From positions 13,008,983 to 13,072,982 of the forward strand of contig NC_058337.1 of NCBI RefSeq assembly GCF_905475395.1: DNA of 64,000 nucleotides, read 5' to 3'. The notes beneath the pieces are model-generated. The model saw only the letters and a program-made list of their open reading frames with translations. It had not been told where the DNA came from and made no database searches. This document shows positions 1 through 64,000 of the stretch, piece by piece (within the stretch, counting starts at the first letter, position 1; each line of letters starts with the position of its first letter). Source of the DNA: Chrysoperla carnea. Taxonomy: Eukaryota; Arthropoda; Insecta; Neuroptera; Chrysopidae. The position numbers were made by a program, and so were the translations under genes.

Positions 1-1900
1 TCATTTCGCTTCCAATATTAATTATAAAATATTAGATTACAAGGAAAAATAATTATTTTGTAATATTTTAAGTCTTCTATCTATCGTATCGTGAAGTTTC
101 GATCATACTTTACCGTGTGAATTTTTGTAAAACCGATAGTTTCGGAGGTACAGCTTTTCAAAGTTTGTCTATTTTTTCAAGTTTTACGATTTTAAACTAG
201 AATTGCAATTTTCTCATATATAATTATGTGGAGTTTTCTTTCGCTAAGGGCTCGTTTAAAATGAGTACCTTAAAGTACAAAAATATTATTTATTAACCAA
301 TCTACGAACGTTTATAATTTTTGTTTACAGTTTTAACCATATCTCCGGTTCTATTTCGTATCAAGACGAATAAAAAAAAGAAATATTTGTTATTTCTTGT
401 AGAATAAAATGGTTCTAAATTTAATAAAATTTTTAATAGTTTAGGAGCTATGGCCGTATAAACAATTAATTAACAAATCCCCCCCCCCCCCACTCTGAGC
501 GCTGAGCAAGTTGAAAATTCGAATTCGGCGGGTCAAAATACGTCGAAATATACTCCTTGTTCGGTGGGACCTGCATACGAAACTCACTCAGCGCCTACAC
601 TAAGCAACTAAATACTTGACTAAAGAAAATATTGTCTTGCTTTTTTTTAGAAGTCAAATACTTCTATTTTATTGAATTAAGGAGGTCTTTTCGACGCCAA
701 TGTTAATTTTTAAAAAATGCACAATTTACTTCCAGCCAATGAAAGGATTATCTTGAGCCCAGGTAAATTTTCAAAACCATCTGAAGATCAAGGCCAAAAG
801 ACCTGGAAACTAGAACTTCAGATCCAAGTTATGGACACAGGCGAATGTCCTCTATTGCCGTTGACAACTTTTGGTTAAAGCACTTTTCTGTAGTTAGCGT
901 GTTTTCTTTCGATTAAATACAATAATGAAATATTTTTAAATCGCATTCCTCCGAAATCTAACTTTTTTTTTTTTTTTTAAATGCTTGTATCGATTGAAAA
1001 TTTTACAACCTGGTATTGGAGTAGTTTTTTTCTAAAATTCAGTTTTGGAATAAATTTTTTACAATTGTATTGTGTTAAAACGATGTAACTTATTTTGGTA
1101 ATTATTTTTTAATTAATAGTTCTTGTCCTTTGTTTTTCACAAGTAAACTAAATGCTGGTTCTTTTAATATTGTTCTTCTAAAATGATTTCTTAATAATTG
1201 CCATGTACGTTCTTTTATAATTTGTACCTGTTCCATTCGTTGCCATATTTTGTTACCCATTACTTGGTTTTCATATTTATTTCATATCTATTCTGTGTTT
1301 GTGAATTATCTTTATCTCCATCATCGACAAAACCTTTTTTATAATCTAAATTGGGTTCTGTATGATTTACCCATTTGGTTAACTACAAAACGAACTATTA
1401 GCCATAGTATATTAAAATGGTCCACCCTGTATAGCTGAGTTGAACTGTAAATAGCCTATATGTCGCTGCCGTAGAAACAGTTGTGAACCTAAGGTTTGTT
1501 CTCATTAAGACAGTATTAATAATACATCCAACACATAATAATAGCGATAAATGAAAAAAAAATCTCCGAAATTATAAAGTTTACGAAAAAATGTTCCCAA
1601 CAAAAGTTGTTTGTTATTTTATTAAGAATAAATTTCTAATTTAAACATTTCCTCTACTTTATCATTTACGAACCTGAGATCAATTTCAAGAATCGTGTAA
1701 ATCACTGTCTTTAAGGTCTCTGTGAGACAGCCCCTTTCCGAGTACAATAATTTTTACTTGGGTCATTTTTCTAAAAGTCCTTCGTTATAATGGGATACCT
1801 AGAATAAGGATCAAATCTTGTATTTCAAATGACTTACCTAAATGGTATTAAGAATGAAAAAATCAAATACATCAATTTGTGATAATAATACAAGATGTGC
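1..1900. repeat. gene-free flank with dispersed repeats
   Basis: No coding region is recognised. About 640-980 matches, in inverted orientation, a block at 19250-19520, and the end at about 1375-1437 matches the ends of repeats near 19825-19885 and 58150-58215; this looks like one decayed foldback family. About 1560-1800 resembles 11505-11720, a second family. A run of 13 C (479-491) stands out in otherwise AT-rich DNA. Confidence 0.5.
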
Positions 1901-1989
1901 CATTTATGTTAGTATGTAAATATTGATTAACTTTGACAATTCAGTGCAATTTTAATCATCAATCGCTTCACATCGAAACAACGGACCGA

Positions 1990-2430
1990 AATAGTGACGT
2001 TTGACATTGAAAATAGTTGTTCAGTTGTGTTATCTCAGCGTGCATATCGTCGAAAATATCGTGGCCGACAGGCAAGCAGCCACCGTCTGACAACACTATT
2101 TCGTCGTTTGGTGTCAAATTTTGTTGAGAACGGGATAGTGGGAGAGATTGCCATTCATAAATGGCCCAAGCGTTGCAATGAACTGATTGAAGCAGTCGGT
2201 GGGAGCGTTGTCCGGAACCCAAAAGTGTTGCATCGTGACCAAAAAGTCGCTCGAATGGTTGACAATGAAACTGATTTTTAGATACCAATTTTGATGAGTT
2301 GGCGAGATTTCACACTCTCGGGCAGCATCAATAATCAAAACTACCGAATTTGGGGAATGGAGAATTCACACGAGATCCATGAACCGCCATCGCACACCCA
2401 AAAAGTGACTGTTTGGGCCAAAACACAGCA
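1990..2430 (+). pseudogene. broken mariner/Tc-type transposase with DUF4817-like N-terminus
   Basis: The plus strand encodes a helix-turn-helix-like segment (residues reading QRAYRRKYRGRQA, then LVSNFVENG) typical of the DUF4817 head of insect mariner-like transposases. After a stop near 2280, another frame gives NNQNYRIWGMENSHEIHE followed by KVTVWA, matching the middle of the DDE catalytic region of the same transposases. The stretch between them is far too short, and the catalytic core is not continuous, so the element is internally deleted and frameshifted. No terminal inverted repeats were confidently delimited. The family call rests on remembered motifs only. Confidence 0.6.
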
Positions 2431-4000
2431 AAAGTGCACAGTTTGTTTGTGCAAATTGAATAAAAATACCTCATATACAGAAATTGGTTGTTTTTTTCCA
2501 AGTTATTCAATGTTTACATACCGACATAAAAGGTGACGCACTTTATATGAAATTTCACTTTAAAAATCAAATCTATACTGTTTTTTTTGTTGATTTTCAA
2601 AAAATGTATCTTAGGACCAAGTTTTGGCATATTTTTAGAATTATTATATTTATTGAATTGTAAATACGATGAAACAGGAAATCCAAAGTGATACAATTTT
2701 TCAATTATTTTTTACCTACTCAAGTCGTATATGGTACAGAATTTTTTTTAATTTTTATATAGGCTGTTTAAAAAGTGCTGGATTGAAATTGAAGCTTATA
2801 TGAGATTTTGAAGTGAATCCTTGTAAACATGGGAAGTATGAGTTAGACTAACATGAGAATTTAGACAATTGCACCGTCTATCGGATGAATGATAGTAGAA
2901 CGGACGTTCAAAATTACATTATTGAAGGGGAATGAATGGTATTTTCTGATGGCGTAAATTTTTTTGTAAGAAAAAATTATTTATGTGTGAAACATGACTT
3001 CGAAGAAGTTATTTCCATATTAAGTGAGGAATTTCTCGAGAACGTAGCGTTCTGAAGCAACTTTGTGCTCAGATTCGTATTCAGCACGTCAAAAACCTTT
3101 CAAAAAGCAAACTCATGCGACCCCCAAAAACCCCCGAATAACGAGTTTGGACTTATTATATAACGAATTTCCTAAAAAGTCCAAGAGACGACGAGGAGGA
3201 TACCGTCCACCCTGGACACCAGGTACCTCGGAGATCAATTCTGTCGCGATATTCGTGTTCAGCGACCCCAAAAATGATTCCAAACTTGTTACTCGGGAGG
3301 AGTAACAAGTATGGAATCATTTTCATCACTATTAACCGAATTGTGAATTTAGTTTATTTACGGTCAATTTAATTAAAATGTAATTATAAAATATTCAACG
3401 TAAAAAACGACAGAAATCCCTCCAGATTACACTACTCGAGCTACGCAACTACAGTATAAACAAGCCTGGAGCTTACCTTTGGCTACAAATCCCGTCTAAA
3501 TTTTTAGAATGTATAACCAAAACCGAAAGCCCGACTACCCGGAGGCTTACCTTTAAGTTGCAAATATTCTCTAAATTTGTATTAATAATAATAAATAATA
3601 ATGGGGTTTAACCTCCGTTTCTCTGACATATACGCCTATAACAGAGGCCACCCACATCATTATTTGTTAATCTTTATTCAATACCGTTTTTATGGGGTAT
3701 TCCAATATTTTTATGTGTAAGTTTTTGAAAAAATATGACAATATTTGTCAACATATTTAATCATAGACGTCGATTGTTTATTGCTGTATTTGGAAATACA
3801 GAAATAATGATCATTGCACATGCAAATAATTTCTTTTGCTCTGGTTTGCTTTTTTGACTAGCGTATTTGTGATTTATTTCAAAATGCAACTTGTAGTCCA
3901 CGATGTAAATACCTACAATAAGAAACGAGCACGCGTTAGTAAGATCACTTGCGTTTGTTCGTAATATAATACTTCATAGTGAACTTTGTGATCGGTGGCG
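2431..4000. other. AT-rich stretch, no gene recognised
   Basis: No credible coding region is visible. There is a short hairpin at about 3275-3325, where a 20-base arm around ATTCCA...TGTTACTC faces its complement across a few bases. Confidence 0.4.
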
Positions 4001-4042
4001 TGCCCAAATTTTATGTCATCGGTTTTCCGTTCCTGGCCTAAA

Positions 4043-4137
4043 GCAAAATTTTACTCGTAGCATCAATATTTTTAAGCGTTACAAACTTGGGACTAAACTT
4101 AGTATAGCTTGATATATTTCATATAAACACGGTATAA
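4043..4137 (+). repeat. dispersed repeat family A, 3' fragment
   Basis: This matches the last 95 bp or so of the repeat seen full-length at 27378-27926: the segment containing TTTTTAAGCGTTACAAACTT and ending near a GGTATA box. Confidence 0.6.
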
Positions 4138-4874
4138 AAATTAAACACTTCATTGTTTCTATACATTTACTAATCTGAGATGCTTCAAAGAAACCAGTCA
4201 AATATCCTATTATACAAATTTGGAGGGGATTTGCGGTTAAGTGGTTTTCAATCAGTCTTCGAAGCCTCCTAGATTCTATATTTGCATTTCTCGATTTTGC
4301 TTGTGCCTATGGAATTTTAAAGATTCTACCACAAATGAGGTAGAAGAATAAGCTTCAGAGATGTTAGTTTTAAAAACATCGGGCGACTCTGCTATTACGT
4401 TATCCAAAAAATATGTGAGATGTAGATTTGAATCTGTTAGCAATATTCAAATGTTACTGGACGATGGACTTAAATTCAATAAAATCATTGATAAAGTTTT
4501 AATCTACAGCCTAAAATTTTGTTTAGTTTCAACCACCTAATTTTCTTCAGAAAGGTAAGTATCTATGATTTAATGCAATTAATACTAAATATTAGTATCA
4601 ATTACATTAAAAAGCTTAGAAGAAAGTTTGTCTTAAATTATCATCTTGTTATATTTGTGTATTATAATAATTGTTTAAATTAAAATTCCCAAACGGCAGC
4701 CTTGGTAAACTACTTACGACGTTGCTTCAATTCTCATACATGCCGCACCTGGTTAACTCTTGGCCTCGTCGGGCTTAGCCAAATCCTACCTCATGGGTGA
4801 TGGGTATGGACAAAATTTCAGGTTTGGTAAAATACGTGCAGTTTGCCGGTCACTGGCTATTAAACCAAATTATT

Positions 4875-5232
4875 GATTTGTATTTTAGACAATTTACATG
4901 ATCAATTATTTGCATTTTATTGAAAAATTAACTGTTTTTTATAGCATGTTTGTTTTTTTTTTACTGTACAAAAATATTTACAAAGCTCGCAACGGGGTTC
5001 AGTTGTTCATTTTTTATACAACCTTATAACGATGCATTCCCGTTCTTAGTTTTTACGTTTTGTAAAGAAAGCCTAAATTTATGCAGCTAAGAACCGGAAT
5101 GCAACATTATACGGTCGTATAAAAAATGAACAACTGAAGCCCGTTGCAAGTTTTGTAAATATTTTTGTACAATAAAAAAAAAATGCTATAGAAAACGAAA
5201 ATTAATCATGTAAATTGCCTTAAATACAAATC
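4875..5232. mobile_element. foldback/MITE-like palindrome
   Basis: The left half (from TTGATTTGTATTTTAGAC) reads as the reverse complement of the right half (ending near AAATACAAATCAA), with imperfect arms of about 170 bp. The inner parts contain matching blocks around TACAAAAATATTTACAAA and CAGTTGTTCATTTTTTATAC. There is no coding capacity. It is probably a non-autonomous DNA transposon copy. Confidence 0.6.
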
Positions 5233-5910
5233 AAATACGCTTTGAAAAAACTAATTAATTACACGAAAACTAATTAGTCCGAAAAAATAAAATTATATTA
5301 CTAATCTTCCCAAACGAATCTCAATTAAATGAGAATAGTTTTAATGGAAAAAAACCCATTTGAATATTGCCGCCATAATTTAGCAAGTCCTATAGTAGAT
5401 TTACCATTGTAGATCAAGAGCCAGCCAACATTCGTAAATGACTACTGAGATTTTGAATCGTATACAACAATGCTCGATAAGCGCTCTCACTCTAACTCAC
5501 AGGTTTCCATATGCATTGCTCGCACTAGCAGGGACACGTTTTTTGCTCTGACTCCTCTGACAGACTGTTGGTGATGGAATTTCGTTCTGGCATTAGATAT
5601 TATGAATTATTAATTTATTTTATTTATTCTGTTAAAATTTCAAGATTCATGAACAGTGCACACAAATACACTGAGCACACTGTGCACACTGTGCAGAGCG
5701 AGTGAGAGAGCGAGTAATGGTTGAGTTTATTATTTCTAACAGTTTTCACTTGTTTTTATGTTAAACTAAAGAACTTTGCTGAGCAAATATTTACCTACAA
5801 CTACAAGTTGAGAAACTAGAATTAAAAAAAAAATTAATTTGTAAAAAGAAATATACTTTTAATAAAAAAAAAAATTAGTAATTAACAAGAAAAACTAATG
5901 AAAAATCGAA

Positions 5911-5916
5911 TTTATT
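5911..5916 (-). terminator. candidate polyadenylation signal AATAAA
   Basis: A minus-strand AATAAA lies 56-61 bp downstream of the zinc-finger gene stop codon at 5972. It is a short motif in AT-rich DNA, so only moderately supported. Confidence 0.35.
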
Positions 5917-5971
5917 TTTAACTCACAAAAACTTCATTTACATAAAAATATGATTTTTATCTACTGGCTCT

Positions 5972-7147
5972 CTAGCTATTACTATGAGTACGTTTATGTG
6001 AAACTAAATAACCTTGCTGAGCAAATGTTTTATAACAAATATCACAGGAAAATGTTTTTTCTACATTATGAATTCGTATATGTGTAACTAATTTGCGTTG
6101 ATCACTAAATGTTTTTTTACAAATATCACATGAAAATGGTTTTTCTTCGCTGTGAATACGTTGATGTATAGCTAAAGAACCACGCTGAGTAAATTTTTTA
6201 TCACAAATGTCACATGAATATGGTCTCTCTCCACTGTGAATCCGTTTATGTCTTTTTATATCACTTTGATGAGTAAATGTTTTATTACAAATGTCACATG
6301 AAAATGGTTTTTCTCCACTATGAGTACGTTTATGTACAACTAAATTATGTTTATAAGTAAATATTTTATAACAAATATCACATGCAAATTGTGTTTCTCC
6401 ACTATGAATACGTTTATGTGTAACAAAATGATGTTGCTGAGAAAATTTTTTATTACAAATATCGCATGAAAATGGTTTCTCTCCACTGTGAATCCGTTCA
6501 TGTCTAACTAAACTGTGTTGATAAGTAAATGTTCTATTACAAATATTACATGAAAATCCAACTTTCTTTACAACATTGCCATCAAATGTTTCATTTTTAA
6601 TAATCAGTTCTGTATGTAATTCTTTTTCAAGTTCAATATTTTCATCATTATTTGTGTCCGAATGTTTAACATTTTCATGAACAGGTTCATGTTTAACACT
6701 TACAACACTATCACTATCAATATCATGGCTGTCTTCTTCTTCTTGTATTTCATTTTTAATTGGATCAACTTCCATTCTAATATTTTCATCAAATGTTTCA
6801 TTTTTAAAAATCTGTTCTGTATGTAATTCTTCTTTAACTTTAATATTTTCATAATTAATTGTGTAAAATTGTTTATCATTTTCATAAATTGATTCTTTAA
6901 GTATTTCTTTTTCCATGAAATCATTACTGCCATCATCTGGTATTTCACTCTTAATTTGCCCAACTTCCATTGTAACATTGTCATCCAATGGTTCAGTTTT
7001 AATAAATATTTCTGTAAAAATCGTATTTTTTGAAGTAGTTGCAGTGTTTGCTGTATTAAAAAATCGCGGCACAACTCCTTTCTTTAAAATTTTCTGAGCA
7101 TTAGGCACCGTCTTTACATAAAAATAGTTTTCTAAGTCTTCTTCTAA
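5972..7147 (-). CDS. THAP-zinc-finger gene, exon 2
   Basis: Starts right after TTGCAG with LEEDLENY, the sequence that usually continues this THAP subtype. It carries the acidic linker and the seven fingers. Confidence 0.85.
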   Translation of the reverse strand, partial: LEEDLENYFYVKTVPNAQKILKKGVVPRFFNTANTATTSKNTIFTEIFIKTEPLDDNVTMEVGQIKSEIPDDGSNDFMEKEILKESIYENDKQFYTINYENIKVKEELHTEQIFKNETFDENIRMEVDPIKNEIQEEEDSHDIDSDSVVSVKHEPVHENVKHSDTNNDENIELEKELHTELIIKNETFDGNVVKKVGFSCNICNRTFTYQHSLVRHERIHSGEKPFSCDICNKKFSQQHHFVTHKRIHSGETQFACDICYKIFTYKHNLVVHKRTHSGEKPFSCDICNKTFTHQSDIKRHKRIHSGERPYSCDICDKKFTQRGSLAIHQRIHSEEKPFSCDICKKTFSDQRKLVTHIRIHNVEKTFSCDICYKTFAQQGYLVSHKRTHSNS

Positions 7148-7447
7148 CTGCAATAAAAACAAAATATATTAAAAATGGCTAATAATTCTTTCTCCAATGT
7201 TATGAATTTATTTATATATGTATACACTTACATTAAAATGATCTTCGCAACAATAAGAAACTGTTTGCAGACGCTTATCAGGACAATTAGCAGCAATACA
7301 CCATTGTTTTCTCACCGCATCATTTTTGGGAACGAAAATAAAATGTTTTTCCGGATTCGTATAAGTAGTGCTGCGACACGAAGGTACAAAACAAAATTTG
7401 TTTTCGTGATCTGGTGAAGTATCTACTTTAATATTGTTAGAATCCAT
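5972..7447 (-). CDS. THAP domain / seven C2H2 zinc-finger protein, two exons
   Basis: Predicted nuclear DNA-binding regulator of 463 aa, joined as 7447..7232 and 7147..5972. The start is the ATG at 7447; the reading frame extends upstream only through a non-ATG codon. The 84-bp phase-0 intron has a clean GTAAGT donor and a TTGCAG acceptor, and it splits a THAP zinc domain. That domain has C19 and C24, W49, C67 and H70, and closes with VVPRFF near residue 97-102, in place of the usual AVPTIF-like ending. Residues about 105-265 are an acidic linker in which a unit built on KxETFDxN and MEVxxIKxEI repeats about three times. Residues about 270-463 are seven consecutive C2H2 fingers joined by HSGEKP-type linkers; all fingers keep both Cys and both His. 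THAP plus C2H2 arrays form large, fast-turnover families in insects. The target genes are unknown. A decayed relative lies at 50990-52363. Confidence 0.85.
7232..7447 (-). CDS. THAP-zinc-finger gene, exon 1
   Basis: Codes residues 1-72, holding the four zinc ligands of the THAP domain. It ends in codon AAT directly before GTAAGT (phase 0). Confidence 0.8.
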
Positions 7448-8177
7448 TTGTGCCCTCTTATTAATCTTCACGAAGGTAAAAGTTCAGTTTAGGCACTTTT
7501 CTTAAAAATCATCCTAGAACATCAGGAAAAAAAATTTCAAGCGTTTTTTACGTAGATTACAAATCCGTTGGCGGAAATACCGAAAAACTTACAGTTTTTC
7601 TTTAATTCAGGAAAATATGCTCAATTTCCTTGGTCAATAATTTCAAGCGTAAAAATAAATAAACGTATTAAGTTAATTAAAAATACGTCGTTATTTACCT
7701 TATTTATTATAAAATATGTTAAAATGTATAAAAATATATTCAAGAAACTAATGTTTTTAAATATTTAAGTATTAAGTAGGTCTTGAAATATAGAAATATG
7801 GCGAATACAGAGAATATATCGGTAAAACAGAAGCGAAAGTCAATGCTAATTTTTATCGCATGCCATTGAATGCCATCTCTGAATGTTCAGGTCAACTAAA
7901 TTAGTAATATCGACTATATAGGTCTCTTTACTACTTTATATTATAAGGTTCTTACCTTGAATAATAAGGTTATTGTCTTGCATAAAAATTTTATTTATTC
8001 CACATTAGAAAACTTATAATATTTAATTAATTTTGGAAACTTATTTATAAAATTCAATTATAATAATTAAGTTGTAAGTAATTTTTAAAATTGAATTTTT
8101 TAGATAATTTTTCAAAGTTATTTAAAGATTATAAGTTTACCCATGAATCCGTGTCTAAATATTTCATAGATAAATAT
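7448..8177. other. intergenic, presumptive upstream region of the zinc-finger gene
   Basis: AT-rich, without a recognisable coding sequence. It probably includes the promoter of the minus-strand gene, but no specific element can be named. Confidence 0.3.
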
Positions 8178-8628
8178 TTCAAGAGGAAACACCCTCTTGT
8201 AAGCTTGTTGTGTTTGGTTCACTTGTCGTTAATGGTTCGCCTTGGGGTTCGTCTGATTTAGATATCAATAAAAGCGTAGGTATGGCATTTCCATTAAATT
8301 TTTCCTTCAAAATATTAGTGAAACATTTCTCTTCAAAATGTTTCACACACAACCTTATAACGCCCCATGAATTTATCCAAACATAATAAAGAGATGTTTA
8401 ATGCATTTAGCCATGCAATTGCTCTATAGAACAAAAAATTTTGTCAGGAATAGGTCATCAATATTTTACAATTAATTTAAAAACAATGATTTCTTACAAT
8501 TCAACAAGTTATTAAAAAGAAATGCAATTTTTTTGTACTTGCCTGTTTTCGTTTCTTGGAAAATAAAACATACGTCCATTTCCCTCCGTAGCATTACACA
8601 CTACACAATTATTATATTGAAAATTCAT
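8178..8628 (-). pseudogene. decayed THAP-domain gene fragment with GC-AG intron
   Basis: An ATG at 8628 opens with a CxxC pair (CVVC), then MFYFPRNEN, as in a THAP N-terminus. A GC donor (AG|GCAAGT, intron starting at 8542) and an acceptor TATAG at 8424 join in frame to a segment with AIAWLNALN, supplying the expected Trp. Near 8345-8352 the frame must shift by one base for the final CxxH pair (CVKHFEE) and the AIPTLL ending (compare AVPTIF) to be read. A stop follows at 8178-8180. So all THAP landmarks are there, but with a frameshift. It lies just upstream of, and in the same orientation as, the THAP-zinc-finger gene, and may be an old duplicate or a THAP-derived transposon piece. A sequencing error at the GTGTGTG run is the alternative to decay. 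Confidence 0.55.
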
Positions 8629-8699
8629 TACTTCAAGAAAATATTGAAAACTTATTGATAATGATATAGACTTGATATCAATTAATAAAAACAAGTTTG

Positions 8700-11600
8700 A
8701 GCATGATTCAAATAACTGAGTATAATAAAAAGAAAATAAATTGTGAATGATCGCGACATCTATGAGGTTTGTTTTGAGTAGTATATTGATTTTTTAGTGA
8801 CATCTGTGGGCGTTTTTTGGTTTTTATTCATAATTAAGCCATCTATGAATGTTCAGGTGAAATATAAGTGGCATATAAGTTGCCTATTAAAGTGAATGGT
8901 CTTGTTTACTGATATAGTCTCTGGCGTATATGACATCTGCCAGAGACTATGGCGTATATTATATGACATCTCCCTTGTTTGTGTATAAATGTATAGAATA
9001 GGCGAAACGACACAATTCATGGATAGTGCGAAATCCTAAAAAAAACTATTAATCCACGATACTCATGCTAACTCGATCCGGTTAAAAATATGATTAACAT
9101 CAAATCATAGAATGAACTTAAGGACCGAAAAACCCGGAGACCCGTGCTAACTCGACCCCATTAAAGGCATGGCCAACCCGTAGATCACAGGGTGAACGCA
9201 AGGGTATATTCCTAAATTTTCCCAAACAAATCCCAATTGAATAAGGATAGTTTTAATGTTAAATAAAACTTTACATTTACATAAATTAAAATTATTCTCA
9301 AGGAAGTAAAATTTGAGTATAATTTATCAAGATAAAACTAAAAAGTCAATGCTTGATTGTGACGTCTGTGAATAAAAAATTGGTAAAATATTTTACAAAA
9401 TAATATGCAAAGGCTTAAAAGAAGACTGTTAAACTTTTCGAATGATATGAGAAAAATTTCAGTGCGATCATTATTTCAGAAGATATAGGATTTTAAATCC
9501 AGTAGGATCAATTTTGCTTGGAAAGCGAAAATCTTGAACCACAGAACTGAACTCGTACGGAAACTTTTTATAGCTCATTTTCAAGAAAAATTAACTTTCA
9601 AGTGGTTTTAACAAATTTGTTGTAAATAATTTATAAAATTTTGGTACGCTTCTAAACTTTATTAAAATTTAGGGGTAACATTTCAATCATACGTGCAAAT
9701 CTGCAAGAATTGATAAAAATTTTTAAGTAATGGATTCTAAACTAAAAAGTACTCAAAGGAGCTACTGAGGATCAAAATTCTATGATTTTTCGCAGAGATA
9801 CAACTGTTTAAAGTAAAATTTTGTTCCAAATATTTGGTTGTGTATATTGAGAGCTCATATTTGGATACAATTTTCTAGAGGAGCATAGCAACCAATTTTA
9901 CAGCTTCGTAAATTTAAAAAAAAAATCCATTTTTTTGATTCACCCTAGTGTAGATGCAGATGCATTTCTCTGCATGTAATTCTGACGGCACCCATGAAAA
10001 CACGCACATAAAGTTTTTTCAGGAAAAAATCCACAAAACTCACCTGTTTTAATTCGAAAAGCGATTGATTTAGGGCGTCGTTCTCTCTGCTAGGAATGAT
10101 CAGGACATTGAAGGTACAATTATTCGAACCTGGCTGAAATTTGGTAAGATTTTTCAAAACACCATCATAAATGAAATCTAAAAAGTTCTCATCGATCCGA
10201 GACGTGAAAAAATATTTACGCGAAGTCAAAGGTTACAAAAATTGGTTTTTCGTGATTTTCAGCAAAATGGTATACGAAAATTATAGATCAGATAATTAAA
10301 TATAAAAAAAATTCTCCATACTTTTTTTTCTTAAGAGCCACCGTTTCTGAGATAGAACGATTCAAAAAGTTCGAAGAGTTGTAATCGTTAAATATGTATA
10401 AGTTACGTATGTATATACATACATCAATGAAGCTGTAATCCAAGTAACAATATTTTTCTATCGGTCAGTGTGACTTACATAGATAAAATTTTTGCTTACA
10501 TACATCCGTTGGGTGCGCAGTTATGCCGTGTAAATTTTTTTCCATTTCATTTAAGATTGTGTTTTGATCAATCCTACCAAACTTCAGCCAAGTGTGAATG
10601 TTTATACCTTCGAATGTTTGAATTGACCGAAACACAACTGCAGCCTTCTAGCTAATAGATTAAAGAAAAAATTGAAATGAAGTTCAAAAAATATTCATTT
10701 TATTTTGAATCATTTATAAAACTACCGTCAATAATTTTTAATTAAAAAACTAATAGAAACATATCTCAATTTTTTTATTTTAATAATAATATATAGCCGT
10801 TTATAGGTCGCTAACAGAACATTATCATAACTAATAATAATAATCATAATAATAAACATCTAACAAAAAAAAGTGAAAATACAAAAATATAACAAAATAT
10901 GAAAGCTCATTATCTTAGCCGCCATCTTGTTGTTTTTTTTTTGTCACAAATTTCAACATTCAATTTCGTTGGACTCAATTAGTAACAAGTCGAAAAGTGG
11001 AATGTTTGAAAATTTTTACAAAACCAAATTAAATTTTACAATCACATAAAAGAGAAACGATTTTTTTCATTAGAAAATTATTAATTTTGTACATAATTAT
11101 TTTAAAAAAAATTACAATAAATACTGTAACAACGATGGTGGCTTTCTTTGTGTTGAGTTTTTTCACATAGAGGAATTGAGATTGAAAAATGTATGATCAA
11201 AATAAATAATAACTGTTCTATAAATGGATAAAAATTTCACATGAAATTTTATTATTCAAATGTTTCATTCAATAAACAAAAATATTATTATTTTTTTCGA
11301 AATACCAAGGTTTCCCATTTTAAACAATCCAGCTGAAAATTTTTTCGTCAACCTTATAATTTCAGCGGAAATCCTCTGCAAAAAAGATGGCCTCTGTTAT
11401 TTGAAGTTTTGTTCTCTTACTATTTCCAAAAATTGAGCGCATCAAACACACTTTCCTAAGAGTTTTTACTTTCGTTTTCTATCGTGTTTATTACGTTAAC
11501 AAAAAAAATATTTCCAACAAAAGTTGTGTGTTATTTTATAAAGAATAAATTTTTAATTTAAACTTTTGTCTATCTCTTATCAGTTCAAAACATGAATTGA

Positions 11601-12900
11601 TTTTTAAGGAATGTTGCAAGTCAAGGTTATATTGATGGGTTTTTGTGAGGTATCCCCCTTCAAATAGAACAACTTTTACTTGGGACATTTTTTCCAATAA
11701 ACCTTCCATGAAATTTTCAGCTGGATTGTTTAAAATGGTACATCTGGAATATTTAGATAATTGAGTTGCTAAACAAAAATTTTTTTAATTATAAATATTG
11801 TTTTTAATTTCTTTCATTGCAGACCTATTTATTGTTCCTTTAGGAACTGATAATAAAAGAATACTATAGGATACCAAAAAAAAAATTTCTTTCATAAGAA
11901 TTGAAGTTCTATGGAACTAAAAGAAAATTTAAATTTATTACTGATAACGGCTGATCAAAACCGATATATGTCACAACATTTACAAATTGAATATAAATAT
12001 ACACACATGCTCTCCTGAAAAATATTTTTATGTTTCTGGTAAATAGGTGAAGACGTATTTGATATTTCAATGTTAATTTATTTTATTTAACATGTTACCC
12101 TGTTACAATCTACATTTAAGTACGTCTTCAAATTTTTATCATATCAAATCTTTTAATAGAAAGAAAAGTTATTTTTTGTTTAGCAAAAATTTTGTATTTA
12201 CGATATAACATTTTTATCTTGAAAACTTGTATAGCATATTATCCATTTTATCCCTTTTTTGTCTAGGATGTTATCATTAAGCACACAGTGGACAATTAGC
12301 TATTTGTCATTGCAAGGATAATCAAGGCTAGTCCCACATTCTTAAAAAAAAGGAGTGAAACTCGTACGGATTGTCTCTTACACATTCGAACAGTAAAAAC
12401 ACTAACTTCGTTTGTGCTTATAATTTCTCCTCTATGAGCAATTGACAATTTTCTGCAGTTGTTGCACAATATACCAAGAGATCATCACATAGTTAAAGAT
12501 TACAATAACTTTTAAGCTCAAGATTTACAATAAATTCATAAAAATAGTTAACTTTACATGATATTGATATTTTAATAATTTCCATTCAATTTCTTATGTC
12601 TTATTTTAACTTAAAAAGGGTATGAGATATAAAAAAAACGTGTCGGGATGTATGAGTTACGACGAAAATAACAATATTAAAATAACGTGGATCTTTAATA
12701 GCGATAGCGTAGACGATAGGCCGAATCGATTTCAATTGAACTCGAAATTTTTACTATACATGTATTACCATTCGTCTATCTCTTTCTTTTAATAGAATTT
12801 GAAAATAAAAATCTGTCTATTTTTTGTAATCGATTCGTACGTAATGTTTCCGTTTTATTAAAAAAAAAAAAAAACTTTTGAACAAAAATTGTTAAACTTT
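8700..12900. repeat. gene-free DNA with several repeat families
   Basis: No gene is recognised. About 9440-9720 matches 44085-44340 (same orientation), with the shared block around TTTTATAGCTCATTTTCA. About 9190-9240 resembles a 45-bp piece at 5305-5345. The 94-codon frame at 9945-10229 lies in repeat-like DNA and shows no known domain. Confidence 0.4.
11298..11755. mobile_element. foldback/MITE-like element
   Basis: Both ends carry an inverted 30-bp block: TTTTAAACAATCCAGCTGAA on the left and its complement on the right. The inner part resembles 1560-1800. Non-coding. Confidence 0.55.
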
Positions 12901-12965
12901 TTATAAGAAAGACCTTTCTACTTTAAATTCTTGTGACGATCTATCTCTTAAAATAGTCAATTTGT

Positions 12966-13312
12966 ACTTGCCGGGAAAAAATGGATTATATATCAGGATA
13001 TCTAACATGATTGCTTTTGATCAAAAAAATGGTAAAACTGAGATCATAATAGATTTAGTTATATCTTAGTAGATGTAAATTTGTTCGTCTGTTTAAATTT
13101 ACTTACATCACAATCGATGTACAGTAGTTCATCTGTATACATCAGAGTACATCAACGTACATCAATTGTGATGTAAGTAGATTTAAACAGATAAACAAGT
13201 GTACATCAACTAAGATATAACTAGATCTATTATGATCTCAGTTTTACTATGTTGTTGATCAAAAGAAACCATCGAGGATATCCTGATATAAAATCCAGTT
13301 TTTCGCGGGTTA
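12966..13312. mobile_element. 347-bp near-palindrome (MITE-like)
   Basis: The two halves are inverted copies over about 150 bp, with landmarks AACTGAGATCATAATAGAT and its complement, and an ACATCACAATCGATGTA-type core. The centre is rich in GTACATCA steps. No coding capacity. Confidence 0.7.
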
Positions 13313-16300
13313 TAACATTATTTTCAGAGTTCTTTTCAAATTCTTCAAGTCTAACAAAAATTTTTTAAAAAGACTTAGAAAGCGCCATATTGTCTTACTC
13401 TACACCACTGATTTCAAGTATTTTAAATAATTTTAAATAAAAATCTTAAAAAATTTCTAGAGAACGGCGATATAGAAGAAACATTTAAATAATAACATAG
13501 TTGAACAACTTTCTTCAACATCTAGTAGAATAGAACTTAAAAAATAAAAAAAAATAGATACCACTAAAATAGCTACATTTTTTTACCAATTCTGAATTAA
13601 TATTTTCTATACAATCGACAAGTATGTAAACAAACTTTGTGTTAAGTATTATGTTAAGCTAAGCTTTTTTTTTTCTTATTGATTATAATTATTTCTGCAA
13701 ATTTTTGTAGTATATAACCATTATAATTGATTTTTCTTTTTTAATAAAGACGTTTACATTTTGTTTTCTATGTAGGTATATATTTTTTGCAATTGTGAAA
13801 CCTTTAATTGAAAATTAAAATAAATTAATATTATTATAAACCCTAAGTTTTATACGTTTCTCTATACTTGATTATTATATATTAATCTCAGTTCAAAATA
13901 CTTACCTAAAATCAAAAGTTATTCATAACAGAAAATTACTATAAACAATTTTAACCGAAAATCTGTATTAGGTCTATTCTAAAAATGAAATCGAAACACA
14001 TTGGTAGTAAAAATATACAGGCTGTTTCCTTAGTAAGCACAAAAAATTTAAGATCATTTTCTTATAGAGACAATACCATAGAGCTGCAGTCGCCGTCAAA
14101 CGGTCGACCGCAAGAGAGAGACAGATAAAGTAAGCGCATATAGCTGTCTTCTTTTCTCTTATACGTTCCCAGCAAACGTTTCACTGCGCTTAAGTATTCA
14201 CTTATTTTGTTTTCTGTGTCTATACAGCTCTATGATATTATCTTCATGCATTTTCTTTAGCCAATTTTATGAAAAAAAGTTCATGTAATAAAGACATAAT
14301 AAAGTTGTTGTAGATAGATCGAAAAATGCTTCCAAATATACAGAACGTGTGTACTAAATTTCATCAAAATATTCTTCTTTAAACTTTACCATTCTGTATT
14401 TTGGTACTTAGACGCTTTTTGCGGGCATATATAAGTCAAATATGACTTACATTATGCGTGCGTCTATCATCCGATATACGACATACAACCTATTCTACTT
14501 TATGGAAAAAAACTGCTAAAAACGTATTTTTCTTAAAAATCAGCCGTCAATTCATTAAATCAAAATGGGACAATGTAAATTCGTGTTCAATAATTGAAAT
14601 AAATATTTTTTGAAATATGAAACGTATAAAACCATAAAAGGATATGATTACCTCTAATTTTTATAAAAATAAACTTGATATTGAAGATGCATTTAAATTT
14701 GAATGTGTGTAGGAGAGGGAGAACAAACTTAAAAATAAAAACAACAACCTAAAAGCTAAGTTTTTTCAACACACTTTTTCAATTTAGCTACAATATCACA
14801 GAAATAAACGCCATAAAAATCCTCAAAATGAATAAACATTAGCATTATGTGAAATCTCACAATTAATAATATTCTAATTAGGGCTAATTTACAAGAATTA
14901 TAAGTCCTATTTATATGTAGTTTACTTGTGTGGATTTGGGGATATAATGCACCTAAATCATACAGTGCATCTTTTATAGCATCCATATCGAATAATTTAA
15001 AAACCAAGTGATTATATTTCAAATTAATGAGGAGAATCTTCTCTGACATTGTTGTAATTTTAAAATTTTGGTTGGATTTAACACAGATTTTATGAGGAAA
15101 CTTTTGAACTTCTATACTTATACTTTGATGGACTGCTATGCGCATCTTAGTGCAGGGTCAATATTTATCAATATAAGGTATTAAATAATTATTTAAGTAG
15201 TATTTAATCAATAATTAAGCGAAAAAATCGTATAACGAACAAGGTCAATCTTGAATCCTAGTCTATTATGCGGTTTTTTTTATTAATTATTAATTAAATA
15301 CTACTTAAATAATTATTAAATAGCTTATATTTATAAATATTGACCAGCACTGAAGTACGTTAAGCTGAGCGATCCATCTTCTTCGCCCTCTATTTCAAAA
15401 ACAATTCAAAGTACAAAAAAACTTTCAGATAAAATTTGTTGAAAATCTGATTTTTCGCGGCTTTGACCTTGAATATTTAAGGACGCGCACGCGTTAGCAT
15501 ATGTGACTTTTGAGACAACATTTGAACTATCAAAATGAAGTTTTGTACAAAAATTCAGCTTAGTCTGTTAGATTCCGAGGTGAAACCCTAAGATGATTGG
15601 AGTAGTAATGAAAATTTTGTGAAGGAATTTCGCACTCTGCCAAGTAAGTTCTCATAATGATGTAGCTTTTGCGTGATATCATTTAGTTTTCAAAATATTC
15701 AAAGGACTAAACGGAAGTAGGGTAGTAAGTAGGATATATATTATAGCATGTAAACGTCTTTTAATTGAAACCAAAATTAATTAATAATATTTTGAAAACG
15801 TATAAATTAAAAATTTGGTTTTAGGTATGTCTTTAACTGTATATATATATATATAATATATAATATAATCCATAATAATAATAGAATTAATAAATTTGAT
15901 AATTTTTTTTGTATGTTTGTTTTATAGATAAGCCTTTTTTTTTGAAATGTAGACCTATATTTTTAAGAAGTAGCTTAGTAAATTTATTATTTAAGATGCA
16001 ATAATAACATAGTAACAGTATACATTCACAATATATGGTGGTTCTGACTGCAGTTTCAAAAATTATTTGTAGTTAATTATGTGATCTGTAAAAAAAAAAT
16101 CTTTATTACTTCAGTGCAAGCGCAATTTCATTCTAAATATCGTGGGGCAGGCAATTTTATTAAAAAATATGTAGAATCGTTCAATAAGTTTAACGAGTTT
16201 TCAAGATAATCAATTATTCATTAATTCCCAACCCAATAATTTTTAATAAAAACTAGTAAATAACTTTTTAAACTCTTCAGGCGTATCTATGTTAATATAT

Positions 16301-16700
16301 AATTTGATACCTCTCACTTCTACGTGTCTCTGTGTTGGTGAAGTAATTTGATAAATATGTCTTATTTTTTTGTTTCCTTTATAAATAAATACAAAAAAAA
16401 TATTTTTTTTAGTACTTGCTACCCAATTAAATCAATTTACAATCAATTATTGTTTGATGGTAGTCCCCTCTATATTCTAAAGTGACACCTACTAATTTAA
16501 TGAGTTTGATAGATCTGTGAATTCACAAATCTTTCTACTTTTCCCTTTCTATTTTCAGATCGAAATTTGATAAAGAGATTTTCCATTTGTCTTGATAAGC
16601 TTGATTTACTGGTATAATTTTCTGTTATCAATAACAGAATAGCCTGTATATATATATATCAACAAGAACTATTGTACAAAATTTATTTTTTATCATAAAT
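13313..16700. repeat. gene-free DNA, small inverted repeat and microsatellite
   Basis: About 15150-15350 is an inverted repeat whose arms include TTAAATAATTATTTAAGTAG. A TA-rich microsatellite lies at about 15841-15870 and another at 16650-16660. A 129-codon minus-strand frame at 14756-15145 has no recognisable domain and borders the inverted repeat, so it is not called a gene. Confidence 0.45.
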
Positions 16701-16721
16701 ACATTTACACGATACCTGAAT

Positions 16722-16831
16722 TCAGTCCTTAATAACGGAAGTATCCATAGGGCTAGCAGGTTGTTGAGGCACAAGTGGTGCAGCTCCTCCAGGTCCTACA
16801 TTCATTGCTACTGGAGCTTGTGAGCCTCCAA
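16722..16831 (-). CDS. Ccdc6: CCDC6 exon 7 (terminal)
   Basis: 110 nt after a TTTTTCAG acceptor, coding [15 protein letters not shown] to MDTSVIKD and the stop at 16722-16724. A minus-strand AATAAA occurs about 35 bp beyond the stop. Confidence 0.85.
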
Positions 16832-19800
16832 CTGAAAAATTCACAAAATAAGCTTAAAATATAAAAATTTACCTCACGCATACACACACATAAATTATTT
16901 AAAAATAATTAATATTTGCTTTTATTATAATAATGTTGTGTTTTTCAATTGAGATTTTAGAGCCATAAATCCATAATGTCACAAATATCAACAATCATCG
17001 TTGCTAAAACTGTGTTTATACCAAGTGTATGAAATATATCAAGGTATATTAAGTTTAGTCCCAAGTTTGTAACGCTTGAAAATATTGATGCTACCAACAA
17101 AATTTTGGTACAGGTGTTCATAAAACCATGTAATTAGTCCGTCTGTCCGTTTGAATTTTAACACGATAACTCAAAAACAAAAAGAGATATCAAGGAGAAA
17201 TTTTTATAGCGTGCTTAGGACGTAAAAAGTAAGGTTGAGTTCGTAAATGAGCAACATAGGTCAATGTCTTGGGTCCGTATGACTTATCTTGTAAATCGTT
17301 AGATAGAATAAGATAATATAATCGTTAGATAGAAAGTTTAAATGTAAAAATTTTCCTTATAAAAAAATAAACAACTTCTGTTTGAAACATTTTTTCGTAA
17401 ACATCATTGTTACATGTGAGTGGCTATCTAAGAGTGGATATGTTTCTTTATTTACATGACTTTAAAAAACAAACGAATTGGTCATCAACACCTGTCTATA
17501 CATGGTATTTCAACAATTAATTCAGTCAATTGTTTTCACTTGTTTATTTACAAAACTTTGTGCGTCTGGCCAAGTAAATCATTTTTATCGAATTCATTTA
17601 AGAAAAAATATTTCTTTTTTGCCCCAATATTGTATATATTTTTATCAATATTGCATATACCAAATTTTTTTACCGCCGTCGAAGATATTTTGTCTAAGGA
17701 TGTTAAGTAACGGGATCCATTTCATTCTGATAATACAGATTTTCTTATACTTTAATGACTTAATTGGTGTTGTATACTCAAAATTTTAAATAACAAAAAT
17801 TGTTCTGATTCATTTCTGGGCAAAAATTTGCATACAGTTTCTGTAAACTAAACGATTTTTGAAAAAAACGTTACTTTTTTAATAAGTTTCAATTTTTTAT
17901 TTATTTAAACTGTTCTTCTATATTTTACCACTAATAAATTAGACGCAGCTATAATTGAACCTGTAGGTCGAATTTAATGCTCGCGTTATATGCCTTTTTA
18001 AGCTAATAATTTTTTCGAGTTTCGAGAATATATCAAATTAAAAAAATACCTTATATAGATACAGATAAAATTAAAATTATTAAATAATATTTACCCATAG
18101 GAACAGCTGGTTTAATAAATCGCTCACTTGTGCGGCGTACTGATGGCGTAGGAGGACTACACTGTAAGCTTCCGGGTAAAACGGCTGGAGCAACAACAGG
18201 TGCAGGAGTTAATGGAAGTCCACCTGGTACAGATTGACCACATAATTGGCATCTACTGGTTAATGATTCGCGGCTAACTGGTGTCATTAAATTCATGCCA
18301 GGACTTAATGGTCTTGAAACGCTTGGCGATGGATGCGGACTTGATAATGTCCTTTGCCGAACACCGCCTAGTACTTGTTCATTATAATGACGTTCTTCTT
18401 CCATTTCTAAGCTACTTTCACTTTCAGAAAGTTGTCGGCATAAAGCTTCTCGTCTTTCGACCTAAAGATTTCAAAAATCATTTTTTGTATAAAATATATA
18501 ATTTTTCATTTATATTTTGATCAGTGCTAAGCCTAGATAAAATTTTCCGAAATAAATTTTTATAATTTCCCATTCGAAATATCTAGAGCGTAGATCTTTT
18601 TAATATCATAAAAAATTTAAGGCGAGATTCTTTTCATAAAAAAAGAGAAAAAAAGTTAATATAAACCAAAGGATTTTTGTTTTCGAGATATACACAATGG
18701 TACGGTTTCGAACCTAAAAGTAAAAGAATAATAAAAAATTTATTTAAAAAAAAAAAAAAAAACCTTTACTATCATGTTTACCAATTTAATTCGAAACTTT
18801 ATCATCATATTCCGCGAAAACGGAACGTCTTTGACCATAGGTTTACATGAACATTTTTATTTATTGTTAGACAAGTAATTACGCCTGAGCAATATTAATG
18901 GGAAACCCTGTATATCAAAGTAAATTTTTCATAGTGAAATGTGGACTTTTTTTAACTTCTATTCTCGTTTTTGCAAAGACGATAAATACTTGTTATTGTA
19001 ATCAGGGTATATTGTATTTTTCTAAGTCAATACAAAGAAAAGTGACCTTACACATCAAGGAACAGTATACAAGGTAGATATATATTATTCATTTTAATAT
19101 ATTTTGGCCAATAATTCGTTTCGAAACTAACCAATCAAAAAATAACCATGAGATATCATGTTCTGACATCAGATTGGACCTAGTTCTCCGAGTTGCTTTA
19201 ATAGTCAAATTAGATTCTACAAAGTAAGAGACAGAATAATACTCTAAGTGAGGAAGAAGTTGATCCTTATTAAAAAACTAACATTTTTTCGAAAATCGTT
19301 AGCTTTCGGTAGAAATACGACTTAAAAAAATGCCATTATTGCATTTAATCAAAAGAAAACACGCTAACTACAGAAAATACTTCAGCCAAAAGTTGTCAAG
19401 GGCAATAGAGGACATTCGTCAGTGTCTATGCCTTTGATCTGAAATTCTAGTTTCAAGGTCATTTTACTTTGATCTTCAAATGGTATAGAAAATTTAACTG
19501 GACTTAAAAGTTATTAACACAAGCGAATGAACTTCATATAAATAATAACTTTTGTTAAAAAATTTTTTCTAAAGCTAGCATATTGTTTTTTGATTAAATG
19601 CAATAATGACATATTTTTAAGTCAAATTTACTCCGCAAGATAACGATTTGCGAAAAAATGTTAGTTTTTTAATGAGGATAGACTTTCTAATTTAAAGTGT
19701 TATTCCATCTCTTACCTTTTAGAAACTAAATTAATTATTAAATCAATTCGGAAAACTAGGTAAAATCTGATGTTAGAACATGATATCCCCCATCAAACTC

Positions 19801-22800
19801 AGTAACTTTAGTTATTTTTTGTTGGGTTAACTACAAAACGAGCTATTAGCCATAATAGATTAAAATGGTCCACCCTTACTAAAATATGGCCCACCCATGC
19901 TAAAAAATATGGCGTATATTTAATAATTTTTTGTTACCTCTAATTGAAGTTTACGCTGTAAACGCAAATTTTCTTCGCGAATGTGTCGTTCTTCAGTAGC
20001 AATACGTTGCATTCTTTGTGAATGTTCTTGTTGTGAACTAGCTAACCCATGCCGAAGTCTTGCAACTTCTTGTCTTAACGTCTGAATATGTCCACTCAAA
20101 TTTGCAGCTGTATCACCATTGTTAATATCCCTATACAACAGTATAAAAAATTTGGTAAAACAAATTCAAGATTAAAAATATCATTTCGGTTGTTTATAAC
20201 ATAAACCTAACATAAACGCTATGTTTCTTGGCTTGTTTTCTTCTATAACAACGTATTTTTTGTTTTCTGATAACAATTTTGTCACCCCTTTCGCAGATTA
20301 ACTGGATTAGATTCACAGATTTATACTCTAGCTGCGTAAAATATTACGGTTATAGTTCGGTATTCTAACATACCCTGCCATCACGGAAAATGTGTCAAGC
20401 GTACAAGACTAATAATATGGTACAGGTTTTAAATAAAAACCAATTTTAATAACTCAAAAACTTTTTTTTTAAACTATTATGTATATAACCATCAAAACAC
20501 GTCTTAACTATAGAGCACATAAAACTCTACCCGTCAAAAACAACGCCTTCTTTGATAACCAAGATACAATCTGGTACAGGGGCACATCAAAACTGAAACC
20601 GAAAACCTTCAACGGGACCACAATAATTAAACAATATACAGTTTGTCCCACCAGTAACGATCGCCCTTGTTGCATCAGGTAGAAAAGAAAATTCGAAGAC
20701 AAAATTCTTCTTCCATTTTTTATCCCTTCCTACACATTCACACACTTGTACACGTTTGCTTACGCACACGCCAGCGTAACGTTGAAGGTCACGCGTCTCG
20801 AAGTTTCTTACTATACCCCCCTCCCCCTCCTCACACTTTTGCCGCTGTTGCACGCTTCTGATTAGCTACCTATTTTAATTAATAGCTAATTATCCGTCCA
20901 TGGGATCATTTATTTTTTACCTGATGCAACAAGGGCGTCTATTACTCCCGGGCACCCTGTATATTCTATCTGTTAGTTATGCTGCGCTCAGTTGGTCAGA
21001 CTGCAATCAAAGCGCTAAATTCACCTGATATAAACTTCAATATTGTTTTGGAATGCATCGAATCACTACAAAATCTGGGCAAACATAATAATCATTATTG
21101 GCTAGATACCCCAACACTCGGAAATCGATGAAAACGGAGAGGCCGACAAATTAGCCAAAATTGATGCATGTACTCTGTTAAACAGCCCAGAACCATTTAT
21201 TAGGGTAAAATTCTTATAAAACTCTTTTAATAGAAAAAGACTTCTAAGAGTTTTCAATTGAGAAAAACTATTTTAGGATACTTACTGGTCATTTTAAACT
21301 CAATAAGCATATCCACAAAATCAATATTACAGGGAACGATCTTTGTAGATTTTGTCATGAGGAGGAGGAAACTGGAATACACATTCTGTGTGAATGCGAA
21401 AGTCTTTCTCAAATGACACCATCACTTGGAAAGGACTGAACTCTACTAAAGTGAAATAAATGAAGTTTCGCTTAATAATATCCTAAAGTTAATTCAAGCT
21501 GTAGGGTTTCTGGACTACCTTCGAAGCAATGCAGGCACAATAGATAAAACTGGTCGCAGTACAAAGGTTCTTATATAAGACTTACTCCTAACTCCTAAAT
21601 CTAATATAATCTAAAAAAAATAGGGTCTAAGTTCAGAAAATACGACTGAGGCTCTTGTAGAAGATGTCGTTAGATTCAGCTATTATCAATTGCACAAAAT
21701 ATTCTCAAAATTACTTACCGAGGACTAGCTGGATCGGATATAGGTTGATCTAATTTTATTTGTAACATCCTCTTTTCAGCTTCTAATTTATCCATACGTT
21801 TCCATAATTTGTTGACTAATGCTTCTTGTTCTTGCTCCAAAGTATTTTCCAATTCAACCTAAATAAAACAAATATTTTTTAATAAATTTTTATTTTAAAT
21901 TGAAATTAAAGAACCTCACACGTTTTGATGGGAAATTTTGACTCTGTGTCACAAAAAATACACGTGTTTTACCATTCTAAGTGATATAGCTATCACTTAG
22001 AATGGTTCAACTTGTGCGTTTATTTTGACACAGAGGGTACTTTCTTAACCAAAAAATATTTCAACACATTTACCTTTTCTCTCCTCAATTGTTCCAAATT
22101 TGTTTGTTTTGCTAAAGTTTCAGCTTCTAGTTTTTCAATTTTTCGCATTAGTTTATTTACTAAACATTCTTGTTCTTGTTCCAAAGTTTGTTCTAATCTA
22201 AATAGAAAAGAATCATTAAGTCTAGATTAATATTAGTAAAAATTAATGTCGATTTGTTTATATATATATAAGCCCTACGCAAAATTAAGATGAGCTTGTC
22301 CCCAAAATTTAGCACGATTATTTGCCTTTTTGATATGAAAAAAAAAAGGGCTGCGTAGGGCTTTCGGCAGATCAAACAGTGTAATAAGCACAGGCCATTA
22401 ATTGTGCTCGTTGGAAATTTACTAGAGCACATTTGAGAAGGGTGGTGAAATTATTGATAGAACACTGACGATTGAACTATCTCCTCCTTCATAACATGGA
22501 GATCTCTGATGATCCCACATGTAGGGTCAGTATGGAGGACGACGAAATCTCCATACATATTATTTTTACCTGCAGAAATCTACATCAATCGGCATCAGTT
22601 TTAGAATGTTCGGATTAAAAACCTTTGATTCATCAATCCTCGACAGAATTCTAAAGCTTCATCTAATTTTAATAGCATCTCTTATCCGAAGACGTCTTGT
22701 CTTCGGGTGAAAGACTGGTTCTCAAATAGGGCACAGAGGACCCCTTGTTCTAGGTGCTAGTGGCCCACTTGCGATACCCTTCTTACATTTTCTTCTTATT

Positions 22801-25800
22801 ATTATTATCCTCTGGGCAAATATTACATTATTTTGTGAAAATGATTATTTGAAAAAGTAATAGACAATGTAACGTAACAATGGAACAATTTATAAATGTT
22901 AAGTTAGCTAGTAGTCTAAATTGGAACTACTGAAAGCGTGCACACTGCCTGTTTTAATAATTAGTACGAATGTTATGGGATTCCTGCGAGTGTTATGGGA
23001 GGAGGATAAGTGAGATCAAGAGAGATGGAGGCTATTAAGCGGTGGTTTTTACTTTTAAGACCAGTGAAGCGGACAGCTATCAAGCTGATAATATATAAAC
23101 ATACCTGCATTTTTCCTGACGTAATTGATTTAATTTTCTGCTTAGGTCGTTTGTAAGGCATTCTTCTTCTCTTTCATAGTGATGAGCTAATGTTTCTTTC
23201 TCTTTTTTCAACGCTTGTATTTTCTTAAGCAATGTGTTTGATATAAATTCTTCTTCTTGTTCTGCTTTTGCTTGCTATAATCATATAAAATCGATTTCAA
23301 TCAGTATATTATCAAAAAATATTATTTGAGGATCCATACTAGTCACGTGATATCGAATAATAATTATCGTATTTATATAAGTATTGATATTCTGCAAATA
23401 TTCATTGTTTGATTGTGAAGCATAAAATAACAAATGAATTCAAAATCAATGAAGGTAATATTGAAAATTAATGGTATATTATTTAGGTTAGACCAAGGTT
23501 CCTATACCTTATTTTTATTTAGAAGAGAATATTGGTCAATATCAAGGCTGTTTTTAATAAAACAAGGAAATCAATAAGACCGTTTGGATGCTAAGAAATA
23601 TTCGAATAAAGCGAACGTGAAGTTAACCGTTCATTTTTTGCTGAAAAAGAAGGCCATTCTTCTTATTTATTACCTATCGAGAAATAATTCAATCTCAATT
23701 TAAAAATCCATTCAGATAAAAAAGAATCCCTAATATAATAAATATCAGAAAAATGCCAAACTTTGCCAGAAAAAAGAAAAAAAATGGTAGCAATTCTAGA
23801 AATGTTATTAATTACTCTAGTTTTTTATGTTTTCTATTATTCTAAAATCTATCATCACGGTTAAGAAATCACTGTATAAGAGTGTAATAAAAAAAGATAT
23901 GTATACCCTCCTATTGATATTGATAAGCCAGCTAAATAGCCTATTGATATTCTAGTTTATTGAAAACAGCCATTTGACCTATATTTTCCTCTAAATAAAA
24001 ATAGGGTATAGACATACTGAATAAATTTTTTTTTAAATCGACTATTTAGCCCTGCCAAACCGTGAAGATAAATTTTAGAATCACAGAAAACATAAACTAA
24101 GGAAATTAAAAAAATTTCTTGAATTTCTACCATTTTCTTTCTTTTTTCTAGGAGTGTTTGACATTTTTCTAATATTTATTAGAGATTTTTTTTCATCTGA
24201 GTCGACTTTTAAATTGAGATCGAATCACTTTCAGCAGGCAGTAAATGAAGATAATGGTCTTGTTCGGCAGGAAAAACGGTTAGCTGCGCTACTTTTAACA
24301 TGCACATATAATATATAAAAAAAGAGCGAACACTTAATTTTTTATTTTTTTGTCAACATAAAGGGTTAACATTTTGTCAACGCGCTGGTTCCCGGCTACC
24401 ACAGAATCCCAAATTCCAAAGAAAAAGGAACAAGCCTCACCCATTTTTGTACTTTTCAAAATGTTTAAAATTTGCTTGATTTTGGACACTTTTTGACAAA
24501 TATTTTCTATAGTAAGAAATGTCAAAGGACCTTGAGTTAGTCAAGGTAGAATTAAGATAAAATGTTCGTTATAGTCAAGTTTATAAAAATATACTCATTA
24601 TGTACACTATTTGTCACATCAGACATGTTATCGTACTGAATAGGGAATATTCATGAAATTTAAATTTGGTTCAAATATTTTTCTTCCGTAACTTTAATGA
24701 CTGGACATTTCAACTAAACCATTATTTTAGTAATTAATATCTTTTTAATTACTTAAAATTAATTAATAAAAGTACAAATTCAGTGAGGGCATTTAAAAAT
24801 CTCCAAAACGGAAATTCAAATTTTTATACGGACGTGACATCAAAGTACGGGCTTGTCAAATTTGTTGACATACTGTATGATATTAATTACTTACATTTTA
24901 TATGGTATTTCATTAAATTATACTATTCTACGGCTTTTTATTAGAAAACTTAATAATAACGAGTGTAAATTCTGTGTTGTAAATTCATTTTTTTAAAGCA
25001 TAAATTATACATTGAACTGTCACCAATTGAAAGATTACGTACTTATACGTCATCAACAGAGAGCGCCAAAAAATTGCGTTTAAATATCTCAAAATTATAA
25101 TGTATTTTTTTACACTTAAATACAGCATTTTTAAGCAGTATTTATATCTTTTACTTTGTTATAACGGTGTAAACAATGAATTAAAAATATAAAAAAAATA
25201 CATGAATATTCCCTATACTTAGACATCGTATCAATATTTATGAATTGTATATTAATATCCGTAGGAACCTGAGATAGGAAAAATGTGTTCATTACAAATC
25301 TTATCCTCAGACTAAATTTATTATAATCCTGATATATTACATATGAGGATTGTATAAAAATTCTTTAAGATAATATCACCCTTCGAAATTTGTATGGGAT
25401 GATAGATTGATGCTAACAATATCGGTGAGCTTTTCAAAATTTAAGATTCTTCCTATCGTAGACAGATCAATTATCTATCATATTATTAACATTATCACTC
25501 GCCATAGAATCTTGGTTCAAAATGATCTGCTTCAAGATATTATTAAGATAGAGCCGTTTTCTTCATGCAACGATATCGACAATAAATTATGTCCTTCACG
25601 GACTACACTAAAATTGCGAATACTAAGATTGCCATTTCTCTAGATTTGATCGGGAGATTTCCGAAATCGTGTAGTCTCTCCCGACTCCCAATATCAACAT
25701 AAATTCTCCCGAGTTCAGATAAATTCGACAATTCTGAGCAGCTTTTATTTTAAATTGCTTGAAGCATATTTATTAAATTTGTATAAAAAAGTAAGTACAC

Positions 25801-26283
25801 ATAATAGCAAAAATATCGAACAGTATTATACCGATTTTATGGTTTATCCCGCGACTTCCCGGAACTTTGAAGTGACAACCCTATTAATGACCAATATCAA
25901 GCAATCAATATTTTGTAGAACTTGCGTAGCATATTTTTAAAGCATCGGAAAAACAGTGCAATAAGTAATTTGGATATTATTATTTGTTTCTTTTTAATTT
26001 CAGGTACGAACTTTTTACTTTCATGTAAGCCGATTGGGGTTTAAGAAAATACATAATTTTTACTTACAATAATTACAGAAGCTTGACGTAAGCCACGGTT
26101 TTCTTCTTGTAATGCCTTAACACGAAGTTTATATGTTTCTAATTCCACTTTTAGAACTCTATTTTGTTGTTGAAGACTTTCAATTCGTTTTTGCATCTGT
26201 TCACGTGAAATTGGGCTGGGTGGCATCATAATCGGACCACCATCAATACTACTTGAATCAGATTCACTTGCTGAATCTGCCAT
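16722..26283 (-). CDS. Ccdc6: CCDC6-like coiled-coil protein, seven exons, 439 aa
   Basis: Orthologue of coiled-coil domain-containing protein 6, in vertebrates a phosphoprotein linked to DNA-damage checkpoint signalling and known as a RET fusion partner. Exons: 26283..26068, 23274..23105, 22197..22074, 21858..21719, 20130..19938, 18461..18095, 16831..16722. All seven joins follow GT-AG, and the total of 1320 nt is exactly 440 codons. The start [12 protein letters not shown] matches the conserved N-terminus. Residues about 25-290 are an almost uninterrupted coiled coil with the family repeats [34 protein letters not shown] and [22 protein letters not shown], then [17 protein letters not shown] and [18 protein letters not shown]. 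The C-terminal third is Pro/Ser-rich ([16 protein letters not shown]), as in the human protein, with likely SH3 or kinase sites. Length (439 against about 474 in human) is normal. It shows no decay, and its introns hold transposon remnants. Confidence 0.95.
17019..17550 (-). repeat. dispersed repeat family A, near full-length, inverted
   Basis: This is the reverse complement of the 27378-27926 repeat. It includes the TTTTTGTTTTTGAGTTATCG block and ends near ACAACTTTTGTTTGAAACA and GTGAAAACAATTGACTG. It lies in the last CCDC6 intron. Confidence 0.7.
18095..18461 (-). CDS. Ccdc6: CCDC6 exon 6
   Basis: 367 nt. Begins [20 protein letters not shown] and runs into the low-complexity Pro/Ser tail with SPXX-type sites. 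Phase 1. Confidence 0.92.
19085..19885. mobile_element. foldback element in CCDC6 intron 5
   Basis: The two ends are inverted copies: the left has AACCAATCAAAAAATAACC and GATATCATGTTCTGACATC, the right has the complements. The right tip (about 19830-19885) matches ends at 1375-1437 and 58150-58215. It has a non-coding centre and sits 53 bp from the exon 5 donor. Confidence 0.6.
19938..20130 (-). CDS. Ccdc6: CCDC6 exon 5
   Basis: 193 nt. Contains [12 protein letters not shown] and [19 protein letters not shown], the last conserved coiled-coil block. Phase 0. The donor at 19937 lies only about 50 bp from a foldback element. Confidence 0.92.
20640..20965. mobile_element. short foldback element in CCDC6 intron 4
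   Basis: The ends share an inverted block, CGCCCTTGTTGCATCAGGTA on the left and its complement on the right, with an outer ACAGGGTG-like tip. A C-rich pyrimidine run sits at about 20815-20830. Non-coding. Confidence 0.6.
20970..21590 (+). pseudogene. non-LTR retrotransposon remnant, RNase H to C-terminal region
   Basis: The plus strand shows broken RNase H sequence ([13 protein letters not shown], then [11 protein letters not shown] in another frame) and the typical tail [33 protein letters not shown] with its CxxC...H...C spacing. Several stops and frameshifts are present. It is an I/Jockey/R1-like element with RNase H, dead, and sits in CCDC6 intron 4. Confidence 0.7.
21719..21858 (-). CDS. 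Ccdc6: CCDC6 exon 4
   Basis: 140 nt, coding [19 protein letters not shown] up to a DPASP segment equivalent to the human SAPPSPR hinge. Phase 2. Confidence 0.92.
22074..22197 (-). CDS. Ccdc6: CCDC6 exon 3
   Basis: 124 nt, completes an Arg codon from exon 2, then [19 protein letters not shown]. Ends in phase 0 before GTAA. Confidence 0.9.
22370..22830 (+). pseudogene. non-LTR retrotransposon 3' remnant in CCDC6 intron 2
   Basis: Similar to 35120-35620 over most of its length. It starts in a TRAHLRRVV-like segment, then a degenerate zinc-knuckle-like tail, and ends in a TTATTATTATTAT tract, as do several non-LTR elements. Frames are broken. Confidence 0.6.
22970..23100. repeat. small dispersed repeat
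   Basis: The blocks around AGCGGTGGTTTTTACT and the GTGTTATGGGAGGAGGATAAG type are found inverted at about 46205-46310 in a helicase intron. Confidence 0.45.
23105..23274 (-). CDS. Ccdc6: CCDC6 exon 2
   Basis: 170 nt, starts [15 protein letters not shown] after TTATAG and ends in phase 2 before GTAT. Coiled coil. Confidence 0.9.
23490..24290. mobile_element. rearranged inverted-repeat region in CCDC6 intron 1
   Basis: Two blocks (about 23508-23580 and 23640-23815) recur as reverse complements at 23935-24012 and 24115-24265. The order A, B, A', B' is not that of a simple hairpin, so it appears to be two foldback copies or a rearranged one. Non-coding. Confidence 0.5.
24300..26067. other. rest of CCDC6 intron 1
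   Basis: AT-rich, no coding region recognised. Short open frames at 25407-25643 and 25755-25940 show no known domain. Confidence 0.4.
26068..26283 (-). CDS. Ccdc6: CCDC6 exon 1
   Basis: Residues 1-72: acidic Ser-rich start, then the first heptads ([20 protein letters not shown]). Phase 0, donor GTAAGT at 26067. Confidence 0.92.
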
Positions 26284-27377
26284 CTAATTAAAATAAATAA
26301 ATTTTTTAAGTTTCAACAAAATTTCACTCATCAACAAGATTTTGTATTATACAAAAAAAAATATAATAATAATAATAAACATGTTTATTGGATAAAAACA
26401 ATTTTATAAAGTCAAATAAAGTAATTATTTTTCGTTTGTAAGATTAGTTATGCAAAATTTCAAATCTAATTTTACTAATTATGATGATATAAATTCGTTG
26501 TTTTAACAACTCCGGCCATTTATGCCATGCTGACACATTTTCAAATTAATCAAAATGTAAATTGAATTTGTAATGAAATGATCAAAATGTTTGTAAAATT
26601 AATTATTAACTGATTGCATTGAAATATTTACCGCTGAAAATATATTCTACTTGTCTTATATAAATAGTAACTTCAGTTTTATGACTTTTAAAAGCGTCAG
26701 TACCAAAATTTTGACATTCGGGGATGATCGCCATGAAAACTCTTGAATTCTTGTATATGACACCATGGCACCATCTATTGCAATTTTTTAAAAACGAGGT
26801 CAGTGACCTACTAATCTACAAAAATATTATTTGAAAAATATTTTTCAAATTTTGTTTTTTACTTTATGAAATTATAAAATAATTTAAAGAATTTAATCTT
26901 TAAGTTAATTTTTTTTATTCCTTAGCTAAGAATGTTAATTAGAGAGTATTAATATAATTAAGACGTTCGAGTTATATTCTTATAATTGTTCGCATAATCA
27001 ATAATTAGTAAAAATTGTAATTTTCTGAAATTTTGAAATATTATCATAACTGATTTAATAAAATCTTACATGGACTTTGTTTGCAAAAAGGATTTTTTTA
27101 AAATTTTTTTAATTTAAGGTCGCTTTTTAACAACTAGGTCAAAACTATTATTTTTGAGCAAAATATGCATTCTCACTAAGATTCAAAAGAGTGTTTGTAC
27201 ATTACCAATAGAAATTGAACAAATGTTCTTTATCCAATTTCTTTGATTAGTCTTAATTATTAGTCCACAGTTTGCGCACTTTTCGGATACAAGAATGCAA
27301 TGTATGTAATTGTATCTAGAAAGTTTTTAAAAATGTTCCAAAAAAAAAAATTGAAAGTTATAAACAATTTATTTAAA

Positions 27378-27926
27378 AAACAAGTGAAAACAAAAATTGA
27401 CTAAGTTAATTGTTGAAATACCATGCATAGACAGTGTTGATTACTATATCACATTATACATACATACATGTCACACATACATAACTGATATTTCCAATAT
27501 AATACATACTATACAATTTACGCTTAATTTGCGCCCTCGCGGGTAAACAGTGATGTTTACGAAAAAATGTTTCAAAGAAAAGTTGGTTTTTTTATTAGGA
27601 ATATTTCGTACATTTAAACTTTTGTTCTATCTCTAACGGTTTACAAGATGGGTCCTACGGACCCAAGACCCAATTGACCTATGTTGCTCATTTACGAACT
27701 CGACCTCACTTTTTCCGTCCTGAGTATGCTGTACAAATTTCAGCTAGATATCTTTTCATTTTTGAGTTATCGTGATGACAGACGGACGAACGGACAACCG
27801 GAAATGGACTAATTAGGCGATTTTATGAACACATAGACCAAAATTTTGTGTCAATCAATATTTTTAAGCGTTACAAACTTGGGACTAAACTTAGTATACC
27901 TTGCATATTACATATATGCATGGTAT
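27378..27926 (+). repeat. dispersed repeat family A, reference copy
   Basis: About 550 bp, non-coding. Landmarks in order: GTGAAAACAAA with ATTGACTAAGTTAATTG, ATACCATG, GCGCCCTCGCGGGTAAACAG, TTCTATCTCTAACGGTTTAC, TTGAGTTATCGTGATGACAG followed by GACGGA steps, TTTTTAAGCGTTACAAACTT, and a terminal CATGGTATA. The family recurs at 4043, 17019, 28012, 38350, 39370, 44918, 46517, 51717 and 56013, in both orientations. Confidence 0.75.
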
Positions 27927-28011
27927 AACGAGTGAAAACAAACAATTGACTGAGTTAATTATTGAAATATACTGTATAGAAAGTGTTGCATATCAGTATT
28001 TGCATTATTAT

Positions 28012-28160
28012 ACCATGTATATATGTAATATATATCAAGGTATACTAAGTTTAGTCCCAAGTTTGTAACACTTTAAAATATTGATGCTACGAACAAAATT
28101 TGGATATAGGTATTCATAAAATCACCTAATTATAATTAGGTGATTAGGTTAGGTGATTTT
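28012..28160 (-). repeat. dispersed repeat family A, truncated inverted copy
   Basis: Reverse complement of the last third of the 27378-27926 repeat. It faces it tail to tail and ends in a small palindrome around CACCTAATTATAATTAGGTG. Confidence 0.65.
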
Positions 28161-31100
28161 ATGAATACCGTACTTATTTGGGCCAAAAACCCCTTTATAC
28201 GTCATAAAAATTTTGAATTTGCAAAAAATATGAAAGCGGGAGGAGGGGTGGATGTTGTATAAAGGGCTATATTAATAAAAACATCTAAAGTTTTGGGTTA
28301 CTTTGGGTTGTAAGTAATAAAACCTACTATTGATATTAGTTTCATTAAAATCAATCAAATATTTTTCAAGTTACAGTCAAATGAACTGTTTTACCATATG
28401 TATGTATACATATATATATAACTGAGAGGGGAAGGGACGAAATTACTCCAAAAAATATGAGGAATAGTTCTTAATATTGACTACAAATCTACCAAATTTG
28501 GATATGCACCGATGTCTCCTCTTGCGAATATAAAATAAAAATGATAAAATTTTTGACGCCATTTTGTTGGTTAGACATGTTGCACCACTACGCGAAAGTA
28601 AAAAATTTCAAAAAATAATTATTTTGATGTGAAAAGAAAAACCCCAAAGTTTCGCTGCCCGAACTTTTAATCCATACACAAGGCGTAATTTTACTCTACT
28701 ATTCGCTCCGAGCGTGAATTTCGTTTCCATGACAACGATACACTACTTTAATTATAGAATTAATGGATGCATATATAATTGTGTGGATTGCATTGAAAAC
28801 TTACATTTAAAATTTAATATTCTTGTTTCACAAATTTAAATAAATAATTACGATAATTAACATTTGAAAAATAATATTTGTACAATTTGATTTCTTATTT
28901 TCACAATTTTTAATGCATTAAGTTTAATTAATTAGTGTTTTTCAATCATTTTAATTTGACAGTTTCTATATCATTAACATGTAAATAATTGCAAATTAGT
29001 CATAACAGCCCACTTTATCTCCAAAATTTTTCACTTAAAGCGCTGGCATCGATTTTATTATCCCTACCATGACTACGCACACAACGAATAGAATTTTATC
29101 AACATTTGTCTCGATCAATAAATACTATGAATTATTTAAAAAAAAAAAAGATGAATTGAAAAATTTTGAAGACATTTATGTTCCTCAATGTTTTTTAATA
29201 TTTATATTTTTATATCTGAAATTGATACAAATGAGTTGAAAAACCAAGCAAATGAATTCGTCAGTAAGTATCTGACGACTTAGAAGAAACATTGGGGAAT
29301 TAACTTGAAAAGTATTGGGTTTTTTGAAAAACTCTATAGAACATTTTTTTTCTTAAAATTTGACTTTCTATCAATATCCGAGGTTATTTTGAAAAAAAAG
29401 TTCACCACCGAGAAGGGGTGGCAACCTCTCCCATTTTGTGTGCGGAGTTCAAATCATTTTCACTTTTGAAGTTAAGGGTAAGATGAGCATAATTCCAAAA
29501 TTCCATGCAAATCGGTTCACAGTAAAAAAATTCGGAGCCATAACTCTTCAATGACTGCACTATAAATCCACCACTGAAGGAGATAAAATCCATAATAAAC
29601 CTGTCGTTTTGTGATTCGACGCAGAATATGATAGGTCATTTTCAAAGTTATATGACGTCCCCCAATTTTATAAGAACTTGGCATTCAAAGCGTACTCGTT
29701 CACAATTTTACGCATTTCATCGAAACAATTTTGATTCGAAACTAATGAAATTTTATCTTATTCTCTATGAAATTATAATAGCCCAGGAGCCAGAGACAAA
29801 TACAGCTGATCATTAACTTCGGTTGATATTATATAAATGAAATCTCTCGAGCGTGAGCTCGTCCAGTAGTCTTAGGTTGGGTATCGACATTGTTTAACAC
29901 GCTTTACAAAATATTCACAATAAATCAAGTTCAACGGGAACAGATCATCAGTTGATTGATGTCCTGTACCACATTTTCATTACCTTCGGTTAATCGGCTA
30001 GATAGTTTCTCTCCCAGCATTTAGCCAGCTAATTTTTTGTTTGTTTCTAGAATCAGAAATTATTTTAACGACGGTCTAAATTCAAAAGAAGTATTAGTGC
30101 AAATGTTCGGAATTTTATAAAAAACGAAAGTCCTTTTTTCTATAACATGCCGTCCTATTGCAATTTTCCGTTTTTTTCGATTATCGAATAAATTTATTTA
30201 TAAATATTTTTGAATTTATCTATATAGATAATTTTACGGGTACTCTGAAAGAGAAGTCATGTAGTTGGTACCGAAATATCTGTATAAAGTAGTTTTATGT
30301 TCCATAAAGGTTATATCCCGAATGGTTTACTTGAAAATCGGTTTTAGAAATGTTTTTCCAGGTTTTTCAATTTGGATACGTTGAAATAAGTTTTAAGAGT
30401 TTCACAATTAGGTTTACTTTTTCGTTTTCATTTTAACTCTCTAAAGTTCTAATCCTTCCATTCGAAACAGTAAACATTTAAAAATAATATATTATTATAA
30501 TATAAAAGTTGAAGCAAGTCACGAAGCTGCTATTTTTAGTAGGTTGGTGTATACGGTCTGCCCTGTGGATGAAGAAATTTTGAATCGATCAAATTTCGTC
30601 ATTGCGAGTTTTTTTTTAAAATTAAATTCACTGGTTTAAAAATTAAAAACTTTATTTGTAAAAAAATATAATATAATATTTATTTAAACGAAAATCACCA
30701 ATTCTAACACTTTGATCTTATTTTATATTAAGCAATTCTTAAGGAAAAATACGCGCAAGGCCGGTTATCATTCTTTTATATCGTCTCCTTATTCAAAATA
30801 TACACTGTGTAACAAAAGTAACGGGACATTCAAAGAACTTTTCAGAGAAGCACAGAAGATGGATAGTATCCTGCACCCTTAATAATTATTGGCCTGCCTA
30901 GTTTTTATGGATTGTATTTTCAATTTTTTTTAGCATGTAAGGCAGACAAAAAATTCGAAAATTTGAATTGCACTATGTATTATGTATATGGTAAAGTAAT
31001 AAAAAAATTAATTATAACCTATTTTTTGGAAAATACCATATACTGTCCCCACAAGTTTTTCTTTTGTAACTTTTATCCGTGAATTACGCATTTTGAATGT

Positions 31101-31434
31101 TTACCTAAAATTTTGTGTTTCTCAAAATTCTTAAATAATTTTAGAACACTACTTAACAAAATTCTGTAGTGTAATTTTATATTATTACAAACTAAGGCTT
31201 TGGGTATATCAAAGAAAAGCCAAATTTGAAGTTAAATCCCATTTAGTAATTCTTATTATTTTACAACTTTTAATTTTAGGAACGCTATTGATTTCAGGGA
31301 CAATTCTTGATCCATCCCGCCTAACAATTACAAAATAAATAAATAGTAATAAATAGTATATTCAAATTTAAAGGCCTATTGATTTTCTATATAATGGCAC
31401 AAGAATTAAACAAATATCAAATTAGTTAAAATAT

Positions 31435-32060
31435 TTAGTACTTTCGACGTGGTTTTCGAGAAACAAAACTTAACAGAGATTCATCGTCATCATCACTTTT
31501 TCTTTTACTTTGGGCGGATAATAAAGGTGGTATGGGAGCTTTAAGAAGTTCATCTTCATCATCACTTTTATTATTTGGAGATAATGCCTCTTTATTGATC
31601 GATGAAGATTGCTTATCTGTAGATGATGTGGTTGGTAAACTTTCTAATAAATCCGTATCACTTAAATTCCCTTCATTATCTTCATTTGCTAAACTTTCTA
31701 ATACTTTAATCAATTCTAAATCTTGTTTCGATAAACCTTCTGTATCAGTTTTTGTTGTTGATTCTCCAGAACATTTTTCTGCGATTGAATTCGTAGAATT
31801 TGATGTTTCTAAGGATTGTGTTTTAGATAATGATTCATTATAATTTTGAGAATTATTTGTTTTATTACAATTCGTAACTTCGGTATGTGCACTCTGAGTT
31901 TTCAATTGTTTGTAATAGCTGTAGAGTTCAGGATCGTGATCAGAATAGGGTTGATTTAAACTATCAGCATATTCACGAATTTCTAGATATTTTAAAACAT
32001 AACGAAGATCATTATAATCCACGTCTGGTAAAAACTCTTTTAATGAAGTCAGTCTTATTT
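31435..32060 (-). CDS. WRN: WRN-type helicase exon 10 (terminal)
   Basis: 626 nt after a T-tract and TTAG acceptor. It starts EIRLTSLKEFLPDVDYNDLR (WRN-like helices), then a long Ser/Thr/Asp-rich disordered tail with KRKSDDDDES and a basic end RKPRRKY. Confidence 0.88.
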
Positions 32061-35000
32061 CTAAAAAAAAAACGTTAGCTTTTATGATTAAATTTTTTTT
32101 TAACAATGCATATACACTGTTCCACAAACAAGGGTTGTACGGTAAAAAAAAATTGAATTGGAAATATAATATTATAGTCTAGTCGACAAGTTTAAATTGG
32201 TGAAATATTGAAATCGTAAAAATACGTGCGATTCCAAGCTCGTAGGATTCAGAATGATGTCTAGAAAAATGTGCTAGAAACATTTTTAGCACATAAAAAA
32301 TTTCAAAAGTTATAAACCATTAAAGATGAAATAAAGGTATTTCGTTTTTCGCCAATATTTCATAAAAAAAAGATTCTTAAAGAGGAAATTTCCAATAAAA
32401 AATTCCCACTCCCGGGAGTCTATCTCCATTATTTATAATTTTAATTTAACACTGAAAATACGTTTTTTTGCGTCATTTTTAGATTGTTGTAATATCGTCA
32501 AAAACGAGAATCTCACACTAAATTTTTTTCAGGTATTAAATATTAATTTAATAGTTTGAAAAAAATATTGTGCAATCTAAATACTTAAAGAAATTATTAC
32601 TGTTGGAAATTTATCTTAAAGTTAATTTTTCAACAAGTTAGACAATTGTTTATTAAAAAAAATTTATCGAATTTTTGTTTTCATTGTTAAATGTTTAAAT
32701 AATTGGCGTAAAATTTTTTGACTTCGTGGAACTCTTCTTATATATGTACTTAACAATATCACGCCAAAACAATATAAAAAAATGAATACTTTGTTTATAA
32801 TAATTTTTTTTAATTAACTAAAAATGCATGTTATTTTCTATATTTCATCAATTTGAACTTCTTGGCTAGACTATTATTGCGTTTTGAGGTATCTATAAAT
32901 GGATCAGCTATTAACATAATAATCGTACCGTGTACGCTTTTTTGGATTTTTATTATTTAAAAGATACTTTTTTTTTACATGCAGTCCATTCGATTCATCA
33001 TTTTGCATAGTACATGACATCCCATGAGATACTATTATATGTATGATTGCATGTGCTTGTAGCTTTGAAAATACTTGTTTGTGTATTTTATTGGTATTAC
33101 CCTATTTCAACAATGGCTTGCTACACAACAGAAGAAAAAGTGCAAATTATTAAATGGTAAATTTTTTCCACGTCCCTAAGCCTAAATCCAACACTGCAAG
33201 CAAACATAAGCAGTATCTTTCTTATCCACATTGCTTAATGTATATATATGAATTAACTCTATGTACTATGTGAAATGGTGAATCGAACGTATACAGCAGA
33301 TAAAAATTGTTAAAATACAAAAACGAAATTTTGAGCTCTAGGTCACGATTTTATATACTCTAATCATTAATTAGTACGTTTCAAATAGTATACGAACCCA
33401 TAACAGAAAAAGACACCCATCGAACACTTTAAAATTATAAAGTGAAAATGGCTGAAAAACATGTAAAAAAGATGTTACGCCCTCCAAACTAATAATTTAA
33501 TTTAATAATGTGTAATTATTATTTTTTGTAGAGTTTTGAATTTAGCAAAAAAAAAAAAAAAAAAAGCTGATGATCCAAAACACTAGCTTGAAATTTACAC
33601 AATTTGTAGTAAATAATTAACCATTTTTGAAAACACCTCCTTAAAAAAAAAGTCTAACAGATATCTTCTATCTGTGCTTATTTGGTTGACAATTTTTGTT
33701 AATAAATTTGTCAAACTTATTTTTGAATGGGTAGAAAATTAAACTTAAAAAATGAAGTCTGTCATAATAAAAAACATTTTTTTGCTGACAGACCAATTTT
33801 TATGCATACAATAAATGTCAAACGTTCTTTCAGAATAAAATTAAGGTGGCGTTTTGACAAGACCTTTATATAAAAGCTTCTTTTTTTCACTTCATTTTCT
33901 GCGCATTCAAAGTTAAGTCTGACAAATTTATTAACAAAAATTGTCAGCCAGTCAAGTTGTAACAGATAGAAGATATCTTAAACTTTAAATAAAACAAAAA
34001 AAAAAAACAAGGAAGTGTTATGAAGTGCATTTTCATAAAAAAAAATTTATAATAAAATATTTGTCGGAAGTAAATTAACCAAAATTGTTAGTTAATTAAC
34101 AAGCATGTGTTTTGGAAAAAAAGGAAACTTACTTGTTTTTTTGCTAAATTCAAAATGTTATAAAAAATAACAATAACAAATTTTTAATATCCTGGCGAGC
34201 GTAACATGTTTTTCAGCCATTTTCACTTTATAATTTTAAGGTGTTCGATGGGTGCCTTTTTCTGTTATGGGCTCTTATACCAAAATAATGAAAATCCTAA
34301 AAAGCTTTCGGCTTATCAGTTTACTGCAAACCGCATTTATCGAAAAAAAAAAAATTCATTAAAGAATGGATTTAAACATGCAGCAAACCTTCGCGCAGAA
34401 CAGTGCAACTCATTCTTACCGGTTATAGGTGAACCTTGCCCAACGACTAGTTCCACAATACTTTGACCTACTTCAAATGTAAGGTCCAAATCGCTTAACT
34501 TTATGGGATAGCCATTCATTAATGCAGATGTCAAATGGAAGCCCAATGTACTTACAGCGAGAGATCTGTAAAAAAAAATTATAATCTTTTAATTTTAGTA
34601 ATCCTAGGATAAAAAATAAAAATTTAATAAATTCGTCTTGCGTGCTGCTCAATTATTTTAAGTTTTAGCCTCGGATTAAAGCAACAAAAAGTTTTAAATT
34701 TAAAAAAAGGAGACTTTGTACTATCTAGAGGCTTTTTCTTCTTCAATATGCGACGGTTTTCCAATCGGAAATCTTTGTCATGCTGAGAGGTGCCTAGATC
34801 TGTAACTCGAAAGCTTACAGTGGGGCACATATCAGCATCTTCTCAGATAGTCATGCCGTATTTCGATCCCATGAGGCGTCAAGATTCCAATCGAGGATAG
34901 TCTATGAGTGTTTCGAGGAACTGAACAACTTAAAGTTAAAAGGAATGAAACATCAGACCCGTTGGCACGAAAGGGATTGTGCCAAAAGCCCCTTTCACCT

Positions 35001-38000
35001 GAGTCGGTCATTCCCATAGCAAGATGCTCCGTAATTTACCGAATGAAAGAATAGCTACGACAAGCCCATCTTGAACACTGGGACTTTGTGCACGGCATGC
35101 GATAGACCAAAATTTGTATAACCACAGCTAGGCCATTCGACTGTGTTCGTCTGAAACTTACTAGAGCACAGTTGAGAAGGGTGGTGGGACTCTTGAAAGG
35201 ACACTGCCGATGAAACTATCACCTTCATAATATATCTCTAATGATCCCACTTGTAGAGTCTGTATGGAGAATGACCAAACCTCCATGCATGTTAATTTGC
35301 ACCTGAAGAAATCTGCAGGGCGTCAGTTTCAGAATGTTCGGGTCCGAAACCTTGGATCCACCAATCCTGAGAGAGATCCCGATGGAGAAGCTGTGGGCTT
35401 TCTCCATGACGGTTAGCCTCGACAGAATTCTATTGCTTTCCGATTTACGCTTCTTACACGAAGACGTTTCGCCGTCGGGTGACAGGTTGTTCTCAAGAAG
35501 GGAACAGAGGACTCTTGGTCTAGGTGCTACTAGGGACCCACTTTCGGTACCCTTCTTTTTGTTATTATTGTCATTATTATTATTATCACAGACTCTTTTA
35601 GCACAAATTTTAACCCGAAGGGAGATATATGGCTCGATTAGATAACAGGTACCTTTCTCCATCCCCGTGCACTGCAATACTATCTAGATGCCAAACGATT
35701 TTAGGACAGATTTACTACTGTATTTGGAGTATCTAAAAAATCATTATCTCAAACTATGGCGCTTCAAAAATAGGTTGATAATATGAAAAATACTGTCATA
35801 ATTAATGATAATCTGCATAGATTATGCGATTTAAAATTTATTTGTCGTAAGCAGATAAAAAATAATGGATTATTTGTTAAAAAAAAAAACCAAAATAAAT
35901 TCTTTTTTCTGTGATCGAAAACGGTCTGCATTGGCTGGCGATTTAACGAAATAAAAATTAGTAAATACACTCAAATTAGTTTTTCAACGATGTCAAATAA
36001 AAACAGAATAGGTACAAAATATATTTGACTAAAATTGGCGATAGCAAATTACCTCTACCCTGAACAATTCTAACAAAAAATTATATTTATGATATCACAA
36101 ATTTTAGTGCATAAGTACCTATACAAATACCGTTTTGATGGGTTATTTAAGTCGAGTTTTTTGGTATTTAAAAAAAAAAAAAAATACATAAAATAATTGA
36201 AAGTAAATACTTTTATGGGCTCTATAAATACTATCTAATAATTTGAGATGATTTCCAAAAACCAGTTAAATGGCCTATTATCAAATTCATAATGATTTCC
36301 ATATAGCTCATCATAAAAAAATTCAATGGCTCCAATATAACTAGCTATTGCAAACACTTTAATTATATTTGTGATAATTAAAAATGAAATAAATACCTTT
36401 CAGCTGCAATTTGGGTTAATTTTTTTCCACTTGAAAACATTTTGTAAGTTTGAACCATACTAGCATTTAAATCTTTCATTTTTTCATTTGGATATTTTGC
36501 AAATAATGCTCGTAATGGTATACACTTCTCATCTTTTATAATATTTTGACTGCTAGTGACCGGTCCTTGAATGGTACCATTCTTTTGTAAAAATGTTTGT
36601 ATAAAATTAACAAATTTCTGACCAAATTTTTCAATTTTTGTTTCGTTAAAATTATTAACTGTAAAAAACGATTTTATTAAATATACGATTCACGAAAAAC
36701 ATTCGACGATTATCGTTATGATATTTAATTTTGCGGAGGGTAGTTTAATTCTACAGAGTGTATCATAAGTCACGCTGAATCTCTGAAGAAAGAATTCACT
36801 AAGTTTTTTTCGACTTATTTATATTTGGGCAATTTATTCTCCAGAGATTTAGCAGATACATACTGTATGTATATATATACAGTTTGTTTTTTTAAATCAT
36901 ATCTCATAGGACATCAATGAACGTGAAAGAGTACATATACAATACATTAACCAATGTGTTTAAGAAACCTGATTGTATAAGTTTATATCTTGAGTTCTAT
37001 GACTGACTAATGCATTTAGTCTCTGAACCGTAGTAGTCCAGTATACTTTGACATATAATATCAGTGGATTAAATAATTTTCATTGACGATTTCTTACGTT
37101 TAGTATTATTTATACAGAACTGGCGATAATAACTCGCACTTATAAAAACAAGAAGTGGGTTTTCAGTAGTTCCAATTTAGAATAACTAGAGGTTATTTAC
37201 CATTTATCAATACTAATAAAGTAGTGTGCCGTTACTATGATTATGACAATTTAAATTATTCACGGAGCGAATAGCGAACTTTAATCGCGAATAGAAATAA
37301 AATAACAAGCATTAAAATGATTTATTCAAAGTAATAATTTTTTTCTAATTCTTGGCAGTTCAAAACGTTACTTTTTTTTTTTAATTTTCAGATAATTATT
37401 TAAAAATTTTAAAAATGATACAATTTTGATTCTTTGGAAACAAAAAATAACAAACATCGAAAAAGATTTTTAATAGAGTCTTGTAGACGATGTAGGTTCT
37501 TATTAAAAACGCTAGATAGAGTATATCTTAGCTGGAAAGCCCAATGGATTGTGCATGCCAAATTTCGTTTCAATTGGCTAACATAAAAGAAAGAAATAGC
37601 ATAAAATATATAAATAGTTTGTACTTACAATTAGCCTTTTTAAATGCCATTAAAGTTATTGGTAATAATTGAACCATTTCCATTAATGCAGTATCTGAAG
37701 CAACCATATAAGGTCGACAATCTGCTTCGTATGCAATTTGATTTCGAAATTCTTTTAATTCATTAAATAATTTAGTATTGTATTCGATTTCTGCTACCGT
37801 ACTGTTTTCATCGTAAAGCTTCAATACTCCCTGCGTAAATGCTATCGGTGCATTCGATATCGTTGTGGACTGCATCGATGTTGATTGAGGAACTTTACTA
37901 CATGTTGGTGCAATAATTTTTGCATTAATTTGTGTACTTTCTGGTTTCTTATTAAAGCTAAAAACAGATCAAAAGTGTTATAGTAAACATTTATCGATAA

Positions 38001-41000
38001 AGAAAAAGAGTCATATGTTTCAGAAATCGTAGCACTTGCAATAAGAGCAGACGTCTCATAATAAAACAAGTGTAACATTTTTCCAATAAAATTTCAGAAC
38101 GAATTACACAATTTTATTGCGTGATCAGATCGCCTTGTTATAGCATTTAAGCTAATAATTTTTCGATTGATGGGCTTATTAGCGAGTTGTTGAAAATATG
38201 ATTGTTTAAATACCCTGCATAAACAATTTTGAATGCCAGTGCTTGCATGATTTTTAATAAATTAGAGAAGTTTAAAAAACAAACACATTTATGACATACA
38301 CATTAGTTCTAAGGTATAAATTTAAAATATATATACATTTACATTCCCAAGTAATACATTCTACATAATGTTCTAACCTAATTTGCGCCCTCACGGTTAA
38401 GTAGTGTTTACGACAAAATGTTTCAGACAAAAGTTGTTTATTTTTTTTATTTTTATTTTATAATTTTAAACTTTTGTTCTATCTCTAACGGTTTACAAGA
38501 TGGGTCCTTAGGACCTTAGATCTGTATTTCTATGTTGCTCTTTTACAAACTCAAACTCACTTTTTACGCCCTGAGCACGTTATAAAAATCAGCTTGATAT
38601 TAGTTTTCGTTTTTGAGTAATTGTGTTCCCATTACAGTTTTGGTTATGTTCTCATACATAACCAAAATTTTGTTAGTAGCATCAATATTTTTAAGCTTTA
38701 AAAACTTGAGACTAAACTTAGTTAACCCTCATATATATTTCATATATACAGGGTATAAAAAATTTTTTTAATTGAACTTAATTTAAGTTCAGTTGAACTT
38801 ACATTAAGTGGAGTATTACTGATTTTTGAATATGACTTTTGGTCCATTACTGTGAAACTAAATCCTGATTTGCAACCTTCAGGATGCTGTGCTAACAAAA
38901 TGGTGGCTGAACAAGTGCGATTTTGTTGCACTTTTTGGGATTTACACTAATAATTCCTTAACCGTGCGGGTTTCCAAAATTGTTATCATTACCGTTTTCT
39001 AAGTCAAATAGTTTAATAGATATGGCTCTTAAAATATCAGAGTTTTTTCCAAAAGATGAAAACTTTAAGTTTTTACCAATTTTCATAAATTTTTCACGAA
39101 ATAACCAGTCATACAGAATTGTTATCGTAATGAAAGTTGAAGGAAATAATAGGATGTTGGCAGAAAACAGTATTAAGTAAGCAGAATAGAAATACAATTT
39201 TTTAAATCTTACTTTTTGATAATAATTATTGTTTTATATATTAATTTTATTGTTCTGTACCTTAAGATATTTAGGGCCTTGCTTTGCACTAAGATAAGTT
39301 TAGTTAAAATAAGCTTTTTTGTGCCATTATAGCTAAGAAAGTGTTGTAAAAATCTTTAAAAAATAATTGTAGTACATATAGTATACACTGGTATTATAAG
39401 TTTAATCTTAAGTTTGTAACGCTTGAATATACGGGTTCTAGAGATGAAATTTTGTTTAAGGATTTACTTACATGACAGGCATATCTATAATATCATCATC
39501 ACTATCATCCACACTAATTTTGATGTCAACAAATGTGGATTTACGTTTTAAAAATGGTATTACGTCACTAGGTGGTTGTAATTTCATAACGTTTAAATCT
39601 TTTGATTTTTGAACATTATCTAAATATTTTTTGCCAGTTTTGCTTAATTCAATTGTGTACGCGCGCATATATTTAGTTTTCTTTAAAAAGCTTTTTTCTT
39701 CGCATAATCGCCCTATAATTTTCCACCAATCTTCATTGTGTTGAGCACCAGATCCATACAAACTGTCTTTCAGTAATTTATCATTCGATAGATTTAATTT
39801 CAAACCTCTTAAGAATTTAATGTACATTCCCAAACCATATTTTCCTTTAAGCAGTTCGATTACTTCTAAGAGTGATTTACAATATTTTGTAAAATCGTAC
39901 AAACCATCATCGTCCAGATCTTGATATGAATTGTTTGTGGATCGTTGAGATTTTCTATAAAAAAAAAGACATTTATTTTTTGTAACGTTATTTTTATGGC
40001 ACAAGAAGCTCCAAGAGCCTTCACTTTAACATTAAACCAATGAATATAACAATTGAGTTGATTCTTTAAATAACCTGAACATGAATATCAATGAAAAAAA
40101 ATTATTATTGATAAAAAGTTCTGCATGACCTAGAACACAATATGAAATCATCAGATATCAAATTGAAGGCATAAAGAAAAGTGAAGTTGATTTTTGCAAA
40201 TCTTTGGAAGTACGAAAAATATGAACGTTTAAAATTCCTAATTAAACAAAGAGGAAGATATACTTTAGTGACGCCATTGTCCAATATCACCATAGAGATA
40301 CATAAAAACTTTTTTTGCTTAAAAGAGATGGGCAACAAGCTTTGAATACTTATAAATTTTTCGTTTTTTAATCAATTTTAATTTCAAGTCTAGTTTTACA
40401 GTTTTATGCATAATAAGTAAGACAAATTCGACATCAAGCAACTACCGTATTTGGGTATAACAGGATAAAGAAAATGGAATTCTGTATTTTTTGGCATTTT
40501 AGAGCGAGTTTTGAAAAATGACCTTTTTTTCGATGTGCTCTCGGTAACGAATCTCGCTAGCGAATTGGCATACAAACATTAATGTAAAATAAATAATAAT
40601 GTAATTAAAAAGTATATTAATGCTTTTGCCGTAATATGAAAGGAAAAAAAAGTTATTGAGGAAAAACTGGAGGAAGATGGAAAGTTTTGCAGTTTCTCCT
40701 CCCTCCCTTTTTCGCACAGGGTCCTGGAGGTCGAAAACTTGAGAAAAATTAATCGATCATCCCTGAACAACATCCCTAAGTTTCACTAGCTTTTGACCTT
40801 TTTCCACCTAACCCTACTTTTCAACTGTGGTAATTGCGCTCCTTTAAGAAATGAATTATAAAATACGAATTTCTATCTTTATCCACGGCGTTAAATTTAA
40901 TAACTTAAAAAAAAATTAGCATGAGCTTAGACTGGTATTTTGCCTCTGGATTTTTTAATTTTTTTCAATTTTCTTAAAAACGGGCCATACAACAATTGAA

Positions 41001-44000
41001 TATATATTTTTATACTCGAATCTGAGATAATAATATTATAAACAAGTGTTAATTTTTGATCCATCATATTTGTATGGTATTTCAAAACGAATTCTAGTAC
41101 TATCGTGATGCATGACCCAGAAATTAATTCCCAGGGTTTTTAATTCATTTCAGTCCGTATTTCTTACAGTTTCACTTATTACCACTTTCAGTTATGTGAA
41201 AGTGAAAACTAAATTTAAAATCACGCAGATGTAGGATATAGGAACTTATTAAATCATAAATATAGGATGAATTTGGCAGCCTTAAAAAGTAAATAACACT
41301 AGTTTAAAAAATAAGGCCATGTTAGGTGATTATTGCTGGTCTATTTTAAGATAAACAAGGGATAATAACTGGTATATTTTAAGTTAATACCTAACGAAAA
41401 AAAAATGGTACATACTTATTATAGTCCAGGAGCTGTCGATCTAAAAAGTTCCCTCATACCGTGCATATATTTTTTTTAAAGAAAATAGATAGTTTAAAAC
41501 TATAGGAATTCGAAACGGTAGGTTTGCGTGGTTTTGTAAAGCCGAAAAAATGTTTAAAAAAATTAATTATTAAAAAAATCGATAAATGTTTGTCTCTCAT
41601 GTTGTGAAATGGTTTGCCTAAAGTATATTCTACAGAAAATTTCATTATCTTTCAGAAAAAATTTACGCAAACCAATTTTTTTAGCCGGGAGAGTCAGGCA
41701 AGCCTTTTAAAGTGTGTGATGAGGGAGGAAATTTCTCCCTCATTACGTAACATGATTTTTTTATTTTTATTTTGTTCCTTGCAGTGTCTACTTAAAGATT
41801 ATCTTGGTTTGCGGGCTCAGAAACGGCCGGAAATGTCCAGCAAACCAGCTTAAAGTTCATCTACTCTGAACTCATTTTCAATAAATATAATAGATAAACA
41901 CATACAAACTTGTATAGACAATAAACACATTCAAACATGTATAGACACTTGTGGTATTTTTTCTATCCTCTGCATTTATAAACTGACATTATTTTTATTA
42001 AATTATTAAATCCATCCAAAATAAAAATTTCCTATTATTCCTTTAATTATATTTACCCTTTCATTATTTCAAATCGTAAAAACAGCAAGACGTCATATCC
42101 TATATGAAGTTCGTACTAAAGTATATCAAAAGAAAATATAGAAAAGTAATTTTATAAAATAAAAGTATTTAATAGAAAATAAAAAATAAAAATCACCATA
42201 AAACAATAGTAATTTTACAACGAAACATTTTTCTAGTTTATATTTATTGAAAATGAGTTCAGAGTAGATGAACTTTAAGCTGGTTTGCTGGACATTTCCG
42301 GCCGTTTCTGAGCCCGCAAACCAAGATAATCTTAAAGTAGACACTGCAAGGAACAAAATAAAAAAAAAAAATCATGTTACGTAATGAGGGAGAAATTTCC
42401 TCCCTCATCACACACTTTAAAAGGCTTGCCTGACTCTCCCGGCTAAAAAAATTGGTTTGCGTAAATTTTTTCTGAAAGATAATGAAATTTTCTGTAGAAT
42501 ATACTTTAGGCAAACCATTTCACAACATGAGAGACAAACATTTATCGATTTTTTTAATAATTAATTTTTTTAAACATTTTTTCGGCTTTACAAAACCACG
42601 CAAACCTACCGTTTCGAATTCCTATAGTTTTAAACTATCTATTTTCTTTAAAAAAAATATATGCACGTATGAGGGAACTTTTTAGATCGACAGCTCCTGG
42701 ACTATTAGTACAATTATCACAGCAAAAATCATTTTTAATATCAATTTCTTTCACTGGTTTACCAGTGAAATATGATAAAATAAATTTTCGACGGAAGGAT
42801 GAATTTGGCAGCCTTAAAAAGTAAATAACACTAGTTTAAAAAATAAGGCCATGTTAGGTGATTATTGCTGGTCTATTTTAAGATAAACAAGGGATAATAA
42901 CTGGTATATTTTAAGTTAATACCTAACGAAAAAAAAATGGTACATACTTATTAGTACAATTATCACAGCAAAAATCATTTTTAATATCAATTTCTTTCAC
43001 TGGTTTACCAGTGAAATATGATAAAATAAATTTTCGACGGCACTCAGTACTGTATAAAAACATTTTCATTTTTTGACCAAGTTCCTCTAGATGATTACCA
43101 GCGGATGAAGATTTCCTCAAAAAATCATGTATAACAAAATCTTGTTTTGAAAAAAATGTAACACATTTCGACGGTAATCCATCACGCCCAGCTCGGCCAA
43201 CCTAGAAGAAAAGCATTCTATTAAAAATAATTGTTCTATTTTAAAGGTATGTAATCTTAATCACTAAAATAATTTATATGCAAATTTTGGCACAAATTGG
43301 CAGAAATTTGGTATTGCTTATACAGGATTTTTTTTTTTTTTTTTTAAGTTGACATATGCTTGAAACTTGAAAAAAAGTTTTACCGATAAAAATGCTTCAA
43401 GCAAAAATGTTGGGTGTATAGGCCGCACTTCTTACACAGACATTAAACTTGACCTAGGTTTTTAGACTCAATGAAAAACTCGCTCTACTCCATAAATGAT
43501 AATAAATAGATTAACACTTTATATTAGAAAGTTGTTATTGATTAAATAGGTAACATTTTTTGTTCGAAACATTTTTCCGCAAACCGTATAGTTTAGGCAA
43601 TAACGGACTGAAAAGTTTTACCCAAAATTGGTTTGTTCGTATCAAAATTGCTATTTCGTATAATTATTTTTATGGAATTTAGGCACTCGTCAAAAAAATT
43701 TCCAATAAAAGAGGTTTGTTTTCTATAATGACCATTTTTGTTCAAATTAAATGAAGAAACGAACAAAAAGTTAGATTTTTGCAGTCAATTACTGCCTACT
43801 CTAAACTATTCCGTTTACATAAAAAAATATTTCAAAAAAAAATTTGTGCGTTTTTATAAAGAACTACTCTCTAATTTAGAGTGTTCGTCTAATGTTTGCC
43901 ATATATGAATCAGAGTGAGATTTTAATTGAACCTGAAGACGTAGATCGAATTCAATATCCGTATAAGATGAGTGCCTTTGAAACTAACATATTTCGTTTG

Positions 44001-47000
44001 AAGGATTTTTATCGATTAATTTGATTTTTCGAATTTCACGTATATGTTAGTTAAAAAAACCACCCTGATACTTTATTAAATTTTAGTTCGATGATTAAAG
44101 AGCATTTCAAATAGAGGATTTTAAATCCCGAAGTGTCAATTTTGCTTGGAAACCAAATATCTTGGTCCAAAAAGCTCATACGGGAATTTTTTTATAGCTC
44201 ATTTTCAAAAAAAAAAAAAAAACAAGCATTTCAGTGGTATTTGTTGTAAAATAATTTTTAAAATTTGGATACTCTTCTAAACTTTATATAAAATTTAAGG
44301 AAAACATTTCTCACTCTTACAAACCTCCGTGCAAAGCGACAAGGGGTGATAACAATTTTTGACCAATAGATGCCAAAATTAGAATGTGCGAGTTTACCTC
44401 TTGATAGTAGCTTTCGATATCTTTTGATGCACCATAATGCACAACCAGGCGTACATCAGGTTTGTCAATTCCCATTCCAAATGCAATAGTTGCAACAATT
44501 ATTTTGATTTCATCCTTTGAAAATTGTTCATGGACTTCCTTTCGTTTTTTCATTGGTATACCAGCATGGTATGTTTCACAACGTATTCCATTATTATTTA
44601 GAGTTAATGATACACTTTCAGCCTCTTTTTTGGTTAATGTATAAATAATCGTTGAACCATTGCCACATTCTTCTAAGTACGGTCGTAAAAGTTCTGCTAC
44701 GTCTCTATGACTTTTTGATAGTATTTCAAAATATAAATTTGGTCGGTCGAAACCAGTACAACGTAATTTTGGATTTCTAAAACAAATTTCATTTTATTTA
44801 CATTAGAAAGTTTAAACAAGAATCAATCTATTTAAAATCGAAAAATGATGACCGCTATTTATTTTTAATGGTTAAATGGAAAAATTTTGTAAGGTAGCTG
44901 AAATACAAAAAAACAAGTATTTTAACTGAAAACAAAAAATTGAGAGATTTAATTATTGAAATAGCCTGTATAAAAAGTGTTGAATATCAGTGCTTGCATT
45001 ATTTTTCGGTCGCCAATTGGTTTGGTTTTCAAAAATTTCGAAGCTATCTACAAATTTTCAATTGTCTATCTTTTATAGTTTTGGAAAAATGAACATCAGT
45101 TTTGTCCTAATTTGCGCCCTCATGGATAAACAGTGTTGTTAACGAAAAAATGTTGAATTCAAACAAAAGTTGTTTATTTTTTTATAAGGAACATGTTTTA
45201 CATTTAAACTTTTGTTCTATCTCTAACGGTTTACAATGATGAGTCCTACGAATCCAAGACCCAATTGCCCAAGGTATATTGCTCATTTACGAACTCAAAC
45301 TCACTTTTTACGTCTTGAGTACGCCATAAAAATTTCAGCTTGATATCTCTTTTCGTTTTTAAGTTATCGTGATGACGGTCGGACAGGCGGAAATGTACTA
45401 AGTGATTTTATGAACATCTATACCAAAATTTTGTTCATAGCATCAATATTTTTAAGCGTTACAAACTTGGGGCTAAAATTAGTATACTTTGATATATATT
45501 TCGTATTATCAGCGTAAATATTAAAATACATTAAAGTTGAGCTATTTTATGAACAAAAAATATGGTGACCAAAATTGGTCGTTAGCTCTTGGACTATATC
45601 TATAAGGCATTTTACTGTACTCTAGTACTAGTTCTTATTTGAATCGCTAATTAAAGTTTAAAGATAATACCTCATTTTCAATGCGTGGCATATATCTTTT
45701 TGCACTTGTTCTGTAGCTGTAGCTGTAACCGCCATCATTGGAACATCGGGTAATAATGATCGTAATTTCCCTAAACTTCTGTAAGATGATCGAAAATCAT
45801 GACCCCATTTGGATATACAATGTGCTTCATCAATTGCAATCAGTGTAAATTTAATAACATTTTTCATTTTATTAAACAGATATTCACCACCTTCGCCTGT
45901 ACAATATTCAGGCGTTAAATATATTAAGCGGTACTTATTTTGTAAAATTTCATCAATTACTAATGACGAATTTTTTTGAGCGGTTCCCAAAAAACACGAT
46001 GGTATTCCAGCTACCTAAAATTATAATATTGATAAGTATTACAAAATATTCCAATTGTCTAGTAAACAAGTTCAAATTGGTGAAATATAGAAATACTAAT
46101 CGTAAAAATACGTGTGATAGGTCGTTGGATTCAGAAATTTTGAAAAATGTGCAAGAAGCGTTTTTCAGCACGTAAATAATTGCAAAAGTAATAAACAACT
46201 AGATTGATACCCACCCGCTTCACTAGACTTAGTAAAAACCACCGCTTTAAAGGTTCCACCTCTTTTGCTCTCACTTATTCCTCTCTCTATAACACTCGAA
46301 GGGACTGTTTTACACAGCTAAAATATATGCACAGTTTTCGATTTTTTTAAGTGTAAAATAATAATAATTCATTGAGTATATCAGAAAAAATGGCCATGAA
46401 TGGTTTGACATTTACTATTTAAAATTTTCACAGATATCTTTAATGTATGGGTCAAACTAATGATTATAGATGGAGCAGTAAAAATGTCAGAATAAATTTA
46501 ATTTTTTAATTTCTATACCATGTATATATGAAATATACATAGTAAATTAAAATTAGTCCCAAGTTTGTAACGCTTAAAAATATTGATAATACGACAAAAA
46601 TTTTGGTTTAGGTATTCATAAAATCAACTAATTAGTACATTTCCGGTTTTCCGTCTGTCAACACGATAACTCTAAAACGAAAAGAGATATCAAGCTGAAA
46701 TTTTTATAGTGAGCTTAGGACGTAAAAAGTGAGGTTGAGTTCGTAAATGAGAAACATGGGTAAATTGAATCTTGGATCCGTAGAACCCATTTTGTAAGTC
46801 GTTAGAGATAGTAGAAAAGTTTAAATGTAAAAAATGTTCCTTATAAAAAAATAAACAACTCTTGTTTGAATTATTTGTTTGTAAACATCACTGTTTACTC
46901 ACGAGGGCACACATTAGATACAAATTTTATAGTATGTATTAATATGGGATTATCAGTTATGTATGTGTGACATGTATAGGTATATGTGTAATGGGATAGA

Positions 47001-48576
47001 ATAATCAACTCTGTCTATACATGGTATTTCAACAATTAACTCAGTCAATTTTTTTTTCACTTGTTTTTAATGTATATTCATAAATTATAGCTCATGTGTT
47101 ATTCTGATGTATGAGCTATATTGTTGTACAATTTCATTTAAATTAATTGGTTTTGCAAACCAACAAACAAACAAACATCCTTACTTTCACATTTAGAATA
47201 TATAGGGATTAAAAATAAAAAAAAGGTATTTCGTTTTTCGCCAACATTCCAAGCATAGTTCAAAATATGAGATTAATGGTTTTTTTTTCTATTTTAATGA
47301 TTTTTCAGCGCGATTGGTTATTTTAAACTTGTAAACGCGCTAAAGCGCGTAAATTTAAAGATCACACTTTCTGACTAAATTGAATTTTTTCTAAACTCTC
47401 ATACGAACAGTTTGCTTCTGGGCTCGTAAAAATCGGTGGTGTACTTTTAAATTCCGACCTCAAAAGTCTTATTTTCTCAACTAGTAATTTTGAAATTATA
47501 GTTATTCGTTATAAAATAATAAACAATTTGTGTTGAAAACATTTTCCATAAACCCAATAAATTCAATGAAAATCAAATGCAAACGCTTGGTTATATTATA
47601 TATATATAATTTATCAAGCAAAAGTAAAATTAAGTATCCGCTAATAGTTATGGATATTACGCGCAAGACATACGGTTTTGGCAGTTAAGAACCAGGTTTA
47701 CATTTGACAATTTTTATTTGTATATATGGTCCCGGATTTTAGCCAATTTTGTTTTCGTCGGAAATGTTGTATAGAAGGAGGGTGTTGATATTTTCATAGA
47801 GAAGATTTCGGTGAAATGAAATTATATAGGCTCAACCCATACTTGCTTACATAAGTTTCACTAACTTTGGTCTAATTCCAAAGAATTATGCTTCTGACCT
47901 TTATGTTCGTTTAAATTTTTACGGATGTGTCGAGTCAACATACTAATTAATCATTCCATTGCCTAGTCGGCTCTATGCGAACATTTATCTCAATTGTTCC
48001 CCTATTATAGCTCATAATTCCAAAAATATGTATAGACGGTTCTATATTTTGAATTTCGTGACTCGTTTACCCTTCACCATAAATATTGGTTGGTGTATCT
48101 CAAAACATAGCGAAGTACTCTTCTGTTATACGATCAGTTTTAATACTATTACTTACTTGTAAAGAAAGGACTTGATCTTCCATCAAAGAAATTAATGGTG
48201 ATATAACAAGGGTACAACCACCACTGTAAACTGACGGATATTGGAAACACAATGATTTTCCGGATCCAGTTGCCATAATAATACACTGATCACGTTTATT
48301 ATTTAATGCCGTATTTATAATATTCCATTGCATGGGTCGAAATTTCTGGTGGCCAAAACATTTGCTTAACACTTTTAAATACTTTTCAGGTGGTTCATAG
48401 AACGAATCATCCTGAGATCCTGTTTCATCTTGAGATGAAAAACTATTGTTGAGTATCTAAAGTAAAAAATAATTTTTAATATTTAATATATAAACATTTT
48501 CTTATAAACATGTAATTATGATAATTACCTCTTCTTCGCTATAATTTCCAAAATCTTCATCACTATCTGAATTCAT
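31435..48576 (-). CDS. WRN: WRN-type RecQ DNA helicase, ten exons, 1056 aa
   Basis: ATP-dependent 3'-5' DNA helicase for replication and repair structures in the nucleus. Exons: 48576..48529, 48456..48157, 46014..45671, 44776..44398, 43201..42948, 39954..39472, 37957..37629, 36658..36397, 34565..34420, 32060..31435; all GT-AG, total 3171 nt, one open frame. Seen in order: motif 0 FGHQKFRPMQ (50-59), Walker A ATGSGKS (78-84), DEAH (178-181) followed by CISKWGHDFR, AVTATAT (211-217), GFDRPNL, motif V with AFGMGIDKPDVR, motif VI VGRAGRDG (358-365), the zinc-binding region with CRRK (C411) and FCCDNC as in human WRN, an RQC winged helix (LRGLKLNLS, WWKIIGRL), an HRDC domain (exon 7) and the WRN-like C-terminal helical module (exons 8-10). 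The tail is acidic with a basic end (SRKPRRKY), a plausible nuclear signal. There is no exonuclease domain: the protein starts 16 residues before exon 2. Exon 5 is partly duplicated downstream. Confidence 0.93.
32150..32400 (+). repeat. dispersed repeat in helicase intron 9
   Basis: Similar to 46050-46200 (same orientation), sharing AAATTGGTGAAATAT and CGTAAAAATACGTG, and to 47210-47260, sharing GGTATTTCGTTTTTCGCCAA. Confidence 0.5.
33388..34281. mobile_element. 890-bp foldback element in helicase intron 9
   Basis: The left arm begins near GTATACGAACCCATAACAG and the right end carries the complement. Inner blocks (AAGTGAAAATGGCTGAAAAA, GACAATTTTTGTTAATAAAT, CAGATATCTTCTATCTGT) are mirrored through the element. 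A 19-base A run lies at about 33548-33566. It ends 139 bp from exon 9. Non-coding. Confidence 0.65.
34420..34565 (-). CDS. WRN: WRN-type helicase exon 9
   Basis: 146 nt. LAVSTLGFHLTSALMNGYPI matches WRN [20 protein letters not shown]. Phase 1 before GTAAGA. Confidence 0.88.
34820..35620 (+). pseudogene. non-LTR retrotransposon remnant in helicase intron 8
   Basis: RNase H-like and C-terminal sequence in shifting frames: SHAVFRSHEASRFQSR, TRAQLRRVVGLLKGHC, then RMFGSETLDPPILREIPMEK. A TTATTATTG-rich tail lies at 35560-35590. It is homologous to 22370-22830, has many frame breaks and is inactive. Confidence 0.65.
36397..36658 (-). CDS. WRN: WRN-type helicase exon 8
   Basis: 262 nt after TTTTACAG. 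Ends with SMVQTYKMFSSGKKLTQIAA, matching the WRN segment ITYSLFQEKKMPLKSIAES. Confidence 0.85.
37629..37957 (-). CDS. WRN: WRN-type helicase exon 7 (HRDC)
   Basis: 329 nt after TTTTTAG. A linker, then an HRDC fold: LFNELKEFRNQIAYEADCRP, VASDTALMEMVQLLP. Phase 1. Confidence 0.88.
38350..38757 (+). repeat. dispersed repeat family A, helicase intron 6
   Basis: Lacks the 5' end. Contains TTCTATCTCTAACGGTTTAC and the terminal CATATATACAGGGTATA. Confidence 0.65.
38760..39190. repeat. repeat family with second copy at 53590-54120
   Basis: Shares ACTGATTTTTGAATAT, CTGTGC...AAAATGGTGGC and AACCGTGCGGGTTTCCAAAA with 53590-54120. Non-coding. Confidence 0.55.
39370..39455 (-). repeat. dispersed repeat family A, short 3' fragment
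   Basis: Inverted piece containing the complement of AAGCGTTACAAACTTAAGA, 17 bp from the exon 6 donor. Confidence 0.45.
39472..39954 (-). CDS. WRN: WRN-type helicase exon 6 (RQC)
   Basis: 483 nt. Winged-helix RQC domain with LLEVIELLKGKYGLGMYIKF and WWKIIGRL. A Ser/Asp-rich end (SVDDSDDDIIDMP) precedes the donor AT|GTAAGT. Confidence 0.9.
41264..42794. repeat. second copy of a 245-bp tandem duplication, split by an insertion
   Basis: Without the inserted element (41422-42704 plus one TTA copy), this block is 245 bp and reads identical to 42796-43040, the block that holds the functional 3' part and donor of helicase exon 5. The exon-derived part here (about 42702-42794) should not be used, since the insertion falls at its donor site. 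Confidence 0.85.
41422..42704. mobile_element. 1283-bp foldback transposon, TTA target duplication
   Basis: Ends are TAGTCCAGGAGCTG and its exact complement, flanked by TTA at 41419-41421 and 42705-42707. The empty site is visible at 42941-42955 in the other copy of the duplication, which fixes the boundaries. The arms (about 41422-41888 and 42238-42704) are nearly identical, with only single-base differences, and enclose about 350 bp of unique AT-rich DNA. The same 50-residue frame appears in both arms in mirror image and is incidental. A three-base TTA duplication fits PIF/Harbinger elements, but the tip sequence is not one I recognise. Confidence 0.85.
42796..43040. repeat. 245-bp tandem duplication, intact copy
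   Basis: Contains the 3' 93 nt of exon 5, its donor and 150 bp of intron. The partner is 41264-42794. Confidence 0.85.
42948..43201 (-). CDS. WRN: WRN-type helicase exon 5 (motif VI and zinc region)
   Basis: 254 nt. Motif VI with the arginine finger, then the zinc-binding helices. The donor is AA|GTATGT at 42947. The distal 93 nt of the exon and its donor are copied at 41422-42794, where the copy is broken by an insertion. Confidence 0.88.
43320..43640 (+). repeat. repeat shared with 52600-52890, helicase intron 4
   Basis: Common landmarks: CGATAAAAATGCTTCAAGCA, TAATAAATAGATTAACACTTT and TTTTTCCGCAAACC. Non-coding. Confidence 0.6.
44085..44340 (+). repeat. repeat shared with 9440-9720, helicase intron 4
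   Basis: Common landmarks: GGATTTTAAATCC, ATTTTGCTTGGAAA and TTTTATAGCTCATTTTCA. It ends about 60 bp from the exon 4 donor. Confidence 0.55.
44398..44776 (-). CDS. WRN: WRN-type helicase exon 4
   Basis: 379 nt. Second RecA lobe: FDRPNLYFE, IIYTLTKKEAE, YHAGIPMKKR and motif V. Phase 0 donor at 44397. Confidence 0.92.
44918..45515 (+). repeat. dispersed repeat family A, helicase intron 3
   Basis: Near full-length diverged copy with GCGCCCTCATGGATAAACAG and TTTTTAAGCGTTACAAACTT. Confidence 0.65.
45671..46014 (-). CDS. WRN: WRN-type helicase exon 3
   Basis: Begins VAGIPSCFLGTA after ATTTTAG. Carries YLTPEY, the DEAH box, the aromatic-rich loop and AVTATAT. Ends in phase 2 before GTATTA. Confidence 0.92.
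46517..47072 (-). repeat. dispersed repeat family A, helicase intron 2
   Basis: Full-length inverted copy, from TATACCATG-like sequence to the complement of GTGAAAAAAAAATTGACTG. Confidence 0.7.
48157..48456 (-). CDS. WRN: WRN-type helicase exon 2
   Basis: 300 nt, phase 0 at both ends. Carries motif 0, Walker A and motif Ia (LVISPLISLMEDQV). Confidence 0.92.
48529..48576 (-). CDS. WRN: WRN-type helicase exon 1
   Basis: Sixteen codons (MNSDSDEDFGNYSEEE) with a GTAATT donor. An acidic start, with no exonuclease sequence before it. Confidence 0.75.
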
Positions 48577-49262
48577 GATAATGATAACTAAAATAATGAA
48601 AACAATTTATTAATTAATACTGGCACTTTATTCGAGTAAAATTTTTAGTCTATTCCTATTTGACATTTTATATATAATATTAATATATTAAAGTAATATG
48701 TTTGGTGAAGGTTAAACAAAATCTTTGAAATATAGTTTTAACAAATTTAAACAACTAGCGCGCTATAATAATAATTGTCACACTAAGCGCTTTCCATTTA
48801 ATAGAAAGAAACACTGTGCAGCACAGTCTGTGCTAATTTTTGTACAAAAAAAAAAAATATATATATCTATGACTATAACGCTCAAAACATAATACCACGC
48901 ACTCTAGTATGGAAGTCAGGAACAAAATATGTTGTGAAACTTTGGAATCTATAAAAATTATTAAAATAATAAAATACTACAGGTATATTGTAATTCTATA
49001 GAATATGGAATGCAATGTCGAACAAATAAATGTACGAAAAGTTGGCGAACAATACGGAAGCCCGGTTGACTCAACATCCCGATCAGCATACAAAAAAGTG
49101 GGGTGTCTATCGTCCATCTGCTAACTAGTACACAAATTAACTTCTGAACCTGTGGCTGTGAATTAGAATATTATAATATAAATTACCCATTTTCAATATT
49201 TTAACAATTATTATGGGTATTTTCCGTACTGCCACCACTGTACGGTATGACATTTATTCAGT
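48577..49262. other. region upstream of the helicase gene
   Basis: AT-rich, with no coding sequence recognised. It presumably contains the helicase promoter; no named element is visible. Confidence 0.3.
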
Positions 49263-49263
49263 A

Positions 49264-49735
49264 CTAGCTGACCCGGCGAACTTCATACCGCTTAACAGTA
49301 GATTCTTTATATTTTAAACAAAAAAATACTTTTTAGATTTCTTATCTGTAAAGGGAAAAAGTATATGGGCGATAATAGTTATAATTAATAAACATACAAC
49401 TGCAAATACACAAACCTTAAAAGTTGGCATGTAATTTTCCCGAACTACTTTTGTTGCTCCAAATGAAATCATTTGAAAGCTTTTGTATTGTTTTGCTTTC
49501 CCGGAATCCCTCTACTAACACTTAAACTTTATGGTATGGTAAATTAAAGTTCAAATTGACTTATAATTATTATTACGAATCTTCTGTATGGGAATATAGA
49601 AAAGAGTTTTTTAAAATTTTCTCTCCGTAAGAACCATCCTCGTACTTTAAGCAATATTATAAAAAAAGAATTAGCGAAATCGGTTCAGCTGCTCTCGAGA
49701 TTTGCGCTTAGCAACACATTCATTCAATTCAAATA
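49264..49735 (-). mobile_element. Helitron-like non-autonomous element
   Basis: Begins A|CTAGCTGACCCGGCGAACT, the reverse complement of a Helitron-type CTAG|T end that is common in arthropods. The other end contains AAATCGGTTCAGC, GAGATTTGCGCTTAGCAA and CACATTCATTCAATT. Class assigned from remembered consensus features; no helicase is encoded. Confidence 0.55.
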
Positions 49736-50585
49736 AAAAAATTATTTTCTATTGGGATCTGACATATGGGCGGGGCTAAAAAATATGGCTGACAAAAAGT
49801 AACACATTTCAAAAATAACATAGCAATACATACCCTTTGTCCACTTTTTCAAGAGTAAGCGTAATTTTCCTGAATATGAAAGACTTTTGAAAGCAGGTCA
49901 TGTGATTAAATGTGGTAAAATCAAATCGAAGGTGAGGAGGATGTGCTCAGTTTAACGTCATACTGTTTTCAAACTACTAATTTAAAAGAAAAGCCTCATC
50001 AAATCGATATAGATAAATAAATATATCTTCAAGTATTCTTGATGTCAAAACACAGTAATCTTTTTAGATTTAAACATATTAGTTCATTAATACGTTATAA
50101 ACATTTTACTTACTTGATAAGACATATTTTTTTCTTTTTTAAATGAAGTGAGCATACACTTAAGATAAGATATTTTTTAATTGCAATGTTTTCTGCCATA
50201 ATTTTAAGACATCAATTTTCTCAAAATTACCGAAATAAATTTTCATTTTTCGTGTAATATTTGCCTGCTGAGGCAAATTATGAAAACGCAGATCTGAATT
50301 TTTCTCAACACTTTGCTTTTATCGTGCTTTTAAATTGAGGTAAATACTTTCCAGACGCCATAATTTAATTTTTTTATCAATTATTTATTATTGTTGTAAT
50401 TATAACTTGCAGAAAGTAATCAACTCCAATCTTTTCAATGCTCAACACTAAAAAGCTGTAACTTGAAATTAGTTTCTACTTTGACAACCAGGTGTCATGC
50501 CTCCTTTTGCCAGATCCCAATATTCCCATACAGAAGATTCCTAATAATAATTAAAAGTCAATTTGAATTTTAATTTACACATCAG
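49535..50585. repeat. distant inverted repeat
   Basis: About 65 bp at 49535-49600 (with AATCTTCTGTATGGGAATA) recur as the complement at 50517-50582. The interval may be one composite element or an insertion into the Helitron-like copy. Confidence 0.5.
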
Positions 50586-50989
50586 ACTGTCTTTTATTTT
50601 CAATCAATTGAACAATTTCAATTGTTTTCAATTTTTTAATCACTTAGACAGCCTGATGAGTAGTACAAAGTACGCAACGACCGATGACTAGAACAGATAG
50701 GCGCCTTAAATGCAGGCACGGGCGCTTATAGCTCGGCATAGGAAGTTTTACGTCCCTAATATATATATGCTCTTGGCGCAGTAAAATTAAATTTGAACAT
50801 AGAAGTAATAACATGTTATAACATCTTTGAAATCTAGTAGCATTTGATTAAAACACATTTGGTATCGGCAGCCTAGTTCATCCTACCTCGAGACGCTCGT
50901 AGTGAGAGATATTTCGTCAAACATGTGCTAAGTAAAGCTTACATCATGAAGCAGTTCTATAACCTTCATGGCTTACATAAATGGGAAAT

Positions 50990-52363
50990 TATTCTATTCA
51001 TGTTATTCATAAACATTTGTATACCAATGAGAAAAATATTAAAGTTGAAAAATAATTAAATACAGAATTTAATGGAAATAAAACAAACAGAATTAAGAAA
51101 AGAAATTAAACAGGAAAATATTACTACTATGAACTTGATACAAATACTGAACTTGAAAAACAACTACATATGGAATTCATTATTAAAGATGAGACATTTA
51201 TTTGATGAAAATGTTTTAGAATTGCAACAAATACCTACGAGTCTGAACGAACAATTATTTACATGTGATCATTGTAATAATACATTGACTTTAAAGGATA
51301 ATTTAAGTAAACATATACGGATTCATACCTACTGGTGAAAAAACCATTCTCATGTGAAATTTGTAATAAAACATTTATTCATAAACAAAATTTAATTGTG
51401 CATAAACGAATTTATACTGGAGAGAAACCTTTTACATGCGAAATTTGTGTTAAAATAATTACTCGGAAATCGTATTTAATTGAACATAAACAACCACATG
51501 TTATGTTGGAGCAAAATCTTATTCATATGCAGGTTGTCATAAAACATTTAATTTTAAACAGTGCAGAGTGTAATTCAATCTATTCATGTGAAACTTGTAG
51601 TAAAACATTTGGGGCCTAACATTTACTGGGCAAGGTTCTTTAGTTATACATAAAGGAAAACATTTTGGAAAAAAAATCTTTTACATGTGAAGTTTGTGAT
51701 ACAAAATTTAGTAGCAACAAGTGAAAACAAACAATTGACTAAGTTAATTGTTAAAATACCATGTATAGACAGTTTTGATGACGCAATCGTTTGTTTTTTA
51801 ACGTCACGTAAATAAAGAAAGATTTCTACACTTAAATAGCCACACACACATAACTGATATTCCCATATTAATACATACTACAAAATTTTCACCTAATTAG
51901 CGCCCTTGTGGGTAAACAGTGATGTTTACAAGAAAATGTTGCAAATAAAAGTTGTTTATTTTTTTATAAGGAACATTTTTTACATTTAAAGTTCTATCTC
52001 TAACGGTTTAGAAGATTGACCTATGGGTCAAGACACAATTGACCTATGTTGCTCATTTACGAACTCGACCTCACTTTTTACGTCTTAAGCACACTATAAA
52101 AATTTCAGCTTGATATCTCTTTTCGTTTTTGAGTTATCGTGATGACAGACGGACAGGCGATAGACGGACAGACGACAGACAGACATACGGAAATGGACTA
52201 ATTAGGTGATTCATACAAACGCATACTGGAGAAAAGACTTTTGATTCGGCATAAAAGAATTAATAGTGGAGAAAACCCATTTAAGTGTGAAATTTATAAT
52301 AAACATTTAGTCGGCAAGGTAATTTAATTACACATAAACGAACCCATGTTGGATAAACACCAT
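50990..52363 (+). pseudogene. C2H2 zinc-finger pseudogene, relative of the 6-kb gene
   Basis: Fragments in shifting frames follow the order of the gene at 5972-7447. First comes linker sequence (NIKVEK; DTNTELEKQLH and KDETF against DTNNDENIELEKELH and KNETF). Then come fingers: FTCDHCNNTLTLKDNLSKH, FSCEICNKTFIHKQNLIVHK, FTCEICVKIITRKSYLIEHK, then YSCETCSKTFG and FTCEVCDTKFSSN. A family A repeat interrupts at 51717-52208. The last fingers follow (HKRINSGENPFKCEI, TFSRQGNLITHKRTHVG) before a stop near 52363. Frameshifts occur near 51208, 51335, 51615 and 52300, and several zinc ligands are lost. No THAP exon was found upstream. Confidence 0.75.
51717..52208 (+). repeat. dispersed repeat family A inside the zinc-finger pseudogene
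   Basis: Starts GTGAAAACAAACAATTGACT directly after the finger segment FSSN and ends within the ATTAGGTGATT block, missing the last third of the family. Confidence 0.7.
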
Positions 52364-52599
52364 TATGACATTTACTAAGAATCATAATTTAAGAACATAA
52401 ACTAAATCCGGAATGAAAACTCATACTCAAGATCAGGATAAATTATATTCATAATAAAAATGAAAATTTAAATTCGAAATATGAATTTTCTTGATTTGAT
52501 AAAAATTTGTAAACAATCGTAATGGCAAGACAAGAATTTCATAACGATTTCGTTTACTACAGTATTTCAATTCTTAGGTTTGGCAGATCGCACCATTTT

Positions 52600-52890
52600 A
52601 CATATACAGGAGTCTTTTTTAAATTCACATAGGCTTGAAACTCAAAAAATAAGAATTATCGATAAAAATGCTTCAAGCAAAAAATGTTGGCTCTATAGGC
52701 GCACATCTAACGCAGGCATTAAACTTTTCAGGCTCAATGAAAAGTTGATTTTATTCAATACCTGGTAATAAATAGATGAACACTTTAAATTATAAAGTTG
52801 TGATCGATTAAAAAGGTAACATTTTTCCGCAAACCATACAGTTTGGGCAAAAGCGAACAAAAAAGTTTTATATAAAAATTTGTTTTTTTC
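52600..52890 (+). repeat. repeat shared with 43320-43640
   Basis: Same landmarks, including CGATAAAAATGCTTCAAGCA and TTTTTCCGCAAACC. No coding signal. Confidence 0.6.
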
Positions 52891-52964
52891 GTATGTCTTC
52901 CGAGGAATCTCCAATCATGTGTTTAGTACATCAATCGGAATATACAGGCTGCTTGCAGATACAT

Positions 52965-53580
52965 GACATGTTTCCTTTAATTAAGAAGAGGAAGTCGAGC
53001 CTCAATAAAGTCTTTCCATCCAACTGTATTCTTTGCTTTCGAGAAGAGTTTTACTTCGGATCATGATTTTCCTTCATCTTCTATTTCTTTGAATACCGTT
53101 CTCCAACATGTGTTTTTAGGCCCGTTCGGTTTTCTTTTCTTTGTGGATACCAATCCAGAGCGTTTTTTGGCAATGCGTCATCTCTTTGCACAGTATGCCT
53201 AATCCAGTCATATTTCCCGTTTTTGATGGTCTTGTTAATTGGTTTGGTTGTTTACATATTACCTAAAGTATCTTACATATTACCTGAGTTTGAGATTGAA
53301 TTGGGCTAACAAACGTTTTGGATGTTACGTTTACATTTGTTTACAAATGTTTGGAGGTGTCCTGTGTGACTTGAATTAGACTTCCCACGCCTGGAATCCA
53401 AAGAGAAAAACTGAGTTTACATTGCTTTTAAAGATACTGAGTTTTGTCATCCTCGTCGACTGATCTTCAAATCTGTTTTAGGTGGGCAAAGACTTTTCGC
53501 TTATTTGATGCGGCGTTGATATTGAAACTGTTCTACATGCTGCTATGTCCTTTCAATAGTTTTTCCATTAAGGTTGAGTA
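52965..53580 (-). pseudogene. non-LTR retrotransposon remnant, reverse transcriptase C-terminal end
   Basis: The minus strand, in broken frames, shows KLSIFKSNVNSVFLFGFQAW, then WIDYIRHTV, then KENHDPK and RKQRIQLDG. These resemble the C-terminal end of Jockey-like endonuclease/reverse transcriptase proteins (YNSNVKSVLLYG ... GKSWSEVK). Many stops; inactive. Confidence 0.6.
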
Positions 53581-53589
53581 TATACAGGG

Positions 53590-54120
53590 TGCTGTGACTC
53601 GATTGCCATAATTTTAAGTCGAAAGTGCGTCATATATTTTTGTCCAAAACTCAATAGTTAGCTATGTGCACTATTAAATTAAACTAATAAAGTAATGGCT
53701 CAAGTGAAATGTACATTGAACTTAAATTAAATGAATTACATGTATTACTGATTTTTGAATATTAGTTTTGGAGCATTAATGTGAGTCTAGATTTTCAACC
53801 TTTAAAATGCTGTGCGTTCAAAATGGTGACCGAAAGCCTTCGATTTTGTCGCACTTTTTTCGGATTTTCGTCAATAACACTTGAACCGTGTGGGTTTTCA
53901 AAATTGTTTAATTAGCTTTTTTTAAATAATATCAAATTTGCTATCAAGTGAGATAGGTGCTGTTTTTCTAAGTCAAATAGTTACTGAGATATGACTCTTT
54001 AAATATCGAAGTCTTTTCATCTTTCATAAATACCAGCGGAATGATCTGTTTATGTCCTACATAAAAGCTTTGGTAATGAAAGTCGAAGAAAATAACATAA
54101 AGTAGAATGTAAATACAATT
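53590..54120. repeat. repeat family with second copy at 38760-39190
   Basis: Starts near TATACAGGGTGCTGTGACTC. Shares ACTGATTTTTGAATAT, AAAATGGTGACCG and GTGTGGGTTTTCAAAATTG with the helicase-intron copy. Confidence 0.55.
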
Positions 54121-54159
54121 TTTTAAAATAATTTTTTGTTTTCTATCAATGTCATCCTG

Positions 54160-54425
54160 TCAACCCTAGTAGCTCAGTTGGTTAAGGCGTAACCAATTTC
54201 GTTTCAAATGCTTAGGGTGACGGGCTGGTGTAGTGCATGGTATATGCATGAAGGAGATGCACTCAGCCTGTGAAAATAAATGAGGATCTGATAAATGAAA
54301 TTATCAGCGGAGGTGGTAAAATACATATATGGTATCATAATCGGCTCTATAGCCTAAGTGTGTCCTTCGTGGACAGCCAATAACATCTAACCAAAGCTAA
54401 TGTCATCCTCACTCGAAGTCACACG
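54160..54425 (+). repeat. tRNA-derived SINE-like element
   Basis: The head carries a pol III A-box-like TAGCTCAGTTGG (54170-54181) and a degenerate B-box-like GTTTCAAATGC (54201-54211). The spacing is shorter than in a tRNA and no cloverleaf closes, so it is not a functional tRNA. The body ends with TGTCCTTCGTGGACAGCC. Confidence 0.5.
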
Positions 54426-54473
54426 AGCTGTTACCGAGGGTAAAAATCACATTTCTACAGGACTTTCAGGTTT

Positions 54474-56012
54474 TTATCTACTTCCAACCACTTTTGCATC
54501 TGCAAAGAATATACATTGAGAGTTACTAAATGAACAACGTAACAAATTGAAGAAAATAATGACAGAAAATATGCATACTTGGTGATACTTAAGATAATAA
54601 TGTTGTGTTACAGCATCTGTTTTTGGAGGCAGGCGAGCTAGATCGACTTTAGTTGACATGATGAACTGGTGGTATCTTTAGTCATTGAGTGTGGCATTTC
54701 CGTCTCCACCATATATACCAACGAGGCACTTCTCTCCAGCTGTGGCTGTTTCATCTTGTGTTGAATCGGGGAGAGGAACACCTTGTTTCAATAACTGGGG
54801 TTTTTTTATTTAAGGTGGTTACGAATTTGGTTTTACCTCTCCAGAAAAGGACAGAGGCTGTATCAAAACCACTGAATGCGTGTATGAACATGATTATGTC
54901 GGGAGGGTAATCTCTGTTTTCGCTATTGAATGACGTTGTTGAATATTACACGTCTGGATGAACTTTGCCACCTTTCAGAAGATATAATTTGGTTATCTAA
55001 GCCAACCAGAAGCACAAGAAGGTTCACATCTGCCCCGAGGATTATCACGTTGTCAGAAGAGGCGGCTCTGGGTATTGCAGCTCTCACGCTGTCAGCATCG
55101 GCGTTCTTTTCTGATACCATCACCTCCACATCTTGCACCTCAAACCCTGTTTTTAGCAGCTCTATCAGCGTACGTTTATTGGCGTTATTAAATAAGAAGT
55201 TATCCTGTTTTACAGTGATCGTAGTTGCGGCTGTTAAAATAACTTCACTACAATTTAGGGCTGAGTATCGTCTCCAACGTTCGACATTTTTGGTACTTTT
55301 TTGAGAAGCGTTCTCCGGATATCCATAAAAAATCTACGGTAACATGGGCACCAAAATGAGTTTTCAGGAAATTTATATATCCATCAATAATGGCCTTCAA
55401 TGACGTGTTGCAATGCCACACAAATTTGTGGAGTAAATATTCACCATCGACCACGATGTGAGTGTTGATATCTCTCAAAATATTGGTGGTAAGGGATGTG
55501 AAGGAGGAATATAGAACTGATTTGGTTCCTTTCCTCAAGACGACCTCGCTGAAGAATGACATCGTGTAAGGTGCCAATTCGTATTTAAAATATTTTTTCA
55601 ACTCTGCGTCTAATTTTTTTAGAGTTTGCAACTAGCTGGAATATAGTTAGGGAGTCAATTTCAAATTTTTTGTCATTAATTCTAACGGAATTATTGACGC
55701 TTGCCAAGATTACTTTGTCTTTACGTTTGAAAACAACTCTTCCAAATGTCTGGTTTTCTATTTTTTCAACTCGTTTTGTCCTTACTCCCTTGACATTATC
55801 GCAATTTATTTAATCACGTCCGATAATTTCACTGCTAATAGAAACGATTTTGTTGGTAACGGGGGAAAAGGGTTGTGGTTCTCAAACCAGTCTTTCAATG
55901 TTTGCACATCTTGGTTGTCGAGAATAATTCGAGTGGCTCTCATGTTAACATACTGTTTTGACCTTGAACAGGAAACTTTACAAAAACCTTTTACTTCCTC
56001 ACAAATGTACAC
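54474..56012 (-). pseudogene. decayed large ORF of an animal-wide repetitive gene family (PIN-like?)
   Basis: Read on the minus strand from high to low coordinates: a segment with KDWFENHNPFPP; then LKKYFKYELAPYTMSFFSE and VVDGEYLLHKFVW with VDF (55248-55631); then ADADSVRAA and SDNVIILGADVNLLVLLVGL (54923-55138); then MFIHAFSGFDTAS (about 54840-54900) and DLARLPPKTDAVTQHYY (54474-54659). This order matches uncharacterised repetitive proteins I recall from insects and cnidarians (ELAPYP, VLDGG.LLH, ADVDIV, GEDTDLLVLL, FIHAFTGCDT, LPPT). Acidic residues at spaced positions suggest a nuclease-like (PIN) fold, which is inference. Stops, frame changes and a truncation by a family A repeat at 56013 show it is dead. 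Confidence 0.55.
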
Positions 56013-56366
56013 AAGGAACATTTTTTACATTACAACTTTTGTTCTATCTCTAACGGTTTAAAAGATGGGTCCTATGGACCCATAGGTCAAGACCCTATTG
56101 ACCTATGTTGCTCATTTACGAACTTTACCTCAATTTTTACATCCTGAGTACGCTGTAAAAATTTCAGCTTGATATCTTTTTTCATTTTTGAGTTATTGTG
56201 TTGGCAGACAGACGGACAGAGAAACGAAAATGGACTACCACCACTAACTAGGTGATTTAATAAACACCTATACCAAAATTTTGTTTAGAGCACCAATATT
56301 TTTAAGCGTTACAAACTTGGGACTAAACTTAGCATACCTTGCATATTACATATATGCATGGTATAA
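56013..56366 (+). repeat. dispersed repeat family A, 3' two-thirds
   Basis: Starts at GGAACATTTTTTACATTACA, includes TTCTATCTCTAACGGTTTAA and ends CATATATGCATGGTATA. It truncates the decayed ORF to its left. Confidence 0.7.
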
Positions 56367-58392
56367 AAATTAATATTTAAAAATAATCAGTTTACCATTT
56401 TAAATTTTATGAATTAAATTTTTATTATTTACATTGAATTTAATTTAGCTTATTATCAATCTACAAACACCAAATACAATCTTTATTATTAAATCAATTG
56501 AATTTCATTCATTCAATTCTTTATTTGCTCTTTGTTTATAGATTGTAGTAAATAGAGTAATAACCAATTTATCATATATTCAAAAAATTTTCGAAAAAAA
56601 CAAAAAAATTGCCTTTATTCTTAAATAACTAGAAAAATAATCAATTTACAAAAAAAAGTGTAGCGGAAAAAAATTTAGCTCATTTTACGCAGAATATTTT
56701 ACCTTGTAAACTTTTTTTTGCAATTTTATTATTTTTCGAGCTATTTAACGATGAAGACTTTTATCTTTTTATTTTTTTAAATTTTTGCATTTAAATTTCA
56801 ATCTTTCAAAAAGAAAGATTTTTAGATCTTTAAATTACATCTTTCAATCGATTTCCGTTGCCATTTTCAACAAATATTATTCCACTTTATTGTAGGTAAA
56901 TACCTAAGTTTGTTTACTTAGGTTTGTTCTTAGGCCTAAGCTTGCGTGTGATATAATAATCCGAGTATCTAGCACCTCTGTATATGATCTCAATCATCAC
57001 ATAGTGTGCAAGACATAACGAAAATCTAGCAGGTATGGCACGTATTGTACAGGAAACGGAAAAGTTCAATGAAAATTAAAATATAATTATTTGTTAATAT
57101 ATATTTAAATAAAATTACACTGTTTATGATTTCCGATACAAATATTAAAAATTTGTCGTTCGTAAATACGATGAAGAAAAATATTATTTCATAATTTCTC
57201 TTATCAAAACATAATTTCTCAATGAAAATACATTTATTTTTCTGATATTTATCCTCCATATATTTATAAAAAAAATGATTTCATACAAAAAATTTTCAGC
57301 AAACCTTTACGGTTTAAACCTCCATGTAACCACTTTTCGTAAATAGGCTTTGTTTCACTCAATCAGTTGCAATTCAAGGTGTTGCTTTTTATTAGAAAAC
57401 CCAATAAATTCATCTAAATCTTCATCTTCCAGTATTTCCATCGTTCAGCTTAGTTCATTTTTTTCTCGATATCAATTTCCGCCAGGTCATTTAGAAGACC
57501 TTGTATATACATCTAGAGAAGGCACATATTCCATCGTTTCTTCTTCCGCGTAGCATTTCTTGCCATTGATCCCGATAGTACAGTTTTCTGTGATAATTCG
57601 TTGAAATACAGACTAGGTTCTTCTTGTAATTCTCTTTATCCTACTGCTAACACTCGTGGGGCACAACTCACACAAGTATCAAGAGTTTTCTTCTCGTTTT
57701 TTTGTGGAAATGGAGCTCTCGGGTGAACGATTTTTAAACCTTAAATTTTCAAAATTCTATAAATGTTAAAACTCTACAGTTTCTGATTTTTCCATTTGAC
57801 AAGCAGGTCCTAAATACTGGGATACACCTTGTTTGTATAGAATTTAATGAATATAACACACTGACTAAAATTGTGAATTCACTATAAAATGCAAAAAGCT
57901 GCTAACGGATACTATTCTTTCGATTCCTACAATATAATTCGGGGCAACGTATTTTATTGAAGATCATATCTTAAAAAGGCGTTATTACTATAATATTATT
58001 GATATCTACAAATAGGGATATTTGAGTGTAATACTCGAAAACTAAATTTATTGTCTTCACGAACAACTTTACGCCCATATAGGATAGCCAAATACCACGA
58101 CGCCGCGCGATATAAGAGCCAAATACGACGCAAAAATATGAGATTAAATCTAATATATACAGGATTGGCCGTCTTAATCTATTATGGCTAATAGCTTGTT
58201 TTGTAGTTAACCAATCAAAAAATATTTTAAGCAAGTTGCAGTTGAGTTTTATGGGGGACATCATTTTTTGACATTAGGTTGGACTCTGTATGTATCTTCT
58301 TGCAATAATTTAAGTAATTATTAAAATTAACAACATTGTAGACTGTATTGAAAAACGGACCGTATTTGTCAAGTACTGAATGCAATTTTCTA
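56367..58392. other. gene-free AT-rich region
   Basis: No gene recognised. About 58150-58290 carries the same end as the foldback family at 19830-19885. A minus-strand patch at 57300-57700 looks faintly protein-like but is full of stops and matches nothing I recognise. Confidence 0.4.
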
Positions 58393-58883
58393 TCTATATA
58401 TATATAGGAGACTTTCTATAGATCTATATAGATAGATAGTCACTCATCACGATATCTCTGGAACTATAAGACCTAGAGACTTCAAATTTGGCAGGAATAT
58501 TCCTTTTGCCAAGTAGAGGTCAGCTAAGAACGGATTTTACGAAATTCTACCCACAAGGGGGGTTGCGGGGGTGTTCATGAATAAAAAATTCATATTTTTA
58601 AATTATGGCTTTTAATAGTTCAAAACTTGGTCAGAATGTTTTAAATTACATTTAGAAATTTTTTTAACCTTCGGAGGGTAGAAAGGTGTAGCGAGAAAGT
58701 GGGAAGGAAATATCGAATATTTACAAATATACCTAAGTGGGGTATCAAATAAAAAAGCATGACGTGTACATTACAAAACTGTTATCCAACGCAAGGAAAT
58801 GTGGAGGGAGGGGTGCAAGTGGGGATGTTGCCCAGCAAAGCGGGTATATTTTACGCCACGCAAAGCGGGCGGGAAACAGCTAG
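58393..58883 (+). mobile_element. non-autonomous Helitron-like element
   Basis: Begins TCTATATATATA after an A and ends GCGGGCGGGAAACAGCTAG before a T, as expected for Helitron TC...CTAG ends inserted between A and T. The body has ATCACGATATCTCTGGAAC, common in such insect elements. 491 bp, non-coding, and 130 bp from the GMC gene start. Confidence 0.6.
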
Positions 58884-58987
58884 TTATTTTATATGTGAGT
58901 CGTATTGTATTATGTTACGTATGGAGGTTGAATGGTATTCATCTCAAACTTTCTGCTAAGTAATTAAATGTTTATTAAAGTATTTCA

Positions 58988-58994
58988 TATAAAA
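58988..58994 (+). promoter_or_regulatory. TATA-like box upstream of the GMC gene
   Basis: ATATAAA lies about 20 bp before the first ATG (59014). A start of transcription 25-30 bp downstream would fall near that ATG and would favour the in-frame ATG at 59041. A weak call in AT-rich DNA. Confidence 0.25.
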
Positions 58995-59013
58995 ACTGCG
59001 GATGTAACATTTT

Positions 59014-60990
59014 ATGCTTATTAATCAAATCATACACAAAATGATTTCTTTAATGTATTTTTTTTTATATTTTGGAATAATTCGGTTATTGGATGTTAAT
59101 GGATTATTTCTTGACCAACATATAACAAGAACTAACAAATCACAATGGTTTAATTACAAAAATTTATTATCAAACAGAGAATTTTTAAGACGACATCAAA
59201 ATATTGAGAACAATGATTACATTGATGCATCTACAATGGATAATTTGGAATTTATTGCAAATCAATATCCAGAAACTGAATTATCAGCTCTTGAACGTAC
59301 ATACGATTACATTGTAGTTGGTGCTGGCACAGCAGGTTGTGTTATGGCAAATCGATTAAGTGAAAATCCAAACATGAAAGTGTTACTAATTGAAGCTGGT
59401 GGTATAGAGACACGTGCAATGGATATTCCAGGTTTAGCTGGCGCATTTCAAGATACGGAGGGTATACTCGATAAAGATGTATTACCAGAACCATTTGATC
59501 CAATTGAAATCGATTGGGGATATTTTACTGAACCATCAGACACGTTTGCCGATGGATTAATTGATAATTCGGTACTTTATCCCCGTGGGAAAGTTATGGG
59601 TGGATCAAGTACAATTAACTATATGATATACACTCGTGGCAATCCCGAAGATTATAATCGTTGGGGCTATAATTGGACGTTTAATGATTGTCATAAGTAT
59701 TTCAAGAAAGCAGAAGATTATCAAGTTGACGATCCTTCAGAAATAAACAATTATTTTGGAAAAAATGGGCCAATGCATATAGAATCTCCTTCCTATCGCA
59801 GTGAGTTTTCTTCAGCAATAATAAAAGCAAATGAACAATTTGGGTATAAACAGATAAATATTAATGGACCTAATCAAATTGGTGTTTCTCGATTGCAAAG
59901 AACAATTAAAAATGGTTACCGATTTAGTACTAACAGTGCATATTTGATATCAGTTCGAGATAAACGACCAAATTTACATTTACGTAGGCATAGTTTAGTA
60001 ACACGAATATTAATTAGTAAGTTACAAAAAATTCCACGAGCTTATGGCGTGGTTTTTCATAGTGAACTAACAACTCATACAATTTATGCTAAACGTGAGG
60101 TTATAATTTGTGCTGGAGCAATAAATTCACCGCAATTATTAATGTTATCTGGAATCGGTCCTATGGAACATTTAAATGAATTAGGAATACCGGTGATTAA
60201 AAATTTACCAGTGGGTGATAACTTGCAAGATCATATTTACACGGGAGGTCTACAATTTTTATTAAATCAAACCGTTTATCCTATAACCGATTTTGGTTTA
60301 TGGCTAACAGACCGTTCTGGACCACTATCACTGCCTGCTCTTATAGAAACTTATGGATTTTCACAACCGATTGATAAAATTCAATCAATCGAACAGTTAT
60401 ATATTACAGCGGCAATGCAATTAAAGTCTGCACAAACTATGAATATGAAACCTAGTGTATTCGAAACAACATATGCACCATTTCAATTGGATCCTGGATT
60501 TTTAATATTTTCACTCTTACAAAAACCTAAGTCACGTGGATACCTTCGGTTACGCGGTTGTGATCCAACTTTAAAACCAAAAATATATCCGCAATATTTT
60601 TCACATCCAGATGATCTGGAAATAATGCTGAATGGTGTTAAAGAAGCGATTAATATAACAAAACAAGATGCATTACAAAAGTTTGGAGCCAAACTACTTC
60701 CTATTCCTATACCCACATGCGCACAACATACTTTTAAATCGGATAACTATTGGAGATGTCATATAAAATCGTTAGTTGCGACACTGTTTCACTATTGTGG
60801 TACGTGTAAAATGGGTGATAAAAGTGATCCCACAACTGTTGTGGACCCTCATTTAAGGGTGCATGGTATAGATGGATTACGAGTATGTGATGCAAGTATC
60901 ATGCCAGAAATTATTGCTGGGCATTTAAATGTTCCAACGATGATGATTGCTGAAAAATGTGCAGATGACATAAAAGAAACATGGTTTTAA
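59014..60990 (+). CDS. GMC family FAD-dependent oxidoreductase (glucose dehydrogenase-like), intronless
   Basis: An intact 658-aa flavoenzyme of the glucose-methanol-choline family, oxidising an alcohol or sugar-type substrate. Seen: a hydrophobic N-terminus (about residues 10-27), a probable signal peptide, so likely secreted or luminal; the Rossmann FAD motif VVGAGTAG (101-108) ending in LLIEAGG; GMC signature 1 with GKVMGGSSTIN (192-202) and YTRGNPEDYNRW; GMC signature 2 GAINSPQLLMLSGIG (368-382); the C-terminal substrate domain; FHYCGTCKMG with the catalytic His593; and the ending DASIMPEIIAGHLNVP, with His637 where family members have Asn or His. Insects carry clusters of these genes (glucose dehydrogenase, ecdysone oxidase, cuticle-linked members). 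The exact substrate cannot be read from sequence. Length is usual for the family. The second ATG at 59041 is an equally good start, giving 649 aa. Confidence 0.93.
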   Translation: MLINQIIHKMISLMYFFLYFGIIRLLDVNGLFLDQHITRTNKSQWFNYKNLLSNREFLRRHQNIENNDYIDASTMDNLEFIANQYPETELSALERTYDYIVVGAGTAGCVMANRLSENPNMKVLLIEAGGIETRAMDIPGLAGAFQDTEGILDKDVLPEPFDPIEIDWGYFTEPSDTFADGLIDNSVLYPRGKVMGGSSTINYMIYTRGNPEDYNRWGYNWTFNDCHKYFKKAEDYQVDDPSEINNYFGKNGPMHIESPSYRSEFSSAIIKANEQFGYKQININGPNQIGVSRLQRTIKNGYRFSTNSAYLISVRDKRPNLHLRRHSLVTRILISKLQKIPRAYGVVFHSELTTHTIYAKREVIICAGAINSPQLLMLSGIGPMEHLNELGIPVIKNLPVGDNLQDHIYTGGLQFLLNQTVYPITDFGLWLTDRSGPLSLPALIETYGFSQPIDKIQSIEQLYITAAMQLKSAQTMNMKPSVFETTYAPFQLDPGFLIFSLLQKPKSRGYLRLRGCDPTLKPKIYPQYFSHPDDLEIMLNGVKEAINITKQDALQKFGAKLLPIPIPTCAQHTFKSDNYWRCHIKSLVATLFHYCGTCKMGDKSDPTTVVDPHLRVHGIDGLRVCDASIMPEIIAGHLNVPTMMIAEKCADDIKETWF

Positions 60991-62830
60991 AAATTATAAC
61001 AGATAATTAATTAATTGACAGATCTCACGATTTGTTTGTACGTCGATTACAGTTTAGACATCATCATTAATAAGCTAATCGCAATTATTCTATTTCACAA
61101 TCGGTTATATCTCCGAAGTTATGTATCTCTCTGGGGATTAATTACTGTTACATTGTGTCCTAAATATTTAATATGTATAATTCAAAAATTTGTGTAGCGT
61201 TTGGAACTAATTTAGGATATGAGTGTAAAAAATGAAATTCTGTGAAAATACTTTCTGTGCGGTATATACAGTGTGAATGAATAATCCAAGTTTGTGACCT
61301 AGAACGTCAAACGCAACTTTGTCAAAAATCGAAAAAACCGTGAAAATTTCGGCTTTTTTCAGATTTACAAGGGGCTACGAAGAATCAGGGTCAAAATTCA
61401 TTCATAGAACGACAGAATATTGCAAAATGTTGTGAAGTTCGAAATTTGCATGGTTTTTTATATTTTTGACAAATTTACGTTCGAAGCTCGAGGTCTCTAA
61501 TTTGGATTATTCATTGGGCCAAAATCATAAACAAGTCTGCAATAAATTAGAACTATCAGATTTGACGCAAACTACCCCGTACTTTCAGGCGATAAGGTTA
61601 TTGGATTATGATCGATATCGTTTCAGTTTGAATAGACTCTCTCTAATCATTATTTTAATATAGTAGTTTTTCGCTGTATCCAGACAGTTTGAATAAAAGA
61701 AACGATGCTAATGCTCGTGGTGTTCAAAACTGACTTTTCACATAAAAAATACATGTACATATTCATATAGGTATCTATTATATGCAAAAATCAACTTTTA
61801 ATTTTTTTTTTCAAATTTGATCACTTATAATTTATAACAAAAATATGTACATCTATTGTAGTGGAATAGCAAAATGCCTTTTGCGTCCACCATCGGTAAC
61901 GACGCTTAATCCACTCAGCGAGTAGCGAGGCTACATCAAAATTACTACACATATTATCATATTCTGATTTTTTGCTACTGAAACTATCAGTAGCCCCTGT
62001 CTTGTTTTAGCAGTTCGAGTATTATTAAGATACCATATTTTCGATTTTTGTATGTTTATTTTCTCCGAGGACAAATATTGGTGCACACAGTGCATTTTTT
62101 AATCATCTAATTATGTATAATAAATGTATAGTTTTATGAAAAAATTTTAAGAAACGTGTAAATTTTTAACCGATTTCAAACCAAAAAAAAGGAGGTTCTC
62201 AATTCGACTGTATTTATTTTTTTTTTTATGTTTGTTACCTCAGAACTTTTGACTGGGTGAACCGATTTTGATGATTCTTTATCCATTTGAAAGCTGTTAC
62301 TTCTCGTGTGGTCCCATTTCATTTTAATCTAGTTCTGACAACGACATCCATGAGAAAACCATAAAAGACTTAAATTTGCATTCATTATGCACGACAAGAG
62401 GATGAATAACTCAATATCACGTCAACCGATTTCAATGATTCTTTATCTTTTTGAAAGCTTCAGTTATTCGGCCAAATTGCAGAAAATTTGTTTCAATCCT
62501 TCTAAACTTCCTTCTCGTCATTCTGGGTGAATCTGGATATGCTTCATTACACATACTGTATGTTCTATCAATAATTTTGTCAAACTTTCTATGCATAAAA
62601 AATTAATTTAAAATTATTTGGTTTTCGTATCCCATTTTTAAACGATTTAATGGAAAAAAAGGTTAGTAGGACATTTAAAAATTTCTTATTAACGTATAAG
62701 TAATAATTCAGACAATACGCTTCGAATATTGAGCATAAAAGTGAACTTAAAAATTAAAAAAAATTAAAATTTTCTTATTTCTCGAAATAACTCCGATATT
62801 TGTCAGTTTGGTAATAGGGACATAGGTTCC
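60991..62830. other. gene-free region after the GMC gene
   Basis: AT-rich, without recognisable coding sequence. It should hold the GMC 3' untranslated region, but no clear single polyadenylation site is evident. Confidence 0.35.
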
Positions 62831-62939
62831 ATTAAAAAAAATTATTTTTGATGCAATTTAAACTTGTTGAATGCAGGTGCAATTTTAAATACTTGAAACA
62901 GGAAATTGATTGTTTTTTAAGATCTAAGGTGTGGCTGAA

Positions 62940-63665
62940 TTCTAGCCCTGTGAAAATAGCATCCCCAAATACGAATTTTCATAAACTGCTGATTGGATTC
63001 GTTTGTCTATCATTTGTTCACATTTGTCTACCCAAAATTTTCGTTTGTCCACTCTCAAATTGGAATTTATGACCGAACTGAAAATTTTTACATCAGCATC
63101 CTCAGATGCAAATTTTCATAAAATGCAGATGTCATTCGTTTGAAAATTATTTGTCCACGCAAAATTTGTATTTGTTCACCCTTCAATTTTAAGGTATGAG
63201 GAAATTAAAATTTTCATCAGCACCCCCAAAAGCGAACTTTCACAAAGTGAAAAAATCATTTGTTAGGCAACGGTTTGTCCACGTTTGCCCACCCAAAATA
63301 TTTTTTCGCAAACCCTTCAATCTTAAATTTTGAGGAAATTAAAATTTGACATCAAAACCTCCAAATGAGAATTTTTACAAAAAACAGATGTCATTCGTTT
63401 GGCAACGATTTGTCCACGTTTGTTTAACCAAAATTTTTGTTTGCCAACCCGTCAAAATAAAGTTATGGCCAAAATAAAATTTTACTCCATTTAAATTGTG
63501 ATGGAAAATTTTTCTAAATGAAGTAAAATTTTATTTTGGTCATAAATTTATTTTGATGGGTTGGCAAACAAAAATTCTGGGTGGACAAATGATGAAAAAA
63601 CGAATCCAATCAGCAGTTTATGAAAATTCGTATTTGGAGGTGCTATTTTTACAGGGTTCTGAATT
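62940..63665. repeat. minisatellite of four 124-138-bp units with an inverted fifth copy
   Basis: Units begin at about 62963, 63100, 63225 and 63360. Each has a CCAAAT-like box followed by GAATTTTCATAAA, CATTCGTTTG, TTTGTCCAC and CCAAAATTTT. At 63540-63665 the first unit reappears as its reverse complement (GAATCCAATCAGCAGTTTAT). A hairpin at 63466-63555 (TAAAATTTTATTTTGGTCAT) joins the two directions. Non-coding. Confidence 0.75.
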
Positions 63666-64000
63666 ATTTAGTTTTGTTATAGAACTCATATATGATCTTT
63701 CTATTTTTGTTTAAAAAAATTTGGTTCAATATTCCGATTAAGCTAGTTAACTGCGACATTTATATGGATAAAGCATGTGTTTCACATTAGATTGTTACTT
63801 TCACAAAGTCAAGGTAAAACACAATTATACCCAATATCATATCAGTAGGTAATATTAAATGTTTAAAAATAATTATTACAATCAAGCTAATGTTTCTTTT
63901 TTAATTATTTGAATTATGTAAGCCCAGTAATAATAATAATTTAAAATTGTTTTAGAAGTTATGCTAGTATAATAAATAGATGTTTTTACTTATAGATATA
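63666..64000. other. AT-rich end of window
   Basis: No gene or named repeat seen. Confidence 0.4.

Follow-up and report, generated by a model that had tools for sequence, protein, structure and literature searches.

Does the doubled end of exon 5 in this helicase gene, with a transposon filling one of the two copies, record real mutations or a join made during assembly? We examined the locus in a window of 64,000 nt (C1:13008983-13072982), which is the whole stretch of DNA analysed, and searched the genome to which it belongs (559 Mb in 337 contigs; probably that of an animal, to judge by this gene and its introns). Sequence alone does not settle which of the two it is. The reading that we prefer, at a probability of roughly 50%, is a real and recent 245-bp tandem duplication made by break repair, followed by insertion of the element into the spare copy; the odds attached to this and to all other readings are judgement and were not computed. 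The kinds of event involved are already known, and it is their arrangement that is informative.

The gene lies on the minus strand and, judged by similarity, is a WRN-type RecQ helicase. DEAD (in two frames), Helicase_C, RecQ_Zn_bind and RQC domains all scored above the Pfam cut-offs in minus-strand frames, and the best 13 of 31 PDB matches of the exon 5 product were to WRN (E 2.1e-10 to 3.3e-9), with BLM at 1.1e-3; these domains and matches bear out the first-pass annotation, which had recognised a DNA-repair helicase here. By Pfam, the first half of DEAD lies in an open frame with an upstream helicase exon (48100..48456), the second half in 45661..46014 and Helicase_C in 44320..44793, all on the minus strand and all given as frame limits, not exon limits. 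Exon 5 (43201..42948, minus strand, 254 nt) runs from the acceptor TTCTTCTAG to the donor GTATGT and encodes the RecQ zinc-binding region (CCDNC), as indicated by Pfam RecQ_Zn_bind (7.5e-8), the WRN matches and the splice frame; its number was taken over from the first-pass annotation, the exons mapped here being those from the helicase core onwards. Exon 6 (39468..39954, minus strand) starts at 39954 with an A directly after TTTTATAG and contains the RQC domain (Pfam 8.4e-10). The exon 5 donor leads into it in frame in a splice-frame check, and its extent is that of the open frame to its stop, so that further internal splicing is possible. In human WRN the protein also carries a 3'-5' exonuclease domain, whereas none of 15 genome-wide matches to the WRN exonuclease family (PF01612) fell inside the window; an exonuclease exon may lie beyond the window or be strongly diverged.

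Other repeats are present in the window. An old dispersed family, in both orientations and 73-94% alike, has seven copies there (17015-17550, 27374-28132, 38343-38761, 45100-45538, 46494-47068, 51716-52159 and 56013-56373), the fourth and fifth of which sit between the helicase exon frames, and a diverged tandem array with a period of ~84 bp, 77-81% alike, occupies 5981-6557.

Comparison of the window with itself defined the duplicated block. The intact, empty block (42796..43040, minus strand) comprises the last 93 nt of exon 5 and, from the donor GTATGT at 42947 onwards, the first 152 nt of intron 5. The filled copy is in two parts: an intron-side part of 158 nt (41264..41421, minus strand), which includes the copied donor (41415-41410) and a first TTA (41419-41421) and is 100% identical to 42796-42953, and an exon-side part beyond the element (42705..42794, minus strand), which starts with a second TTA (42705-42707) and is 100% identical to 42951-43040. 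Once the insertion is removed, the 245-bp blocks are 100% identical, with 0 differences in register; the copies differ in length by 1286, which equals the 1283-bp element (41422-42704) plus the 3-bp TTA. A single extra base, A at 42795, parts the copies, microhomology between the duplication breakpoints is 0 on both sides, and the 64,000 nt contain 0 N. Most of what the first-pass annotation had claimed about this anatomy was confirmed, namely identical 245-bp blocks, 93 coding nucleotides in duplicate (43040-42948), a 1283-bp insertion with TTA on each side, and an element beside the donor of the downstream copy, which we measured at 6 nt before that copied donor, TTA included. It had also held that the empty site makes the element boundaries exact, and here it erred: 42949-43040 and 42703-42794 are identical over 92 nt, and a prefix of 158 plus a suffix of 92 makes 250, leaving an ambiguity of 5 bp. 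What fixes the boundary is the match between the inverted ends, together with the 3-bp duplications seen at other copies.

Searched against the whole genome, the 245-bp block gave at least 19 matches, 3 of which were the window's own blocks. The 16 elsewhere were all confined to query positions 47-149 and to 94 bp or less, the best-scoring being 86% identical over 70 bp and one being 100% identical over 34 bp only; part of the intron side of the block is therefore a dispersed repeat. This stretch (42842-42944 in the window) resembles the 16 places at 78-100% over 34-94 bp. Among the matches listed there was no second copy of the locus, such as an unplaced haplotig, a point in favour of a real duplication.

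The inserted element (41422..42704, 1283 bp) has the ends TAGTCCAGG...CCTGGACTA and the target duplication TTA. Its left arm (41422..41898, plus strand) and right arm (42228..42704, minus strand) are inverted copies with 98.75% identity, aligned over 480 columns (41421-41898 against 42705-42228), and the longest reading frame wholly within it is 86 aa. With long inverted arms, many copies and a 3-bp target duplication, it is a foldback (long-TIR) DNA transposon, and the exact 3-bp duplication marks it as a normal insertion. At least 117 matches to the family were found genome-wide (40 of 62 candidates scored). We examined 32 copies, 20 of them 1.27-1.31 kb long and 12 longer (1.59 to 7.3 kb); L050 and L052, each a single arm, were left out of this count. 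An exact 3-bp target duplication was present in 30 of the 32, the exceptions being L043, without one, and L026, in which the last bases of one end were lost. The 30 duplications were TTA/TAA (19), TTT (4), TAT (2), ATA (2), and AAT, GTA and TTG (one each). The 3-bp duplication of PIF/Harbinger elements is restricted to TWA, and membership of that group was rejected because the duplications here are too varied, 11 of 30 being other than TTA/TAA.

The family is young as judged by an alignment of 19 complete copies of 1.27-1.29 kb in one orientation (L026 excluded), whose pairwise difference had a median of 0.93% (0.3-2.0%). The copy in the window differs from the column majority of the 19 by 5 substitutions, 2 of them private, and 1 gap column. 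With 0 differences in 245, divergence between the duplicated blocks is at most 1.2% at 95%, and the pairwise median suggests an element age in line with that figure. The duplication and insertion had at first been called very young; this stands as an upper bound only, set by the 1.2% and the 5 substitutions.

Longer members of the family carry coding sequence. The 2.9-kb copies contain a reading frame (L042:3131-4147) with relatives in open frames of 1378-1588 aa (11 of 122 listed matches, one of the 11 spanning a stop), and L066:251-4852 (G000:C3:8842300-8848800) is an open frame of 1533 aa whose product is akin to the element's protein. Autonomous PIF/Harbinger relatives encode a DDE transposase. 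Searches with the 2.9-kb-copy frame, the 1533-aa relative and a profile of a related part gave a best E of 0.019 in Pfam, not near any cut-off, and no match below E 0.26 in PDB; the sequence matches within the genome show a large family of proteins that has no name in the Pfam and PDB libraries. The 7.3-kb copy without a target duplication (L043:1746-9075; G000:C1:122312000-122321999) is flanked by inverted AAGTAA / TTACTT, and its inner 973-aa frame presumably belongs to a non-LTR reverse transcriptase, which it resembles in a motif. Two near-identical copies, oriented alike, are separated by 3 kb (L053:2151-3434 and 6486-7768, G000:C2); each has its own target duplication (AAT and TAA), so they are probably separate insertions.

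If the assembly is taken at face value, the gene may well be undamaged. A transcript would reach the intact block first, directly joined to the remainder of exon 5, and then the filled block inside intron 5, whose modelled length is 2993 nt against 1461 otherwise. The gene would be readable through the first donor, with normal splicing predicted there. In the filled block, six nucleotides (TAATAA, 41416-41421), three of which are target duplication, separate the element from the copied donor. An acceptor-like site (AAG/G) lies upstream of the copied exon end (42705-42812, minus strand). Without the element, this exon end could give a 111-nt in-frame pseudo-exon (108 nt plus 3 nt beyond the element); with it, the frame continues into element sequence and meets a stop 23 residues later. 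Use of this pseudo-exon at any time would be speculation.

We infer that the assembly is correct, as well as the repair route and the order of events, in the following way. A break would have had its ends extended and then end-joined, with one filler base and no microhomology, giving a duplication that spans the boundary of exon 5 and intron 5. The first copy on the transcript would have kept the whole of exon 5 and its donor, making the second copy spare intronic sequence. A young long-armed transposon with an A/T-rich 3-bp target duplication would then have inserted into the spare copied exon end, 6 nt before the donor, and the gene would have tolerated the insertion since it relies on the first copy, with no special mechanism needed. 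PMC8355091 traces short tandem duplications to breaks whose two overhangs undergo fill-in before they are joined, and perfect blocks with a 1-nt filler suggest the type of junction expected of this process. In helq-1 mutants of C. elegans, PMC8654963 reports tandem duplications ranging from ~100 bp to 10 kb, with junctions rich in microhomology; they are put down to ends that homologous repair had extended and that, when strand annealing failed, were end-joined instead. Tandem duplications from such failed repair are rare in wild-type nematodes. Both routes are compatible with a 245-bp unit and a filler of one base, and since microhomology is absent here, fill-in plus end joining (PMC8355091) is favoured over the helq-1-type route. 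Gap filling inside elements (PMC8277862) is a poor match, as the element in the window is uninterrupted. Against the duplication followed by insertion is the coincidence that it needs, because two uncommon events fall in the same 245 bp; moreover, a filled and an empty allele side by side are also what a haplotype join produces. Among the papers listed by literature searches, none was seen to describe precisely this arrangement.

Flanks and tandem pairs elsewhere served as controls. None of the 31 other copies had a near-identical direct repeat in its flanks (1.5 kb per side; 925 bp for the right flank of L043), and duplication of flanks as a habit of the family is not supported. Flank repeats of 80-90% identity occurred in 7 of the 31 (L010, L011, L017, L021, L022, L027 and L051); one of them, at 83.6% in L051, forms a tandem pair to the left of the element and ends 4 bp from it. 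A control for direct repeats within 6 kb, with a minimum of 60 bp and 95% identity, covered 281 kb, a small, non-random sample biased towards transposon flanks, in which the only pairs besides this locus and the two L053 copies were an array with a 165-bp period in L061 (95-96%) and one pair in L066. The latter (L066:5321-5618) is a perfect tandem pair with a 148-bp period and 100% identity, downstream of the 1533-aa frame; one such short perfect pair in 281 kb suggests that a real duplication is plausible at the locus under study.

An assembly artefact is quite possible, at somewhat under even odds. The animal would be heterozygous for the element in exon 5, and one contig, ending in the filled allele, would have been joined without merging to another that begins in the empty allele and overlaps it by 245 bp; a gap-filled join of overlapping contig ends is possible. 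Apart from the insertion the copies do not differ, which would suit alleles, the extra base at 42795 is explained by neither flank, and the youth of the family makes a segregating insertion plausible, although the artefact requires that insertion to segregate within a coding exon. False allele duplications on one scaffold are documented in the part of PMC9516828 that treats them, sometimes joined by incorrect gap filling, and with half the read depth; gapless cases are also named there, but most are separated by gaps, whereas the window holds none. Nor does any of the 31 further copies examined have a near-identical repeat in its flanks, which also weighs against a join. By simple arithmetic, zero SNPs in 245 bp would occur with a chance of 0.09 at 1% heterozygosity and 0.29 at 0.5%, and the identity counts against two alleles only where heterozygosity is high.

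A single repair event is unlikely. A break at the element site, for example by excision, in a filled/empty heterozygote would have been repaired from two templates and the extended ends joined: the left end would have copied the element and the next ~92 bp from a filled template, the right end would have gone 158 bp back on the empty homologue, and exon 5 would have been rescued through its own duplication. This accounts for the duplication, the filled/empty asymmetry and the filler base in one step, and tandem duplications of the kind seen in helq-1 mutants (PMC8654963) are in its favour. It needs two templates in one repair, the junctions in that source abound in microhomology whereas here it is 0, such duplications are there rare in the wild type, and none of the 31 other examined copies shows such an arrangement.

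If the duplication and later insertion are real, the locus is a clean snapshot of a spare exon-end copy that took an insertion in place of the gene proper, and it preserves the empty and the filled site as neighbours. If the join is an artefact, an annotator could be misled into reporting an exon duplication or a disrupted WRN gene in an animal that merely carries a segregating insertion. Were the single event true and such scars found repeatedly, a tandem pair of one filled and one empty copy could be read as the signature of repair at transposon sites.

FB and Galileo elements have target duplications of 8-9 bp and differ in this from the element in the window, with its 3 bp. Tetris (as portrayed in PMC4079207) and Galileo (as portrayed in PMC4168063) resemble it in their long inverted arms, short centre and many near-identical copies. 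The false heterotype duplications described in PMC9516828 likewise place a tandem pair of allele-like copies on a single scaffold; the present locus has no gap, the unit is only 245 bp and no allelic SNP separates the copies. The class defined in PMC8355091 lies under 100 bp, smaller than the unit here, and microhomology, frequent in the duplications that PMC8654963 describes, is absent from this locus, where one copy is also filled by an element. What those duplications (PMC8355091, PMC8654963) share with the present one is a short head-to-tail pair of perfect copies, with a near-blunt junction and one filler base.
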